From Methanobacteriaceae archaeon (GTDB lineage: Archaea; Methanobacteriota; Methanobacteria; Methanobacteriales; Methanobacteriaceae), in assembly GCA_029219465.1 (NCBI GenBank), contig JAQXTL010000007.1:1-64000 (forward strand): a DNA stretch of 64,000 bases, in the 5' to 3' direction. The translations under genes and the position numbers were made by a program. Below are positions 1 through 64,000 of this stretch, one piece after another. How positions within the stretch are numbered: position 1 is the stretch's first letter; every line of letters starts with the position of its first letter. Under the pieces are notes generated by a model. It was not told the origin of the DNA, searched no databases, and was given only the letters and a program-made list of their open reading frames with translations.

Positions 1-141
1 TTTTTTAATCAATGTGTAATTTCAACTGTAAAATTAGATTACAAACTTTTAAAATGTTTTTAACAAAATTAAAGCAAAAATATAAAAAAATAGAATTATT
101 AAAAAATTTTTGCAAAAATCAAATAGGATTTCTACAAAGCC

Positions 142-159
142 TAAAAAAAAGTAAAAAAA
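142..159 (-). terminator. U-rich terminator after the M42 peptidase gene
   Basis: On the minus strand, just past the stop at 175, there are two T-runs of seven and eight bases separated by two bases. Oligo-U tracts alone are enough for intrinsic termination in many archaea. No strong hairpin precedes them. The rest of bases 1-141 is A+T-rich with no gene I can support. Confidence 0.5.
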
Positions 160-174
160 GTAAGTAATTAATAC

Positions 175-1203
175 TTACAAATTGTTAATAGCTTCAGTAA
201 TTAACTGAATGGTTGATTCAATATCGTCCATACTGCAGACACTTACTGGAGTGTGGATATAACGGGTAGGAACAGATAAAACACCAGTTGGAATTCCTTC
301 ACGGGTTAAGTGAATTGCAGTTCCATCAGTTGTTCCACCGTCACTTACTTCTAATTGATATGGAATTTCGTTTTCCTCACCAGCGTTAATAAGCAAGTCT
401 TTAACTGATTGTTGGGTTAAAATACCTCTACCACTTGCATCTGCTAAGATAATAGCTGGACCTTTACCGATTACTACAGGTGCTTCTTCAGGTTTGATTC
501 CTGGGTGGTCACCGGATAAGGTTACGTCAAGTGCAATAGCTAAATCTGGGTTTAATTTGAATGCAGAAGTTTTAGCTCCTTTAAGACCTACTTCTTCTTG
601 AACAGTACCTACACCATAAACAGTAGCTCTGGTGTTTACTCTTTTTAAAACTTCCATCATTACATAGCAACCTACACGGTTGTCTAATGCTTTACCCATA
701 ATTAAATTGTTAGGATATTCGACAAATAAAGAATTAAAGGTCATTTTGTCTCCAATTCTAACCATTTTTTCTGCTTCTTCTTTGTCTTTTGCACCAATAT
801 CAATAAACATATCAGTAGCTTTAACAACTTTGTTTCTTTCCTCAGCAGTGGTTACGTGAGGTGGTTTTGAACCGATTACTCCAACGATTGGCTCTCCAAT
901 TGAAGAGTGAACAGTAACAGTTTGGTTCATTAACATTTGATCGTTAATTCCACCAATATTTGAGAATTTAATATAACCGTTATCATCAATGTATCTTACC
1001 ATCAATCCGATTTCATCCATGTGAGCGGCAAGCATTACAGTAGGAGCTTTCTTTTCACCTTTTTTGGTTGCAATGATGTTACCCATACTGTCAGTTTCGA
1101 TTTTATCCGCGACATCTTTTAATTCACGGGTAATTATTTCAGCGATTTTTTCTTCTGAACCAGATACACCTGGTGCTAAAGATAATTCTTTCATTAATTC
1201 CAT
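175..1203 (-). CDS. M42 family metallopeptidase (tetrahedral/glutamyl aminopeptidase type)
   Basis: Cytosolic dinuclear metal aminopeptidase that trims peptides left by the proteasome; the family forms dodecameric tetrahedral shells. The 342-residue length is normal for M42. Visible metal and catalytic residues: His61 in AAHMDEIG, Asp174 in [10 protein letters not shown] (bridging Asp), Glu203/Glu204 in QEEVG (general base and ligand), Asp226 in ALDVT, and a late His in RYIHTP. The PA-like insert between the two halves of the M28/M42 fold lies at about residues 70-160. The gene is divergent from the flavodoxin-ferredoxin gene across about 110 bases. Old annotations call such proteins endoglucanase or cellulase, which I reject. 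Exact substrate preference (Glu/Asp versus Leu/Lys) cannot be read here. Confidence 0.93.
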
Positions 1204-1316
1204 CGTATCACCAAATAAATTTATAATTTAATTGTTATTAATTAATTTCTATTTCTTATTTGATAAACTTTTAAATAATAATAAAAAATTAAATTATAAT
1301 AAGTTAGGTGATTTTT

Positions 1317-2072
1317 ATGAAGATAACCAAAATATTTTTCAGCCCATCAGGGACAACAAAAAAAGTTGTTGAGCAAATAGCTAGTAATTTTGAATGTGAA
1401 AGCCAAATAAGAGATTTAATGCATTTTGATTCATCTTATAAGTTTACAAAAGATGATGTTGTTATTGTAGGAATGCCTGTTTTTGCTGGAAGAATTCCAA
1501 AAACAGCACGTGACAGATTATCCAAATTAACAGGAAACAATACTAAAGCTATTGCTGTTGCTAATTACGGAAATGCAAAAGTAGGGGACGCATTACTTGA
1601 ATTAGTTGATGTTTTAGGTGAAAATAACTTTAATGTAATAGCAGCTATTTCTACTGTTAGTCATCACTCCATTTTTGATGGTGTTGCAGTTGGCAGACCT
1701 GACAGTGAAGATATAGAAAAAATTAACGAATTTAGTAAAAAATGTATGGAAAAAATCGAATCCGGAGAATCAATTGAATCTGAAATTCCTGGAAATAAAC
1801 CATATGTTGATTACAAACAGCTCCCATTTATCTTAAATTGTGATGAAAGCATTTGTATATTCTGCTGTGAATGTATTACAATCTGTCCTGAAAAAGCTAT
1901 TCCTGATGATGATCCTGCAGATGTTGACCTTGATTCATGTTCAAGATGTACAGCATGTATTCATTTCTGTCCAGAAAATGCAAGAAGTTTTACTGGAGAA
2001 GCATTTGAGGCTAAAAAACCTGAATTTGAAAGTGCAAACAGCCAAAGAAAAGAAGTTGAATATTATTTATAA
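1317..2072 (+). CDS. EFR1-type flavodoxin fused to two [4Fe-4S] ferredoxin motifs
   Basis: Probable cytosolic electron-transfer protein. The N-terminal half (about residues 1-150) is flavodoxin-like, with the FMN phosphate loop FSPSGTTKK near the start. The C-terminal part has two clusters of the CxxCxxCxxxCP type, about residues 180-215: CIFCCECITICP and CSRCTACIHFCP. This is the order of the EFR1 (flavodoxin-ferredoxin) family, common in anaerobes, whose partners are mostly unknown. I start at the ATG at 1317 rather than the in-frame GTG at 1308, because that GTG lies inside the ribosome binding site AGGTGA, which sits five bases before the ATG. The 3' end overlaps the convergent HEAT-repeat gene by six bases. 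No redox partner gene is adjacent. Confidence 0.88.
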   Translation: MKITKIFFSPSGTTKKVVEQIASNFECESQIRDLMHFDSSYKFTKDDVVIVGMPVFAGRIPKTARDRLSKLTGNNTKAIAVANYGNAKVGDALLELVDVLGENNFNVIAAISTVSHHSIFDGVAVGRPDSEDIEKINEFSKKCMEKIESGESIESEIPGNKPYVDYKQLPFILNCDESICIFCCECITICPEKAIPDDDPADVDLDSCSRCTACIHFCPENARSFTGEAFEAKKPEFESANSQRKEVEYYL

Positions 2073-3569
2073 ATTCAATTTCTTTTTAGCCATTTTTCTT
2101 ACATATTCATCGTCATCATTATTTGCAACTTCTTTTAAAACTTTTTTACTGACTAATTTTTTAACAGCTGCTTCACGAACCTTCCATGAAGAGTCATTTA
2201 GAACAACTTTACCTAAGTATTTTTGATCGGTTATTTTTGAAACTGCTTTAACTGAGATATTTTCAGATATATTTTGTTCATATATCTTAATTAAGCATTT
2301 TTGATTTTTAATTTTTCCCAATGCTTTAAGTGAGAATTCTTCATCCTTATTTTCAAGAACAATACGGATTAATGTTTCTAAATCAGTGATATTAGTCAAT
2401 GTTTTCTTTCTAATTTCTGAAAGCTTTGCATTTTTTAATATATCAATAAATGACTCTTCTTTATTGATATGTTCAAGTGCATCTAAAGCAACATCTTCAT
2501 ATGTTGAATTAATAGCTAAGTATTTGAAATCCTCTTCATCTGCCAAAGCATCATTTGACATAGCATGTTTTCTTACAAACTTATCTTCATCATTTAAAGC
2601 TATTTTAATTAATTCACGAGGATTATTTAGATTGTTTACTGCAATTTGGCGAACAAATCTGTCTTCTTCATTATTTAAAATTTCAAGTAGGATTTCCTCA
2701 TCGTTAATTTTCTTAACAGCTTCACTTCTAACAATTTTATCTTCATCTTCAATAGCTATTTTTGACAATAGTTTTTCATCATCAATTTTACTTATCAAAT
2801 CTGTTTTGACATCTGCCTTTTTTGAGTCAAGTAAAATATTTTTTAAGATTTCAGGATTGTTTATTTTATCAAATATTAATGATCTGACCTTTGCATTTTC
2901 TTCAACCTGAGCAATTACTGATAATGTGTTTTCATCATTTATTTTACTAATAGCTGCCTTTTTAACCCATTCGTCCTTATCTTCAATTGCTACTTTTTTA
3001 AGAACTTCTTCACTAGTAAAGGACTCTTTTTGAATAGCTGCCTTTTTAATGGAGTTATCTTTTGATTTTAAAACAAGATCATATAAAATATCAGCATTGT
3101 CAATTTTATCTACAGCATAGTTTTTGTATTTTTTATCATTAGCTTCGATTGCAATCCATTTAAGAGTTTCTTCATCAGTTATTTTGTTAAAAATAGCATC
3201 TACGTGTTTACTTTTCTTTGAGTTGATTACAATTTCTGCAATGGATTTATTATTTTCACCTAATCTTTCCCATGCAAAACTTCTAACATCAAAAAACTGT
3301 GAATTTTTAGCAGCATCCATTAACAAATCTTTATCTTTTAGTTTATTTACAGCAATTAATCTAATAGCTCTGTCTTTTACTGTTTTAGCCATGTCAAGTG
3401 CAACATATTCATTTGTAATTTTATCTGCTGCCTGTGCTCTTTCAATTCTGTCTTTGTGATTAATAGCTATTTCTTTTAGGCGTAATTCTTCCTCTTCAAT
3501 TTCAACATCGTCAAGAACTACCTTTTTTTCTTTTTTATTGCTTTTTTTAAATCTGTCAAATAATCCCAT
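2067..3569 (-). CDS. HEAT-like repeat protein with about twenty short helical repeats
   Basis: 500-residue, Lys/Asp/Glu-rich, Cys-poor protein. After a basic N-terminus (GLFDRFKKSNKKEKK) nearly the whole chain is a tandem array with a period of about 23 residues. The repeat pattern is INDEEILLEIL..EDRFVRQIAV, i.e. an Asn/Asp turn, a hydrophobic helix, an acidic loop and a VR-A-V helix. This resembles HEAT/PBS-lyase-type solenoids, usually protein-protein scaffolds. No catalytic motif, signal peptide or membrane segment is present, so it should be cytosolic. It starts one base after the stop of the upstream RNase H-fold gene, so the two are almost certainly co-transcribed. It may be a scaffold or adaptor for that nuclease; this is inference only. 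Confidence 0.8.
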   Translation of the reverse strand: MGLFDRFKKSNKKEKKVVLDDVEIEEEELRLKEIAINHKDRIERAQAADKITNEYVALDMAKTVKDRAIRLIAVNKLKDKDLLMDAAKNSQFFDVRSFAWERLGENNKSIAEIVINSKKSKHVDAIFNKITDEETLKWIAIEANDKKYKNYAVDKIDNADILYDLVLKSKDNSIKKAAIQKESFTSEEVLKKVAIEDKDEWVKKAAISKINDENTLSVIAQVEENAKVRSLIFDKINNPEILKNILLDSKKADVKTDLISKIDDEKLLSKIAIEDEDKIVRSEAVKKINDEEILLEILNNEEDRFVRQIAVNNLNNPRELIKIALNDEDKFVRKHAMSNDALADEEDFKYLAINSTYEDVALDALEHINKEESFIDILKNAKLSEIRKKTLTNITDLETLIRIVLENKDEEFSLKALGKIKNQKCLIKIYEQNISENISVKAVSKITDQKYLGKVVLNDSSWKVREAAVKKLVSKKVLKEVANNDDDEYVRKMAKKKLNL

Positions 3570-3570
3570 G

Positions 3571-4605
3571 TTAATTTACATCCTCATACATTTTCTCAAG
3601 AAAACTTGCAAGTGAAATAATATCCTGGCAGTTGTGTTCAATAATTGGTACAACAGGACCAATATTGTTTGTTGATAAATAAGTATCGTAATATCCTGGA
3701 ATATATTGTCCAGGAACATCATCTATACGAGTTATATTGAATATTTCCTCTTCAATAGTTTGAAGCTGACAGTTTGGAAGCATATCTTTCCATAAATTCT
3801 TTGCAAAATACATTAAATCCAAATGAGGCAAATCTAGATTGTGATCCATTCTATTGTAAATACATCTATTTTTTATAAATGGAACATCGAAAGTTTTTCC
3901 ATTGAATGTTACATGAATTGAATCTTCGTCCAAATGATTCATATATGATTCAATGATATTTGGTTCTTCAATATAATCTCTTAAGAAGTATTGTGATGCA
4001 ATTATTTTATCATTTTTAATTTCTGCAACACCTATTAAAATAATTGGAACATTTGAAAGTCCTTTAGTTTCAATATCCATAAATTTAAAGTTTTCAACAT
4101 CAGTTAGACTTATGCATTTGATTAAATTATCTCTGCACTTTTTAGAATATCTGTTATTGTCCAATAAGTCCACAATCTCTCTAAATGACATATCCTCGAT
4201 ATTATTTAGAAATTTAGTTGCTATATCAGAATATCTGTCATGATTTTGAAGTGATTCAATTGTTGGATAACCTTTATTTTTAAGATTTTCTTCAGTTTTA
4301 AGACCTATTTTTGGAAGCAATTTAAGATTATGGTTGATTTGATTTTTAAAATCATTATCTTCAAGATTAAAATTAATTTTTTGTTTTGTAGTGATTTTAA
4401 AAGAATCTCCAAATGATGTTTTGCATATTTTACAATCCATCACATTATCCAATGTCTTGTTTTCATATTTAATTAATAACTCCTGTTTTAAATCCTTGAA
4501 ATATTGACTAGACAATGTTTTTTTACTTTTTTTTAAATTTTGAGACTCATTTGTATTTAAAATCGCATTTCTTAAATATTCTTCATGATCGCTATAATTA
4601 TTCAT
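3571..4605 (-). CDS. YprB-like RNase H-fold (DEDD) exonuclease domain protein
   Basis: 344 residues. The C-terminal half (about 165-340) carries the exonuclease motifs: FMDIETKG with Asp177 and Glu179, FNGKTFDVPF with Asp240, and HNCQDIISL with Asp328. That matches the ribonuclease H-like YprB family (COG3359), DnaQ-related putative 3'-5' exonucleases. The N-terminal half is Lys/Asn-rich. A segment at about 97-125 (LPKIGLKTEENLKNKGYPTI) looks like a helix-hairpin-helix, which would fit nucleic acid binding. It heads a two-gene leftward unit with the HEAT-repeat gene. Upstream is the 355-base gap with inverted repeats. Natural substrate is unknown for the family. Confidence 0.8.
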   Translation of the reverse strand: MNNYSDHEEYLRNAILNTNESQNLKKSKKTLSSQYFKDLKQELLIKYENKTLDNVMDCKICKTSFGDSFKITTKQKINFNLEDNDFKNQINHNLKLLPKIGLKTEENLKNKGYPTIESLQNHDRYSDIATKFLNNIEDMSFREIVDLLDNNRYSKKCRDNLIKCISLTDVENFKFMDIETKGLSNVPIILIGVAEIKNDKIIASQYFLRDYIEEPNIIESYMNHLDEDSIHVTFNGKTFDVPFIKNRCIYNRMDHNLDLPHLDLMYFAKNLWKDMLPNCQLQTIEEEIFNITRIDDVPGQYIPGYYDTYLSTNNIGPVVPIIEHNCQDIISLASFLEKMYEDVN

Positions 4606-4715
4606 TCACTTAGAATGTATTTAAAACATGATATATATTTTTTTAATAAAGTATAATTGATTTTTTATAAAATATAATAACATTTATATAATGAATATTT
4701 ACAAATAGTATAATT

Positions 4716-4730
4716 GGCTACAATGTAGCC
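4716..4730. promoter_or_regulatory. Perfect 7-bp-arm palindrome GGCTACA-A-TGTAGCC
   Basis: A 15-base perfect palindrome with a single central base. It is notably GC-rich for this A+T-rich gap, and its size suits a dimeric repressor. The bound factor is unknown. It lies about 110 bases before the nuclease start (4605) and 230 bases before the rightward gene. Confidence 0.45.
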
Positions 4731-4804
4731 TAGAGATATAGATATATAAAACAGCCAAATTTTTAAAAAAAAATTCATTTCTCTAAAACTTGTTAAAACA
4801 AGTT

Positions 4805-4840
4805 GTTAGGTAGTTAATTATGCACTATTAACTATCTAAC
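4805..4840. repeat. 13-bp-arm inverted repeat, 10-base loop, directly abutting a second palindrome
   Basis: Arms GTTAGGTAGTTAA and TTAACTATCTAAC pair over 13 positions with one mismatch (a wobble in RNA). It begins immediately after another palindrome, AACTTGTT-AA-AACAAGTT, at 4787-4804, so two stem-loops stand side by side. No clear U-run follows on either strand at terminator distance. It could be an operator, a structured leader or a small RNA; I cannot tell which. Confidence 0.45.
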
Positions 4841-4960
4841 CATCCCAACTCTATTTTTTAAATAACAATCCAAGTTAATACTATTATTTTTATGAGGTTA
4901 GAAAAACTTATATTAATTTTTAAACAAAGATATAAACAGTTATTTTAAAAGGTATTTAAA

Positions 4961-5344
4961 ATGAAAGTCAAATTAGCAATAATATTCGGAGTATTAATAT
5001 GGATTATCAGTTCCGTGCTATCTGACATATTTAATCCATTTTTTACAACAAATGTTCGTAATCTCAACATTGTAGTGCCTATAATTACAATACTCGTAAC
5101 AGGATTTTTTGGAATATTATATATAAGGACTATTGATGAAAACGAGACTATTGAAGGTTTTTTAGTTGGAATAGTATTTGTTATTATTGATTTTATCTGT
5201 GATTATGTATTTTTCATAATTCCTCAACAAAATACATTCATTATTGGAAATCAAACACTCCATATTATTTCAATAACAGTTAGCACTATATTAATTACAA
5301 CATTCTTAGGATATTTAGCTCAAATGACTATTGATTTAAAATAA
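4961..5344 (+). CDS. Small four-helix membrane protein, unknown function
   Basis: 127 residues with four strongly hydrophobic segments, at about 4-22, 33-50, 63-85 and 97-120, and almost no soluble loops apart from TIDENETIEG at about 55-64. It fits a small integral membrane protein of the type common as lineage-specific hypotheticals in Methanobacteriales. I recognise no family. A ribosome binding site AAGGTA precedes the ATG. It ends 12 bases before the phosphopantothenate synthetase start, whose AAGGAG site lies in that gap, so co-transcription is likely, but that does not reveal function. Confidence 0.7.
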   Translation: MKVKLAIIFGVLIWIISSVLSDIFNPFFTTNVRNLNIVVPIITILVTGFFGILYIRTIDENETIEGFLVGIVFVIIDFICDYVFFIIPQQNTFIIGNQTLHIISITVSTILITTFLGYLAQMTIDLK

Positions 5345-5356
5345 GGAGATTAAACT

Positions 5357-6094
5357 ATGATACCAAAATCACATCCTAGATACGAATCATTACTTTTAAG
5401 AGACAAAATGGTTAATGCATCAAAAGAAGGCTATTTGGCTGATTCAGCTTTGATTGCTCATGGTAGAGGAGAATCTTTTGACTATTTAATTGGTGAGAAA
5501 ACCACATATCCTGCAAAAAGAGCAATGTATGTTGCTGTTGCAGCACTTCTTTTAGCAAACAATCCTGTAATTTCAGTTAATGGAAATGCAACTGCACTTG
5601 CTATTGATGAGATAATTGAATTTGCAAACACCATTAACGCTAAAATTGAAATCAATTTGTTTTATAGAACTGATAAAAGAGTTAAATTAATCACTGAATT
5701 ATATAAAAAACATGGCTATGAAAATATTCTAGGTGGCCTTGATGACGATATCCAATATATTGATGATATCAAAAACAATAGAGCTAGTGCAAGTAAAGAT
5801 GGAATCTACACAGCAGATACAATATTAATTCCGCTTGAAGACGGAGATAGAGCTGAAATATTGAAAAAAGGTGGTAAAAACATTATTACTATTGATTTAA
5901 ATCCACTTTCAAGAACATCTAAAATGTCTGATGTTTCAATTATGGACAATATTGTTCGTGCAATACCATTTATGACTAAAATTGCTACTGACTTAAAAAC
6001 CCAAGACAAACAAATGTTAATTGAAATGGTTAACGACTTTGATAATGAAGAAAATCTCAAAGAATCATTACAACAAATCAAATTAAAAGAGTGA
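5357..6094 (+). CDS. 4-phosphopantoate--beta-alanine ligase (archaeal phosphopantothenate synthetase)
   Basis: Catalyses ATP-dependent joining of 4-phosphopantoate and beta-alanine to 4'-phosphopantothenate in the archaeal coenzyme A route, which replaces the bacterial PanC/PanK order. The 245 residues match the family (formerly DUF137) in length. The characteristic segments are HPRYESLLLRD near residue 6, IAHGRGESFDYLIGEKTT, SVNGNATALA, and the C-terminal DLNPLSRTSKMSDV followed by DNIVRAIP. The partner enzyme, pantoate kinase, is at the other end of the window (62736-63578), not in this operon. The stop overlaps the next gene's ribosome binding site, so the kinase-like gene is translationally linked. 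Confidence 0.93.
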   Translation: MIPKSHPRYESLLLRDKMVNASKEGYLADSALIAHGRGESFDYLIGEKTTYPAKRAMYVAVAALLLANNPVISVNGNATALAIDEIIEFANTINAKIEINLFYRTDKRVKLITELYKKHGYENILGGLDDDIQYIDDIKNNRASASKDGIYTADTILIPLEDGDRAEILKKGGKNIITIDLNPLSRTSKMSDVSIMDNIVRAIPFMTKIATDLKTQDKQMLIEMVNDFDNEENLKESLQQIKLKE

Positions 6095-6099
6095 AAATA

Positions 6100-6639
6100 A
6101 TGCAAGTAATGGGAATATCCGGTTTACCAGGTTCTGGAAAAAGTTTAGTTTCTGAAATCGCTATTAAAAGAGGAGCAGTTATTGTAAGTATGGGAGATAT
6201 CATACGTGAAGAAGCTAAAAAAAGAGGCGAAAGTACTAAAGAAACTGCTCAAAAATTAAGAGAAGAATTTGGACAATATATTGTTTCTGAATTAACCATC
6301 AAAAAAGTTAAAAAGCTTCAAGAAGAAGATCCTGAAAGCAAAATTATTGTTGAAGGAATTAGAAGCCCTCATGAAGTTGATATGTTTAAAGAAAACTTTG
6401 AAGATTTCATCATATTATCAATTTTTGCAAATCCTAGTTTAAGATTTGAAAGACTAAAACTTAGAATGAGAGAAGATGATTCAACTGATTATGCTGAGTT
6501 TAAAAATAGAGATCAAATGGAATTGGATTTCGGAATTGGTGATGTAATTTCACTTTCTGATAAAATAATTATTAATGAAAGTGATTTAGAAAGTTATATT
6601 AATAAAATTAATGAGTTTTTAGATAAAATTGAGTTATAA
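6100..6639 (+). CDS. UPF0200-family nucleotide kinase-like P-loop protein (dephospho-CoA kinase-related)
   Basis: 179 residues with Walker A GLPGSGKS at about residues 8-15, a switch-like SMGDIIREEAKKRG, and a C-terminal LSDKIIINES that resembles the kinase core of the dephospho-CoA/adenylate kinase superfamily. UPF0200 members are archaeal and their substrate is not established. The position directly after phosphopantothenate synthetase hints at CoA metabolism, but that is inference. I start at the ATG at 6100: the in-frame GTG at 6091 overlaps the previous stop, and the GAGTGA just upstream works as ribosome binding site. A further in-frame ATG at 6109 is possible. Confidence 0.82.
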   Translation: MQVMGISGLPGSGKSLVSEIAIKRGAVIVSMGDIIREEAKKRGESTKETAQKLREEFGQYIVSELTIKKVKKLQEEDPESKIIVEGIRSPHEVDMFKENFEDFIILSIFANPSLRFERLKLRMREDDSTDYAEFKNRDQMELDFGIGDVISLSDKIIINESDLESYINKINEFLDKIEL

Positions 6640-6641
6640 AC

Positions 6642-7322
6642 TCATTTTTCTTCTAAAACTGCATCTTCAATTATATAAACACCACTATCATTATTCCATT
6701 CTTTTTTATCTTTTAAGATTTTAATTCTTTTTTTGAAAATAGGTCCGTCAATAGCTAATGTTTCGGCTTCACCGCCTTCAAATGCTAAATCTATATGGTA
6801 TTTTTCATGAAGTTTAATTAATTCATCAATAGCTTCATCATCAATTACACGACCAAGCCAGGATTCATCTAATCCCCATGCAGCAACACCACTGATTATA
6901 ATTTTAAATCCTAAAGACACGATTTCCCTCATGTATTCAAGTTCATCAACGTGCCAGTAAGGAGAAACAGCAACAAGTCCAACTTCATCACACAATTTTT
7001 CAATTCTTGATTTTTGATATTGTGAGTAAAGTGCACCAGTGTATATAGCTTCAACACCTAAACTTTTAAGATTTTCAAAGGCTTTCTTTAAATCTTTAAG
7101 TTCCTCTTCTTTAATCCCATCAGTTTCAACAGACATGATAGGAATATCAAAGGCCTGTGAGAGTAAATCAGTTATATGAATGTTAGGAACATGAAACATA
7201 TATGATTCATCATTTCTAGATTTCATAGAAAGAAGATATTTAACATCTTCTTTCGAATCTAATGCATTGTACAAAGCCATTGTACTGTCTTTTCCACCGG
7301 AAAATAAAACTGCAACATTCAT
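6642..7322 (-). CDS. dph6: Diphthine--ammonia ligase (Dph6), ATP pyrophosphatase family
   Basis: Catalyses the last step of diphthamide formation on translation elongation factor 2, amidating diphthine with ammonium and ATP. The 226 residues show the N-type ATP pyrophosphatase PP-loop LFSGGKDSTMA at residues 6-16, and the family signatures TGALYSQYQKSRIE, GVAAWGLDESWLGR and FEGGEAETLAIDGPIF. It sits last in a leftward cluster after the prepilin peptidase group, four bases after a membrane protein gene, and is convergent with the UPF0200 gene. The link to the prepilin genes looks positional rather than functional. Confidence 0.93.
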   Translation of the reverse strand: MNVAVLFSGGKDSTMALYNALDSKEDVKYLLSMKSRNDESYMFHVPNIHITDLLSQAFDIPIMSVETDGIKEEELKDLKKAFENLKSLGVEAIYTGALYSQYQKSRIEKLCDEVGLVAVSPYWHVDELEYMREIVSLGFKIIISGVAAWGLDESWLGRVIDDEAIDELIKLHEKYHIDLAFEGGEAETLAIDGPIFKKRIKILKDKKEWNNDSGVYIIEDAVLEEK

Positions 7323-7326
7323 AAAA

Positions 7327-8130
7327 TTACCGTTTACGTTTTTCTCTTAAGAATTTTCTAAATTTCATATATGCAAGTACAACAGAATCGACATATATTC
7401 CCATAATCGCTACAATAACACCAATTCCACCACAGACTAATGTGAATTCCCAGTTAGATAACATAGAGGAATTAGTATTATTTACAATATCCTGTACAGG
7501 ACCGTCAATTTGTGAAGCAACTATATCTCTTTCAAGAAGATTCTTTTCAAAAGTATCAAGAGCAGATGAATCAACAACTAATACAGCACGGATTTGAGCA
7601 TAAGATAATGTACCGCCGTAAACTAATTGATACCAGTCTGAAAATGATTTTAAAGCTTGAGTGGATGTGTAATTATCAGTAAGATTAATTTTAATCTCAG
7701 ATTTAGTAACATTATAATCTTTATAATTATAATCAATATTTCCAACTATCTCCTGGAAATAATTACGTTCAAAATCACTAAACGTCCACAGAGGTATTGT
7801 AATTGATTTTTCTTCAAATGACTTAAAACCAGGAGTTGAAGACAAATTACTCCTCAATTCCTCAATATTGGTTGAAGATGATAAATCTAAATACAATGTT
7901 TCTTCATTATTGGGCATTGTCTTTTCAATAACCCCCACAACATTAGGTAGCTCATCATAAATTGGATCTATGAAAAATGCGCCTCCAATTGAACCGATTA
8001 AAAAAGCTACAACTAAAACTAAGAGTACCTCTTTTTTTGGCATGTACTGTTTCAACATTCCTATTGAAAATACAAATACCATCATCATTATAAACAAAAA
8101 GAGGTAAATTATTGTAGTTAAAATATCCAT
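7327..8130 (-). CDS. Membrane protein with large extracytoplasmic domain, in prepilin peptidase cluster
   Basis: 267 residues. Two N-terminal membrane helices (about 4-23 and 34-53), then a soluble domain of roughly 170 residues with several N-glycosylation sequons (NLTDN, NVTKS, NNTNS), then a third helix at about 229-250 and a very basic tail (FRKFLREKRKR). The topology places the middle domain outside and the basic tail inside. I recognise no domain family. Its place between a class III pilin-like gene and dph6, with the prepilin peptidase two genes upstream, suggests a role in surface-filament assembly or anchoring, as inference. Confidence 0.72.
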   Translation of the reverse strand: MDILTTIIYLFLFIMMMVFVFSIGMLKQYMPKKEVLLVLVVAFLIGSIGGAFFIDPIYDELPNVVGVIEKTMPNNEETLYLDLSSSTNIEELRSNLSSTPGFKSFEEKSITIPLWTFSDFERNYFQEIVGNIDYNYKDYNVTKSEIKINLTDNYTSTQALKSFSDWYQLVYGGTLSYAQIRAVLVVDSSALDTFEKNLLERDIVASQIDGPVQDIVNNTNSSMLSNWEFTLVCGGIGVIVAIMGIYVDSVVLAYMKFRKFLREKRKR

Positions 8131-8201
8131 AAATTCACCTATATATTTGTAATATTATAATATTTTAATCAAAATAGTTAAAATAATTTTGTATTAAATG
8201 G

Positions 8202-8630
8202 CTAAACTTGATAAATTAACATGTTTTCACAATTAATTGGCCATTCTACAACAATTACATTTTCACCTTTTGTTAAGTGAAGTGAAGATTTTTTGATATT
8301 TGATACAACATATTCTTTGATATCTTTTTTTGAGTTATTTTTAAGCTTAAAGCTGGTTGAAATATAATTATTCTGGACATTAACATTAAGATTATTTTTA
8401 CTCTCAAGCTTAACTGTCTGTTTTGATCCCTGACCCTGTCCATAAACCTGTTTAATTGCACAGGATATCTTTGATAAGTCCGATTTAACATTTAATGAAT
8501 CATAAACATCCAATGTATCTTTAATTGAATTTTCAGCAAGTGGTAGAGTAAAAATCATTAAAATAATAAGAGAAATTGTAAAAATCAAAATATATTCAAG
8601 TGATATTTGACCACACTCTTCTTTTATCAT
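8202..8630 (-). CDS. Class III signal peptide (type IV pilin-like) protein
   Basis: 142 residues. The N-terminus MIKEECGQISLEYILIF shows the archaeal class III signal: a short charged leader ending in Gly, then Q-x-S-x-E at the start of a hydrophobic helix (about residues 8-30). EppA/FlaK-type peptidases cut before that Gln. The rest is a polar, beta-rich domain with two Cys (one near residue 57, one near 134) that could form a disulfide. The start codon overlaps the stop of the upstream peptidase gene by one base (TAATG), so the pilin-like protein and its likely processing enzyme are translationally coupled. It is probably a minor pilin or surface protein. Confidence 0.85.
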   Translation of the reverse strand: MIKEECGQISLEYILIFTISLIILMIFTLPLAENSIKDTLDVYDSLNVKSDLSKISCAIKQVYGQGQGSKQTVKLESKNNLNVNVQNNYISTSFKLKNNSKKDIKEYVVSNIKKSSLHLTKGENVIVVEWPINCENMLIYQV

Positions 8631-9514
8631 TATACCACCAAAACAATGTTTTTTACAAAAATCATCATTATATCTCCGTAAAATATTGCTGTTAATAATC
8701 CAAAAAGAATAGCAGGTGTAAATGGAAAAGCTATTTTAACAGATAATTTATCTGAGATTATATTTTGAGAATTCATAATTTTAAGCTGCCAGACTTCACG
8801 ACTGGTCAGACCTCCTGCACTTTGTGATTTAAAATAGAACTTAAAATCATCACGGGCAGATTTATATATTTTTAAATTACCATTTTCATTTCTTAAAAGC
8901 TCAACAATATCTTCATTATTGAAATAGTAATCATTAACAATCATTCCTTCTTTTAAATCGTCAATTAGAACAAATTTGTTTAATGTTGAATCCTTAATGT
9001 ATTTTAAACTATCCATATTGAAAATATTAACTAGAAAATCAATGTTATTTCCAAAAATATTGTTTTTAAATATTAAATATGTGACAAAGACCACTAAAAA
9101 CGGAAATGCAATCAGAATACTGTTTACAACTACACTAAATGAAAATGGATATATTGACAGTTGCGGAAAAATATTCAAAATATTTATATTAATGCCAGAT
9201 GGTATTACTGTAGCAATTGCTGTAAATAATTTTACATCACCACCACCCCAAATATTTAACTTCCACATCATGTAAGTTATAACATAAGTAATCAGCATTG
9301 AAATAAATGAAGCTAAAATGTATTTAATGTTATTTGTAATTACTGATAAAATCAGATTTGATACAATACCAAAAAATAGCAAAGAAAAGTTTAACTTGTT
9401 TGGAACAATACTACTTTTAATATCATAAAATGCTGCCAGAATTGAAAATAAAATTGTAACTGCTATTTGAATTAAAAATATGGTGTTAATAATCATAATC
9501 ATATTATTTAACAT
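8630..9514 (-). CDS. Prepilin peptidase, A24 aspartyl protease (EppA/FlaK type)
   Basis: Membrane aspartyl protease that removes the class III leader from pilin-like proteins. 294 residues. The two catalytic aspartates are visible: Asp in FYDIKSSIVPN (about residue 30) and Asp in the WGGGDVKLFTA motif (about residue 93), the GxGD signature. Hydrophobic helices occur at about 10-28, 43-60, 68-84, 123-147 and 265-290. Between them is a soluble insert of about 110 residues (155-255), also seen in EppA-like enzymes. In-frame ATGs at 9502 and 9496 are alternative starts; none has a strong ribosome binding site. The pilin-like substrate gene follows directly. Confidence 0.88.
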   Translation of the reverse strand: MLNNMIMIINTIFLIQIAVTILFSILAAFYDIKSSIVPNKLNFSLLFFGIVSNLILSVITNNIKYILASFISMLITYVITYMMWKLNIWGGGDVKLFTAIATVIPSGININILNIFPQLSIYPFSFSVVVNSILIAFPFLVVFVTYLIFKNNIFGNNIDFLVNIFNMDSLKYIKDSTLNKFVLIDDLKEGMIVNDYYFNNEDIVELLRNENGNLKIYKSARDDFKFYFKSQSAGGLTSREVWQLKIMNSQNIISDKLSVKIAFPFTPAILFGLLTAIFYGDIMMIFVKNIVLVV

Positions 9515-9579
9515 TAAATAATATTAATTAAATAGAAAATAAGCGTGTAAAATTGATTTTAAAATAAAAAAAGAAAAAG

Positions 9580-11196
9580 TTAATTTTTAGAATACTCATA
9601 AATAGCTTCTAAAAATGCTTTGAATAATGGATGAGGCCTATTTGGTCTTGATTTGAATTCCGGATGGAATTGACAACCAACAGCCCATGGATGATTTGGT
9701 AATTCAACAATTTCCACTAAGAAGTCATCAGGACTGGTTCCAGATATGATTAATCCTTTTTCTTCTAAGTCTTTTCTGTATTCATTGTTGAATTCATATC
9801 TGTGTCTGTGACGTTCTTCAATATCGATTTCACCATAAGCTTCATAAGTTTTAGTTCCTTCAATGATTTTACAATCATAAGATCCTAAACGCATGGTTCC
9901 ACCCATATTTTTGATTTTCTTTTGTTCTTCCATCATGTCAATAACAGGAACATCCAAATTATCATCAAATTCAGAACTGTTTGCTTCAGGATAACCGTTT
10001 TTCCTTGCAAATTGAGTTACCATAGATTGCATACCAAGACAAATTCCGAATAATGGTACGTCGTTTTCCATTGCATAATCAATAGCATCTAATTTACCTT
10101 CAAAACCACGTTCTCCGAATCCTCCAGGGATTAAGATACCATCTAATTCAGACATTGCATCAATATCTAATTTTTCAACATCAGAACTGAAGTATTTGAT
10201 TTTAGCTTTAACACCAATGCTTGCAGCTGCATGAAGTAATGATTCTCTGATACTGATGTAGGAATCTTCAAGTTCTACATATTTACCTACAATACCAATG
10301 TTTACAACTGGTTCTTTGGTTTTTAATGATTTTACAACTTCTCTCCATTCATTTAATTTAGAAGAGTCTGCTTTTACATCCAAACCAATTCTTTTAACAA
10401 TTAAATCACCAATATTGTGTTCATCTAAAACTAAAGGAACTTCATAAATGGTACTAGCATCAGGAGTGTTAACAACTGCTTCAAAGTCCACATCACAGAA
10501 ATGAGCGATTTTTCCTCTTAAACCATCATCAATTGGTTCTTGAGATCTGCATACTATAACATCAGGATTAATACCAACACTTCTTAATTCCTTAGTAGAG
10601 TGTTGAGTAGGTTTTGTTTTGAATTCTCCAGCTGCATCTAGGTAGGGAATAAATGTAACATGGACAAACATAACATTATCGCGACCTTCCTCGTTTCTGA
10701 GTTGTCTTAATGCTTCGAGGAAAGGTTGACTTTCAATATCTCCGACAGTACCACCAAGTTCGACTAAAACAACGTCATAATCAGCACTTTCAGAGTTTTC
10801 TCTAATCATTTCCTTAATACGATTAGTAATGTGTGGAATAACTTGGACACATTCTCCTAAGTATCCACCTTCTCTTTCTTTAGCAATAACAGATTCATAA
10901 ACTTTACCAGTAGTAATATTAGCTAATCCTTTAAGCTCGACGTCTAAGAACCTTTCGTAGTGACCAAGGTCTAAATCAGTTTCCATTCCGTCACTAGTTA
11001 CAAATACTTCACCGTGTTGGTATGGATTGAGTGTTCCAGAATCCCAGTTTAAATATGGGTCTATTTTAATAGCTGAAACGTTTAAACCATATGATCTTAA
11101 AATTCTACCCATAGATGCAGAGGTAATACCCTTACCTATGGAACTAACTACCCCACCAGTTATAATAATATACTTTGTCAGAAAAATCCTCTCCAT
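9580..11196 (-). CDS. pyrG: CTP synthase (glutamine hydrolysing)
   Basis: Makes CTP from UTP, ATP and glutamine-derived ammonia. The N-terminal amidoligase domain begins TKYIIITGGVVSSIGKG (P-loop) with the KIDPYLN and GTVGDIES motifs. The C-terminal class I glutaminase has the Cys nucleophile in FGICLGMQ and the His-x-Glu of the triad in CQFHPEF. 538 residues from the ATG given here. The family normally begins at TKYI, and the only strong ribosome binding site, GGAGAGGA (11187-11194), lies after this ATG, five bases before an in-frame CTG at 11179-11181. The real start may therefore be that CTG, giving 533 residues. A TATA-like TTTATATAT lies at 11231-11239. Confidence 0.96.
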   Translation of the reverse strand: MERIFLTKYIIITGGVVSSIGKGITSASMGRILRSYGLNVSAIKIDPYLNWDSGTLNPYQHGEVFVTSDGMETDLDLGHYERFLDVELKGLANITTGKVYESVIAKEREGGYLGECVQVIPHITNRIKEMIRENSESADYDVVLVELGGTVGDIESQPFLEALRQLRNEEGRDNVMFVHVTFIPYLDAAGEFKTKPTQHSTKELRSVGINPDVIVCRSQEPIDDGLRGKIAHFCDVDFEAVVNTPDASTIYEVPLVLDEHNIGDLIVKRIGLDVKADSSKLNEWREVVKSLKTKEPVVNIGIVGKYVELEDSYISIRESLLHAAASIGVKAKIKYFSSDVEKLDIDAMSELDGILIPGGFGERGFEGKLDAIDYAMENDVPLFGICLGMQSMVTQFARKNGYPEANSSEFDDNLDVPVIDMMEEQKKIKNMGGTMRLGSYDCKIIEGTKTYEAYGEIDIEERHRHRYEFNNEYRKDLEEKGLIISGTSPDDFLVEIVELPNHPWAVGCQFHPEFKSRPNRPHPLFKAFLEAIYEYSKN

Positions 11197-11250
11197 AAAT
11201 AAAACTTATATTATACATTAGTTCCTTATGATATATAAAAATTTTATTTT

Positions 11251-11278
11251 AATCTGAAAATTCTATAAAAATCAGATT
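11251..11278 (-). terminator. Hairpin at the 3' end of the esterase gene
   Basis: AATCTGA and TCAGATT form a 7-bp stem that begins within the stop codon of the esterase and is followed on the minus strand by AAAATAAAATTTTTA. The U-run is weak, so this is only a tentative terminator. It lies between the esterase stop and the CTP synthase promoter. Confidence 0.4.
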
Positions 11279-12059
11279 ATTTTAAATTTAATGTTTTTAT
11301 AAATTCTTTAACATGTTTGTCACAAAACTCCCAGGTATGTTCACCTGGAGATTGTATGAATTCTACATCAATATCTTTTGATTTTAAAAATTCGCAAAAT
11401 TCAACGTTTTTATCAAATAAGAAATCATCACTGCCACATGCCATGAAAATATCTGGAATATTATCTGTATTTTCAATCAGGTATTTTGGATCCATATCAG
11501 AATTTTTAACTTTATCCAAATCACCAAAGCATGATTCATAAAATGATTTTGATTTTAAGACATTGCTGTCATCTGCATAGTGAACAATATCATCAGTAAT
11601 TAGTGCTGCTGAAATCATTCCAATTTTCGAGAAGTTTTTAGAGTATTTAAGACCATTTCTAATAGCTCCATATCCACCCATTGAAAAACCTGCAATATAG
11701 GTGTCTTCTCTTTTAGTTGAAAGTGGAAAAATGTTTCTTGTAATATCCAATAGCTCCTGGCCAACATATTCTCCATAATAAGCATGAGCATTTTTATTAT
11801 CTACATAAAAGCTATTTTCACCACATGGAATTACAATAGCTATTCCATGATCTTCTGCGAATTTTTGAATAGAAGTATTAGCAAGGAATATATCATCACT
11901 ACCATACAGTCCATGAAGCAAATAGAGTGTCTTATATGGTTTAGGCACAATATCCTCAGAATCATTTAAAAAATGAATATTGTCTGCAGGCAGTATTACA
12001 CTAATTGATGTACGTCTTTGTAAGCTTTTACATTTGATATCTCCTCTAAATAATACCAT
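11277..12059 (-). CDS. Alpha/beta-hydrolase, esterase D / tributyrin esterase-like
   Basis: 260 residues. The nucleophile elbow GFSMGGYG is at about residues 144-151, the oxyanion-side YLLHGLYG at about 47-54, and a late GEHTW segment provides the candidate catalytic His; the acid is probably in ACGSDDFL. This layout is the putative esterase family (PF00756) that includes acetyl-ester hydrolases and S-formylglutathione hydrolase-like enzymes. No signal peptide is seen, so it should be cytosolic. It is a single gene facing left with its own promoter region before 12060. Substrate is unknown. Confidence 0.85.
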   Translation of the reverse strand: MVLFRGDIKCKSLQRRTSISVILPADNIHFLNDSEDIVPKPYKTLYLLHGLYGSDDIFLANTSIQKFAEDHGIAIVIPCGENSFYVDNKNAHAYYGEYVGQELLDITRNIFPLSTKREDTYIAGFSMGGYGAIRNGLKYSKNFSKIGMISAALITDDIVHYADDSNVLKSKSFYESCFGDLDKVKNSDMDPKYLIENTDNIPDIFMACGSDDFLFDKNVEFCEFLKSKDIDVEFIQSPGEHTWEFCDKHVKEFIKTLNLK

Positions 12060-12122
12060 CTAATCACCTATAAATAATAATTTCTTATTTAAAATACTAA
12101 GTTTTTTCTAATTAAAATTTCG

Positions 12123-13477
12123 CTAAATCACCCTATATTCCATCCATTTACCTGAAAAATATCTGCAAATAAAAATTGCTGCTCTTGCATGCCAGTCGAT
12201 AAACATCGCAATCCATGTTCCAAATACACCTATTCCCATCCAGTAAGCAAGTGCATATGAAAGAACAATTCTACAAAAAAACATTACAATTAAACTAATG
12301 TACATTACAGATTTTGAATCTCCAGCACCCCTAAATGTAGCAGGTAGTGTAAATGCAAGAGGCCATATGATAATAGCAAAAATTTCATGCCAGATAACCA
12401 TTTGTAATATCAAATCTGTTGTTTGAGCAGATAAATTATAAACTCTTAAAATTAAAGGCAATATTGCAAAAATAACCAAATTAACTATACAATTAGCAAT
12501 AACAACTATCAATAAACATTTTTTATTATAATATTTAGCCTGATTATATCATTAGCACCTACACATTTTGAAATTACAGTAGTTATTCCAAAATTGATTA
12601 CAAACCCAGGTAGAACTGAAAATACTACGATTGCATGACCTACAGAATTTGCAGCTATTGAAACAGTTCTAAAAGTTGAAATCAAACTTAAAACAAAAAC
12701 CTTTCCTACTTGAAACAATCCATTTTCAATACCATAAGGAATACCTACTTGTAAAACTTTTTTAAGCATTATACTATCAAATTTATACCTTAAAGTTCTT
12801 TTAATATGCAGTTTATAGTTTTTATCAACTGCAAAATATAACAGTACCAAAGCAGCTAATGCTCTTGAAATTACTGTTGGAATTGCAACACCTAAAACAT
12901 CCCATCCCAAATAGTAAATGCAAAATGCATTACCAATCAGATTCAATATATCGCAAACAAGAAGTATTTTCATTGGTAAATAAGCATTGTTTGTTGTTCT
13001 AAATATTGCTGCTGCCGCATTGTAAATGGCTATAAATGGAATTGATAAAGCAACAACAAACAAGTATTTATCTGCATTCATCCAAACGTCAGCTTCAATT
13101 TGACCAAACAGCAATCCAACCATATATTGTCTTAAAATAATAACAACGACCATTATTACAATAGATACAATTGTTGAAAACCAGAATAGCTGAGTAACAG
13201 ACTGACGAGCATGGTCAATTTGTTTATTTCCCAAGTATTGTCCTGCTACTACTGCACCACCTGTTGCAAGAGCAGAAAATGAAAAAATAAGGATTTGCAT
13301 TAAAAAATCAACTAGAGAAACTCCTGAAATTGCAGCCTCACCAAGTGATGCAACCATTATTGAATCTGCAAATCCTACACTAAATTCAAAAGTATATTCG
13401 ATTAAAATAGGAATAAATAAAGCAAGTAATGCTTTATTTGAATATAAATATCCTTCAGGAGTTTTGAAAATATTCAT
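12123..13477 (-). pseudogene. MATE-family efflux transporter, interrupted by a single frameshift
   Basis: Two adjacent reading frames add up to one normal-length MATE exporter (about 450 residues, 12 helices). The first (13477 down to 12509) encodes the N-terminal eight or so helices and ends shortly after GANDII. The second (12512 down to 12123) encodes the C-terminal four. In the second frame, homology-like sequence continues upstream of its TTG as QAKYYNKKCLLIVV, the usual loop after VGAND in this family. The frames therefore join at about 12541, and restoring one base there would rebuild the protein. This is either a real mutation or a base-calling error. It is last in the operon, four bases after the flavoprotein gene. 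MATE proteins export cationic drugs or metabolites using Na+ or H+ gradients. Confidence 0.85.
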
Positions 13478-13480
13478 AAT

Positions 13481-14116
13481 TTATCTTATAAAGTTTGTAC
13501 GAGGTTTTGGTTCTTCTTTAACAGTTAAACCGTTTTTAGCACCTTCTTCAAGACATTGTAAGAAAAATGCCATGTTGTGTGCTAATTGTCTCATAGTTCC
13601 TAATCCTTCTTCATCTTGAAGGACTTCCTCTGGAGTGTTTCCGTGAACCATATTCCAATAGAATGATGAAATAATAGGCATTTGTGAGATTCCTAAGTAT
13701 TTAATCAATTGATCATAGGTTGCAGTTGTTCCACCTCTTCTTGCAGAACAGATTACTGCTCCTGGTTTGTGTTTGAAAGCTTCCCCACCAGTTCCATGAG
13801 AGTTGGAGTAAAATGCTCTGTCTAAAAAGGATACCATTGAACCGTTAGCACTTGCATAATAAACAGGAGATCCAAATACGAATGCATCTGCCTCATATGC
13901 TTTTTCGACGAATTCGTTTACAACATCATTGTCAAAAGTACATTTGCCTAATTCACCACATTTTAAACAAGCAATACAACCAGTTATTGGTTTTGTTTTA
14001 ATCCAGAATATTTCTGTTTCAATATCATACTCGTTTAATGTTTTTGCAACTTCAGATAATGCAGTGTAGGTACAACCTTGTTTATTTGGACTTCCGTTAA
14101 CTAATAAAACTTTCAT
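13481..14116 (-). CDS. Flavodoxin-fold NAD(P)H-dependent FMN reductase / iron-sulfur flavoprotein-like
   Basis: 211 residues. The FMN phosphate loop LLVNGSPNKQGCT is at the very start. A Cys-rich stretch, GCIACLKCGELGKC (about residues 44-57), resembles the cluster-binding region of archaeal iron-sulfur flavoproteins, and GSPVYYASANGSM is the second flavin loop. Probably a cytosolic redox enzyme. The start is the ATG at 14116, preceded by GGAGAT; a longer frame from a TTG at 14134 would overlap the upstream gene and I reject it. It follows apgM with only one base between the genes. Whether an Fe-S cluster is really bound needs the precise Cys spacing compared with the characterised Isf proteins. 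Confidence 0.83.
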   Translation of the reverse strand: MKVLLVNGSPNKQGCTYTALSEVAKTLNEYDIETEIFWIKTKPITGCIACLKCGELGKCTFDNDVVNEFVEKAYEADAFVFGSPVYYASANGSMVSFLDRAFYSNSHGTGGEAFKHKPGAVICSARRGGTTATYDQLIKYLGISQMPIISSFYWNMVHGNTPEEVLQDEEGLGTMRQLAHNMAFFLQCLEEGAKNGLTVKEEPKPRTNFIR

Positions 14117-14117
14117 T

Positions 14118-15329
14118 TTAAAAATCTCCGTCAATTAATCTTTGCATTAATTTGTAACCTTCTTTTTTAGCAATACATCCATCCAATACTGCTACTTCGT
14201 TAAATCCTTCACATTCATCTGCGGATTTGTCAGATGAATACATAATAACAGGAACATCATCACGTGTGTGGGTTCCAACATCGATTGGAGTTGGATGGTC
14301 TGGTAAAATTGCTACTTTGAAGTCTTCTCCTTCTAAGCTTTCCACAATTGGTCCTACGATGAATTTATCGATTTGTTCAATAGCTTTAACTTTTTCATCG
14401 AGAAGTTGGGCGTGACCTGCTTCATCAGGTGCTTCAATGTGGATAAATAAGACATCATTGTTTTTTAATGCTTCAATTCCGCATTTTCCTTTTGATTCAT
14501 AATCAGTGTCGAAAAATCCGGTAGCTCCAGGCACATCAACAATTTCCATTCCTGCAAATACTCCAATTCCTTTAAGTAAGTCAACACCAGTAATTACTGC
14601 TGCATCAAGACCATAAGTCTCTTTGAAACTTGGTAATTTTGGAGTTACACCTTGTCCCCATAACCATACCATGTTTGCTGGAATTTCTCTTTTTTGGTTA
14701 ACTTCCTGAGATTCTAAGAATTCTTTTGACTCAAACATGATATTTTGGATTTCTTGTGCAAGTTCACAGTCTCCAAATAAATTATCAACGAGATTTTCTC
14801 CGGAAATATCGTGAGGAGGCATTGTTTTTATATTTGCTAAGATTTCAGCATCTTCAACACTGTCACATGAATATACAAATAAATGTCTGTAACTGATTCC
14901 AGTGTAGAATTTACCTTTAAATCCAGGGTATTTTTCCTGGAAGTACTCATTTAATCCTTTAATTAATACATCAGCTTCAGGAGTTGTGATATGACCTGCA
15001 TTGAAGTCTTCCATTTTTCCGTCTTTTTCAAAAATGGTGTTGCATCTAAATATTACATCACATGGAGTAGTATCAATTCCTACACTTCCTGCTTCCAATG
15101 GTCCTCTTCCAGTATAGTAATCTGCAGGGTTGTATCCGAAAATACTCATATTAGCTACATCAGAACCTGGTGTGTATCCGTCAGGAACGTTATTTGTTAA
15201 ACCACCACAACCAGTTTTAGCTATTTTATCAATGTTTGGAGTGTTAGCTACTATTAGAGGAGTGTTACCATCAAGTTCATCTAGTGGAAGGTCACTAGAA
15301 CCATCTAAAATAAAAATTACATATTTCAT
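14118..15329 (-). CDS. apgM: 2,3-bisphosphoglycerate-independent phosphoglycerate mutase, archaeal type
   Basis: Interconverts 3- and 2-phosphoglycerate in glycolysis/gluconeogenesis. 403 residues, the normal ApgM length. Alkaline-phosphatase-superfamily metal motifs: FILDGSSD near residue 6, the Ser loop [14 protein letters not shown] (about 53-66), IEAPDEAGH with its Asp/His ligands, and [21 protein letters not shown] towards the end. It lies in the leftward operon after homoserine dehydrogenase. In Methanobacteriales some ApgM homologues have been discussed as phosphohomoserine-related enzymes because of this neighbourhood, so a role in homoserine/threonine metabolism cannot be excluded. 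Confidence 0.92.
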
Positions 15330-15360
15330 ATTATCAAAAAAAAGTAAAAAAGTTATTTAA

Positions 15361-16380
15361 TTAGTTTTTATTTTTTAAAATACTAATTAAATCAGTCAAC
15401 ATTGCAGAAGCAGTTTCAAGTGATCCTGCTCCAAGCCCGCTTACAGATACCTCGTCAGCCAAATCTGTTTTGATTGTAGCCATGTTTAAAGTTCCACTTA
15501 CATCGTAGGAACTTCCTCTTTTAACTAAACGTGGAGATACTTGTAAATTATCAGGAGATACTTCAGCTATTAACTTAATTAAGTAATCGTCTTTTTTAGC
15601 TAATTCAATAGCTTGAGAATTGATATTGGAGATTCCTTCAACTTTAACATCACTGTAAGTTGCATCAATTCCTAAAAGAGCATTTGCAAGAATTACTGTT
15701 TTACAAGCTGCATCAATACCTTCTACGTCCTGTGTAGGATCAGTTTCAGCAATTCCTAATTCCTGAGATTCTCTAAGAATAACATCATACTCTGAACCTT
15801 CAGAGGTCATTCTTGATAATATATAATTGGTAGTTCCGTTTAAGATACCTTTAATTGATTTAATTTCACATGATGCTAAGGTTTCTTTTGTGAAATTAAT
15901 AATAGGCATTGATCCACCAACAGTAGCCTCATATTTGAATTCTACACCTGCTTTTTCAGCCGCATCAACAACTTCTCTAAATTTGAGAGCTAAATGTCCT
16001 TTGTTTGAAGTTACAACATCTTTTCCTTGTTCAAACGCTTTATATGTTAATGAGAGTGCAGGTTCAGCATCTACGATATTGGTAGGAGTTGCTTCTATAA
16101 GACAATCATATTCAACAGCATCCAAGACATCTACACCATTTTTATCTGAACCGAATTCAGGATATGCTGATAATTTTCCTTCTTCTTTTTTAGTTTTAAC
16201 AAGTAACTCTTCATCTAATCCGTCTTGTGAGATTGCAGATGAAGATGAATCAGCTGCAGCAACAACTTTAATGTCTACTCCAGTTTTATCTTTAATTAAA
16301 TCCTTCTTCATGGAAATTGCGTTAGCCACCCCTTGACCTACTGAACCAAATCCCATGATAATGACTTTACATTCATCCAT
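15361..16380 (-). CDS. hom: Homoserine dehydrogenase
   Basis: Reduces aspartate semialdehyde to homoserine, the branch point to threonine and methionine. 339 residues: N-terminal Rossmann motif [10 protein letters not shown] at about residues 10-19, then the catalytic-domain signature with Lys in TSNKGHLA and the region GGSMPIINF...[11 protein letters not shown], ending [14 protein letters not shown]. It lacks a fused C-terminal ACT domain; the separate ACT protein encoded just upstream (8 bases away) probably supplies allosteric control. MetX, which uses homoserine, lies elsewhere at 40125-41591. Confidence 0.95.
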
Positions 16381-16388
16381 ATTATCAC

Positions 16389-16874
16389 TTAAACTTCATT
16401 AATCACTAGTAATTCTTTTTCTTTCGCAATTTGTCCAATTCTATCAAATACTTTTTGTTTTAAACCAACATCTGCTTCAATATTAATCAATGCGGTGGAT
16501 TTTTCTTCACCATTCAATTTAATATCAAATGCAACAATGGAAATACCTTCAAGGTCGTTGATTTTATCCATTGTGTCTCTTAAATCCTGATCAACAATAT
16601 GGCCAAAAAGAATTGTAGTAATTTTTTCTTTTTTAACAACACCATCCATTTCGATAATGGAAAATCCAATCTCTTCATACTTATTTACAATGTCTTTAAG
16701 GTTTTCCTGTTCGCCTTCAATTGTGAGCTGAACTGGAACGTTACCATTATCATTTTTGTAGTCTCTTTTATGGATAACAGTTACTAGATTAGCACCATAA
16801 TTACTAATTGGTTCTAATGCTTTAACCAATTGTCCTGGAGCATCTAAAAGTTCGAGAACTAAATCTATCCTCAT
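16389..16874 (-). CDS. ACT domain amino-acid-binding protein upstream of homoserine dehydrogenase
   Basis: 161 residues with two ACT-like halves: residues about 1-75, beginning [23 protein letters not shown], and about 84-158, with [25 protein letters not shown] pairs bind amino acids at their interface. It is encoded eight bases upstream of hom, an arrangement common in methanogens, and most likely senses threonine or another aspartate-family product to control Hom. The ligand is inferred, not visible. Confidence 0.88.
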
Positions 16875-16886
16875 TTAAATCCCCTC

Positions 16887-17102
16887 TTAATTAGTCCAAT
16901 CTGCTTTTTTAACTATGAGATTTCCTTCTTTGTCAATTTTTGCATTTCTTAAAATTTTTTCAGGGTTCTTTGCTTGAGATTTATCCTCACGAGTTAAATT
17001 TAAATTATCAGTAATGTACCAGGTTTCATCTGAATCTGGAATATCTTCTAAAATTTTTGAGAATTTTTCAATAATATCTTCAGCATCTTTTTCGATTGTC
17101 AT
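16887..17102 (-). CDS. Small GatC-like conserved protein heading the homoserine operon
   Basis: 71 residues, acidic in the first half. The pattern EDIIEKFSKILEDIPD..ETWYI and the C-terminal KILRNAKIDKEGNLIV resemble small proteins annotated in Methanobacteriales as a subunit-C-like component of the Asp-tRNA(Asn)/Glu-tRNA(Gln) amidotransferase, but it is shorter than typical GatC and I cannot confirm that role. The ATG has an AGGAG ribosome binding site. It is the first gene of a leftward operon continuing through the ACT protein, hom, apgM, the flavoprotein and MATE, with gaps of 1-31 bases. Best treated as a conserved protein, possibly GatC-related. Confidence 0.65.
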   Translation of the reverse strand: MTIEKDAEDIIEKFSKILEDIPDSDETWYITDNLNLTREDKSQAKNPEKILRNAKIDKEGNLIVKKADWTN

Positions 17103-17540
17103 TAATAAAAACTCCTATTAATTAATAATATAACTAATTATATTCTTCAATATTAATAAAGTTAAAGATTAATTGGCCAAAAAATCCAATTTATCTAATT
17201 TTTTAGAATTTTCACACATTATAATACATCTTGTTAAAAAGTGAATTAAGTGTTTTTTTAATCACATTACAGCACTATTTTTGATGAAAATTGAATGATT
17301 AAGATAGTTGATATAGCTGTATCATTTCTAAATTATTAAAAATTAGTGACCATTACATAATATGGCAACTACATCAAAGTAAAATAAATAGAATTATTAC
17401 AAACATCATTTTAAAAGTATGAAAATTCAATTAAAATGATACTAAAACATTACCTAAAAATTAGTTAAAAAAAATAAGTGACATTTATACAAAGATAAAT
17501 GCCACTTATAGTGTTTCATTTAAAAAAAGAAAAGAATTAG
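17103..17540. other. 438-base A+T-rich gap between the homoserine operon and the giant adhesin gene
   Basis: Contains the promoter of the leftward GatC-like/hom operon on the right-hand side of 17102 (TATAACTAATTATATTC at 17128-17144, a stretch related to motifs at 36.6 and 42.3 kb) and the adhesin terminator on the other side (17462-17507). The middle, about 17200-17450, is very A+T-rich. I see no RNA gene or credible open reading frame in it. Confidence 0.55.
17462..17507 (-). terminator. Strong hairpin plus U-tract terminator of the adhesin gene
   Basis: On the minus strand, AAGTGGCATTTAT and ATAAATGTCACTT pair over 13 positions (one G-U) around a six-base loop. The stem is followed by AT then eight T. 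It lies about 35 bases past the stop codon of the giant gene. It has bacterial-style terminator form. Confidence 0.8.
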
Positions 17541-20500
17541 TTATTCTTTTCTTCTAAGTACTGGAATGCATAATAATACAACTAATAAAGCTAACAATGG
17601 ATTTCCTGTAGCATACATAGCTCCTTTATTTGCCACATTATGTGGATTATAAGGAGTATCATTATTGTTGCTTTGGATTGCAACAACTGCTGCAGAAGCA
17701 TTATTGTTTGTATAATCTGACTCATTAGTTGTAGTAGTTACATTAGCTGAGATAGTAATCTCACCAGGAGCTGTTGCGATTAAAGTTAATCTAAGTACAA
17801 CAGTTTCATTGCATGCCAAGTCCCCAATAGTCCAGACATTAGTGAATACACCTTTAGATGGATCATATTTTTGTAATATGTATGAACCTTTAATGTCTAA
17901 GGTTGCAACAACATCCTTAGCAGTAGAAGGACCATGGTTTGTTACAGTAACAATAACTTCAAATGGTTCTCCAACTTTAACAGGTTCTTTAGGAGCATCT
18001 ATAGTGATTTCAACATCACAAAGGTCTTCGACAAAGATTGTTTTATTAGCTGTGTGATTTCCGACAGTGACTTTGTTATCAATTAAGCCACTTCCGTTTA
18101 ATTTACCTTTAACAGTTAAATTAATAGATTCACCAGCTGGAATATCGATAATCCAAGTGATTATGTGTTTATCTTTATCGTATACACCATCTGTCTCAAT
18201 ATTAATTAACTCAGCAGGTAAGTAATCGGTTACTAAAACCTTATTTGCATCAGTGTTATTATCACCAATAACAGTTATAGTATAGGTTATTTCATCACCA
18301 ATGATGTATGTTTTATTTATAGCATCTTTATTAACAGTGATTTCAGGAACATATACTTCTGCAATGTCAGTTTTATTATCTGATACACCATTATTGTCAT
18401 TTACACTTACAGTGTTGTTTAAGTCACCATATTTAGTAACTTTACAGATAACATTAATGGTTAATCCATCAGGACCGATTGTTAAGTTACTCCATGATTT
18501 AGTAGCATTATTAAATCCAACAGTGTAGTTGGTAGATACAAATTCTAAACCAGGGGATAAAATATCCATAACTGTTACATTTCTGATTTCAGTGTTGTAT
18601 TCGTTTCCAATGACGATGTCAAATGATACTAACTCACCATAGTTAGGAGTAGTTACATTTGCAATCTTGTCAACAGTAACACCGACAACAGTAATGTTTT
18701 CAGTACTAGTTACGTTGTTTACTTTCACATTATTGGAAATAACGGTAGTTTCAGGAGCCATTACAACAAAGGTTACTTTGAATTTGTATACTTCTCCAGC
18801 AGCCATGGACGGAATAGTCCATTTGATAATACCATTATCTTTACCACTTGCATCTTCATTAGGTCCAGTTGAGTTAACAAATACTAACTGAGCGTTATTG
18901 AAGATATCTACTACTTCAATGTTTTTACCTTCGATATTATTATCGTTTGAAACAATGATTTCGTAAACTACAAGTTCTCCAAGTGAATATTTTTTGTCAT
19001 CTATGTTTGCTTCTTTATCAATGTCGTATTTAGCAACTTTTACGAATGAAGTACTGTTTTTGACACCGTTATGATCATCAACGTAAACAGTGTTGTTTAA
19101 AACGCCGTAATCTTTAACAGTAGCACGTACTTTAATTACTAATCCTTCAGCAGGAACATTTACAATCCAGTAGACTTTTTGTTTATCAACAACAGTCATA
19201 TTTGCAGTAAAGTTGGAATCGAGGAATTCTAAACCATTACCTAAAACATCAGTAATAGTTACATTACGTGCAATACCATCAGTAGGGTTAGTAACATTAA
19301 GGATAAATTCAACCATACCATCGTAGTTAATAATTTCGTCAACAGTAGTCTTATTGACAGTTAAATTAACAATAGTAATGTTTTCAGTATCAGAAACATT
19401 ATTAACAAATACTGTGTTAGGAATTGTATTAGCTCCAATTAATTTGAAAGTAACATTGAATTCAACAGTAGCGCCTTCATCAATTTCATCGAAAGTCCAG
19501 TAAATCTTATTCTCGCCAAGGTGGCTTAAATCTTCATTAGGACCGGTTGAACTGATGAATTGTAAGCGTTCATCAAATTTGTCCATTACAACAACATTAT
19601 TTCCTTTAATATCGTTGGTATTAGCTATTACAATTGTGTAAGTTACTTCTTCACCAACTGAATATACTTTATAAATGTCGTCTGCAACTTTAATAATTGT
19701 GTATTCAGGTACAAATACTGAGGAATTATCAGTTTTATTGTCACCTTTACCATTATTATCGTTAACAATAGCTACATTGGTTAAATTACCATAATCAACA
19801 ACTTTTGCAACAACAGTTAAAACAATCTCGGAATTAGCACCAAGATCAAAGTTCCATTTCACATCATGTAATGAAGAGTTCACTCCACCATAATCAGCAC
19901 TTACAAACTCTAATCCAGCAGGTAAAACATCCCAAACAGTCACATTATAAGCAATAGCATCGAAACCATTGTATACAGTAATGTAGAACTCTACTAAATC
20001 ACCGTAATTAGGATTTACAACGTTAACAGTCTTATCAACAGTAACTTCAGGAACAATAATAATCTTGTTAGTAGTTACATTGTTAACAGTAGCTGTGTTT
20101 GTAATAGTTCCATTTGTTAAAGCTGTTAAAGTAATGTTTAAGACAACAGATTCGCCAGCACCAATATGATCAATAGTCCAGGTGTAATTACCTGAGCCAC
20201 CTAATTGTTCTTTAATCCAGGTATCAACTACGACAATGTCATAACCGTCAATGTTGTTTGTGTTTGTAACAGTAATTGTGTAGGTTATGTTATTGTATTT
20301 AACAATGGTACTTTGAGTATCTTTAACAATACTGTATTCAGGAACAAGTACTGAAGAATTATCAGTTTTATTGTCACCTTTACCATTATTATCGTTAACA
20401 ATAGCCACATTGGTTAAATTACCATAATCAACAACTTTTGCAACAACAGTTAAAACAATCTCGGAATTAGCACCAAGATCAAAGTTCCATTTTACATTAT

Positions 20501-23500
20501 GTAATGAAGAGTTTACTCCACCGTAATCAGCACTTACAAACTCTAAACCTTGAGGTAAAACATCCCAAACAGTCACATTTGAAACAGTTACGTTAAATTT
20601 GTTGTAGACAGTAATGTAGAACTCTACTAAGTCACCATAGTTAGGGTTTACAACGTTAACAGTCTTATCAACAGTAACTTCAGGAACAATAATAGTCTTG
20701 TTAGTAGTTACGTTATTAACAGTAGCGTTATTTACTAAAGTACCGTTTTTGAGTACTTTTAATGTGATTGTTACATATTCAGTTGTACCTTTAGCGATTT
20801 TTGGGATAGTCCAGACACATTTGTTATCTGTATGTACTCCATTTCCACTTGCACTTACAAATTCGAATTTACCGTCTTGCCATACATCAATGACTTTTAC
20901 ATTAATTCCATCAATGTTGTTTGTGTTTGTAACAGCAATTGTGTAAGTAATAGTGTTGTTAATGTATGAAACATCAACTGAAGTCTTATCAATTGTGTAT
21001 TCAGCAACAGATACGTTTACAGATGCATTGTTATTTGTTAAGTTAGTGTCATGACCAGTACCGTTTACTGAAACATGGTTTGGAATAACACCAAATGCAT
21101 TGATTTTACATGTAATGTTTAAAGTTACAGTTTCACCAGGAGCTAATGAACCAATAGTCCAGATTCCAGTGTTTTGATCATATACAGTTCCGGAAGTGGA
21201 TTTGATATCTTTAATGATTACTCCTTGGTCAATTAAATCAAATGCAGTTACATTATTTGAAGTGTCAATACCTTTGTTAGTTACAGTAATGTAGTATGTA
21301 ATTTCATCGAATAAGTTTGCAAGTCCGTTAGTTGCGTTAGTTGTTTTTGTTACTGCTAAATCAACAGATGTTAAGTGTACAGTTACATTATCAACTACAC
21401 CTTCAGGAACTTCCACACTTGTAACGTTTGCTTCGTTGAAAATATCTTTATCAGCACTTTCTTTTACTTTTAAACCGGTAATTGTAATTGTGAAAGAGTC
21501 ACCAGGGTGCATTGTTCCATAATAGACACTACCAGTCCAACTACCTTTTGATACACCATCAAGAGTGTATTGTGCGTTTGTGACATCTAATAAAGTTGCA
21601 TCCAATATGTCAGTTAAAGTGACATTGAATGAGTTAGAGTGTCCAGTAGCAGTTACTGTAATTACATATTGTATTGAATCACCAGCAATAACTGAAGTTA
21701 CGTTAGCAACTTTTTCAATAATGAATCCACAGTCTGTTATGATTGGAGTAATTTCAGTAGATGAATTGATTCCAGTGTTTTTGGTATCAGTTGTAATGTT
21801 TGCAACATTTACAATGATTCCTCTACTTGAAGCGTTTACTAAAGCTCTGAAATAGAAGGTTCTTTTCTCGTTAGGTGCTACATCACCTAAGTTGATTACA
21901 GTAGCATTAGTGTAAGGCATCCAAACAACTTTGTCAGTGGAGTATTCAACATTGAGTAATTGAGTTACATCATAGTAGTCTGTTAAAGTACTGTTAAATG
22001 CAACAGCAGGTCCTTTATTTTCAACAGTAATTGTGTATTCAATATTTTCTCCTGCGATAACTCCAGTAGTAATGTTATCTACTTTATTTACATTTAATTC
22101 AGTGTTAGATATAATGGTAGTAATGTTTTCATCAACATTGTTATCATATCTTGATTCGTTAACTGAAGTGGAAACAACAGCAGTGTTGTTTAATATTCCT
22201 AATGCACTAGCATTTAATAATGCTCTAATGTAGACTAATTTCTTGGAGTTTGCATTAATTGATCCTAAGGAAATGGATTGACCGTAATTGTTCCAGCGAG
22301 TTCCATCTAAGGAGTACTGTACATTTGAGAGGTATTTTCCATCAAAGATGTCTTTAAGAATTACATCATATGCGACATCAGGACCATTATTTTCAACAGT
22401 AATTAAGTAAGTTACTTGTTTACCAGCGTAGATATCACTAGTAGCTATTTTTTCAACAGATAAGTCACATACAACTACATGAACCATGTTAGTGGATGAG
22501 TTTGTGTAAGATCTGTTGTTTTCGTCATTTACAGATGAGTAATTAACTTCTGCAGTGTTGTATATGTCTTTACCTAAGATATCAGCTAAGTCTTGGTCGA
22601 AAGTACAGTTAAAGACTAATGTGAATTTGCTGCCAGCTTCTAATTCGCTTCCAGATACAGTTAATGTATTTGTAGCGGAATCGAAATTGACATTCCAAGG
22701 CAAGTTTGTTTCATATTCGTTGGTAAAGATTAATCCTTTATCAAGAACATCTGCAAGGTTAATTGTGTAAGCTGTAGAAGTACCGATGTTTTCAATAGTA
22801 ATAGTGTATTCTACTTTTTCAGTTACATTGTATTTTGAATTGTCCGCAGTTTTGGTAATTTCAAGATCAGGTTCAATAACTGTTACAGTAACTTCATCAT
22901 TACCTTCAAATGCTCCATTTACATCAAATGTTACGCTGTTTACTTTTAAGTCACCAGCTTTGTTTACATTTTCATCTTTGACTAAAGCAGTGATGTTAAT
23001 CACTAATAATCCATTAAAGTCAGATGAGTGAACATTATCGTAGCGAATAATGATTTTTTGACCGATTACTGTGACTGGTACTTCAGTACCGTTTAAGTAA
23101 TGTGCAGATACGAAAGCTAAACCTTCAGGTAAGTCATCTTCAATTTGGATGTAAGTGTAATTACCGGTAGGCAAGTCAAGAGTGATTAAGTAATCAATAC
23201 CTTCACCAATAGTTACTGTATCAAGACCTTGAGTTACATTAGTGTTGTTAACATTTTTAATGATTGAAGGACCTTGTGTAGTAATTATTTTTGACTCTGC
23301 AGTTTTGATGTAGCTTCTAGTATCATTGCTTGCGTATGGAACAGAATATCCATTTACAAGAACAGTGTTTTTGAAAGTATTACCAATTACAACATCGTCA
23401 CGTACAGTGAAAGTAAATCTAATGACTTTTACTTCGTTAGGATTCATATCTCCTAAATTGATTTTAGCAGCATTATCAATCCAATCAATTGCAACAGGAT

Positions 23501-26500
23501 TATTGTTTAATTTAGCTGTAATTCCTTGTTTACCGTTTAATGCGAATTCATTTACTAATTTTGTTAAGTCATCTAATATTGAAGCATTGTATAATACAGA
23601 GTTACCAGTGTTTTTGACAGTGATTTCATAATAAACACCATCTCCACCTTCAATTACAGTAACATTAACTGTTTTAGTAACAGTAATCTTAGGTTCGACG
23701 ATAGTTATGTCTGCTCTGTCATAATCATGGGATCCTTCGTATTCTAATTCAATATTGTTCTGTCTAACTACTCCTGCTTTGTTTGAAGCAATGTCTTTAA
23801 CAAGAACAGTTAAATTAATGACTAATTTACCGTCATAAGTGTATGAATCAATATTTGTGTAGTTAATTAAGACTTTATTATCAACTACTGAAATATTTTC
23901 AACAGCACCAAATTTATCGGCAGCAGATACAAATTCAAATCCAGTAGGGAGAGTATCAATAATGTTAAGAACTGTATAATTACCTTCAGGTAAGTTTACT
24001 GTAATTAAGTAGTATACTTTGTCCCCAATAGTTACATACAATTTGCTGTTAGTTACGTTAGTACCATCAACGACTTTGTCAATAGAAGGACCTTCGGTTC
24101 TTATATCAGCATTGTCAGTTCCAACGTATGCTCTTTCTTCACCGTTTATTATAGGAATTGAGTAACCTTTGATAGTAGCAATGTTATTAAATACACTACC
24201 AATGAAAATATCATTTTTAACAGTGAATACTAATCTAATGTTTTTAGATACACCTGGGTTTAAATCACCTAAGTTAATAGTTAATACACTACCGTTCCAT
24301 TGTCCAGCAGTTTCAACACCATCAACTAATATTTGAATATCAGAAGCATCTCCAACAAATACTCCAATGAATTTTGTTAAATCATCAACAACAGATGCGT
24401 TGTATAAAATGGAATTACCAGTGTTTTCGACAACTATGTCATAATAAACATTGTCTCCACCTTTAACAATAGTGTTGTTAACAACTTTATCAATAGCTAC
24501 TTGAGGTTCAACAACAGTAACAGAAGCAGAGTCTGAAAGTTGTTTGTTGTTCCAGTAGTAGGTTGCAGTATTTACTTTAGGAACGATTGAAGCTTTATTT
24601 TGAGTATTGTTTAATACAATAGCTGTTAGGTATACTCTGAATTTTTTATCGTAGTTGTAAATCACATCTTGTGCAAAGTCATTGTTAAATGAAATTGTTA
24701 CAACACGATTTGTGTAATCAATAGTATATCCGGTTGTTTCGCTAACAGTTCCGTCTTTAAAGACTTTAACTGAATTTAAAATGTAGTCAAATCCAGCTGG
24801 AAGTGCATCTTTAATTTCAAGACGGTCATATGAACCGGTTGCAAGATCAACATCAATTACATATACGATTTCTTCACCGATAGTTACATGAGTTTTATCA
24901 TTGATAATGCTTGTATTGTTTATGTTTTTATCAATGTGTAATCCGACAGTGTTAAATCTGTCTATATCATCATCAGTGAAGTTTTTGACATATTTAGTAT
25001 CATCACTTACGGAATAACCATAGAAATCAACTTTATTATCATGGGTAACACCGATTTTTACATCAGCTTTTACATTGAATGTAAATTTGATAACAATAGA
25101 TTTAGCTGCATCAAGTTCATCCATGTAGAATTTGATAACATTTCCATTCCATGAAGATACTAATTTACCTGTTTCATTTCCTTCAACTATTGTGATATTT
25201 AAGTCGTCTTTGTTTACAAATTTAGTAATCAAATCAGTTAAATCGTCAATAATAGTTGCATTATATAATACTGAATTTCCAGTGTTTGTAGCACTGATTA
25301 CTAATTCAACACCATCAAGACCTTCAACAGTGGTTACATTATAAATTTTAGTAACGTATGCGTTAGGTGAAACAATAGTTACATTTGCTTTTGAGGTAAC
25401 TTTATCAAACCAGGTTACAGTAGCAACGTTGGTTTTGAGTTGTCCAACAGGGTTTTTAGCTACATCATTTACAACAATACATTTGTAGTTGACAACTAAA
25501 GGTTGGTCAATTACAACAACATCTAAAACGATGTTTAATTGTCTGCCGTTAAGAGTGTAGTTATCACGGGTTAAAACAGTACCATCAGATAAAACTAATG
25601 AACCTTCAATTAATTCAAATCCATTAGGTAAAATATCGTTGATTGTAATGTTTACAAATCCTTTTGGAACATCGATAACAATTGCGTAGTCGATGATTTC
25701 ACCGTATGAAACAAATTCAGTGTCATTACCTTCAGAAGTATTAGTAACAACTTTATTTGCGTCAAAGTAGGTTAAAGTACTGAATGCTAATGAATCATTG
25801 TCTGAATAGTATCTTGTTTCATTGTATCTGTTATCAGGCATAGAACCTGCATCAATATATGCAGTATTGGTGTAATTTGTACCAAGAACAACATCTGGTT
25901 TTACAACAAATGTTAATTCTACAATAAGGTCTTTAGTTTCTTCAACTTCACCAAAGTCAATGCATAAAACAGAATTATTCCAGTATACTTTTGCTTTTCC
26001 GGTTTCGTTTCCAGATACAACAGTTATGTTGATATTAGCAACATCTTGATCAATAATGAAGTTATTAATCAAATCAGCTAAATCTGTACTAATAGTTGTA
26101 TTGAATAAAACACCGTATCCGTTAGTTTTTCCATCGTATGTTATTTTTACAACGTCTCCACCTTGAACAGAAGTGACGTTTACTTTACTTTCCAATTTAG
26201 GAACAGATTGGACAATAGTATAGTCAGCACGGTCAGATAGGTAAGTTGTATGAATCATTTCATTTTCAAGAATGTTATATATGAACTCTTTTTTAGATGC
26301 ATAATCTAATGAACAGTTATAGTACACTTTAGCATCGTTTACATCATCAAAGACATAATCATAATTGAAGAAAGTTTGATTAGCAACATAATACATTAAT
26401 ATTGTTACATAATTTGTAACATTATTTGTAGCTAATAAAGTACCGTTAAATCCAATATGTACAAGATCAGAGTATTTTTTCTCAACATATGGCTCAGTTG

Positions 26501-29500
26501 CTATTGCCTCAGCACGAGGAGTTGGTTTGGATACACTAAATACATATGATACTACATCTACACCATCGTGAAGTACACCATCACCGTAGATAACTTCAAA
26601 TCTGTAGAATCCTAAGTTTGGAGCTAAATCTTCAAAGGTTAAGTTAACAACATCTAATTGTGGTAACCAAACTGTTAAATTAAATACTCCGGATTCACCA
26701 ATGTATAATTCTGATTTATTAAAGTCATTAGAACCCATAAAGTCTTTTGAGAATTCTAATCCGTAAGTTTCTAAAGTTGCATTACTGAATAATGGTTTAT
26801 CTAAGATGAAATTGTATCCACCTTCAACTGAAGAATATCTTAATACATCAGCTGTGTTAACAATTACACTAGCTGGAACAGCATGTGAATTGAAAGTTAC
26901 AGTGTAGAAAATAGTAATATTTTCTCCTTGGTTTAATGTACCAAAGTCAAATCCTTTAGTTGAATCGAAATAATCCATTGTAATGTCAATAACAGTACCA
27001 TTACCGTAAACTGCTCTAAAGTTAGTTACAGTACCATCTTTAATCCATTCACCATATTTATCTAATAAATCATCAGCAACAATAACATCGTATGCAGGAG
27101 CGTGACCATCGTTAGAGATAGTTACATTATATTCAACTACATCTCCATTTTGAACAATAGTATCATTTACATTTTTATCAATGTTCATGTTAGGTTCGTT
27201 GAGAAGCATCCAAACTACTTTTTCAGAATCATAATTGTTCTGTTCAATATCATTATAATAGATACTGATTAAGTTAGGTTTGAATAATTGATCAGCTAAG
27301 TATTGAGTTCCAACTTGTAAAGTAATATAAATTCTAAGAGTTGTTACGTTTTGAACAGGTTTGTAAACTTTATTATATACAAAACTAATAGAACGTGTAT
27401 TAGAATCTAAAGTAACTACAGGAAGAACCTCATTTCCATCAATATCATATAATTTTGAAGTTTCATCAGCAAATGCCCAGTGTCCTGCTTCAGGAATAAT
27501 TCCAGGGGTACTTGGGTTAACATCAAATCCGTTAATTGAGAAAATTGGAATAGTTACATAATCTTTAATTTCAAGTTTATCAACAGAGTTAGGAACGTGA
27601 ATTTCAATAAGGAAAGTTACATTATCTTGAGCGTAAATGTCATAGTAATATTCTTTTCCTTGTTCCACACCATTAATATGTGAAATTGATTTACTGTCTG
27701 CTTCAGGAGCATCAATAACTATGCCTGCACCATCAGAATCAGATACATAATTACCGCTTTCTAATTTTACAGTTCCAGTAACAGAATTGGATAATCTGTC
27801 CATTGAGTTAATAACTGTACCTTCATGGTTTATTGAATTTACAGTTACATTAAATTTAATAGAACCGGAAGTTCCGTTTAAAATTACATCAGAACCGAAT
27901 GTATCATTGAAGAACTGTGAAACATAAACCATAATCCTCCATTTACCATTAGTTAAGTTAGTAATTGTGTAATAAGATTTGTTCATTACATAAGTTTGAC
28001 CATTGTAGTATAATACTAAGTCTTCACCAGTGAAAGTTTGATCAAAACCAAGCTTTCCACCAACAGTATCATTTAATACAAATTCAGTGAAAGTGAAGTA
28101 ATCTGAAATTTCATAATGTATTGTGTAAGATAATTTATGACCCGGTCCAGTATAACCATTATTAGTACCATTAAGGTCAGTGACACCTTTAACAATCTTG
28201 ATGGATTGTAATGATACATTAAAGTCATCGCTAACTGAGTCTTCAAATCCGTATTCGCCAATGCTGTAAGTAACAACAGCTTCGTTTCTAGTTAAGTTTC
28301 TAGCACCAGTTAAGTTATTGATAATTTCTTTTAAATCATCAGTAGTGTTATCATATTTTGGTGCATAAACCATGTAAGTAAATTTGTAATCTACAGTGCT
28401 TGGTCCACCAACAACAGGGTTTTTGAATTTAATTTCAATTTTACCACCCATATCGTCAGGATAGGATACATCATATAATTCTTGAGGAACTTCTTGTCCA
28501 CGTGAGTCTGTGAGAACTAAAGTGCCAGGGATGTATTTTAAGTTAGATGGAAGATTATCAATTAATTCTAATAAAGTGTATTCAAGATCATTTACTAAAT
28601 CAACAGATACACTAAATTCAAATCTCCATGTATAACCAGTAGCTACTTTACCAGAGCTAGCACCTAATTCAGAAGATTTATCCACGTGTACAAATTTAGG
28701 TTTGATATAACCTGTAGATTCATTACCTCTAATTGCGTTTTCATAACCAGTATAATCGTTACCATATTGGAAGAATGGAATTGCAGTTATATTAATCAAA
28801 TCAGTATTGTTATGTTTTTTGTCTAAAACTCCACTAATAACAACTTCAGCAGGAGGGTGTTCTGGAGTAAAACCACCAACAGGAATCTGTAAAATGAAAA
28901 GAGTATTTCCTTCAGGAACATCAACATAAGCTTTATTGATTGGATCATACCAAGTTCCGTTACCTAAATTAGTACCTTTAACAACAGCAACTTTATGTCC
29001 GAGGTAAGTTGCAGTAAAGTTATCAACAGATCCTGGAACAATTAAATCAACAACAGTATTATAACCACTAATTACACCAGTGTTATTAAATTCAAGTGCA
29101 TAAGTAAATTTCTCACCAACAATAACTTCCAAAGGATCTTCAGGAGTTAATGGTGTCTCAGATTTATATTTACCATTATATTCTGTAACAATTACATTAG
29201 GGAATGAGGTAATATTAATAATAAAAGTATCACTTGCAGTGTCATTATATATTCTTACATGGTCTTCATCATCAGATGAGAATCCGTATGCAAAAGCAGT
29301 GTTAGTTAAATTCTTCAAAATCTCTGCATTTTTATCAACATAGAAGAAGAAGTAAATAACTTTAGTTTCACCAGGTGCAAGATCTCCAATAATTATCTTA
29401 AACTGTTTACCTTTATTTCTATATTCAGCAGGTAACCCATCACATGTAATAATTACATTTTTAATCTTGTCTTCATTAATTAAACCTGTTAAATCATCAT

Positions 29501-31775
29501 AGATGTAAACTCCTTTAGCAAGTGCATCACCATTGTTTGTTACTTTAAATTCGAAAACAATAGCACGGTTAACTTGACCTTCTTTAACCAAAGCAGTTTT
29601 TTCAAGTGTGATATTAGGTTCAATAATTGTTACATTTACATTATCTTTATTGATGACAGTGTTGTTTGAAATAAGAGTTGCGTTATTTGTTAAAATTACA
29701 CCATCAACATTAGAATTAATATTCTCTACGATTGTACGTACATCAATCACCATACGATTATTATAATCATATGAACTGAAGTTTATAAATTCAAAAGTTA
29801 TTTTACTATCATCTAAAGATGTGGAAAATTGAGCAGGAACTCCATTAATTTTTGCATCTTTAAACAAAATACCTTTAGGCAATTCATCAATAACAGTAAT
29901 ATTTGAATAGTTACCCTTAGGCAAAATAATATTTATATAATAATTTACAATTTCTCCGATTGCCACATTGTTGTTATAAACAACTTTTTCCATAGTAGGA
30001 AGATCAGTAGCAAATCCTGCGGAATCTTTCTTAGTATAGTTTCTTGTGTTATTTGTAATAGTCGGTGTTGAATAACCAATAATAGTAATATCACCAGTAT
30101 TGTATGAACTACCAATCATTACATCATCTTTTACAACAAAATTAATCTGAACGTGTTTAGTAGTGTTCGGACTAATAGTTCCTAAGTTAATAGCTGCATC
30201 CAAATCTTCAACAGTATACTTAATACCATCAATGGTTACAATAACATTAGCTAAATCTTTATCTTTAATATAATTATTAATTAAATCAGATAAATTGTAA
30301 TTAACACTAACATTACATGCATTACCATTACCATTATTAGATACATCTATGATAAGAGTTACGTTAGTACCACCTTGTACATCAGTATCATTAAACCCAA
30401 TAACAACATCAAGTACAGGTTCAACAATAGTTACATCAACAGCATCTTCATTAATAAAAGTGTTATTACTTACAAGTGTAGCAACATTAGTTTTGGTAAC
30501 ACCTGCGACATTAGCATTTACATCATCAACTACACATGTTACATATAATACCAAATTACCATCATAGTCATCAGCATCAATATCAATGAATGTAAAAGTA
30601 AGTGTGTTTCCATCAATAGTAGGTGTTATTATATTACCTGCTACAGTTGTATTAACATAAGTAAGATCATCAGGTAACACATCACTAATAGTTATATTAT
30701 TATATTTACCATTAGGTAATGTTACATTTATAATATAAACAACATTATCACCAATAGCTACTTTATCATTAGCTACAGTTTTATCCATACTAGGTAACAT
30801 TGTGGTAAAACTTACAGTATCATTATAATCATACCTTCTTGTTTGAGAAGACATGTATGGTAAAGAGTTCCCAGCTATATTAACATTACCAGTATATGAA
30901 CTACCAATAATAACATTATTTGTTACATTAAAATTAATTATAATCTGTTTATCAGTATTTGGTTCAATAGTACCTACACAAATACTGGATAAATTAGTTA
31001 TTACATCTACCCCAATTATACTCAAAGTAGACATGTTTACATATTCACTAAACAATGAAGTTAAATTATTAATAGTGACATTGTATATGTTAGCATCACC
31101 ATTATTAATAATATCAATTAACAAACTAACATTTTCTCCACCTTGGACAATATCTTTATCAAAAGACATGCCAATATCAAAATTCGGTTCAACAATATTT
31201 ACATCTGAATTAACTTCGTCTATCAAATTACCATTTGAGAAAAGACTTAAGTAATTAGATTTTGATCCTCTGATATTTTCTGGAGTGTTAGCCACAGTAG
31301 CATTTAAGAATACTACTATATTTTCACCATATTTCTCATAATCGACATTCAAGAATTCAAATGTTACAATTTGTCCGTCTACATGAGGAGTAATAGAAGT
31401 ACCATTCTCATAAACAGCACCACCATAAACAAAGCCATCAGGAAGAACGTTCTTAATTGATACGTTATTATAAACAGTACCGTTCTCTAATGATACATTA
31501 ATTGAATAAGTAACATTTTCCCCAATATTAACATTCGATTTATCTCCAAGAGTCGTATTATATACTTCCATATTTACGGATATAGCCGATTGATCATTAG
31601 CAATAGGATCATTAAGTGTATTTAATGGCTCCTGGCTAATTATCTCTTCATTAGTCACTTCTAAAGCAACAGTATCATTTGAATCTGCTTCAGCAGCAGA
31701 AACCCCTGATATGAATACTAGAAGACTAATAAAGCATATAACCTTTAAAATATTCAGTTTACTCATTCTTTTCAT
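17541..31775 (-). CDS. Giant adhesin-like cell-surface protein with DUF11-type repeats
   Basis: About 4,744 residues, secreted and membrane- or wall-anchored. The N-terminus has a signal peptide (hydrophobic core ILKVICFISLLVFISG, likely cut after VSA). Next come three long paired modules, each with a start like MDKTVANDKVAIGDNVVY and a second half led by VQGG-type sequence. A more unique region follows (about residues 860-1850), then four more long paired modules, then about fifteen short DUF11 domains of roughly 100 residues (for example TVDKTVNVVNPNYGDLVEF). The C-terminus is a membrane helix with a basic tail (GNPLLALLVVLLCIPVLRRKE), typical of Methanobrevibacter adhesin-like proteins. 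It is extremely rich in Asn/Thr sequons, so heavy N-glycosylation is likely. I use the ATG at 31775, preceded by GTGAT; the in-frame GTG at 31784 is part of that site. Likely role: attachment to bacteria, host surfaces or other cells; the ligand is unknown. Confidence 0.93.
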   Translation of the reverse strand: MKRMSKLNILKVICFISLLVFISGVSAAEADSNDTVALEVTNEEIISQEPLNTLNDPIANDQSAISVNMEVYNTTLGDKSNVNIGENVTYSINVSLENGTVYNNVSIKNVLPDGFVYGGAVYENGTSITPHVDGQIVTFEFLNVDYEKYGENIVVFLNATVANTPENIRGSKSNYLSLFSNGNLIDEVNSDVNIVEPNFDIGMSFDKDIVQGGENVSLLIDIINNGDANIYNVTINNLTSLFSEYVNMSTLSIIGVDVITNLSSICVGTIEPNTDKQIIINFNVTNNVIIGSSYTGNVNIAGNSLPYMSSQTRRYDYNDTVSFTTMLPSMDKTVANDKVAIGDNVVYIINVTLPNGKYNNITISDVLPDDLTYVNTTVAGNIITPTIDGNTLTFTFIDIDADDYDGNLVLYVTCVVDDVNANVAGVTKTNVATLVSNNTFINEDAVDVTIVEPVLDVVIGFNDTDVQGGTNVTLIIDVSNNGNGNACNVSVNYNLSDLINNYIKDKDLANVIVTIDGIKYTVEDLDAAINLGTISPNTTKHVQINFVVKDDVMIGSSYNTGDITIIGYSTPTITNNTRNYTKKDSAGFATDLPTMEKVVYNNNVAIGEIVNYYINIILPKGNYSNITVIDELPKGILFKDAKINGVPAQFSTSLDDSKITFEFINFSSYDYNNRMVIDVRTIVENINSNVDGVILTNNATLISNNTVINKDNVNVTIIEPNITLEKTALVKEGQVNRAIVFEFKVTNNGDALAKGVYIYDDLTGLINEDKIKNVIITCDGLPAEYRNKGKQFKIIIGDLAPGETKVIYFFFYVDKNAEILKNLTNTAFAYGFSSDDEDHVRIYNDTASDTFIINITSFPNVIVTEYNGKYKSETPLTPEDPLEVIVGEKFTYALEFNNTGVISGYNTVVDLIVPGSVDNFTATYLGHKVAVVKGTNLGNGTWYDPINKAYVDVPEGNTLFILQIPVGGFTPEHPPAEVVISGVLDKKHNNTDLINITAIPFFQYGNDYTGYENAIRGNESTGYIKPKFVHVDKSSELGASSGKVATGYTWRFEFSVSVDLVNDLEYTLLELIDNLPSNLKYIPGTLVLTDSRGQEVPQELYDVSYPDDMGGKIEIKFKNPVVGGPSTVDYKFTYMVYAPKYDNTTDDLKEIINNLTGARNLTRNEAVVTYSIGEYGFEDSVSDDFNVSLQSIKIVKGVTDLNGTNNGYTGPGHKLSYTIHYEISDYFTFTEFVLNDTVGGKLGFDQTFTGEDLVLYYNGQTYVMNKSYYTITNLTNGKWRIMVYVSQFFNDTFGSDVILNGTSGSIKFNVTVNSINHEGTVINSMDRLSNSVTGTVKLESGNYVSDSDGAGIVIDAPEADSKSISHINGVEQGKEYYYDIYAQDNVTFLIEIHVPNSVDKLEIKDYVTIPIFSINGFDVNPSTPGIIPEAGHWAFADETSKLYDIDGNEVLPVVTLDSNTRSISFVYNKVYKPVQNVTTLRIYITLQVGTQYLADQLFKPNLISIYYNDIEQNNYDSEKVVWMLLNEPNMNIDKNVNDTIVQNGDVVEYNVTISNDGHAPAYDVIVADDLLDKYGEWIKDGTVTNFRAVYGNGTVIDITMDYFDSTKGFDFGTLNQGENITIFYTVTFNSHAVPASVIVNTADVLRYSSVEGGYNFILDKPLFSNATLETYGLEFSKDFMGSNDFNKSELYIGESGVFNLTVWLPQLDVVNLTFEDLAPNLGFYRFEVIYGDGVLHDGVDVVSYVFSVSKPTPRAEAIATEPYVEKKYSDLVHIGFNGTLLATNNVTNYVTILMYYVANQTFFNYDYVFDDVNDAKVYYNCSLDYASKKEFIYNILENEMIHTTYLSDRADYTIVQSVPKLESKVNVTSVQGGDVVKITYDGKTNGYGVLFNTTISTDLADLINNFIIDQDVANINITVVSGNETGKAKVYWNNSVLCIDFGEVEETKDLIVELTFVVKPDVVLGTNYTNTAYIDAGSMPDNRYNETRYYSDNDSLAFSTLTYFDANKVVTNTSEGNDTEFVSYGEIIDYAIVIDVPKGFVNITINDILPNGFELIEGSLVLSDGTVLTRDNYTLNGRQLNIVLDVVVIDQPLVVNYKCIVVNDVAKNPVGQLKTNVATVTWFDKVTSKANVTIVSPNAYVTKIYNVTTVEGLDGVELVISATNTGNSVLYNATIIDDLTDLITKFVNKDDLNITIVEGNETGKLVSSWNGNVIKFYMDELDAAKSIVIKFTFNVKADVKIGVTHDNKVDFYGYSVSDDTKYVKNFTDDDIDRFNTVGLHIDKNINNTSIINDKTHVTIGEEIVYVIDVDLATGSYDRLEIKDALPAGFDYILNSVKVFKDGTVSETTGYTIDYTNRVVTISFNNDFAQDVIYNYDKKFRVYLTAIVLNNTQNKASIVPKVNTATYYWNNKQLSDSASVTVVEPQVAIDKVVNNTIVKGGDNVYYDIVVENTGNSILYNASVVDDLTKFIGVFVGDASDIQILVDGVETAGQWNGSVLTINLGDLNPGVSKNIRLVFTVKNDIFIGSVFNNIATIKGYSIPIINGEERAYVGTDNADIRTEGPSIDKVVDGTNVTNSKLYVTIGDKVYYLITVNLPEGNYTVLNIIDTLPTGFEFVSAADKFGAVENISVVDNKVLINYTNIDSYTYDGKLVINLTVLVKDIASNKAGVVRQNNIELEYEGSHDYDRADITIVEPKITVTKTVNVTVIEGGDGVYYEITVKNTGNSVLYNASILDDLTKLVNEFALNGKQGITAKLNNNPVAIDWIDNAAKINLGDMNPNEVKVIRFTFTVRDDVVIGNTFKNTVLVNGYSVPYASNDTRSYIKTAESKIITTQGPSIIKNVNNTNVTQGLDTVTIGEGIDYLITLDLPTGNYTYIQIEDDLPEGLAFVSAHYLNGTEVPVTVIGQKIIIRYDNVHSSDFNGLLVINITALVKDENVNKAGDLKVNSVTFDVNGAFEGNDEVTVTVIEPDLEITKTADNSKYNVTEKVEYTITIENIGTSTAYTINLADVLDKGLIFTNEYETNLPWNVNFDSATNTLTVSGSELEAGSKFTLVFNCTFDQDLADILGKDIYNTAEVNYSSVNDENNRSYTNSSTNMVHVVVCDLSVEKIATSDIYAGKQVTYLITVENNGPDVAYDVILKDIFDGKYLSNVQYSLDGTRWNNYGQSISLGSINANSKKLVYIRALLNASALGILNNTAVVSTSVNESRYDNNVDENITTIISNTELNVNKVDNITTGVIAGENIEYTITVENKGPAVAFNSTLTDYYDVTQLLNVEYSTDKVVWMPYTNATVINLGDVAPNEKRTFYFRALVNASSRGIIVNVANITTDTKNTGINSSTEITPIITDCGFIIEKVANVTSVIAGDSIQYVITVTATGHSNSFNVTLTDILDATLLDVTNAQYTLDGVSKGSWTGSVYYGTMHPGDSFTITITGLKVKESADKDIFNEANVTSVEVPEGVVDNVTVHLTSVDLAVTKTTNATNGLANLFDEITYYITVTNKGIDTSNNVTAFDLIDQGVIIKDIKSTSGTVYDQNTGIWTIGSLAPGETVTLNITCKINAFGVIPNHVSVNGTGHDTNLTNNNASVNVSVAEYTIDKTSVDVSYINNTITYTIAVTNTNNIDGINVKVIDVWQDGKFEFVSASGNGVHTDNKCVWTIPKIAKGTTEYVTITLKVLKNGTLVNNATVNNVTTNKTIIVPEVTVDKTVNVVNPNYGDLVEFYITVYNKFNVTVSNVTVWDVLPQGLEFVSADYGGVNSSLHNVKWNFDLGANSEIVLTVVAKVVDYGNLTNVAIVNDNNGKGDNKTDNSSVLVPEYSIVKDTQSTIVKYNNITYTITVTNTNNIDGYDIVVVDTWIKEQLGGSGNYTWTIDHIGAGESVVLNITLTALTNGTITNTATVNNVTTNKIIIVPEVTVDKTVNVVNPNYGDLVEFYITVYNGFDAIAYNVTVWDVLPAGLEFVSADYGGVNSSLHDVKWNFDLGANSEIVLTVVAKVVDYGNLTNVAIVNDNNGKGDNKTDNSSVFVPEYTIIKVADDIYKVYSVGEEVTYTIVIANTNDIKGNNVVVMDKFDERLQFISSTGPNEDLSHLGENKIYWTFDEIDEGATVEFNVTFKLIGANTIPNTVFVNNVSDTENITIVNLTVNKTTVDEIINYDGMVEFILNVTNPTDGIARNVTITDVLGNGLEFLDSNFTANMTVVDKQKVYWIVNVPAEGLVIKVRATVKDYGVLNNTVYVDDHNGVKNSTSFVKVAKYDIDKEANIDDKKYSLGELVVYEIIVSNDNNIEGKNIEVVDIFNNAQLVFVNSTGPNEDASGKDNGIIKWTIPSMAAGEVYKFKVTFVVMAPETTVISNNVKVNNVTSTENITVVGVTVDKIANVTTPNYGELVSFDIVIGNEYNTEIRNVTVMDILSPGLEFVSTNYTVGFNNATKSWSNLTIGPDGLTINVICKVTKYGDLNNTVSVNDNNGVSDNKTDIAEVYVPEITVNKDAINKTYIIGDEITYTITVIGDNNTDANKVLVTDYLPAELINIETDGVYDKDKHIITWIIDIPAGESINLTVKGKLNGSGLIDNKVTVGNHTANKTIFVEDLCDVEITIDAPKEPVKVGEPFEVIVTVTNHGPSTAKDVVATLDIKGSYILQKYDPSKGVFTNVWTIGDLACNETVVLRLTLIATAPGEITISANVTTTTNESDYTNNNASAAVVAIQSNNNDTPYNPHNVANKGAMYATGNPLLALLVVLLCIPVLRRKE
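19701..20093. repeat. Near-identical direct repeat inside the adhesin gene, copy 1
   Basis: 393-base stretch matching 20334-20726 at a constant offset of 633 bases, with long identical runs (one of over 80 bases) broken mainly near 19955-19980. The offset equals 211 codons, one pair of alternating short domains, so the copy is in frame. It indicates a recent tandem duplication or gene conversion. Confidence 0.88.
20334..20726. repeat. Near-identical direct repeat inside the adhesin gene, copy 2
   Basis: Partner of the repeat at 19701-20093 (offset 633). Both encode the same domain, with the run GLEFVSADYGGVNSS and a tail GNLTNVAIVNDNNGKGDNK. The intervening 240 bases encode the alternate domain type. 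This is a place where assembly errors or length variation between strains would be expected. Confidence 0.88.
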
Positions 31776-31805
31776 ATAAATCACATTACTAATAAATTAG
31801 AGATG

Positions 31806-31832
31806 TATATATATTATATATATTATATATAT
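31806..31832 (-). promoter_or_regulatory. TATA-rich promoter of the giant adhesin gene
   Basis: A long alternating TATATATTATATATATTATATATATT tract 30-57 bases upstream of the ATG at 31775, at the distance expected for an archaeal TATA box with a short leader. The tract could offer several TBP positions, and its simple-repeat nature could allow length variation. Confidence 0.55.
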
Positions 31833-31877
31833 TTTTAGAAAATCAATTATTTAAATCAAACTATTTTTCTCTCTTGT

Positions 31878-31937
31878 ATATTAAAAAAAGTGAATATTAA
31901 AAAAATAAAATAAAGTAAAAAATAAAAAAAGTTCAAA
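31878..31937 (-). terminator. U-rich terminator region after asnB
   Basis: On the minus strand, downstream of the asnB stop, four T-runs of five to seven bases follow in 60 bases. There is no strong stem. This fits archaeal oligo-U termination and separates asnB from the adhesin promoter. Confidence 0.5.
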
Positions 31938-31952
31938 GATAATATATAAAAA

Positions 31953-33398
31953 TTATACAAATTTAGAAATATCAGTATCCTTTATGACCTTCTTTCTTAA
32001 AATCTTGTCAATACCAGTTCCGTATTGCGCTGCTTTTTTAGGTCTGTAAGCTATTTCATAATCCAAACCTTCTTCGAAAGCCAATTTTCTTAGGATACTT
32101 TTTCTCATATCATCATGCATTGAAACAATTTTTTTATTATCTGGAATGTTTAAGACCAATTCTACAAGTGTTTTATCTAAAAATGGCAATCTTAATTCAA
32201 CTCCATTAAGCATTGAGCATGCATCATCCCTTTCAAGGTTTACATGATACATGTTTGATATATCATCTCTAAGCTCATAATTAAGTGTTCCATCAATGAA
32301 ACTTTGTAAGTATCTTTTATATCCTCCAAATAGCTCATCTGCACCTTGTCCGGAGATTGCAACTTTAATGCCGTCACGAGCAACCATTTTTGTTGCAAAG
32401 TATGTTGTAAGACCTACTCCAACTTTCATTAAATTATCATCACCAATAGCTCCAATTACGTCAGGAAGTGCTTCACGTACCATATCTTCTGTGACTTCGC
32501 AAATTTCTAAATCCAAGTTTAAGAATTTTGATGCATATATTGCTGCTTCAACATCTTTAGATCCTTCAACACCTACTGCATAGAGTTTAATTTTCAAAGG
32601 AGTGTTTTCAGAAATTTCTTTTAACAATAATGCTAAATATGAGCTGTCAATTCCTCCAGAAAATATCACACCAACCTCATATAATCCATCTACTCTTTTA
32701 ATAATGCTTAATCTTAACATTTTATCGATTTTTGAAACGTCCCCATCAAAGACTTTTTCATATATTGGCTGTGTTGGTGCTACATCCTGCCAGTTGTAAA
32801 GGATATGTTCTGGTTTTAATGTATTAATGTCAGTTATACCAATTTCTTTTAATGCTTGTCTTGTTGAAGCAAATCCTTTAATTTCCCCATTTTCACCATA
32901 AAATAATGGCTTAACTCCTAACTGGTCACGTGAAATAGCTAAATTTTGCCCATCCCATATAGCAAAAGCATAATCACCGTCAATTAATCTAATTGCTGCT
33001 TGTGTTGCATTTAATAAATCCAATTTATTGTAAAATTCAATTAAATGCAATAATGCTTCACTATCTGAGGTTATTTGATCTTCAACACCTACTTTTTTTA
33101 AGAAATTTCTAATGGTATGGAAGTTATATATTTCTCCATTAAAGACTAAAACAAGATTATCTTTAGTAATTGGCTGAGATTTTGATGAACGGTCATTTGA
33201 ATCATAAATTGAAAGTAAATTATGACCAAATGCAATTTTGTAATCATTATCATCTGCAAATTCATCTAAATTAATATCATTATAACATTTATCTAAATAT
33301 ATGCCTGAAGAATCAGGTCCTCTGTTTTTAGATGATTTTAACATTTTCACTATATCTTGTGCATTTACATTTCCTTGTAGACCTACTATTGAACACAT
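31953..33398 (-). CDS. asnB: Asparagine synthase (glutamine-hydrolysing) family protein
   Basis: 481 residues. N-terminal class II glutaminase begins Met-Cys-Ser-Ile-Val-Gly; Cys2 is the nucleophile after Met removal, so the start must be the ATG at 33398 and not the upstream in-frame TTG at 33407. It includes KNRGPDSSG and FNGEIYNF. The synthetase domain has the PP-loop VIFSGGIDSSYLA and SGQGADELFGGYKRY. It makes asparagine from aspartate, glutamine and ATP in the cytosol. Slightly short compared with bacterial AsnB but usual for archaeal forms. Single gene; its 3' side faces the giant adhesin promoter. Confidence 0.92.
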   Translation of the reverse strand: MCSIVGLQGNVNAQDIVKMLKSSKNRGPDSSGIYLDKCYNDINLDEFADDNDYKIAFGHNLLSIYDSNDRSSKSQPITKDNLVLVFNGEIYNFHTIRNFLKKVGVEDQITSDSEALLHLIEFYNKLDLLNATQAAIRLIDGDYAFAIWDGQNLAISRDQLGVKPLFYGENGEIKGFASTRQALKEIGITDINTLKPEHILYNWQDVAPTQPIYEKVFDGDVSKIDKMLRLSIIKRVDGLYEVGVIFSGGIDSSYLALLLKEISENTPLKIKLYAVGVEGSKDVEAAIYASKFLNLDLEICEVTEDMVREALPDVIGAIGDDNLMKVGVGLTTYFATKMVARDGIKVAISGQGADELFGGYKRYLQSFIDGTLNYELRDDISNMYHVNLERDDACSMLNGVELRLPFLDKTLVELVLNIPDNKKIVSMHDDMRKSILRKLAFEEGLDYEIAYRPKKAAQYGTGIDKILRKKVIKDTDISKFV

Positions 33399-33501
33399 GT
33401 TATCCAAAAATTCCTATATATTATTATATATTATTAATTAGAGTGTCTTATTAATTAAAATTTAAGGTTAAAAAAAGCAAAAAATCTACAATAGAAAAAA
33501 T

Positions 33502-33542
33502 TATATAAAAAAAGAGAAGATTGAGCTTTAAATAAGCTAATC
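33502..33542 (-). terminator. Hairpin and U-tract after the zinc-ribbon gene
   Basis: On the minus strand GATTAGCTTATTTAAAGCTCAATC forms a stem (AGCTT/AAGCT core, extended by GATT/AATC across a one-base bulge), followed by TTCTCTTTTTTT. It overlaps the last codons or stop of the zinc-ribbon gene at 33537 and ends the DUF4013/PAP2 transcription unit. Confidence 0.7.
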
Positions 33543-33809
33543 TTTCGCCCATCTTTTTAATTTAGGGAATACTTCATGCATCATCGCGGATGCTTCATTT
33601 TCGTCCATTTCAGGGTTTACTTCAACCATTTTTTTAATACAGAAATCTCTCATTTCTTCCATGGAAATATCTGATGTAAATTCACCATCTTTGAAACAGT
33701 AAATACAATATTCCTCATTTTTACTTCCATCTGCATTGGTTGCGTAAAGTTCTTCATCACCTAATGGCATTGCACATGATTGGCAAAACTTTTGATCTTC
33801 AAAATTCAT
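33537..33809 (-). CDS. Putative zinc ribbon domain protein
   Basis: 90 residues. The N-terminal half has two Cys pairs, FCQSCAMPLG at about residues 8-17 and EYCIYCFKDGEF at about 33-44, the layout of the putative zinc ribbon family zf-ribbon_2. The C-terminal half is helical and charged (MEEMRDFCIKKMVEV...). Function unknown; the family is often found beside or fused to regulators. The ATG overlaps the PAP2 stop by four bases (ATGA), so it is translationally coupled to it. Confidence 0.8.
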   Translation of the reverse strand: MNFEDQKFCQSCAMPLGDEELYATNADGSKNEEYCIYCFKDGEFTSDISMEEMRDFCIKKMVEVNPEMDENEASAMMHEVFPKLKRWAKD

Positions 33810-34396
33810 AATATTTCCTCATTATAATTATTTAACTTCCTAATAATACTTAAAATTTGTTCTTTAAAGTGATTAACGACAAATGCACTTGCTAATCCAA
33901 AAATTCCACCGATTAAAACATCACCAGGATAATGTACTCCAACATACATTCTTGAAAATGGAATAGATATGGCGAATATTATTAAGCATATACTAACTAA
34001 TTTAGTGTGTTTTTTAACTAACTGCCCAATATTTAACAGAACAAATGTTACAACAGCAAATGTTGAAGATGTATGTCCTGATGGAAATGAGTTTGGATCT
34101 GTTTCATTAACAAGTAAATGTACATTATCTAAGCTCATAAATGGTCTTGGTTCCTGAAATCCATTTTTTAATAAAACTACAAAGAATCCTGAGAGTAATA
34201 ATGAAATTAAACTTAGTAGCATGATATTTTTTAGTGTTTCATTATTTTTTATATAAGCATATATTAAAATAGCTATTACTAAGAAGAATATAAATACGAA
34301 ACTTCCCAGTTCAGTCCAGAATGGCATTATAGCGTCAAATACTGGATTTCGAAATGCGTGATTAAAAAAATAAAAGATTTGAGTGTTTAAACTCAT
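33806..34396 (-). CDS. PAP2 superfamily membrane phosphatase
   Basis: 196 residues, about six membrane helices. The three acid-phosphatase motifs are present: KNGFQEPRPF (K-x6-RP) at about residue 72, PSGHTSS at about 99, and SRMYVGVHYPGD (SR-x5-H-x3-D) at about 146. Such enzymes dephosphorylate lipid phosphates such as polyprenyl diphosphate or phosphatidate. In archaea a role in recycling dolichyl/isoprenoid diphosphate for glycosylation is plausible. It follows the DUF4013 pair by nine bases and overlaps the zinc ribbon gene, so it belongs to the XRE-DUF4013 unit. Confidence 0.88.
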   Translation of the reverse strand: MSLNTQIFYFFNHAFRNPVFDAIMPFWTELGSFVFIFFLVIAILIYAYIKNNETLKNIMLLSLISLLLSGFFVVLLKNGFQEPRPFMSLDNVHLLVNETDPNSFPSGHTSSTFAVVTFVLLNIGQLVKKHTKLVSICLIIFAISIPFSRMYVGVHYPGDVLIGGIFGLASAFVVNHFKEQILSIIRKLNNYNEEIL

Positions 34397-34405
34397 ATTT
34401 TCACC

Positions 34406-35230
34406 TTAATTTTCAATTGCTTTGTTGTATAATGATCCAAACACTCTGTTATAAAATATTCCAATATATGATGATACAAATAATCCGCTGATTACAGCTA
34501 AAATTGCAGAAATTACAATAGCTTGGTTATTGATGAAACCTGCGATGATTAATGTTACAAACATTAAAACAAAGCTTAAAGCAGCGCAGATTATAAGATA
34601 AACAACAAATGTGAATACAATAGCACCAATGTATTTAATCCATCCTATATTGGAGATGTTAGCAAATATTTCTCTTAAATCAAATGCTTTTTTAATTTCA
34701 TCATATGCAACCATATTATTGAGTGCCATAATTAGGACGAAATATGAAATCATGTAAAATAGCCCTGAAAGTAGTATTACATGTATACCAAATGAACCAT
34801 TTCCAAGCATTGCGCCAACTACAAAAATTATAGTTGGAATCATGTTATATGCTACTACTACAATGAAATATCTGATTCCATTTACAAACAAATCAATGAC
34901 ATTGTAAATTCCAGGTAATTCATCTTTCTCATCAATTGAAAACTTAAGAAGTTTCCATTCATATCCCATAATTAGAAGACAAACGATAAAACCAATGATT
35001 ATTAAACCAATCACCATATTTACAAGAGATGCTGGAAGCTGTGAAATATTTACAACATTAATTCCAGTACTTTCCAATGCAGAATATGCTCTTAATATAT
35101 CCAAAGAGGTTGTACTAATAAATAGAGATATTAAGTTAAATAGCGCAAATAACACTCCAAAGCTTAAAAGTTTTTTAATGTCATTGAATGGGTATTTTAA
35201 CCCTTCAACAACATAGTCAGTTATACTCAT
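34406..35230 (-). CDS. DUF4013 multi-spanning membrane protein (second copy)
   Basis: 274 residues, with a conserved opening (ITDYVVEGLKYPFNDIKKLLSFG) and about five to six long hydrophobic segments, as in DUF4013 proteins of methanogens. No catalytic or transport motif recognised. Start at the ATG 35230; AGGTGA lies just upstream, and the in-frame GTG at 35239 is inside it. It is nine bases after a paralogue and shares the phrase NDIGWLK/SNIGWIKY in the middle, so the pair arose by duplication. Confidence 0.82.
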   Translation of the reverse strand: MSITDYVVEGLKYPFNDIKKLLSFGVLFALFNLISLFISTTSLDILRAYSALESTGINVVNISQLPASLVNMVIGLIIIGFIVCLLIMGYEWKLLKFSIDEKDELPGIYNVIDLFVNGIRYFIVVVAYNMIPTIIFVVGAMLGNGSFGIHVILLSGLFYMISYFVLIMALNNMVAYDEIKKAFDLREIFANISNIGWIKYIGAIVFTFVVYLIICAALSFVLMFVTLIIAGFINNQAIVISAILAVISGLFVSSYIGIFYNRVFGSLYNKAIEN

Positions 35231-35239
35231 TTTTTTCAC

Positions 35240-35971
35240 CTATATTTGCATAGTGTATAATAATCCAATTGATCTTGTATTGAATATGGATAAGTATGGT
35301 CCAACAATAAACATAGTTACTAATGAGTTAATAAAAGTACCTAAAACGAATATTCCACCCGCGTTAGCTCCTAACATGCCACCAGTAATTCCTAATACAG
35401 TAAATATTATTCCTATGATTGCAGTAACTGCACAGGACAATATTAAAGTTATGATAATTAAACCTGCATAGGTTGTGAGGCATTTTAACCATCCAATATC
35501 ATTAAGGACTTCTCTTATTTCACTTATTGCAAATGCTTTTGAGAATGCTCCATCATTATATGCCATGTGACATATTCCTATTTGTGCCATAAGACATGCA
35601 ATGATTCCTACAACAAAAGTAATTAAACCACCAATAATAAATACAGCTCCTCCAACACTACCATCAATGCTTCCTGCAATAGCCACAACTAATATGAATA
35701 AAATCATAGGAACTAATAAATAAGCTATTTGAACTAGAAATACCTTTACACCCTCAATGAACATTTCAAAAATGTCATCAAATTCAGGTAATGGATCATT
35801 TCCGTTAATAATTCCGTGTACTGCAGTGTTTTCAACCCTATAACCATATCCTGCAATAAGAAATGCTGGAATTATTAAAAAGCTAAATAAGCACATTACT
35901 CCCAATATGATTAATGCTTTCCAATCCTTTGCAGAATACTCAAATGCATCCTTATATATGTCTAAAATCAT
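35240..35971 (-). CDS. DUF4013 multi-spanning membrane protein (first copy)
   Basis: 243 residues. Opening LDIYKDAFEYSAKDWKALIILG, then hydrophobic segments at about 20-43, 75-98, 103-130, 165-195 and 198-225. Paralogue of the next gene. The start is the ATG at 35971 with AGGTGA upstream; the in-frame GTG at 35980 is rejected as part of that site. It directly follows an XRE regulator gene. Function unknown; possible channel or membrane-organising protein, with no evidence either way. Confidence 0.82.
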   Translation of the reverse strand: MILDIYKDAFEYSAKDWKALIILGVMCLFSFLIIPAFLIAGYGYRVENTAVHGIINGNDPLPEFDDIFEMFIEGVKVFLVQIAYLLVPMILFILVVAIAGSIDGSVGGAVFIIGGLITFVVGIIACLMAQIGICHMAYNDGAFSKAFAISEIREVLNDIGWLKCLTTYAGLIIITLILSCAVTAIIGIIFTVLGITGGMLGANAGGIFVLGTFINSLVTMFIVGPYLSIFNTRSIGLLYTMQI

Positions 35972-35980
35972 TTTTATCAC

Positions 35981-36217
35981 CTAATAATACTCTTCATCTA
36001 AAAGAAAAATATCTTCCATAACGAAATATTGTTCTTTATCTCCTTTAAATAACATTTTGTTAAACACTTGGGTTATTTCATATGCTAAAAATAAAGATGG
36101 GTTATATCTACCGTTTTCCAGAGCATTTATTGTTTGTCTGGTAACACCAACTTTATCCCCAAGTTCTTTTTGACTCATCTTGAGTTCTTGTCTTAAATAT
36201 TTAATCATGGTTTTCAT
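35981..36217 (-). CDS. Small XRE-type helix-turn-helix regulator
   Basis: 78 residues: almost entirely one HTH_3 domain, [34 protein letters not shown], plus a short acidic tail. This YozG-like small class commonly represses membrane-protein operons. The ATG at 36217 is preceded by GTGGATT; ATG 36208 is an alternative. It heads the DUF4013-DUF4013-PAP2-zinc ribbon unit. An inverted repeat at 36249-36274, near the expected transcription start, is a good candidate for its own operator. Confidence 0.85.
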
Positions 36218-36248
36218 AATAATCCACAACATTATTTTTAAGTACGTG

Positions 36249-36274
36249 AGTAATTATGTTAAAAACTAATTACT
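36249..36274 (-). promoter_or_regulatory. Inverted repeat AGTAATTA-N10-TAATTACT, candidate autoregulatory operator
   Basis: Perfect 8-bp arms. A TATA-like TTTATATAC on the minus strand lies at about 36298-36306, so transcription towards the XRE gene should begin close to this repeat. That placement fits repression by occlusion. The arm sequence resembles the CATAACTAATTAT element to the right. The rest of 36275-36581 is A+T-rich with no gene. Confidence 0.5.
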
Positions 36275-36581
36275 TATGTTAATGTTAAATTACATAGTAT
36301 ATAAATTTAACTATTTTTAAGAAAATGAATATATGAACTTTAAATAATTAAAAAAAATGTAAAATAAGTTTATATTAATAAATTAATTAAATTAATTCTT
36401 ATTTAAAATAAATATGATTAATTTTTCTTAATTTATAATATTAACAATAAATTAATGGAATTTACTAAAAAATTAACAAACAAAAGATTCATATAGTATG
36501 TAAATAATTATTAACATATGCAATGTTTAGATGACATTTGTAACATATCATTAACACATTGCACAGGGTTCAAAAAAATTA

Positions 36582-36601
36582 TTATGCGCATAACTAATTA
36601 T
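36582..36601 (+). promoter_or_regulatory. Palindrome TTATGCGCATAA overlapping CATAACTAATTAT, upstream of the ABC operon
   Basis: A perfect 12-base palindrome (36582-36593) overlapped by the 13-mer CATAACTAATTAT (36589-36601), about 45 bases before the ABC ATPase ATG and therefore close to the TATA/BRE position. The same 13-mer forms the arms of an inverted repeat at 42291-42334. Confidence 0.45.
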
Positions 36602-36644
36602 ATGAAACCGATTTAATGATTATAATATTTTGGAGATTATTAAT

Positions 36645-37586
36645 ATGGTTGATTATATTATTGAAACAAGGAATCTTACAAAAAGATTTGGAAAACAAAC
36701 TGCTGTAAATTCTCTTGATATGAAAATTGAAAAAGGAAAGATTTATGGTTTGCTTGGTAAAAACGGAGCTGGAAAAACAACAACAATGTGTATGCTCTTA
36801 AATCTTTCAAAACCAACAAATGGAGAGATATTTTTCTTTGGAAAACACTACAAACAAGATCCATACGATGTTTACTCAAAAATAGGATCAATTATAGAAA
36901 CACCCGGTTTTTATGAAAATTTATCTGCTTTTGACAATCTAAAAGTCTTTGCAAAGCTTAGAGGAGACTACAATAAGGAAGATATTGAAAAAGCCCTTGA
37001 AATCGTTTCTCTTACACATGCAAAGGATAAAAAATTCAAAAACTTTTCATTAGGTATGAAACAAAGACTCGGAATTGCTGCTGCTATTATGCACAATCCG
37101 GAAATTTTAATTCTTGATGAGCCGATTAACGGTTTAGATCCAATGGGAATTAAAGAAATTAGAAAACTTCTAAAAGATTTATCTGAAGTTTACGGCACTA
37201 CAATATTAATTTCAAGCCATATCTTAAGTGAAATTGAAGCTATTGCAGATGTTATTGGTGTAATGGACGGAGGATTATTAATTGAAGAAGTATCAATGAA
37301 CCAGTTACATGAAAAATTAAATAAACATGTAAAATTTGAAGTATCTGACATTGATTTAGCATGTAAAATTCTTGAAAAACTTACATTAAAAGAGAATATT
37401 GACTTTTCAGTTAATGAAAATAATATTCATTTATACAATCATTTAGATTTAAGAGCTGAGTTTAACGAGCAATTTGTAAAATCAGGAATCAAAGTAAATG
37501 AAATGTCCATATGTGAAGAAAGTTTAGAAGAATACTTCACCAAGATTATTGACAAAAAAGAAAGATATGGTGAGTTTAATGCTTAA
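36645..37586 (+). CDS. ABC transporter ATP-binding protein (BcrA/lantibiotic-export type)
   Basis: 313 residues. Walker A GLLGKNGAGKTTT, Q-loop region IIETPGFYENLSAFDN, signature NFSLGMKQRLG, Walker B ILILDEPINGLDP and switch His in ILISSHILSEIE are all intact. Closest in style to BcrA/MutF-like ATPases that power two-permease exporters for peptide-antibiotic resistance. The ATG at 36645 has GGAGAT eight bases upstream; the TTG at 36630 in the same frame precedes that site. The next gene starts within its 3' end. Confidence 0.9.
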   Translation: MVDYIIETRNLTKRFGKQTAVNSLDMKIEKGKIYGLLGKNGAGKTTTMCMLLNLSKPTNGEIFFFGKHYKQDPYDVYSKIGSIIETPGFYENLSAFDNLKVFAKLRGDYNKEDIEKALEIVSLTHAKDKKFKNFSLGMKQRLGIAAAIMHNPEILILDEPINGLDPMGIKEIRKLLKDLSEVYGTTILISSHILSEIEAIADVIGVMDGGLLIEEVSMNQLHEKLNKHVKFEVSDIDLACKILEKLTLKENIDFSVNENNIHLYNHLDLRAEFNEQFVKSGIKVNEMSICEESLEEYFTKIIDKKERYGEFNA

Positions 37587-38313
37587 ATTTATTGAAATGG
37601 AGTTTTTCAAGCTAAAAAACTCAAAAGTATTCCTGTTAATTTTACTAGGTTCAATAGCTCCTGCATTTTTAGTGCATTTCGGATTTTCAGGAAGAATTGA
37701 TTATGGTGAAAAAATCACTTTTGCACTCTTATCCGGTCAAACAAACCTGTATATGTTAGCTATTTTTGGCCTGTTTCTTACAACAATTGTAGTATCATAT
37801 ATGTTTAGTCGTGAGTTTAATGAACATACTCTAAAATCAATACTTCCAACACCAATTTCAAGATCAAAATATTTAATTGGTAAATCAGTTGCATTTTTGA
37901 TTTGGATTTTAATATTATGCTCTGTTTGCTTTTTTAGCTCCGTAATATTCTCATACATTACTGGAGTAGAAGGAATAAGTGCTAATTTGATTTTAAAGTA
38001 TTATGGTGAGATGTTAATTGGAGGAGTTTTATTATTTATGGTTATGACTCCTATAATGTTTATTTCCATGCTTATGAAGAGTATGGTTCCAGCTATGATT
38101 TGTGCTGCAACATTATCACTTGGAAATCTATTTGCATACGGACACGATCCTGCAGTATTTTACCCATGGATTCTCCCAGCAATCGTATCTTCAGGTGAAA
38201 TAGTCGAATATACATCAAATATAAGTATGGTTTACGGTTTAATTGCAATAACATTCATTGCAGGATTAGGATTAACATACTACCATTTAACACAAAAGGA
38301 CATCAGATTATAG
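37579..38313 (+). CDS. ABC-2 family permease, lantibiotic-immunity type (first)
   Basis: 244 residues with six membrane helices. The opening FIEMEFFKLKNSKVF is the typical start of MutE/EpiE-like permeases. I choose the ATG at 37579, preceded by GGTGAG, which makes it overlap the ATPase end by eight bases (translational coupling); longer in-frame starts would lie deep inside the ATPase gene. Conserved VVSYMFSREFNEHTLKSILPTPISRSKYL follows the second helix. Confidence 0.87.
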   Translation: MLKFIEMEFFKLKNSKVFLLILLGSIAPAFLVHFGFSGRIDYGEKITFALLSGQTNLYMLAIFGLFLTTIVVSYMFSREFNEHTLKSILPTPISRSKYLIGKSVAFLIWILILCSVCFFSSVIFSYITGVEGISANLILKYYGEMLIGGVLLFMVMTPIMFISMLMKSMVPAMICAATLSLGNLFAYGHDPAVFYPWILPAIVSSGEIVEYTSNISMVYGLIAITFIAGLGLTYYHLTQKDIRL

Positions 38314-38322
38314 GTGATTTAA

Positions 38323-39063
38323 ATGATTAATTTTATTCAAACAGAGTTTTTAAAGTTAAAAAATTCAAAACTGTTCATATTTAGCTTATTAAGCGGACTT
38401 GTTCCTCCATTTTTAATGTATGTTGGAGTCTTAGAAATGCAAGCAGAACATCCTGATTTCATTTTACACTTCTCACAAATGTTTGTTGAAACCCATGTGT
38501 ATATGGCAGGACTGTTTGCAGTATTCCTTTTATGCGTTATAATATCCTATTTGATTGGACGAGAATACACAGAGCATACATTAAAATTAGTCTTAACAAG
38601 CCCAGTATCCAATTTCAAATACTTAACTGGAAAATACATAGTGTTTATAATCTGGACATTGATGTTGTTTAGTGTTACCTTTATTGGAACAATAATATTC
38701 GGTTATTTAGGTGGTGGAGTTGGTTTAACCTTAATAATGGCATTAAAATACTATGGTGTGATGTTATTTGGTGGATTTTTACTTACATTGGTTATGACAC
38801 CATTTATATTCCTGTCAATGATTATGAGAAATATCGTGCCATCAATGATTGTTGGATCCATATTGGTTCTTGTAAACATATTCAGTTATGGCTGTCCATG
38901 GGGACCGTATTTCCCTTGGATGGCATGTTATATTATCAGTTCAAACACAATAACTGATTATTCATGCACATTATTAACACCAATAGCTACTGTATTGATA
39001 ACCTTTATAATTGGTACAGTAATATCATATGGATACTTTAAAATTAAGGATGTTAGTTTATAA
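38323..39063 (+). CDS. ABC-2 family permease, lantibiotic-immunity type (second)
   Basis: 246 residues, clearly a paralogue of the preceding permease: FIQTEFLKLKNSKLF at the start and IISYLIGREYTEHTLKLVLTSPVSNFKYL after helix 2. Six helices. Together with the ATPase and first permease it should form an exporter with two different permeases and one ATPase, as in bacitracin/lantibiotic self-protection systems. No peptide precursor or biosynthesis gene is nearby, so defence against peptides from other microbes is more likely than self-immunity. Confidence 0.87.
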   Translation: MINFIQTEFLKLKNSKLFIFSLLSGLVPPFLMYVGVLEMQAEHPDFILHFSQMFVETHVYMAGLFAVFLLCVIISYLIGREYTEHTLKLVLTSPVSNFKYLTGKYIVFIIWTLMLFSVTFIGTIIFGYLGGGVGLTLIMALKYYGVMLFGGFLLTLVMTPFIFLSMIMRNIVPSMIVGSILVLVNIFSYGCPWGPYFPWMACYIISSNTITDYSCTLLTPIATVLITFIIGTVISYGYFKIKDVSL

Positions 39064-39082
39064 TCATCCTTATTTTCTATTT

Positions 39083-39397
39083 TTAAAAAAGAGGAACAAC
39101 AGAATAAACTGTTATTAATACAACCACGGTTATAATAACAATTGCACCCATTGGAGCCTTTTTCCATGCAAGAGCTGCTGCTACGATTGCACCTATTAAA
39201 CCAATATACCATAATTGATTGTCTACTGTTAATACTCCAGGACAAATTAAAGCAGCTAATGCTGTATATGGAATTAAATTTAAGAATTTCTCGAATTTTG
39301 GTGAGAAATTAAGTTTATCAATAAATAAAGCCGGAATTAACCTTGGAATGAATGTTGCAAGGCTACAACCAATAATTACTAACATTATATAATCCAT
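39083..39397 (-). CDS. azlD: AzlD-type branched-chain amino acid exporter subunit
   Basis: 104 residues, with three to four hydrophobic segments and the AzlD phrase CSLATFIPRLIPALF at about residues 11-25. It partners AzlC to form a branched-chain amino acid exporter in the AzlCD (LIV-E) class. The ATG overlaps the azlC stop by one base (TAATG), so the two subunits are translationally coupled. Convergent with the ABC operon. Confidence 0.9.
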   Translation of the reverse strand: MDYIMLVIIGCSLATFIPRLIPALFIDKLNFSPKFEKFLNLIPYTALAALICPGVLTVDNQLWYIGLIGAIVAAALAWKKAPMGAIVIITVVVLITVYSVVPLF

Positions 39398-40092
39398 TAA
39401 GCATCACCTGAAAGTACGTATTCATCATCAACAATATACATTCCAACTGCTGCACCTACAAGTGTAGATACAATTAAAGCCCAGTTTCCTAAAAATTGGC
39501 TTAAAATAATGTTTAAAACAGCAGTTATCACTACTAAAGCTGCAACCTGTCTGTTTTCCTTAACAGCAGGAACTAAAATTGCTACAAATAAAGCGTAAAG
39601 TGAAATATTAAAACTGTTTGTCACAATTACCGGAAGCAAATCTAAAACTACAACACCGATTGCTGCTCCAAAAATCCAACTGAGCCATGCAATTATAGCA
39701 ATTCCAAGATAAACCCATATTGAAGAATCCTGACTTAAAGAAAACATTGCAAAGGATTCATCAACAGTTGTATGAGCTGCCAGGATATTCAAAGGCAAAT
39801 TAGAGTCTTCTACCTGATTTAAAACACAGGTTGACATTACAAAATACCTTAAGTTAACAACAAAGTTAGTCAACACAATTGCCATAATACTTGCACTGCT
39901 TAACACCATTGACGCAGCAATAAACTGTCCTGCTCCTGCATAAACAAAAACAGACATTGCCACAGTTTCCAATGGACTCATACCTGCTTTTATTGCAATT
40001 GCTGCATAACCAATTCCCATTGGAATATATCCAAAAGTAATTGGAATACCCTTTTTAGCACCCTCAATAAATTTAGCTTTTCTTGAAATAAT
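39397..40092 (-). CDS. azlC: AzlC-type branched-chain amino acid exporter subunit, probable AUU start
   Basis: Integral membrane subunit of the AzlCD exporter; core motif VYAGAGQFIAASMVLS and LTNFVVNLRYFVM. From the first ordinary start (ATG at 40020) only 207 residues are made. The in-frame sequence upstream encodes the conserved AzlC N-terminus, KFIEGAKKGIPITFGYIPM. Between the in-frame TAA upstream and that ATG there is no ATG, GTG or TTG. A clear GAGG (40098-40101) stands five bases before an ATT at 40090-40092 and eight before a second ATT. I therefore extend the gene to 40092 (231 residues, normal for AzlC), with AUU initiation. The alternative is a start-codon mutation. Confidence 0.8.
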   Translation of the reverse strand: MISRKAKFIEGAKKGIPITFGYIPMGIGYAAIAIKAGMSPLETVAMSVFVYAGAGQFIAASMVLSSASIMAIVLTNFVVNLRYFVMSTCVLNQVEDSNLPLNILAAHTTVDESFAMFSLSQDSSIWVYLGIAIIAWLSWIFGAAIGVVVLDLLPVIVTNSFNISLYALFVAILVPAVKENRQVAALVVITAVLNIILSQFLGNWALIVSTLVGAAVGMYIVDDEYVLSGDA

Positions 40093-40124
40093 AACAACCT
40101 CAAAAAATTAAAATAAGAAGTAAT

Positions 40125-41591
40125 TTAACTAAGTAAATTACTTATTTGGTCTGTAGTAATAAGACCTAAGACTTTCATGTCTTCATCAACCACAGGAAGA
40201 CAGGAAATGTCTAATTTACGCATTTTACGTGCAATTTCTTCAATTGCATCATCTGCATGACAATATTCAACATTTTTTGTCATGATATCTTTTAGACGAT
40301 TTGTACCTGTTGCGATAGATTTAGATAAATCCCAGCTTGTAACAATACCAATAAGTTTATCATCATCACTAACAACTGGAATATGAGTTACATTTTTATC
40401 CAACATTAATTTAGCTGCTTCTACAACATCAGAACCTTCTTTAATTTTAGCTATTTTTTCCATCATTAAATCATCAACAACATTTTCTGATAGGAAATTA
40501 GCAAAAATATAATTAAGCTGGCCTTTTTCAAGTAAAAATGCGTCATGTCCATAGTTGGATTTTACTTCTGAAAATGAAACATCAACATTATTTGCATTAA
40601 GAGCAGTTACAATTTCCATACATTGATCTGTTGGATATAACCAGTCCGTATCAACAGAAATAATCTTCACATTTGCTTCAACATCTTTAAATCCATCAAT
40701 TAATGAGTCATTAACAGATAAGTCAAATAAATCAACTGCTTTTGTGATGAATAAATAACTATTAGCGTCAAAACGTTTTACAAATGATTCTCCTTGGTGT
40801 TTTAAGTAACTTTCAACCTGGAAATCAACTGAAAAGTCATAACTAATTTCGTCTTTGTCCTGAAGGCCACGTCCAAATTTGATATCCATTGATTCATCAC
40901 TTAAATAAGTAATATGTGCAATCATACGTGCAATGGACAATCCATTACTTGGAATTTCACAAGAATCATAGTAATTTCCATCATTCCAACTAGGATCTGA
41001 AAATATTGCCTGGCGACCTACTGCATTAAATGCAATTTGTTGAGGTGAAGACATTCCAGTAGTAGCTATTGCAATAGCCTTTTTCATCATTTTAGGATAA
41101 GATACAATCCATTCAAGGACCTGCATTCCTCCCATTGACCCACCAACAACGGCAGCTAATTGGTCAATTCCAAAAGAATCAACTAATTTCTTTTGAACTT
41201 TAACCATATCATTAATAGTAATTACAGGAAAATCCAAACCGTATTCTTTACCGGTTTTAGGATTGATTGAGCTTGGACCAGTAGTTCCTTTACATCCACC
41301 TAATACATTGGAACATATTATAAAGTATTTTTCACTATCTAATGCTTTTCCAGGACCTATTACCATTTCCCACCATCCTGGTTTTCTATCGCCATTATGC
41401 CATCCAGCAGCATGAGCATCACCAGTTAATGCATGACAAATTAAAATAGCATTAGATTTTTCTTTATTAAGCTCACCATAGGTTTCATATGCTACAGTAA
41501 CTTCTTCAAGAGTTTTTCCACTATCTAATACAATTGGATCGGATATATCAAGGTATTTTGTCTCAACAATACCAACAGATTCTTTATTCAT
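40125..41591 (-). CDS. metX: Homoserine O-acetyltransferase with C-terminal CBS domain pair
   Basis: Transfers an acetyl group from acetyl-CoA to homoserine (methionine route). The alpha/beta-hydrolase domain occupies about residues 1-365: the oxyanion region [11 protein letters not shown], nucleophile Ser in [14 protein letters not shown], Asp in [12 protein letters not shown] and His in YGHDAFLLE. Residues about 375-488 are two CBS motifs ([12 protein letters not shown] and [15 protein letters not shown]), typical of methanogen MetX fusions and likely to bind adenine nucleotides or S-adenosylmethionine as regulator. It begins directly after the RNase III stop (no gap). Confidence 0.93.
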
Positions 41592-42263
41592 TTATACCCC
41601 TTTTATATTCAATTTTTCAATAGCTATTTTTGCAGCTGCTTGTTCTGCTTCTTTTTTATTTCTACCTTTTCCAACACCCATTTCTTTACCATCAACCATT
41701 ATTGCAATGATAAATGTCTTATCGTGAGGAACTCCATATTCCTCTAATATTTCATATGATACGTCCATTTCGTTTGCATCACCATATTCTTTCATGGTTG
41801 ACTTGTAATCAGCAAAGAAAACTACTTTTTTATCAATGAATTTAAATATATTCTCAGCAACAAAATTCTTTACAAAATCCCAACCCTGATCTAAAAACAT
41901 TGCACCTAAAAATGACTCAACAATATCTGCTTTTATAGACATCAATTCATTTTTTGTAAGGTTTGATTCCTGAGCAGAGACGTGTAAATACTCATCAAGG
42001 CCCAATTCTTCAGAATAATGGATTAATGCAAATTGACAAACGTAATTTGCTCTTAATTTTGTTAATTTACCTTCACCATACTGAGGGTATTTTTCATAAA
42101 GATATTCTGAAACAATGACACTTAAAACAGAGTCACCTAAAAACTCCAAACGTTCATAGTTATAATCCAAACCATGTATTGTTGAATATGAACCATGAGA
42201 AAATGCAGTTTCATATAAAATCTTATTATCTGTTTTTATGCCAAATTTTTCAAACAAATTCAT
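41592..42263 (-). CDS. rnc: Ribonuclease III
   Basis: Double-strand-specific endoribonuclease, 223 residues. The RNase III signature ERLEFLGDS is at residues 37-45, and the second metal site DIVESFLGA has Asp113 and Glu116. A double-stranded-RNA-binding domain fills about 155-222, ending GRNKKEAEQAAAKIAIEKL. All catalytic acids are intact. RNase III is uncommon in archaea, where splicing endonuclease usually matures rRNA; a few methanogens have it, probably by transfer from bacteria. It abuts metX. The upstream region carries a long inverted repeat around its TATA box. Confidence 0.93.
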   Translation of the reverse strand: MNLFEKFGIKTDNKILYETAFSHGSYSTIHGLDYNYERLEFLGDSVLSVIVSEYLYEKYPQYGEGKLTKLRANYVCQFALIHYSEELGLDEYLHVSAQESNLTKNELMSIKADIVESFLGAMFLDQGWDFVKNFVAENIFKFIDKKVVFFADYKSTMKEYGDANEMDVSYEILEEYGVPHDKTFIIAIMVDGKEMGVGKGRNKKEAEQAAAKIAIEKLNIKGV

Positions 42264-42290
42264 AGATAAATCCCAAATTAAGTTAATAAC

Positions 42291-42334
42291 ATAATTAGTT
42301 ATGATTTTTTAGTTATATATACATAACTAATTAT
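42291..42334. promoter_or_regulatory. 13-bp-arm inverted repeat flanking the rnc TATA box
   Basis: ATAATTAGTTATG and CATAACTAATTAT are perfect complements separated by 18 bases containing AGTTATATATACAT, which on the minus strand reads as a TATA box about 50 bases before the rnc start. A dimer bound to the arms would clamp the promoter. The right arm is the same 13-mer as at 36589-36601. The divergent small gene at 42410 has its own TATA-like TTTATTTATATG near 42357. Confidence 0.55.
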
Positions 42335-42409
42335 TTGTTTTCAAATGCTCCCTCACTTTATTTATATGTTAATTAGAACCAAATTAAAAATAAAAGAGGA
42401 TTAGATAGC

Positions 42410-42745
42410 ATGATTATTAATTGGAAACAAGAAATGAAAAAAATCGACCCTGAAATGAAATTTAGAGCTGAAGGCGGATGGTTAAAAACAGTTGAAGAAT
42501 TAGACAAAAGTGTTAAAAACGGATACTCACTTGTAGGTGACTTTGTAAAAGCAGGTGATTATGAAGAAGAATACGATGAAGGATTATATCTTGACTGTAA
42601 TAAAGAAAAAAATGGAAGAAAAGTACAACAGGATTACAGACTATTTCGTATTAGAGATGGTAAATTAAGATTACTTGATATGGTAATTGACGGAACCAGC
42701 ACATGGGCTGTTGATTTATGGGATGCTGTTGAAGACGAGCTTTAA
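42410..42745 (+). CDS. Small cytosolic protein of unknown function
   Basis: 111 residues, charged and soluble, with no signal or membrane segment. Notable segments are FRAEGGWLKTVEELDKSV, YDEGLYLDCNKEKNG and a C-terminal STWAVDLWDAVEDEL. I do not recognise a family. AGAGGA lies before the ATG. Good codon use and high internal order support a real gene. It is divergent from rnc across the inverted repeat and convergent with the next small gene, leaving no operon clue. Confidence 0.72.
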   Translation: MIINWKQEMKKIDPEMKFRAEGGWLKTVEELDKSVKNGYSLVGDFVKAGDYEEEYDEGLYLDCNKEKNGRKVQQDYRLFRIRDGKLRLLDMVIDGTSTWAVDLWDAVEDEL

Positions 42746-42750
42746 AAAAG

Positions 42751-43128
42751 CTATTTTTTCAATACAAACTTTGAAAAACCGGTTTCCTGGACGTTAATCC
42801 TATTATCCAAACAGGTAGGTTGTTGTAATAGAATAATTTTATGGTCTATATTTTGAGGATAATTTTTTCCCTTACCATCAATTATTCCTCTAAAACTTAC
42901 ACGAAATTCTCCTGTTTGTCCAATATCCATCATTATTTTCTCAGATGAAATAACATCATCAAAAAAGTTTTCAATATCACTTATTTCAAATATTGGAGCA
43001 ATATAACTTATAGCCATCAACCCATTTTCATTTTCTCTAATTTTAACATTTCTTTGATCTAATTTGATAGAATCATTTGTTCTAGTTCTAGTCAATGTAA
43101 TATAATCTGAAAGCCCAAAATTCAACAT
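42751..43128 (-). CDS. Small protein of unknown function
   Basis: 125 residues from the ATG at 43128, preceded by GGTGAT. The frame stays open further upstream, to 43287, but that extension is low-complexity and runs into the divergent transporter gene, so I reject it. The protein is soluble; phrases GLSDYITLTRTRTNDSI and FDDVISSEKIMMDIGQTGEFRVSFRGI suggest a beta-rich fold. No family recognised. Confidence 0.68.
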   Translation of the reverse strand: MLNFGLSDYITLTRTRTNDSIKLDQRNVKIRENENGLMAISYIAPIFEISDIENFFDDVISSEKIMMDIGQTGEFRVSFRGIIDGKGKNYPQNIDHKIILLQQPTCLDNRINVQETGFSKFVLKK

Positions 43129-43202
43129 AAAATCACCATTATTACTATTATATTGACAAATAAGAATATAATTTTTATTGATGAAAAAATAAAATATAAT
43201 AC

Positions 43203-44099
43203 ATGGGATTTGATAAGAAATTAATAGTATTTTTTCCAGTAATTGCTGGAATTTTATGGGGATCTGGTGGAATTTTTGTAAGAGCATTCAATGATTTTGG
43301 ATTTCACACTCTTTCAATTTTCGCATCAAGAGTAATTCCTGCTACAATATTATTATTTATTATGCTATTGATTTATGATAAAAAATCACTAAAAATTGAT
43401 ATTAAAGATATTTGGGTGTTTATTGGAACCGGTTTGATTGCAACATTACCATCTAGTGTATTTTATAATGAATCATTACTTAATGTTTCTCTTTCACTAG
43501 CTGCATTATTACTGGGTCTTTCTCCAGTATTTGCACTAATTATATCAGTAGTATTATTTAAAGAAAAACTAACTTCAAGAAAAATATTCTGTTTGGTTAT
43601 TGCACTAATTGGTTGTTTATTTGTAAGTGGAGTATTGGAAACATCAGGATTTAAATGGTCAGGATGGGGAATTATAGCAGGGCTTTTATCTGCACTAACA
43701 TGGGCTATTTATGGAGTATTCTCAAAAATAGCTATTAAAAAGAATTATTCTACATTAACAATTCTCTTTTACAATTTCTTTATATGTTCCGTATTTCTAA
43801 TACCATTTACACAGTGGGATTTATTTATAACATATACTGCTACAAATACACTAGAGAATATACTGGGTATTGTTTTTTATGCAATAATTACAATAGTGCT
43901 TCCATATTTCTTATTTAATTATGCATTAAAATACATGGATAATGGAGAAGCTACAATATTATACGGCGGTGCTGAGCCTATTGCGGCTACTATATTTGGA
44001 GCATTAATTTTTGCAGAATATCCAAGTATCCTTAATATGATTGGAATTATAATTACAATACTTGCATTATCATTATTGGTCAAATCCAATGAAATATAA
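43203..44099 (+). CDS. EamA/DMT-superfamily transporter
   Basis: 298 residues with ten membrane helices arranged as two EamA repeats: residues about 10-135, opening AGILWGSGGIFVRAF, and about 150-290, opening GLLSALTWAIYGVFSKIA, each ending in the expected LGLSPVFALIISVVLFKE / YGGAEPIAATIFGALIFAE signature. This family moves metabolites or amino acids across the cytoplasmic membrane, often outward. No ribosome binding site is evident before the ATG, so it may be read from a leaderless or short-leader message. Substrate unknown. Confidence 0.88.
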   Translation: MGFDKKLIVFFPVIAGILWGSGGIFVRAFNDFGFHTLSIFASRVIPATILLFIMLLIYDKKSLKIDIKDIWVFIGTGLIATLPSSVFYNESLLNVSLSLAALLLGLSPVFALIISVVLFKEKLTSRKIFCLVIALIGCLFVSGVLETSGFKWSGWGIIAGLLSALTWAIYGVFSKIAIKKNYSTLTILFYNFFICSVFLIPFTQWDLFITYTATNTLENILGIVFYAIITIVLPYFLFNYALKYMDNGEATILYGGAEPIAATIFGALIFAEYPSILNMIGIIITILALSLLVKSNEI

Positions 44100-44154
44100 T
44101 TTAACAAAATATTTAATATAAGAATTACATTAAAACTAATTAGAGGTAAAAAAT

Positions 44155-45036
44155 ATGACTAACAACGAAATAGTTCTTTACAACAGAGAAAAAGATTACA
44201 TCCCTCGTATTGCAGCAATCAATGATTTATGTGGATACGGAAAATGTTCCCTTGGAGTAGCTATTCCAGTATTATCTGCAGCAGGATGTGACGTTTGTCC
44301 TGTTCCTACAGGATTATTCTCAAATCACACTGCATTTCCTGAATGGCATATGCATGACACAACAGAAATTCTCAATGATTACTTAAACGCATGGAAAGGA
44401 ATTGATGTTGATATTGATGCAATATACTCAGGATTTTTAGGTTCAGAGGAGCAAGTTGACATTATCAGAAGTGTTTACGAAACATATCCTAATGCTCTTA
44501 AAATCGTAGATCCAGTTATGGCAGACCATGGTCAAGTATACCCAACATATACCGAAGAATTATGCCAAGCAATGGCAAGTCTTGCATGTGATGCTGACAT
44601 TCTTACTCCTAACCTTACCGAAGCAGCTATTATTTTAGGAGAACCAATCGGTGATGAATGGGGAGGTTCCAATATTGATGATGAAGAAGCACACCGTATT
44701 TTAAACGCTCTTTTAGACCTTGGAGCTAAATACGTTGTATTAAAAGGTATTCAAAGAGAAGATGGCATCATCCGTAACTTTGTAGGTGGTAAAGACATGG
44801 AAATTACAGAAGCATCCAATGAATTTTTACCATACATGTTACACGGTACCGGAGATTTATACGCAAGTTCCCTTTTAGCAGCAGTCATGGTTGGTAAAGA
44901 CATGGCAAGTGCTGTTGAATTTGCAGGTAACATTACTCATGATGCAATAATTGTATCTTCAAAACAACCAAACTTCCAAGATCGTGGAGTAAACTTTGAA
45001 ACACTTCTTGGTCAAGTAACCGATTTATTAGACTAA
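44155..45036 (+). CDS. Pyridoxal/pyridoxamine kinase-family protein (PdxY/ThiD-like)
   Basis: 293 residues, ribokinase-superfamily fold. Visible are AINDLCGYGKCSLGVAIPVLSAAGCDVCPVPTG near the start, VDPVMADHG in the middle, TPNLTEAAIILG, and the C-terminal anion-hole/catalytic motif HGTGDLYAS with Asp as base. Most like bacterial pyridoxamine kinases that salvage vitamin B6 to pyridoxal phosphate. A hydroxymethylpyrimidine role is less likely, given the PVPTGLFSNHTAF substrate loop. Preceded by GAGGTAAAAAATATG. It has its own hairpin terminator. Confidence 0.87.
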   Translation: MTNNEIVLYNREKDYIPRIAAINDLCGYGKCSLGVAIPVLSAAGCDVCPVPTGLFSNHTAFPEWHMHDTTEILNDYLNAWKGIDVDIDAIYSGFLGSEEQVDIIRSVYETYPNALKIVDPVMADHGQVYPTYTEELCQAMASLACDADILTPNLTEAAIILGEPIGDEWGGSNIDDEEAHRILNALLDLGAKYVVLKGIQREDGIIRNFVGGKDMEITEASNEFLPYMLHGTGDLYASSLLAAVMVGKDMASAVEFAGNITHDAIIVSSKQPNFQDRGVNFETLLGQVTDLLD

Positions 45037-45043
45037 TTTTTTA

Positions 45044-45078
45044 AGATGGTTTAAATACCATCTACAATATATTTTTTT
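45044..45078 (+). terminator. Hairpin and U-tract after the pyridoxal-type kinase gene
   Basis: AGATGGT-TTAAAT-ACCATCT forms a perfect 7-bp stem just after the stop, followed seven bases later by a run of seven T (45072-45078). It lies before the ATG of the dehydrogenase, so that gene probably has separate transcription. Confidence 0.65.
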
Positions 45079-45105
45079 AAAAAACTATTTTTTTGCGTGA
45101 ATATT

Positions 45106-46062
45106 ATGAAATTAAAAGCAGTACTACTTGAAGCAGGAGCAATTAACAACGGAGATATATCTTTAAGTGAACTTTCACAGGATGTTGATTTGACAATCTA
45201 TGAAAATACAACCGAAGAAGACAAATATGAGCATATTGGTGATGCACAGATTATATTTGACAATAAAATTATAATGGATGAAGAAGTATTTGAAAAATGT
45301 CCGAATATTGAATATATTGGAATTTGTGCTACAGGATACAATGTTGTTGATATAGAAGCTGCAAGAAAAAGAAATATTACTGTTACAAATGTACCTGCAT
45401 ATAGTACAGACAGTGTTGTTCAGCTTACATGGGCACTTATTTTAGAACAAACCTGTAATTTAAGCCTTCATGATAAAAGCGTAAAAGAAGGAGACTGGAT
45501 AAAGTCTGAAACATTCTGCTACTGGTTAAAACCAATTACTGAACTTGCAGGAAAAACCTTAGGTATTATTGGATATGGAAATATCGGAAGAAAAGTCGCC
45601 AATATTGCTAAAGGCTTTGGAATGGATGTTATTGTAAATACTGCACATCCTGAAAAATACGCCGATGAGATTAGTTTTGTTGAAAAAGATGAACTTTTTG
45701 CAAAATCAGATATTATTACACTTCACTGCCCACTTACCGAAGATACAAAGCAAATCATAAGAAAACAAAACATTGACAAAATGAAAGATGAAGTTAGAAT
45801 AATCAATGTTTCTAGAGGTGGACTAGTAAATGAACAGGATCTTGCAGATGCACTAAACAGTGGAAAGGTATTATCTGCAGGAGTTGATGTAATTTGCGAA
45901 GAACCTATGGTAGAAGATAATCCTTTACTTAATGCTAAAAACATTATAATAACACCTCACATGGCATGGGCAAGTGTTGATGCAAGAAAAAGACTTGTAA
46001 GTGAAGTTTCAAAAAACCTTAAAGCATATCTTAATAATGAAAAAAGAAATGTAGTTAACTAG
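45106..46062 (+). CDS. D-2-hydroxyacid dehydrogenase, NAD-binding
   Basis: 318 residues. The Rossmann motif GIIGYGNIGRKVANIAKGFGM lies at about 150-170, INVSRGGLVNE carries the substrate Arg, GVDVICEEPMVEDNPLL the catalytic Glu, and NIIITPHMAWAS the catalytic His. This is the arrangement of glycerate/hydroxypyruvate or D-lactate dehydrogenases. It lacks the ACT/ASB domains of SerA, so it is not phosphoglycerate dehydrogenase itself. Start at the ATG 45106, with GTGA upstream; the GTG at 45097 in frame is part of that site. Substrate unknown. Confidence 0.9.
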   Translation: MKLKAVLLEAGAINNGDISLSELSQDVDLTIYENTTEEDKYEHIGDAQIIFDNKIIMDEEVFEKCPNIEYIGICATGYNVVDIEAARKRNITVTNVPAYSTDSVVQLTWALILEQTCNLSLHDKSVKEGDWIKSETFCYWLKPITELAGKTLGIIGYGNIGRKVANIAKGFGMDVIVNTAHPEKYADEISFVEKDELFAKSDIITLHCPLTEDTKQIIRKQNIDKMKDEVRIINVSRGGLVNEQDLADALNSGKVLSAGVDVICEEPMVEDNPLLNAKNIIITPHMAWASVDARKRLVSEVSKNLKAYLNNEKRNVVN

Positions 46063-46202
46063 GTTAAATATTGAGCAATTAGAATCCAAATTAAAAATTA
46101 TAAATAATATTTTTTTTAAAAATAGTTGAGATTTTTGAGATAATATGCGTTTATTATCCCAAATAATTTAAAAAGTACTATTAAAAGTACATGGATAAAA
46201 AC

Positions 46203-46391
46203 CTATACTAATCTTTGTCTAGTAGTAGGTTTTTTGTTTTGCCAGCTGTATCTTCTAATCTTTTTGGATTTACCGAATCCGCAAGAAGCACAGACTTTTT
46301 TACGTATGTGGTAACTGTTTCTACCACATCTTCTGCATCTGATATGGGTCTTTTTATTCTTTTTACCCATTGATGGAGTTCCCTTTGACAT
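46203..46391 (-). CDS. Large ribosomal subunit protein eL37
   Basis: 62 residues, very basic. The zinc site is two Cys pairs, [10 protein letters not shown] (about residues 19-28) and CASCGFG (34-40). The N-terminal [14 protein letters not shown] is typical of L37e, which binds 23S rRNA near the exit-tunnel side. It follows the Sm-like gene by 57 bases in the conserved archaeal order Sm-L37e, with a GGGGAGGTG ribosome binding site. Confidence 0.96.
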
Positions 46392-46448
46392 TGATACACC
46401 TCCCCTTATTTATCATAAAATTATAATCTAGAAAGTATTGAATAATAT

Positions 46449-46688
<240 letters not shown>

Positions 46689-46700
46689 TTATATTATTAC

Positions 46701-46712
46701 AATTTTTATAGT
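46701..46712 (-). promoter_or_regulatory. TATA box of the Sm-eL37 operon
   Basis: On the minus strand AACTATAAAAAT lies about 22-33 bases upstream of the Sm ATG, with an A-run before it that could serve as BRE. The leader would be very short, although the AAGGTGAT site is still included. Confidence 0.5.
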
Positions 46713-46978
46713 TTTTAATATGAATTGAGTTAAATACTCATTTTAGACATAATATAATCAAGTTAAGATAAGACAAAACCTAATTAAAACTAATACTATT
46801 AATTATAGTTTATCTACTATATAAATGTTACTTTAATTCCATAAAAAAGATTAAAAAATAATAGTCATACTAAATATTAAGTAAACTACTATTTAAATTA
46901 TTTTTCAAATGCTCTTAGACTTTTCTTAAAAATAAACAAGAACATAACTAACTCTAACCAACCATCATAGGCCATACC

Positions 46979-47470
46979 ATGAATTTCAACCGTGAAAAAT
47001 ATATTGACATAATAATGTATATTCTTATTAAATGCTACTCAAAACCTAATTTGGGAAAAACCGTACTGTGCAGCATACTGTATTTCATTGATTTTAACTA
47101 TTATGAGCTCTACGGGACATTTCTAACCAATGAAACCTATATTAAATCAAAAACGGGCATAAAACCTAAGCATTTCAATGAAGTTACAAATGAATTAATC
47201 GCAAATAAGAAGTTATTTTTAAGAAAAGAGCAGTATTATCACAGAATCATAAACAGATACTACCTTACAACTATCCCTCAGTTTAAATTTAGCATAGATG
47301 AGCTTGGAGTAATCAACAAATCAATTGATAAATTAAGTGAAAATAACGCAAGTACAATAACAAAATATGCAATAAAAGATCCTCCATTACATATTGCAGA
47401 TTTTGGAGATGTTATAGATTACAGATATGTATTTTGTAGAAATGACAACTATTCTTTTATTAAAAAGTAA
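46979..47470 (+). CDS. Panacea-domain (DUF4065, SocA-like) protein without an adjacent toxin
   Basis: 163 residues, soluble. The pattern KTVLCSILYFIDFNYYELYGTFLTNETYIKSKTG (about residues 26-60) matches the Panacea/SocA core (L..LLYF.DF.YY..YG..LT...Y...K.G). The C-terminal KDPPLHIADFGDVIDYRYVF fits the end of the domain. Panacea proteins act as antitoxins with very diverse toxins, or as phage-protein adaptors. Neither neighbour (Sm operon, PUA protein) looks like a toxin, so it is solitary here. The 299-base upstream gap has no gene. Only a weak AGG precedes the ATG. Confidence 0.72.
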   Translation: MNFNREKYIDIIMYILIKCYSKPNLGKTVLCSILYFIDFNYYELYGTFLTNETYIKSKTGIKPKHFNEVTNELIANKKLFLRKEQYYHRIINRYYLTTIPQFKFSIDELGVINKSIDKLSENNASTITKYAIKDPPLHIADFGDVIDYRYVFCRNDNYSFIKK

Positions 47471-47537
47471 TTAAGACAAAAATTTATTTATTTTAAAAAT
47501 AATAATTATTATTAAATAAACAGTTAATGGTATTAAT

Positions 47538-48020
47538 ATGGTTGTAAAAGTTAAAAAAAGAAATTTTTTAAAAAAGAAAAAGATTAAAGAAATAAAAGCA
47601 GAATTAGGCGAATACGGAAATTTACTTCAAGGAAAGAAAAATGTTGAAATACTTGAAGCAGAACCAAATTCTTTTATTTTAGTTGATGGTGAACCATATA
47701 TTATATTAATTGATGGAAAACCATTCCCAACACTCAAAGCAGCACTTGCAAATGAGATTGAATCCAAAACCGTAACTGTAGACATGGGTGCAATCAGATT
47801 TGTAACCAATGGTGCAGATATTATGAGTCCTGGAATTGTAGATGCATCTAAAGGCGTTGAAGCAGGAGATGTTGTCTTAATTATCGATGAAACACATGGA
47901 AAACCATTAGCTATTGGAGTAAGTTTACTTTCCGGTGAAGAAATGGTTGAAAATGATTCTGGAAAAGCAGTTGAAACCAAACATTATGTTGGTGATGATA
48001 TCTGGAACTTTGAATTATAA
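47538..48020 (+). CDS. PUA-domain RNA-binding protein (MCT-1/archaeal COG2016 type)
   Basis: 160 residues: a basic lysine-rich N-terminus (VKVKKRNFLKKKKIKEIKAEL), a pre-PUA region, and a PUA domain at about 75-155 containing TVDMGAIRFVTNGADIMSPGIVDASKGVEAGDVVLIIDETHGKPLAIG. Archaeal members resemble eukaryotic MCT-1, which works with DENR in translation initiation/recycling; TGT-like base-modification partners are another possibility. It lies nine bases before arfB in a two-gene unit. Confidence 0.88.
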   Translation: MVVKVKKRNFLKKKKIKEIKAELGEYGNLLQGKKNVEILEAEPNSFILVDGEPYIILIDGKPFPTLKAALANEIESKTVTVDMGAIRFVTNGADIMSPGIVDASKGVEAGDVVLIIDETHGKPLAIGVSLLSGEEMVENDSGKAVETKHYVGDDIWNFEL

Positions 48021-48029
48021 CGTGATAGT

Positions 48030-48722
48030 ATGGCTGAATTAAGATACAGAGCTGGAAACATAAGAAATCCTGAAGTTCATAAAATTGGAATAATTGCACT
48101 TGGATCACATTTAGAAAACCATGGACCAGCTCTTCCAATCGATACTGATGCTAAAATCGGAGCACACATTGCATTTCAATCAGCACTTCAAAGTGGAGCT
48201 AAATTTTTAGGAATTATGTATCCTGCTCATGAATTGGATACAATTGACCATGGAGTGCATGTTTCTCTTGAAACACTAAAAGAAGAAGTTGTAAAAACAC
48301 TAATTAATGCTAAAAAATTTTTAGATGTTGAAAAAGTAATCATTGTTAATTCACATGGTGGAAATATTCCTTTAATGCATGAATTATGGGATATCGAAGA
48401 TAGAACTGACATGTATGTTGTATTTAACAATAAAGTGATTTCTTCAGAAGGCCCTCACGGTGGAAGCGGTGAGTTGTCAATGGCAAAAGTCTTAGGTATT
48501 GTTAATGAAGAAGAACTTAAAAATCAGTCAGATGTTAACAAATATGAAGAGATTGGCCTATATGGTTTTAAACAAGCACGCCATGATGACCCTAACATTG
48601 AAGCAGGTGCAAGAGACGTTGAAGAAAATGGTGTTTATATAGATGAAGAGTACGGAAAAAGACTCTTTGATTTAGCCATTAGCTCCGTACTTTTAGATGT
48701 TGAAAAGTTATTAGATTTCTAA
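48030..48722 (+). CDS. arfB: 2-amino-5-formylamino-6-ribosylaminopyrimidinone 5'-phosphate deformylase
   Basis: Removes formate from FAPy nucleotide after GTP cyclohydrolase III in archaeal riboflavin and F420 synthesis. 230 residues of the creatininase fold with Fe/Zn ligands visible in LGSHLENHGPALPIDTDAKI (Glu, His, Asp, at about 29-48) and VNSHGGNIPL (His, about 110), and a late GPHGGSGELSMAKV. The short length and the ALPIDTD motif favour ArfB over true creatininase. Its stop overlaps the convergent membrane-protein gene by four bases. Confidence 0.9.
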   Translation: MAELRYRAGNIRNPEVHKIGIIALGSHLENHGPALPIDTDAKIGAHIAFQSALQSGAKFLGIMYPAHELDTIDHGVHVSLETLKEEVVKTLINAKKFLDVEKVIIVNSHGGNIPLMHELWDIEDRTDMYVVFNNKVISSEGPHGGSGELSMAKVLGIVNEEELKNQSDVNKYEEIGLYGFKQARHDDPNIEAGARDVEENGVYIDEEYGKRLFDLAISSVLLDVEKLLDF

Positions 48723-49078
48723 ACAGTTTTTTCAGATTTTTCATCATGTTGAGGAGTATCCTGTTCTTGATCATGCCCAGATTCAGATTCCTGTTTTGAA
48801 TCAGAATTATCATGACTATTATCATCAACAGTAGTCTCCACTTGAGAATCAGAATAATCGTTAGAATCTGAATAGCTATAATCATCATAACTATTATCAT
48901 CTCTATTAATCATATCCTCAGTAATATTTGTAACATTGTCCATAAACTCATTAGTTGTATTGTCATCTGGTAAAATTGATATTTGTCCAGTCATTGATGC
49001 ACAAACACAAGCAAGACAAAAAGCTACAATTGATACTACAAAAACCACTAAACATACAGCAGACTTACTTTTAGACAA
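48719..49078 (-). CDS. Membrane-anchored Asp/Ser-rich extracytoplasmic protein, unknown function
   Basis: 119 residues. A short basic N-terminus and one hydrophobic segment (residues about 8-30, AVCLVVFVVSIVAFCLACVCA, with three Cys) form a signal anchor. The remainder is low-complexity and highly acidic (DDNSYDDYSYSDSNDYSDS, then SESGHDQEQD), with early N-glycosylation sequons (DNVTNITE). It looks disordered and exposed on the cell surface. A lipoprotein is unlikely, as no lipobox is clear. Convergent overlap with arfB. No family recognised. Confidence 0.7.
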   Translation of the reverse strand: MSKSKSAVCLVVFVVSIVAFCLACVCASMTGQISILPDDNTTNEFMDNVTNITEDMINRDDNSYDDYSYSDSNDYSDSQVETTVDDNSHDNSDSKQESESGHDQEQDTPQHDEKSEKTV

Positions 49079-49143
49079 AATATCACTCCAATAAAATTAT
49101 TAAAAATAATATGTTAACACTAATATAAATAAATATTGATACA

Positions 49144-49740
49144 ATGAAAACTATTAAAAAAGCAATTCAAATTGAAATTAATGTTAAAAAATCCCAATTT
49201 ATCTGTTCATTAGTTCCAACTAAGACAAAAGCTGAATCCAAGGAAGTTATTCGTAAATTCAATGAAAAATACAATGATGCAACACACAACTGTACTGCAT
49301 ACATTGTAAGTGACGGAGAAGGCTTTGATGATGATGGAGAACCTGGTGGAACAGCAGGAAAACCTATGATTAATGTTTTAAGAAAAAATGAGATTCATAA
49401 TGTTACTGCAGTTGTTACCAGATACTTTGGTGGAATCAAACTTGGTGCTGGTGGACTTGTAAGAGCATACTCAAAATCAGTAATGGAAGCTATTGGAGAA
49501 GCTGAAATTCTCGAAATTGAACAGTATGATGTTTACAATCTTAATTTTGAATATAGTGACATTAAAACAGTTGATGGAGAAGTTAGAAACAATAAATTAG
49601 AAGTAATTGCTAAAGATTATAGTGATAAGGTAAGCTATGATGTTGTATCAAAAGACAATAGAGATATTTTAAAGATTTTTGAAAAATACCTTGGAAAAAT
49701 TAGTGTTGAATTTAAAAATAAACAATTTTTAGAAAAATAA
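49144..49740 (+). CDS. IMPACT/YigZ family protein
   Basis: 198 residues. UPF0029/IMPACT domain: KKSQFICSLVPTKTKAE near the start, THNCTAYIVSDGEGFDDDGEPGGTAGKPMINVL and VTRYFGGIKLGAGGLVRAYSKSV in the middle, then a ferredoxin-like C-terminal domain (about 135-198). Bacterial YigZ/eukaryotic IMPACT relate to translation control and stress; the archaeal role is not established. No ribosome binding site is seen before the ATG, and a TATA-like tract is about 25 bases upstream, so a leaderless transcript is likely. Confidence 0.9.
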   Translation: MKTIKKAIQIEINVKKSQFICSLVPTKTKAESKEVIRKFNEKYNDATHNCTAYIVSDGEGFDDDGEPGGTAGKPMINVLRKNEIHNVTAVVTRYFGGIKLGAGGLVRAYSKSVMEAIGEAEILEIEQYDVYNLNFEYSDIKTVDGEVRNNKLEVIAKDYSDKVSYDVVSKDNRDILKIFEKYLGKISVEFKNKQFLEK

Positions 49741-49756
49741 AATATTATTGAAGAAC

Positions 49757-49867
49757 TTATTGTTCTTCAAAGTTAGCTGCAGGTACACCACAAACTGGGC
49801 ATACGTAATCTTCTGGTAATTCGTCTTCTTCTAAAACGAATGCACAAACTTTACAAATATAAGCCAT
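49757..49867 (-). CDS. Minimal rubredoxin, 36 residues
   Basis: Reads MAYICKVCAFVLEEDELPED followed by YVCPVCGVPAANFEEQ. The two Cys pairs, CKVC and CPVC, bind one iron as in rubredoxin. It lacks the usual 15-20 residue loop with the Gly-Trp segment, so it is shorter than textbook rubredoxins (about 52) and of the miniature desulforedoxin/rubredoxin-like kind. Ribosome binding site AGGTGG lies ahead of the ATG. Third of three tandem rubredoxin genes on this strand; probable cytosolic one-electron carrier for oxygen or peroxide reduction. Confidence 0.85.
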   Translation of the reverse strand: MAYICKVCAFVLEEDELPEDYVCPVCGVPAANFEEQ

Positions 49868-49877
49868 TCTAAACCAC

Positions 49878-49997
49878 CTATTCTACTTTTTCAAACATAT
49901 CGATGTTTGCACCGCACATTGGACATTTGTAGTCTTCTGGGAGTTCTTCGAATTCATCAGTTACATATCCACAAAGTTTACATTTGAATTTAGCCAT
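49878..49997 (-). CDS. Short rubredoxin, 39 residues
   Basis: Reads [19 protein letters not shown] then [26 protein letters not shown] and CPMCGA supply the four iron ligands. Like its downstream neighbour it lacks the long central loop. Ten bases separate the two genes, and GGAGAATT precedes the ATG. The two short forms are similar enough to be duplicates that then diverged. Confidence 0.87.
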
Positions 49998-50054
49998 ATT
50001 TAATTCTCCTAAATACATTTAATTAATAATAGTATATTCATTTTAATATATAAA

Positions 50055-50216
50055 TTAATCTATTTTTTCAAACATGCCTTTTGACATTTTACATTTTGGG
50101 CATTTAAATGAGGAAGGTAAGTCTTCAAATTTAGTTCCATTGTCAATACCTAATCCTTCTTCAACATTATCTTCATCAAAGACATATCTGCAGATTTTAC
50201 ACATATATTGAGCCAT
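50055..50216 (-). CDS. Rubredoxin, 53 residues, full length
   Basis: Reads MAQYMCKICRYVFDEDNVEE..., with CKICRY and CPKCKM as ligand pairs and the normal length for rubredoxin (EEGLGIDNGTKFEDLPSSFKCP in the middle). The usual Gly after the first CxxC is Arg, and CPxCG is CPKCK, so it is an atypical member. GAGG precedes the ATG. It lies 12 bases after the hexapeptide acyltransferase gene. In methanogens rubredoxins pass electrons to F420H2 oxidase or rubrerythrin; no such partner is in this window. Confidence 0.87.
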   Translation of the reverse strand: MAQYMCKICRYVFDEDNVEEGLGIDNGTKFEDLPSSFKCPKCKMSKGMFEKID

Positions 50217-50228
50217 AAAAAAACCTCA

Positions 50229-51050
50229 TTAAAATTTATTTGGAACTTTCAAGTGATCAGGAAGCGGTTTAATACGTGCAGGTGTTCCAATAGCCAAATA
50301 GAATGGTGGAACAGAGTGTATTACAATAGCTCCTGCAGCAACAATAGCTCCTTCACCTACTTCAACATTTGATAAAAATGTAGTATTACCACCAATTGAA
50401 GCACCACGTCTGATTTTAGGTCCTTGAAGTTCATAATTAATTCTTACAGGATATTTATCATTAGTAAAACAGGCACAAGGCCCGATAAATACATTATCCT
50501 CAATTACAGAATTAGTTGGAATATAAACATTAGATTGAATACTAACATCATTTCCAATAATTACATCCCCTTCGATTACAGTATTGGTTCCAATTAAAAC
50601 ATCATCTCCAATATTGGTATTTTCACGAATAACAACATTGTGTCCTGTTCTAAAATTATCTCCAATTACAACATCATTATAGATAATTGAATTTGACCTG
50701 ATTGTGTAGTTGTTACCAATTACAGGAGGTCTTGAATTTGGAGAATATTCAACACCAAACTGAATATTTTGATCAGCAGGGAAATTTAATTCAGGTTTTG
50801 AATAATCATGCTGGATAGATTCTCTTTCATAAACAGGTCTTTCATAGACAACTTCATCTTTTTGTGCATAAAAGTCCTCTTCAGGATATCTTTGTTGTCT
50901 AGAGGGTTGTTTATAAAATTCATCCTGATTTTGAACACTGTAAGATTGTCTATCCTCATATACATGATAAGGATTCTCCCTAACTTGAACATAAGGTTTT
51001 TCCCTACTTTTTGAGTGTTTATCATCAAGAGTTTGTGAAAATCTAACCAT
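50229..51050 (-). CDS. Hexapeptide-repeat (left-handed beta-helix) acyltransferase with disordered Tyr/Gln-rich N-terminus
   Basis: 273 residues. Residues about 1-100 are polar and low-complexity, rich in Tyr, Glu, Arg and Gln ([24 protein letters not shown]), and look disordered. About 110-260 are hexapeptide repeats ([36 protein letters not shown]) forming a left-handed beta-helix, ending in [10 protein letters not shown]. This resembles PglD/WlbB-type N-acetyltransferases that modify nucleotide-linked sugars for glycans. The His acting as base is not assigned. It lies upstream of the three rubredoxin genes on the same strand, perhaps co-transcribed. Confidence 0.82.
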
Positions 51051-51160
51051 ATTATCAAACCTTCATTTAAATAAAATAAATCTATTAATGATTTAAGATA
51101 TGTTTTTAATTAGTATATATACTAACTGGTTAAAAATTTGATGAATTTTATAATTATAGA

Positions 51161-51200
51161 TAAAAAAATAAAAAAAAGTAGATGATTATTAAATCATCTA
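51161..51200 (-). terminator. Strong hairpin and U-tract terminator after the chimeric pseudogene
   Basis: TAGATGATT and AATCATCTA form a perfect 9-bp stem around a four-base loop at the stop codon, followed on the minus strand by ACTTTTTTTTATTTTTTT. It is among the clearest terminators in the window. Confidence 0.85.
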
Positions 51201-51776
51201 TCTAACTTTCAAAGTTGTTTTAACAGAAGTTTTGCAGTACAGTGCTTTTACTGTGTATGTTTTTCCTATTTTAAGCTTTTTAATAATAGTTTTGCCTAAT
51301 GTTTTCTTAGCAATACCCTTAGAGTCAGTTTTAACTTTGTAAGTTTTTCCCATAAATTTAAAGGTTATTACTTTACCTTTTACCATTTTACCGTTGATTT
51401 TAAGACTAGCTTTTAAGGTAAATGATTTTGCAGTTTTCTTAACAGTTAAAGAATAAACTTTAAGCACCTGTTTTACAGTAACTGTATTTTTCACCTTTTT
51501 AGCGTTAAATTCCGTGACAATTGAGTATTTATTTGGAATAAGATTAATTTTTAATTTAGCTATTCCGTTTGCATCTGTTTTAATGGTATATGTTTTTCCA
51601 GCTATTGTAAATTTAACAGTCTCGCCAACAACTGCATGACCGTCTGCACTTAAAACTTGAGCAGTAAAGTAAGATCCACCAAGATAATCAACAGAAATAT
51701 CTTTAGTTATGATTTTAGAATCATCTGCTAAAGTATACACTTTAAGACAAACTGTTTTATTTTCTAAGGTAATATC
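51198..51776 (-). pseudogene. Adhesin-like C-terminal fragment (two Ig-like domains) fused to an HsdR remnant
   Basis: Encodes about 190 residues of Ig-like sequence: GGSYFTAQVLSADGHAVVGETVKFTIAGKTYTIKTDANGIAKLKI, then a second domain with KVITFKFMGKTYKVKTDSKGIAKKTL, ending in basic KTSVKTTLKVR. Such Big/carboxypeptidase-regulatory-like domains are found at the C-end of Methanobrevibacter adhesin-like proteins. Here there is no signal peptide and no N-terminal adhesin. Instead the frame is joined upstream to type I restriction sequence. It is probably a dead fragment created by illegitimate recombination, though a short fusion frame (51198-51863, from a TTG) remains open. Confidence 0.72.
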
Positions 51777-52098
51777 AATCTGATTAGTCACCTGAAAGAT
51801 GTTTTTACACCAATCTTTCTGATTTAGAAACTTAATATAAAAAGAATCATTTTCCACGTTCAATAAAAAAATGGTCCCTTAACTTTTTTGCTTTATCAAA
51901 AATAGAACCCTGTTCTAAAAATAATACTACTTTTTCAAATTCTTCATCAGTTAATTGGCATTTATTTAGTTTATCCAATTGAGTTCTAAAATTAGATAAT
52001 AATTCACTTTCATTTCTAATTTTAACTCTTTCATATCCATTTTCAGATAATCTTTTAATAAGATTATTTTCCAATACTGCTTCACTTTGAGATGACAT
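51777..52098 (-). pseudogene. N-terminal remnant of type I restriction enzyme subunit R (HsdR), frameshifted
   Basis: From the ATG at 52098 it reads SSQSEAVLENNLIKRLSENGYE...LLSNFRTQLDKLNKCQLTDEEFEKVVLFLEQGSIFDKAKKLRD, the characteristic opening of HsdR. It continues, after a one-base shift near 51855, with NDSFYIKFLNQKDWCKNIFQVTNQI, again HsdR. Removing one G there restores a continuous frame. Only about 110 of over 900 HsdR residues remain; the nuclease, helicase and C-terminal parts are gone, replaced by adhesin Ig-like sequence. No HsdM or HsdS lies in the window. Confidence 0.8.
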
Positions 52099-52267
52099 AC
52101 TACTACCTTTCATATCTAAAATAACAACATCAATATTAAATTGTTTTAATAATAATTTTATTTCAAGTAATATATTAAATTTAATAAATTAACATCATTA
52201 CCTCATCTTATTATCAAAACTAATATTTAACTCAAAATATAAACAATTAAACAGAAGGAATTAATTT

Positions 52268-53137
52268 ATGGTTCAATATTGTAGGAAATGTGGAAAACAG
52301 CTTGACGATAATGTTAAGTTTTGTGATGCATGCGGATTTGAACTTGACGGAGAACTTCCAAAAGAAAATAGATCAGTTCCAGTTCAAACAAAAACCGATA
52401 AAAGTGCATTTCTTAGTAAATTACCTTTAGTTTTAGCTATTATTTCCACAATTGTATGTGTTGAAGGATTAACCACCCCTATTTTAATGGGTGAAGAAGC
52501 TATTATGGCTGCAATAGTTCTTGGAATTATTGGAGGAGTAGTTGGTATTGTTTTAATGGAGAGATTTGATGAGCCTTTAGTTGCTGCAATGGAGTTTATT
52601 GTAACTGGAGGATTAATTTATATTTTTATTGCAAGATTTGGTGATATCTCTCTTATATTGTTTATAATTACAGCTGTTGCTACATTATACTTTAAAGGAC
52701 ATCATGCAAATAACAAAAAATTGTTTGCTGTGCCAATAGCTACTATTGTATTGATATTTGTTCTTATAATGGCTGGTGGAGCATTATATCAGTTTAGCGC
52801 TGTAAATTCAGTAAGTGTTGGAAATATAAGTCAAAACATAACTGATGACGGTTATGGATATTATAATGGTGAAATAAACGGTGATATTAGGGTAGACAGT
52901 AATTTTGATTACTTGTCTGTTGATGTTGATTTTTATGACAGTACTGGAAAAATTATTGACTCAACAATAGGCTGGAATGAATTGCATCCTGAAAGTGGAA
53001 AAACCTATAAGATTTCAGCAATGTATTTTGGTAAAACACAGCCTGTAAAAGCAGAACTTAAAGTTGTTGACTCTGCTTCATCAACAACTCCATTATACAA
53101 TGAAACTATCACTATTTTAACATCTTCTGGAGTTTAA
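52268..53137 (+). CDS. Zinc-ribbon membrane protein with extracytoplasmic C-terminal domain
   Basis: 289 residues. An N-terminal zinc ribbon (YCRKCGKQLDDNVKFCDACG, residues about 4-23) is followed by a linker and about five membrane helices (about 48-180). The C-terminal domain of about 100 residues, with beta-sandwich character, follows (SQNITDDGYGYYNGEINGDI... to ETITIL), probably outside the cell. This layout is common in methanogen membrane proteins, and the C-terminal domain resembles the FxLYD-like comparing/adhesive fold. Function unknown. AGAAGGAATT precedes the ATG. Single gene. Confidence 0.75.
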   Translation: MVQYCRKCGKQLDDNVKFCDACGFELDGELPKENRSVPVQTKTDKSAFLSKLPLVLAIISTIVCVEGLTTPILMGEEAIMAAIVLGIIGGVVGIVLMERFDEPLVAAMEFIVTGGLIYIFIARFGDISLILFIITAVATLYFKGHHANNKKLFAVPIATIVLIFVLIMAGGALYQFSAVNSVSVGNISQNITDDGYGYYNGEINGDIRVDSNFDYLSVDVDFYDSTGKIIDSTIGWNELHPESGKTYKISAMYFGKTQPVKAELKVVDSASSTTPLYNETITILTSSGV

Positions 53138-53155
53138 ATACTCCACTTATTTTTT

Positions 53156-54112
53156 TTAAATTACTTCAAAACTGATGAGTTTTACTTTATTTGATATTAA
53201 GTTTTCATCATCATCGATTGGTTCGGATAATTTGGTTGTAATGTATTTTTTATTATCATCAGCAAATACTGTAGCTACTTTAATATCATCCTTGTTTACC
53301 AATACACTTGCAAGGAAATTAGCTCCACTGGAAATTCCAATTCCTAAACCAAACTCTTTTGCAATTCTTTTAGACATATTAATTGCATCTACATCATCAA
53401 TTAATACAATATCATCAATTAAATCTTCTTCAACAATTCCAGGAATAAAGTCATCTCCAATTCCTTCAATCATGTGACTTCCTTCTTCCATTCCCATTTT
53501 AAGAATTGATAATGTACATGGTTCAAGAGCATATAATTTAAAATTTGGATTGTGCTGTTTTAATCTTTTACCAATTCCCATAAGTGTTCCGCCGGTTCCA
53601 ATACCTGAGACAAATGCATCTACATCAGGAAGATCTTTTATTATTTCTTCACCGGTTTTAAATTGAGCTTCTACGTTTAATGGATTGTCAAATTGAAGTG
53701 GTCTGTATGCATCGTTTTTAATAGCAAAGTCTTCTGCAAGTTCCAATGCCTTTTTAAATCCACCTTCTTCTTTTGAAACTAGATGAACATGAGCTCCATA
53801 CATCTGGATAAGTTTTCTTCTCTCAATTGATACCCAGTCTGGCATGAAAATATGAACTTCATGGCCAAAAAGCGCACCCATTGCACTAAATGCAATTCCT
53901 GTGTTTCCACTTGTTACTTCTACAATAGCTTCTCCGTCTTTTAAATTGCCGTTTTCTTTTTCTGTTTTGATAATATGTGCTGCAATTCTGTCTTTTATAC
54001 TTCCAGAATAATTGTAGAATTCTAATTTTGAGTATATGCTTCTTAGTTTTCCTTCATATTCATAATCAATTTTTATCATTGGAGTATTTCCAACTAGTTT
54101 TCCAATATCCAT
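53156..54112 (-). CDS. Cysteine synthase family PLP enzyme
   Basis: 318 residues, type II PLP fold. The PLP lysine is Lys40 in YSGSIKDR. TSGNTGIA binds the substrate carboxylate, and GIGTGGTLMGIGKRL binds the phosphate. It most likely makes cysteine from O-acetylserine (or O-phosphoserine) and sulfide; a cystathionine-beta-synthase-like role is possible. The N-terminus begins GKLVGNTPMI as expected, but the PLP segment has SGSIKDR where most have NPGGSVKDR. Single gene, convergent with the zinc-ribbon membrane protein. Confidence 0.9.
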   Translation of the reverse strand: MDIGKLVGNTPMIKIDYEYEGKLRSIYSKLEFYNYSGSIKDRIAAHIIKTEKENGNLKDGEAIVEVTSGNTGIAFSAMGALFGHEVHIFMPDWVSIERRKLIQMYGAHVHLVSKEEGGFKKALELAEDFAIKNDAYRPLQFDNPLNVEAQFKTGEEIIKDLPDVDAFVSGIGTGGTLMGIGKRLKQHNPNFKLYALEPCTLSILKMGMEEGSHMIEGIGDDFIPGIVEEDLIDDIVLIDDVDAINMSKRIAKEFGLGIGISSGANFLASVLVNKDDIKVATVFADDNKKYITTKLSEPIDDDENLISNKVKLISFEVI

Positions 54113-54201
54113 ATTTATTCAATCCAATTTAAAATTATATATTACAATAAAATATGTATTTTGGATTAAAAATAGTTTTTTAATTTTTTCTAAAAAAAGG
54201 A

Positions 54202-54690
54202 TTATTTTCTACAATCATATCCTAATTCATTGATAATTTTTTGAAGATATTTCTTTTTTAAAACAAATTCTCTCTTATTAGCCATTTTTTGTGAGTTTGG
54301 CTGTGGGACTTTTTCATTTAGTCTTGCAGCTCCCAGGTATTTTGTGTCACCTTCAGTTAGTTTGTGAGCCTCACCATTATCAATAGCTTTTTTAATAAAG
54401 TAATAATCCTTAAATAACACGTCAAAATCATTACTTAGGTAATATAACTCCAAATCTGTTATTATTTCATCTTCATTATACCAGATTATTAAGATTGATT
54501 CATATTTAAATAAATCTACAAAAGATATTAAATTAAAATAGTCTATGTCTGCGAGCTTGAATTTCAAAGCAGGATATCTTTTGCCGCAGTGTTTTGTAAA
54601 ATAAGGTAGTGTTGCAATAAAAAAAGTTGATGAATCATTTAAGGAGACATCATTTATGTTTTTGCCTATTAATTCCTCAAATGAATTCAT
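54202..54690 (-). CDS. Orphan MutH/Sau3AI-like domain protein with degenerate catalytic site
   Basis: 162 residues. The C-terminal two thirds follow the MutH/Sau3AI fold as I recall it: AIDNGEAHKLTEGDTKYLGAARLNE then PQPNSQKMANKREFVLKKKYL corresponds to NEGKAHELSEG..YL..CTKG...QPYSDIKAKQRAFSLK in Sau3AI. The ExK of the active site is replaced (YPALKFKLADID where GVELKATP is expected), and the preceding catalytic Asp is not evident. It may be a non-cutting DNA-binding relative, or have a shifted active site. No cognate methyltransferase or MutS/L is adjacent. It lies 10 bases after fno. Confidence 0.62.
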   Translation of the reverse strand: MNSFEELIGKNINDVSLNDSSTFFIATLPYFTKHCGKRYPALKFKLADIDYFNLISFVDLFKYESILIIWYNEDEIITDLELYYLSNDFDVLFKDYYFIKKAIDNGEAHKLTEGDTKYLGAARLNEKVPQPNSQKMANKREFVLKKKYLQKIINELGYDCRK

Positions 54691-54700
54691 ATTAATCAGT

Positions 54701-55387
54701 TTATTCCTTGTCGAGTGCAGGAATTCCAGTAATTCTTAATCCACCATAATGGGATTTGTATTTGATGTTTAATCCAATTAATAATGGGGTGATTTTTTCA
54801 ATAATACGTGATTTTTCTAAAACACCACAGTCGATTGTTTTAATTCCAGGGATTTTGTCAATGATTTCTGCTGCGGTTTTTTTAGCTTCAACGTCATCTC
54901 CTGCAATAAGACAGTCACAGTCGATTTCTTCTGGAATGTTTGCAAAGTGTGAGTTTGAAATGTTACAGAATGCACAGATTACTTTTGCACCGGTTCCTTC
55001 CAAAATAGCAGCACATCTCTCAGCAGCTGATCCTTCCATTAAGTCAATGAATCTGGATGGTTTTCCACCAATTGCAGTTTCTAAAGGTACAGTTGCATCC
55101 ATGACGATTTTATCTTTACAAAACTCTTTGATTCCTTCAAGAGTTGGTTTTTGAGCAGATAATGGTACTGTGATAATTAAAACATCACCGTTTTTTGCAG
55201 CATCTTCGTTTGCCATACCAGTCATGTTTAAGTCATAGTCTGCTAATTCTTCTTTAGCTTTTTGTACTACATCAAGAGCTTTTTCTTCTTTTCTTGAACC
55301 TACAATTACTTCTACACCTTCAATAGCTAATCTTTCAGCAATTCCAAGTCCTTGAGGTCCGGTTCCACCAATAATACTTACAATCAT
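54701..55387 (-). CDS. fno: F420H2:NADP+ oxidoreductase (NADPH-dependent F420 reductase)
   Basis: Transfers hydride between reduced coenzyme F420 and NADP+, feeding NADPH to biosynthesis. 228 residues. N-terminal NADP motif MIVSIIGGTGPQGLG with VGSRKEEKA (NADP phosphate binding), then DATVPLE, VICAFCNIS and GDDVEAKKTAAEII, as in methanogen Fno. Length and motifs agree closely. It lies between a DUF2284 gene (8 bases upstream) and the MutH-like gene, all leftward. Confidence 0.94.
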   Translation of the reverse strand: MIVSIIGGTGPQGLGIAERLAIEGVEVIVGSRKEEKALDVVQKAKEELADYDLNMTGMANEDAAKNGDVLIITVPLSAQKPTLEGIKEFCKDKIVMDATVPLETAIGGKPSRFIDLMEGSAAERCAAILEGTGAKVICAFCNISNSHFANIPEEIDCDCLIAGDDVEAKKTAAEIIDKIPGIKTIDCGVLEKSRIIEKITPLLIGLNIKYKSHYGGLRITGIPALDKE

Positions 55388-55395
55388 TTTCTCAC

Positions 55396-55947
55396 CTATT
55401 TTTTATCATAAAGTAAACCGCCGACAAATATCAAGTATTCAGGCAATTTCCCATCTTTAGCATAAAGTATTTTATATCCGAAAAGGTCTTCAATAGTCCT
55501 GTCTACATCAGCACCTAATCCTTCAATAGCATATCTCATTTTTACAGGCATTTTACAAGGCATGCCAAAGTCTCTTGTACATCTCATACAGAGATTACAT
55601 TTACCGAGATATAAACCAAGAGAATCTTCATTTTCAAGCATATAAATGTCATTCATTAATCTTCCTTTTACACGCTCAAATCTCTTTAAAATAAACTCTA
55701 ATTCCCTTTCTTCAAATGTGTGTTCAAGTTCTTCTTTTGAAAAATCGATTTTAAATGCAATAATTTTAAGTTTATTGTAGGATTTCCATAACTCCTCTAC
55801 ATCAAAATCATATGGAGGATAGTTCCAGTTATATCCAACTTGTTCTTGTTCTTCAATGCAAAGTTTTGAAAACTTCTCAAAATCAACGTACTTTTCAAAA
55901 TACTCCTCAACATCAACATCTGCAGTTAGTTTTACAATCTCTGACAT
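55396..55947 (-). CDS. DUF2284 putative metal-binding protein
   Basis: 183 residues. The Cys-rich core LGKCNLCMRCTRDFGMPCKMPVKMRYAIEGLG (about 110-140) is typical of DUF2284, as is the preceding PPYDFDVEELWKSY. In most members the region before PP is Cys-rich (WSCPP); here it is WNYPP, so one metal site looks lost. Predicted iron-sulfur or zinc protein, cytosolic. Encoded eight bases upstream of fno, which suggests a redox context. Function unknown. Confidence 0.8.
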   Translation of the reverse strand: MSEIVKLTADVDVEEYFEKYVDFEKFSKLCIEEQEQVGYNWNYPPYDFDVEELWKSYNKLKIIAFKIDFSKEELEHTFEERELEFILKRFERVKGRLMNDIYMLENEDSLGLYLGKCNLCMRCTRDFGMPCKMPVKMRYAIEGLGADVDRTIEDLFGYKILYAKDGKLPEYLIFVGGLLYDKK

Positions 55948-56029
55948 GATTAATTATTTGATTAATCAATATAATAAAAGTTTCTAAATAACAGAAGATA
56001 ATATCCGTTACAAATAAAAAAAGTAGATT

Positions 56030-57385
56030 TTATCTTATGATGTGCTGACCTGGGTGGATGAAATCATCTAAAAATTCATCACTTGCAATTTCGCCAACAT
56101 CAATGAATTCATAAGTGTCAATAATATTTTTCTTAAGGTTTTTACCTACCTTAATAAGGCTAATATGCTGTTTTGTGAAAATATGCTCAATTAAGCTTTT
56201 AGCATTGTTGAACTGTCTTTCTTGCATATGAACTAAAAAATCATCCTGAATATAGCAGTTTTCACGACCATATTTAGCAACAAAGTTTTCACATGCCTTA
56301 GTAATAAATACTTTAGGCCCTACATTGACTTTAACATTGTTTAGGGTTGATGAAGCCATTTCAAGTAAAATTACACAACTTAAAATCTCATCACTCCAGT
56401 AGTCTGCCTTAAATACATTAAACTCCTCATCATTTAATTTACGCTCAAGAGCTTCTGTTGTCTTTTTAAGCTGAGGATGTAGAGTATCTAACGGAATATC
56501 TGGAATATTGAATTTAATAGCTATAATATCACTATTTCTTTGACTAAACTGCTCAATTATATCAACTTTATTTAAATCACGCTTAATTGGATAGAAATAA
56601 TCCATTTTATTATCTGAGAATATGTAATTACGTGCTGACTGGATAAATTCTGATAATTTGTTAAGCCTTAGTGCTGCTCCAACATTACGATTCATATCTG
56701 TTGGATCAATTACAATTAACGGATCATTGAATAATTTAGAAGTTCCATAATCTTCAAGATCAATACTGTGACCATATTTCCAGTTAATAGCTGATTTTAA
56801 GGTGTTTTCAAATGTTTCGTATTTAATAATTAGAAGTTCACATAAGTATCCTGCAAACCCGCCAACCTTAAATTCAGAGCCGTATGTTCCAGTCATTGCC
56901 ATGAAACGTTTAAGAAGTAAAACTTCGTCTTCCTGGCCTTCTTTTAAATTGGCTTTAACATATCTGGTGTGCAATATTGTTCTGTCTACTGCAGATTTAA
57001 GCTCGCTTCCATCATTTATCTCATAACATGGAACAATATCCACTTCATAGCCTTCAATATGAGTAGTTACATAAGGATGTGATGCAAAATGATGTTCTGG
57101 AGTGCTTTTAAACTCGCTGCAGCATTTATGTGCTAAATCAAGACCAGTTTCTTTTAAGAATTTCTTGTCTGTACTTAACGGGAATGCTATAAAAATATCA
57201 ATGTCGGATTTTCCTCTAAGTGCAGTGTTTTTAGCAACAGAACCTACAAGGTTAACTTTAGCCTCGATATTGCTCTTATCACATAAGACTTGTAAAAAAT
57301 TAATTATTTTTGATGAAACTTCATTGATTTGTTTTGTTTCATCAAGTGTTGGTTTTATTTCATTTAAAATTAGATTATAGTCCAT
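56030..57385 (-). CDS. cca: CCA-adding tRNA nucleotidyltransferase, archaeal class I
   Basis: Adds or repairs the 3' CCA of tRNAs. 451 residues. The nucleotidyltransferase motif GSVAKNTALRGKSDIDIFI (about 49-67) carries the two metal Asp, and a third is in YEVDIVPCYEI. The order continues through RYVKANLKEGQEDEVLLLKRFMA and a C-terminal tail domain. Start at the ATG 57385, with TGTGAT upstream; a TTG at 57400 in the same frame would overlap the previous gene. It is last in a four-gene operon after thpR. Confidence 0.93.
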   Translation of the reverse strand: MDYNLILNEIKPTLDETKQINEVSSKIINFLQVLCDKSNIEAKVNLVGSVAKNTALRGKSDIDIFIAFPLSTDKKFLKETGLDLAHKCCSEFKSTPEHHFASHPYVTTHIEGYEVDIVPCYEINDGSELKSAVDRTILHTRYVKANLKEGQEDEVLLLKRFMAMTGTYGSEFKVGGFAGYLCELLIIKYETFENTLKSAINWKYGHSIDLEDYGTSKLFNDPLIVIDPTDMNRNVGAALRLNKLSEFIQSARNYIFSDNKMDYFYPIKRDLNKVDIIEQFSQRNSDIIAIKFNIPDIPLDTLHPQLKKTTEALERKLNDEEFNVFKADYWSDEILSCVILLEMASSTLNNVKVNVGPKVFITKACENFVAKYGRENCYIQDDFLVHMQERQFNNAKSLIEHIFTKQHISLIKVGKNLKKNIIDTYEFIDVGEIASDEFLDDFIHPGQHIIR

Positions 57386-57389
57386 GAAA

Positions 57390-57947
57390 TCACAATTCAA
57401 ATACTTTTAAATCTTCATAAATTGGTCCTGATGGTGTTAGTGTGGATTTTTTTAAGCTGATTTTATCAACAATCATCTCACCAATTTCAATATCCTTAAG
57501 TTCTTCAATTATTGATTTAACCTGGTTTTTGTTTTTAGCGGATTTCATACGACCAATTGTAAGGTGTGTTGAGAATTTTCTGTCCTTGTCAAAACCTAAT
57601 TTGGAAAATTCCCCATCGAGTTTATCGTGTAATTGACGGATAAGTAAATCCTCATCTATTCCAATCCATATCACTTTAATGTGACTGTTGTTTGGAAATG
57701 CTCCACAGCCTTTAATTTTTATCTTAAATTGATCAAATTCAGATACGGCATTTGCAATTTTTTCTTCTAAAACACTTAAACCCTCAGTGTCAATGTCTCC
57801 AAAGAATTTTAATGTTAAATGAAGATTGTTTAATTCAACATATTTTATATTAGCATCAGTTTGCTTAAATTGCTTAATAATCTTATGAATTTTTGGTTTT
57901 AAATCATCATCTAAATCTATTGCAAGAAATGCTCGTACCTGTGACAT
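57390..57947 (-). CDS. thpR: RNA 2',3'-cyclic phosphodiesterase (2'-5' RNA ligase-like)
   Basis: 185 residues, 2H phosphoesterase fold. The two catalytic motifs are NLHLTLKFFG (about 41-50) and THLTIGRMKS (about 128-137). The protein opens with VRAFLAIDLDDDL, as the family does. It opens 2',3'-cyclic phosphates at tRNA splicing ends or ligates half molecules in vitro. Stop and cca start are four bases apart, so RNA-end metabolism genes are paired here. Confidence 0.92.
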   Translation of the reverse strand: MSQVRAFLAIDLDDDLKPKIHKIIKQFKQTDANIKYVELNNLHLTLKFFGDIDTEGLSVLEEKIANAVSEFDQFKIKIKGCGAFPNNSHIKVIWIGIDEDLLIRQLHDKLDGEFSKLGFDKDRKFSTHLTIGRMKSAKNKNQVKSIIEELKDIEIGEMIVDKISLKKSTLTPSGPIYEDLKVFEL

Positions 57948-57956
57948 GTTTTAACC

Positions 57957-59087
57957 TCACTGTTCGATGATTGTCTCATCAATAGCTATTCCGAAATGAC
58001 GTGCGTTTGTTTCAATGTAAACTTTAACTTTGTCACCTGGTTTTACATCAGCTACTGATAGCGGTTCATCATTTGCATCTACTATTCTGATAGTTTCTGC
58101 ATTTTGTAAGATTGTTCTGATTGTTTTTCCTTCGTATTCTGCTTCAATCAACAATAAAGGTCTTCTTTCGATTTTGCTTCTTCCGACATATGCAGTTCTT
58201 GTTTCACCTTTGGTATTGACAATCAATACTTCGTCTCCTGCAACAAGTTCGGAGAGGTATCTGGTTTTGTTTCCAGGAACCATCACATAAGCTTGAACCG
58301 GACCTGCGTTTACTCTAAATGGTCTTGAAGCAACATATTCGCTTTCAAGGGATTCTGAGTGAATCAAAAATAATGATTTGGAGTATGAACCAACTAGCAT
58401 TCCTTCTCCAGGACTCATCATATCAGTAGTATCAACACAAACTCTATCTCCAGTTCCTAATGATTTAACATTGGTTACTGTTGCTAATTTTAATTCATAA
58501 TTAGCATTTGAGGATTCAAGGACATTTTGTGCGATTTTTTTAATGTTATTGAAGTCATTAGCTTCAAAGATAATTCCGTCAGTTCCGTGTTCTAATGTTT
58601 CAAGTGCAACACGTGCTCCGTCAACATCACGAACAGCAGCAATAATTTCAACATCAAGCTTTTGTAAGTCAGCAATAATGTTTTCAAGTGGAATAATTGT
58701 CCAGTCAGTACCAACGAGAATAATATAATCTACAATTGATCCTAATTTTACAGCTAATTGTTCATGAGCTTTATCTGTGATTTTAATATAGGCACATACA
58801 GTTTTTCCTTCGCTTTTTGCTTTTTTTGCATTAGCAATATCAGTTGAATCTTTAAAGTCTTCTTTTAATTCAACAAAGCCATCTCCTTCACCATTAATAC
58901 CTACCAAATAGATATCAGCATCATCATTGTTTGCAATGATTTTCACATTACCGAGTTTTCTGATTTCTTCAATGTCATCAAAATCCAAAACATGGTCGAT
59001 TCCGGATTCCAATGCTGTGGTAATCATTTCTTTTTTGTCTTCCCATAATTCATCAGGAGTGCTTATCCAAGCGAATTTATTTTGCAT
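57957..59087 (-). CDS. aroB': 3-dehydroquinate synthase II (archaeal)
   Basis: Oxidative deamination and cyclisation of 2-amino-3,7-dideoxy-D-threo-hept-6-ulosonate to 3-dehydroquinate, replacing AroB in methanogens. 376 residues, with characteristic FAWISTPDELWEDKKE at the start and the C-terminal EYVASRPFRVNAGPVQAYVMVPGNKTRYLSEL region. The AATAGGTGATTAAATG start is clear. It lies eight bases after the aldolase that makes its substrate. Confidence 0.95.
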   Translation of the reverse strand: MQNKFAWISTPDELWEDKKEMITTALESGIDHVLDFDDIEEIRKLGNVKIIANNDDADIYLVGINGEGDGFVELKEDFKDSTDIANAKKAKSEGKTVCAYIKITDKAHEQLAVKLGSIVDYIILVGTDWTIIPLENIIADLQKLDVEIIAAVRDVDGARVALETLEHGTDGIIFEANDFNNIKKIAQNVLESSNANYELKLATVTNVKSLGTGDRVCVDTTDMMSPGEGMLVGSYSKSLFLIHSESLESEYVASRPFRVNAGPVQAYVMVPGNKTRYLSELVAGDEVLIVNTKGETRTAYVGRSKIERRPLLLIEAEYEGKTIRTILQNAETIRIVDANDEPLSVADVKPGDKVKVYIETNARHFGIAIDETIIEQ

Positions 59088-59095
59088 TTAATCAC

Positions 59096-59887
59096 CTATT
59101 TTAAGAATTTTAATGCTTCTTTAACTTCTAAATCATTATGTACAACTTCAGAAATTGCTCTTGTAATTTTACCAGGGTTTTCAGCTTGGAATAAGTTACG
59201 TCCGAATGCTACTCCAGCTCCACCAACTTCAAGGGAATCTTTTACCATTTGTAATAATTCTTCGTCGGTTTCTACTTTAGGACCACCTGCAATAACTACA
59301 GGTACAATAGCTCCTTCAACAACTTCTTTAAATGAATCAGGATCTCCGGTGTAGTTGGTTTTTACAATGTCTACTCCAAGTTCAGAACCTACACGTGCTG
59401 CGTGTTTTACGAATTCCACGTCGTGTTCGTCAGTTACTTGTTGACCTCTAGGGTACATCATTGCAAGAAGAGGCATTCCCCAGTAGTCACAGGTCTCAGC
59501 AATTTGACCTAATTCTTGTAACATTAAACTTTCAGTGTCACTTCCAAGGTTTACATGAATAGATACAGCGTCTGCACCGAGTTGAATTGCTTTTTCAACA
59601 CTGGTTACAGTTACTTTATCGTTTGGGTCTGGTGCAAGGGAAGTACTTGCGGATAAGTGAACGATTAAACCGATATCTTTACCATAACCACGGTGACCTT
59701 GTTGTACAATACCTTTATGCATCAATATAGCATCTGCTCCTCCTTGGGAGATTTCTTCAACTGTTTTATCCATATCGATAATTCCCGGAATTGGTCCGCT
59801 TGATACACCATGATCCATAGGTGCAATTACAGTTCTTCCAGTATTTCTGTTAATGATTCTCTCTAAACGAATCTTTTTACCAATCAT
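59096..59887 (-). CDS. 2-amino-3,7-dideoxy-D-threo-hept-6-ulosonate synthase
   Basis: First committed step of the archaeal aromatic pathway: joins 6-deoxy-5-ketofructose 1-phosphate with aspartate semialdehyde. 263 residues, DeoC/FBA-class TIM barrel; [13 protein letters not shown] near the start, Schiff-base Lys in [11 protein letters not shown] (about 178), [14 protein letters not shown], and [13 protein letters not shown] as the phosphate site. I use the ATG at 59887, best spaced from GAGGTGA; the ATG at 59890 is possible too. First gene of the operon continuing into 3-dehydroquinate synthase II, thpR and cca. Confidence 0.94.
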
Positions 59888-59930
59888 CATTTTCACCTCG
59901 AATATTTATGAAAGTATATATCTTATTTAA

Positions 59931-59941
59931 AGTATATAAAG
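59931..59941 (-). promoter_or_regulatory. TATA box of the aromatic/cca operon
   Basis: On the minus strand CTTTATATACT lies about 45 bases upstream of the ATG, suitably placed for a leader of some 20 bases carrying the GAGGTGA site. A second TATA-like stretch at 59911-59920 (AAGATATATAC) lies closer and is less likely. Confidence 0.5.
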
Positions 59942-59997
59942 TTAATTTTATGCAAAATAACTGCTTTTTTTAAAAATTTTTTTATTTATTTGTTCAA

Positions 59998-62113
59998 TTA
60001 TGGAGTCTTTGGTGCAAAAGTTATTACTGAAACAGATGAATGAACACTTAATTTGTCAATTGCTGAATATGACCTAACACTTCCAGTATCTGCAAAATTT
60101 CCAGTTCTCACAGATGGAGTTTTACTTACAGCATTAATACCATCCACATATTGTCCTAAATAACCACCACTAATTCCACCAGCTACACCCATTGCAACTG
60201 ATCCTGCGATTAAAACTGAACAGAGTTTTAGTCTATTGTAATTAGCGTCATATGTTTTTGAAATAATAAATGATGAAGCAAGACTTCCAATTACAGCACC
60301 ACTCGCTCCACCGGCAATAGCCCCAATTAATGGATTTGCTGTTAAAAAACCAGTGACAAAGCCTATAAGAAAACTTCCACCAACAGATGATACACAAACA
60401 ACAGTGTATTCTGTTCCACTTAAACTCTTAGCAAAGCAAACACCACCAGGATGATTTGATTTTGTAATATTTTTACCATCTATTATTAAAATTCCACCAT
60501 CACCAACACATATATCATTTCCATTACTATATCCATTATTATTTGAAAATGTACAGTTATTGGTTAGTAATATACCCTGGCTGAATATTGCACCACCGTT
60601 TTTTGCGTAGTTTCCAATAAATGAACAGTTGTTACAGATAACTTCACCAGTGTTTAGGATTGCTCCTCCCCAGTCTCTTTTAAACCAGTAATCCATTTTA
60701 TTGTCTTTAAAAGTTACATTGTTAAAAATACATTTTCCTGCATTGTTTTCAACAGCACTGTTAAATCCACAAATGACTAAATTGGACGCCATTAATATTT
60801 TCTTATCAATTTTTGCCCAGTGCTCTTCATTTCTATTTTTAAATGAACCTTTGATTGTTGAGTTATGACCATTGATATTGATTATATCCACACTTAAATC
60901 ATTTGGAGATATTGTTTTTGTAGATTTAAAATCTAATTGTCTTAAAAACTCAACATTTAGAGCCAATAAATATTTAATTTTATTTAAAGAACCAGTATCA
61001 TTAGTTAAAACGCCCTCAACTGATTTTAAGTCATTTTTATAGTTGTGAGTAAAAACATTTTCATAGTCTTTAGTGCTGTTTACAGTTTTGTTAATGATAA
61101 ACTGATATTCATTTGAGAAGTGATTATTGAATAATTCTTTATAAATGTCATCACAGCTTGTTAAATTCTTAAAATGGTAGTCTTTTAGGTAAGTAATTCC
61201 ATTTTTTAAGTATCTGGTTGTGGATAATACGTATTCATTGCCTTTAATTGTAGCATAATATGAAATGTTATTTTCTTTATTTACACCACCTAATGTTAAA
61301 CTTCTATAAATCATAGGCACCAAATCAACTGTTTGATTAGCTATTGGGGAATTTGCAACTTTAAATAAATTTTTTGTATCTATTTTAGTATAATTTCCAT
61401 CAATAACATGAACATTTCCTGATGATATAAACCCACAGTCAACAAGTGTGATGTTTTTATGCTTTCTGTCAATGTATATTTCTTCGTTACTTAATCTTGA
61501 TTCACTTTAGAAAATAACAGTTTCTTAGTGTTGTATTTTCACCACTTAAGTAAATTGATCCTCAAACTCCCAATGCATGAGTATTTATGAATTTATTGTA
61601 TTGGAGTGTTTCATTTGAACCACTCCATGTAATTGCACCACCGTGAAATGCCTTGGTTGAATCAAATCTGCAATCACGAAGGTGTCCGTTCTCACCAATC
61701 CATGTAATTGGGCTTTTCATATCACTTCTATTAGTAGTGTAATTTTGTTTATTATGGTAAAAATCAAAGTTAATAATAGTTACATTGTTTCCTGTTACTT
61801 TAAAAATCCCAAATTCCTTTTTAGAATCTTTAACAATTATAGAATGACAATTTCCATCAATTGTTACATTATCTTTTGTAATTTCAATTACATTTCCACT
61901 TGATGGATTATCTGTTTTATTAAAAACATAATCATGGTTTAATTTATAGTAATCTCCATGGTTAAGCTTGGATATTTCATTATTTAACTCATCAAAAGTT
62001 CCATCATGACTAACAGTGCTGTTTTTTAAATCAACTGCACTTACACTATTTACACCGACTAAAAAAAGACCTACTGCTGCTATGAGCAGAATAATTTTTA
62101 ATTTATCTCTCAT
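59998..62113 (-). pseudogene. Adhesin-like beta-helix surface protein, broken by a stop and a frameshift
   Basis: From the ATG at 62113: signal peptide (KIILLIAAVGLFLVGVNSVSA), then a right-handed beta-helix region with NVTIDGNCHSI, FHGGAITWSG and NKFINTHA. An in-frame TGA (61562-61564) interrupts it; the same frame continues GSIYLSGENTTLRNC until a second stop at 61502-61504. A one-base shift at about 61505 then opens a frame that runs to 59998 with more repeats (GGAILNTGEVICNNCSFIGNYAKNGGAIF) and a C-terminal glycine-zipper-like membrane region (ANPLIGAIAGGASGAVIGSLASS). Together about 705 codons of one gene with two lesions. Both halves keep good reading frames, so the breakage is recent or part of sequence variation. 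Confidence 0.85.
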
Positions 62114-62166
62114 TAATACACCTATTTATAATTAAATTATATTTTGTAATTAATTCTATATAAATA

Positions 62167-62182
62167 TTTAGGTATACCTAAA
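62167..62182. promoter_or_regulatory. Perfect 16-base palindrome TTTAGGTATACCTAAA upstream of the adhesin pseudogene
   Basis: It lies just upstream of a TATA-like sequence (TTTATATAGAAT on the minus strand, about 62153-62164), some 55 bases before the ATG at 62113. Size and TTAGG/CCTAA ends resemble binding sites of DtxR-type metal regulators. It could be an operator for the adhesin promoter. The gap is 62114-62212. Confidence 0.5.
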
Positions 62183-62212
62183 AATTAATTTTAATAAAAA
62201 AAATAAGTAAAG

Positions 62213-62743
62213 CTATTTTTTAAGTGATGGTGTCCACAACTCAAACTCTTTAATTTGCGGTGGAATTCCAGAATCATGATAAGAATCAAGATAACCTTCA
62301 GATGACACATAATCCTCATCACTTGCAAAAGAAGAATTAAAAAACTCTAAAATTCCTCTGTTTCTAATAATAGTGTGTTTAGGCTTAAAAGTAGATGACC
62401 AGATGTAAAATACCTTAAAAACAGTATCAGGATGATATCCTCCACCTAAATCAATAGATAATATATCACATTTTTGCACTTTCTTAAATACTTCAAGTAA
62501 AGTTTCATGAAGTCTTACATCTGCTTTGATAAATTCAAGATTAGAACAAGTTAACTTATTCATTTCACATACAGCTTCAGGAGAGTTGTCAATAGCTATT
62601 ATTTTTGAATCATTGAAATTGTCAAGTAAAATTTTTGTTGTATTTCCCACATGACAACCAAGTTCTATTATAACGTCTCCGTTTTTTGTCAAATCAAGGA
62701 TTTGTTTTCTGTAGTGTGAAATATCATAACTAAGTTTAATCAT
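62213..62743 (-). CDS. Class I SAM-dependent methyltransferase
   Basis: 176 residues. Motif I IIELGCHVGNTTKIL (about 25-39) binds AdoMet; IIAIDNSPEAV is motif II, with Asp for the ribose; then EFIKADVRLHE and CDILSIDLGGGYHPDTVF. Small soluble enzyme; substrate not visible. I use the ATG at 62743, which leaves an 8-base overlap with the pantoate kinase stop and has GGT upstream; the ATG at 62755 is an alternative with a 20-base overlap. It is translationally coupled to pantoate kinase. Confidence 0.82.
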   Translation of the reverse strand: MIKLSYDISHYRKQILDLTKNGDVIIELGCHVGNTTKILLDNFNDSKIIAIDNSPEAVCEMNKLTCSNLEFIKADVRLHETLLEVFKKVQKCDILSIDLGGGYHPDTVFKVFYIWSSTFKPKHTIIRNRGILEFFNSSFASDEDYVSSEGYLDSYHDSGIPPQIKEFELWTPSLKK

Positions 62744-63578
62744 AAACAATACCATCGTTGTTAAGTTTATCTACATGTAAGTTGTCAATTCCAAGGTTTT
62801 TAAAAGTGCTTTTATTATATGACAAAGCAAACACAGTATTTCCAAGCATTGCCATTGAACTACCTAAAATATCATCGATAGAATTAAAATAATCAATTTC
62901 TCTTTGGACGTCCTCACAAATCAATTTTGTTTCACTGGAAAATTTTTTAGAAAATTCCAAAAACTTATCCAAAGTAGGTTCCTGCTTAAATAAATCCAAA
63001 TACTTCAAACCAGCCTCAGAAATGACTTTTTTGTGATGAGGATCACATATTATATTCGAAGTTTCAATTGATCCAAATGTTTTATATCCAATATAAGCCC
63101 CGCATTCATATGATTCTATCTCACCAATTCCAGGTGCTCCAGGTTTTGTTCTTAAAACCAGTCCTTTTCCTGTTTGAGCTATTACATCACCAAGACCTGC
63201 ACCAAGATTAACCTCAGCCATATGTGCAATTTGTCCACATAGCTCTTCTGGATAATTTAAATCTAAAAATTCGTTTAAAGCAAGTGTTAAACTTAAAGCT
63301 GACGCAGCAGATGTTCCAAATCCGGCACCAATCGGCAGTTCAATATCCTGAATAACTTTAAAATTAGTTTCTTTTAAATTCAAAATATCTAAAACAGCAC
63401 GAATTACAGTATCATCACCACTTGTAACTTCAAAATCAAAACTGTCTGAATCACAAATAGTGGTTTTAACACCTTTATCTAGTAAAAATCCGGCACCACA
63501 AGACCCGTTTTTAAGTTTGGACTCATGGTTTTCAATATTAAAAAAGCCAGTAACATGGCCTGGAACAAAAACACTCAT
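62736..63578 (-). CDS. Pantoate kinase (archaeal, GHMP family)
   Basis: Phosphorylates pantoate to 4-phosphopantoate, the first archaeal-specific step to coenzyme A; the product is used by the ligase at 5357-6094. 280 residues. GHMP motifs: FVPGHVTGFF at the N-terminus, the nucleotide loop PIGAGFGTSAASALS (about 102-116) and LGAGLGDVIAQTGKGL. The family phrase KTFGSIETSNII is also present. First of two leftward genes, coupled to the methyltransferase. Confidence 0.92.
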   Translation of the reverse strand: MSVFVPGHVTGFFNIENHESKLKNGSCGAGFLLDKGVKTTICDSDSFDFEVTSGDDTVIRAVLDILNLKETNFKVIQDIELPIGAGFGTSAASALSLTLALNEFLDLNYPEELCGQIAHMAEVNLGAGLGDVIAQTGKGLVLRTKPGAPGIGEIESYECGAYIGYKTFGSIETSNIICDPHHKKVISEAGLKYLDLFKQEPTLDKFLEFSKKFSSETKLICEDVQREIDYFNSIDDILGSSMAMLGNTVFALSYNKSTFKNLGIDNLHVDKLNNDGIVYD

Positions 63579-63619
63579 AATAAATAATTGTTAATTTGAT
63601 ATAATTAAAATTTATCATT

Positions 63620-63652
63620 AAAAAAAAGAAAGTTTAGGGGAAAAATCCCCTA
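63620..63652 (-). terminator. Hairpin and U-tract after the RecB-like nuclease gene
   Basis: TAGGGGA-N4-TCCCCTA, GC-rich for this genome, then AACTTTCTTTTTTTT on the minus strand, directly after the stop at 63654. A textbook stem and U-tract form. Confidence 0.85.
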
Positions 63653-63653
63653 T

Positions 63654-64000
63654 CTATTTACAAATCATTTGATAAGGACAGTCAGTACAGTCCTCGTGAT
63701 TTGGTTTAAATTCCTTGTTTTTAATTTTCTTAGCAGTAGTTTTAAGTTCTTCTTTTAATTCTTCAATATAATCATCATCTATTTCAAATGAGAATAATCT
63801 ATCTCCTTTTTTATATTTGATAGCATATATTTGAATTTCTTCAATTTCACGTCCTTTAAACTCATTGTTTTCATCTCTGAGTGCCATTACATAAAAGTGA
63901 AGCTGTTTTTTATATTTATCCAAATATTTCTGTCCAACAAGAGATGTGTTTTTATAATCAAGAATACCTAATTTACCGTCTTTTTCATAGATTAAATCAA
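63654..64000 (-). CDS. PD-(D/E)XK (RecB-like) nuclease C-terminal part, cut by window edge
   Basis: The frame is open to the right-hand edge, so the start lies beyond base 64000; about 115 codons are seen. Catalytic signature: DLIYEKDGKLGILDYKNTS near the edge, with Asp and the DYK (D-x-K) of the PD-(D/E)XK core, then the QxxxY-type motif KYKKQLHFYVMAL. The C-terminal Cys cluster HEDCTDCPYQMIC is typical of the RecB/AddB/Cas4 class, where Cys hold an Fe-S cluster. Most likely the end of a UvrD-like helicase-nuclease or a stand-alone RecB-family nuclease. No Cas genes are visible. Confidence 0.83.
   Translation of the reverse strand, partial: DLIYEKDGKLGILDYKNTSLVGQKYLDKYKKQLHFYVMALRDENNEFKGREIEEIQIYAIKYKKGDRLFSFEIDDDYIEELKEELKTTAKKIKNKEFKPNHEDCTDCPYQMICK

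Follow-up and report, generated by a model that had tools for sequence, protein, structure and literature searches.

A probable deletion scar joining the start of a type I restriction gene to the end of an adhesin gene in a Methanobacteriaceae archaeon

Introduction

On the minus strand of the window, which is the whole stretch of 64,000 nucleotides of Methanobacteriaceae DNA that was analysed, sequence of a type I restriction subunit passes directly into sequence of a surface adhesin. This locus raises the question of how parts of two unrelated genes came to be joined and whether their fusion still has a function. Our analysis indicates that the region is in all likelihood a deletion scar, in which the 5′ end of an hsdR gene has been fused to the 3′ end of an adhesin gene. 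The genome that contains the window (G000) is a draft assembly of 21 contigs and 1.66 Mb with a completeness of 99.6%.

Results

The HsdR Part

The first part of the fusion (minus strand, 52098–51777) covers ~106 codons from the start of an EcoR124I-like type I HsdR (PF04313, HSDR_N). Its start is the ATG at 52098, and a second in-frame ATG is located at 52113. The open reading frame 52113–51847 (minus strand, 88 aa) was identified as a type I HsdR N-terminus, and 81–82 codons of it (51853–52098) align with the intact HsdR of the related genome G010 with 83% amino acid identity. Over the first 81 residues, the identity to the N-termini of the intact HsdR proteins of G010, G006 and G004 was 78–83%, and the matches of the HsdR half to the HsdR of relatives were far above chance (E from 1e-41 to 1e-38). 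The score against the Pfam family HSDR_N (E 6.5e-4, 20.1 bits) was below the cut-off of 25.1 bits, as expected because the domain is truncated.

The reading frame of this part is broken. Past 51855 it runs into a TGA at 51847, and the similarity to HsdR is picked up again in the next frame by NDSFYIKFLNQKDWCKNIFQVTNQI, a continuation of 25 codons (51777–51851, minus strand) that was delimited by alignment with G010, G004 and G006. The frameshift was placed approximately at 51848–51857. Thus, both the HsdR start and the one-base shift near 51855 proposed in the original prediction, which had been made from the sequence alone, were found.

Intact HsdR frames in G010, G006 and G004 span 910–937 aa (the intact HsdR of the G010 island counts 907 aa), and the relic keeps ~12% of such a protein. 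Unlike a type I HsdR, it has lost the nuclease motif, the SWI2/SNF2 ATPase and the EcoR124_C domain. According to the alignment to the EcoR124I HsdR, the nuclease motif would begin ~10 codons beyond the break, and this motif is known to hold the catalytic residues of the enzyme.

The Adhesin Part

The second part (51198–51776, minus strand) encodes the last 192 residues of an adhesin-like protein and includes its stop codon. It begins with ~15 residues from a lectin-like domain, which are followed by about two Ig-like domains. It lies in the open reading frame 51863–51198 (minus strand, 221 aa), which starts with ~25 HsdR codons and continues in frame into the adhesin sequence, without a stop for 192 codons. 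The part belongs with the papain/Lectin_like/Ig adhesin-like proteins of Methanobrevibacter (PF00112, PF18560, Big_1-like), and its closest full-length match is a paralog in the same genome, a 1026-aa frame (C-terminus at G000:C2:101410–101988; 74% amino acid and 78% DNA identity; E 4e-81 for the adhesin half, far above chance). The stop position is the same in both, and the 3′ flank of the relic (51165–51197, minus strand), a terminator-like hairpin with a T-run, aligns with the similar 3′ flank of the C2 paralog.

In the translated stretch of the C2 paralog, the Lectin_like domain (PF18560) occupies residues 383–515 and is followed by a Big_1-like Ig region; the Ig-like repeats of the adhesin C-terminus gave Big_1 and Ca_tandemer matches that were weak or sub-threshold but consistent. 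The break of the relic corresponds to residue 501, inside the end of the Lectin_like domain. The original prediction that adhesin sequence follows the HsdR residues NQI was therefore correct, but its Ig border was not, because the first ~15 residues still belong to the lectin-like domain. Relative to the 1026-aa frame, the relic is without ~80% of the protein; the papain domain and the larger portion of the lectin-like domain are among the lost parts. The fusion thus has neither the N-terminal secretion signal nor the binding or enzymatic region of such an adhesin, and HsdR sequence stands there instead.

Adhesins are encoded by a large family of paralogous genes. Papain/lectin-type matches were found only at C2, C16 and C7:82384, each with its own tail, and no orphan adhesin N-terminus was found elsewhere in the genome. 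Separately, a second broken adhesin-like gene was observed in the window (59998–62113, minus strand). Its N-terminal open reading frame (61562–62113) ends in a stop, more stops follow in that frame, and the coding sequence continues in a different one (59998–61323) with a Chlam_PMP match.

The Junction

The HsdR and adhesin parts have the same orientation, and both are cut exactly at one joint (51776–51777, minus strand). DNA homology to hsdR, as judged against the intact genes in G010 and G004, stops at 51777–51778, and homology to the C2 adhesin paralog begins at 51776. At the joint, the window reads CAGATTGATATTAC, the HsdR sequences read CAAATAAC or CAAATTAC and the adhesin reads AGAGATATTAC, which leaves at most 1 bp of microhomology. 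A probe of 121 bases spanning the junction was searched against 67 genomes of the genus. In other genomes it matched with bases 1–61 (HsdR) or 62–120 (adhesin), with the single exception of a match on the adhesin side that began at base 53. A match across the whole junction was found only in the window's own genome. The abrupt meeting of two unrelated families near 51777, as originally described, was thereby confirmed, and none of the 67 genomes carries the fusion as an intact gene. The exact junction had no match in viral contigs, and a search of plasmids with the whole region returned only distant hsdR matches in Cetobacterium.

A junction present in no second genome searched, in a draft of 21 contigs, could in principle have been produced by a false join during assembly. 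Such an error is highly improbable, because sequence is missing on both sides of the joint and the joint has no shared sequence; a common stretch of no more than 1 bp would not suffice for an assembler to merge two sequences. In addition, both sides lie correctly beside the right flanking genes, and the assembly nowhere contains the genes that a wrong join would have moved elsewhere. A search with the G010 protein revealed no other HsdR homolog and no remaining piece of hsdR in the genome, so that the PD-(D/E)XK nuclease motif and the SWI2/SNF2 motor missing from the relic do not occur on another HsdR fragment. No hsdM or other N6-methyltransferase was found above the Pfam cut-off, the only N6_Mtase match being sub-threshold in contrast to the clear HsdM of G010 and G004, and no GmrSD was found in the genome.

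The only HsdS-like match in the genome is located at G000:C21:28188–28646. As no HsdM was found above the cut-off, this gene may be an orphan or a part of another type of R-M system.

Genomic Context and Relatives

The fusion is located in a divergent intergenic region, or slot (51051–52267), between the gene of a hexapeptide-repeat transferase on the left (50229–51050, minus strand; Pfam Hexapep; present in 63 of the 67 genus genomes) and the gene of a zinc-ribbon protein on the right (52268–53137, plus strand; Pfam Zn_Ribbon_1; syntenic in G010 and G072). The closest named relatives carrying the transferase gene belong to Methanobrevibacter. Both edges of the slot are kept in the window. On the left, the upstream region of the transferase gene (51051–51130, minus strand) matches G072, where the slot is empty, at 93% identity and the left edge of the island in G010 at 85%. 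On the right, the former upstream (promoter) region of hsdR (52114–52267, minus strand) resembles the sequence between the zinc-ribbon gene and hsdR in G010 (~79% identity across ~100 bp).

An intact island of 11.6 kb lies between these flanking genes in G010. It carries an intact HsdR, most of which can be aligned with the EcoR124I HsdR, together with an hsdS-like gene, HsdM, additional HsdS genes or fragments, a phage-integrase-family recombinase and a GmrSD restriction gene. The flanking genes and the hsdR start region are the same as in the window. However, of hsdR only the initial ~320 bp are left in the window, and hsdM, hsdS, integrase and GmrSD are all lacking at the slot. In G072, whose transferase is the most similar, the flanking genes are 180 bp apart and the slot is empty. 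In G004, one contig carries hsdR and hsdM close to its end, and another has an integrase adjoining the transferase gene close to its start, an arrangement consistent with the same island split by assembly. In G006 and G088, adhesin-type genes are located upstream of the transferase gene and on its strand. The differing contents in these five genomes indicate that the slot is variable and has been occupied by a type I R-M island in this clade. The earlier proposals of a former type I R-M locus here and of deletion or illegitimate recombination as the cause gained support from this synteny, with the R-M island in the slot of G010 and the empty slot in G072.

Several side observations concern this slot and its islands. 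The slot (L107, L012/L015, L108, L125, L039, L120) varied strongly from one Methanobrevibacter genome to another and was found to be empty or to hold an R-M island, adhesins or other genes. The G010 island (L012 10623–19899 and L015 340–2010) combines several hsdS genes or fragments with the recombinase and has GmrSD at its end; the set of hsdS genes and the recombinase suggest specificity switching by recombination. In G006 (L013 13892–15721), hsdS-like frames lie in opposite orientations beside an integrase, as would fit an invertible hsdS locus.

No adhesin is present in the empty slot of G072, and the large adhesin family includes the C2 paralog, whose similarity extends into the 3′ flank. 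An adhesin fragment could accordingly have been copied or recombined from another adhesin locus into a decaying hsdR, replacing the rest of the island. This is unlikely, since about half of the synonymous sites differ from the closest paralog (ps 0.52, dS ~0.9) and the replacement would need two breakpoints, where one deletion suffices. The same divergence rules out recent copying from the C2 paralog.

Function and Selection

A functional HsdR–adhesin fusion is unlikely. The adhesin part is open and shares the frame of the second HsdR segment, and the pairwise dN/dS was 0.08–0.17, so one might suppose that the frameshift is a sequencing error or that the 221-aa downstream frame is expressed. 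There is very little probability that the fusion works in either way. The frame is broken at ~51855, the HsdR start of the fusion is hydrophilic and not signal-like, as judged by reading the sequence, the nuclease motif and the papain and lectin domains of the adhesin are missing, and no relative with the fusion was found among the genomes probed. The low pairwise dN/dS mostly reflects the time preceding the fusion. Without the nuclease, ATPase and C-terminal domains of HsdR and without the N-terminal region of the adhesin, the remnant is very probably non-functional, and the frameshift together with these domain losses means that no functional product is expected.

When one outgroup was used, ten non-synonymous and ten synonymous changes were assigned to the window branch, versus 2 and 11 to that of G010 (Fisher p 0.07). 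This excess of amino acid change was not significant with that outgroup or with another (p 1.0), and relaxed selection is therefore not demonstrated. The 192 open codons of the adhesin part count against a deletion pseudogene; their length suggests that the decay is recent.

Discussion

The most probable account of the locus is a deletion, which is the expected cause since sequence is missing on both sides of a single joint. The ancestor would have carried a G010-like type I R-M island between the zinc-ribbon and transferase genes and, downstream of the island and on the same strand, a papain/lectin/Ig adhesin gene adjoining the transferase gene, whose presence there we infer. A single illegitimate deletion with little or no microhomology would then have removed everything from HsdR codon ~106 into the lectin-like domain of the adhesin. 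Such an event would have placed the 5′ end of hsdR, preceded by its upstream region, directly before the 3′ end of the adhesin gene and its terminator-like flank, and the frameshift in the hsdR part may have arisen after the deletion or along with it. The pre-deletion state is a reconstruction and not an observation, because no relative was found that has the R-M island and this type of adhesin together in the slot.

A broader interpretation is that the slot beside the hexapeptide-transferase gene is a recurrent site of exchange between defence islands and surface adhesins in Methanobrevibacter and that the scar is a snapshot of one such swap. We regard this as a tentative and rather doubtful idea.

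The HsdR–adhesin scar is very probably a dead gene fragment and an instance of ordinary genome decay at a variable slot, and deletion between unrelated genes is an ordinary mechanism. Annotation pipelines could wrongly call one of its pieces a restriction subunit and the other an adhesin. For the biology of the organism, a gut methanogen with a small genome, the scar marks a variable genomic slot and records the loss of an R-M defence.
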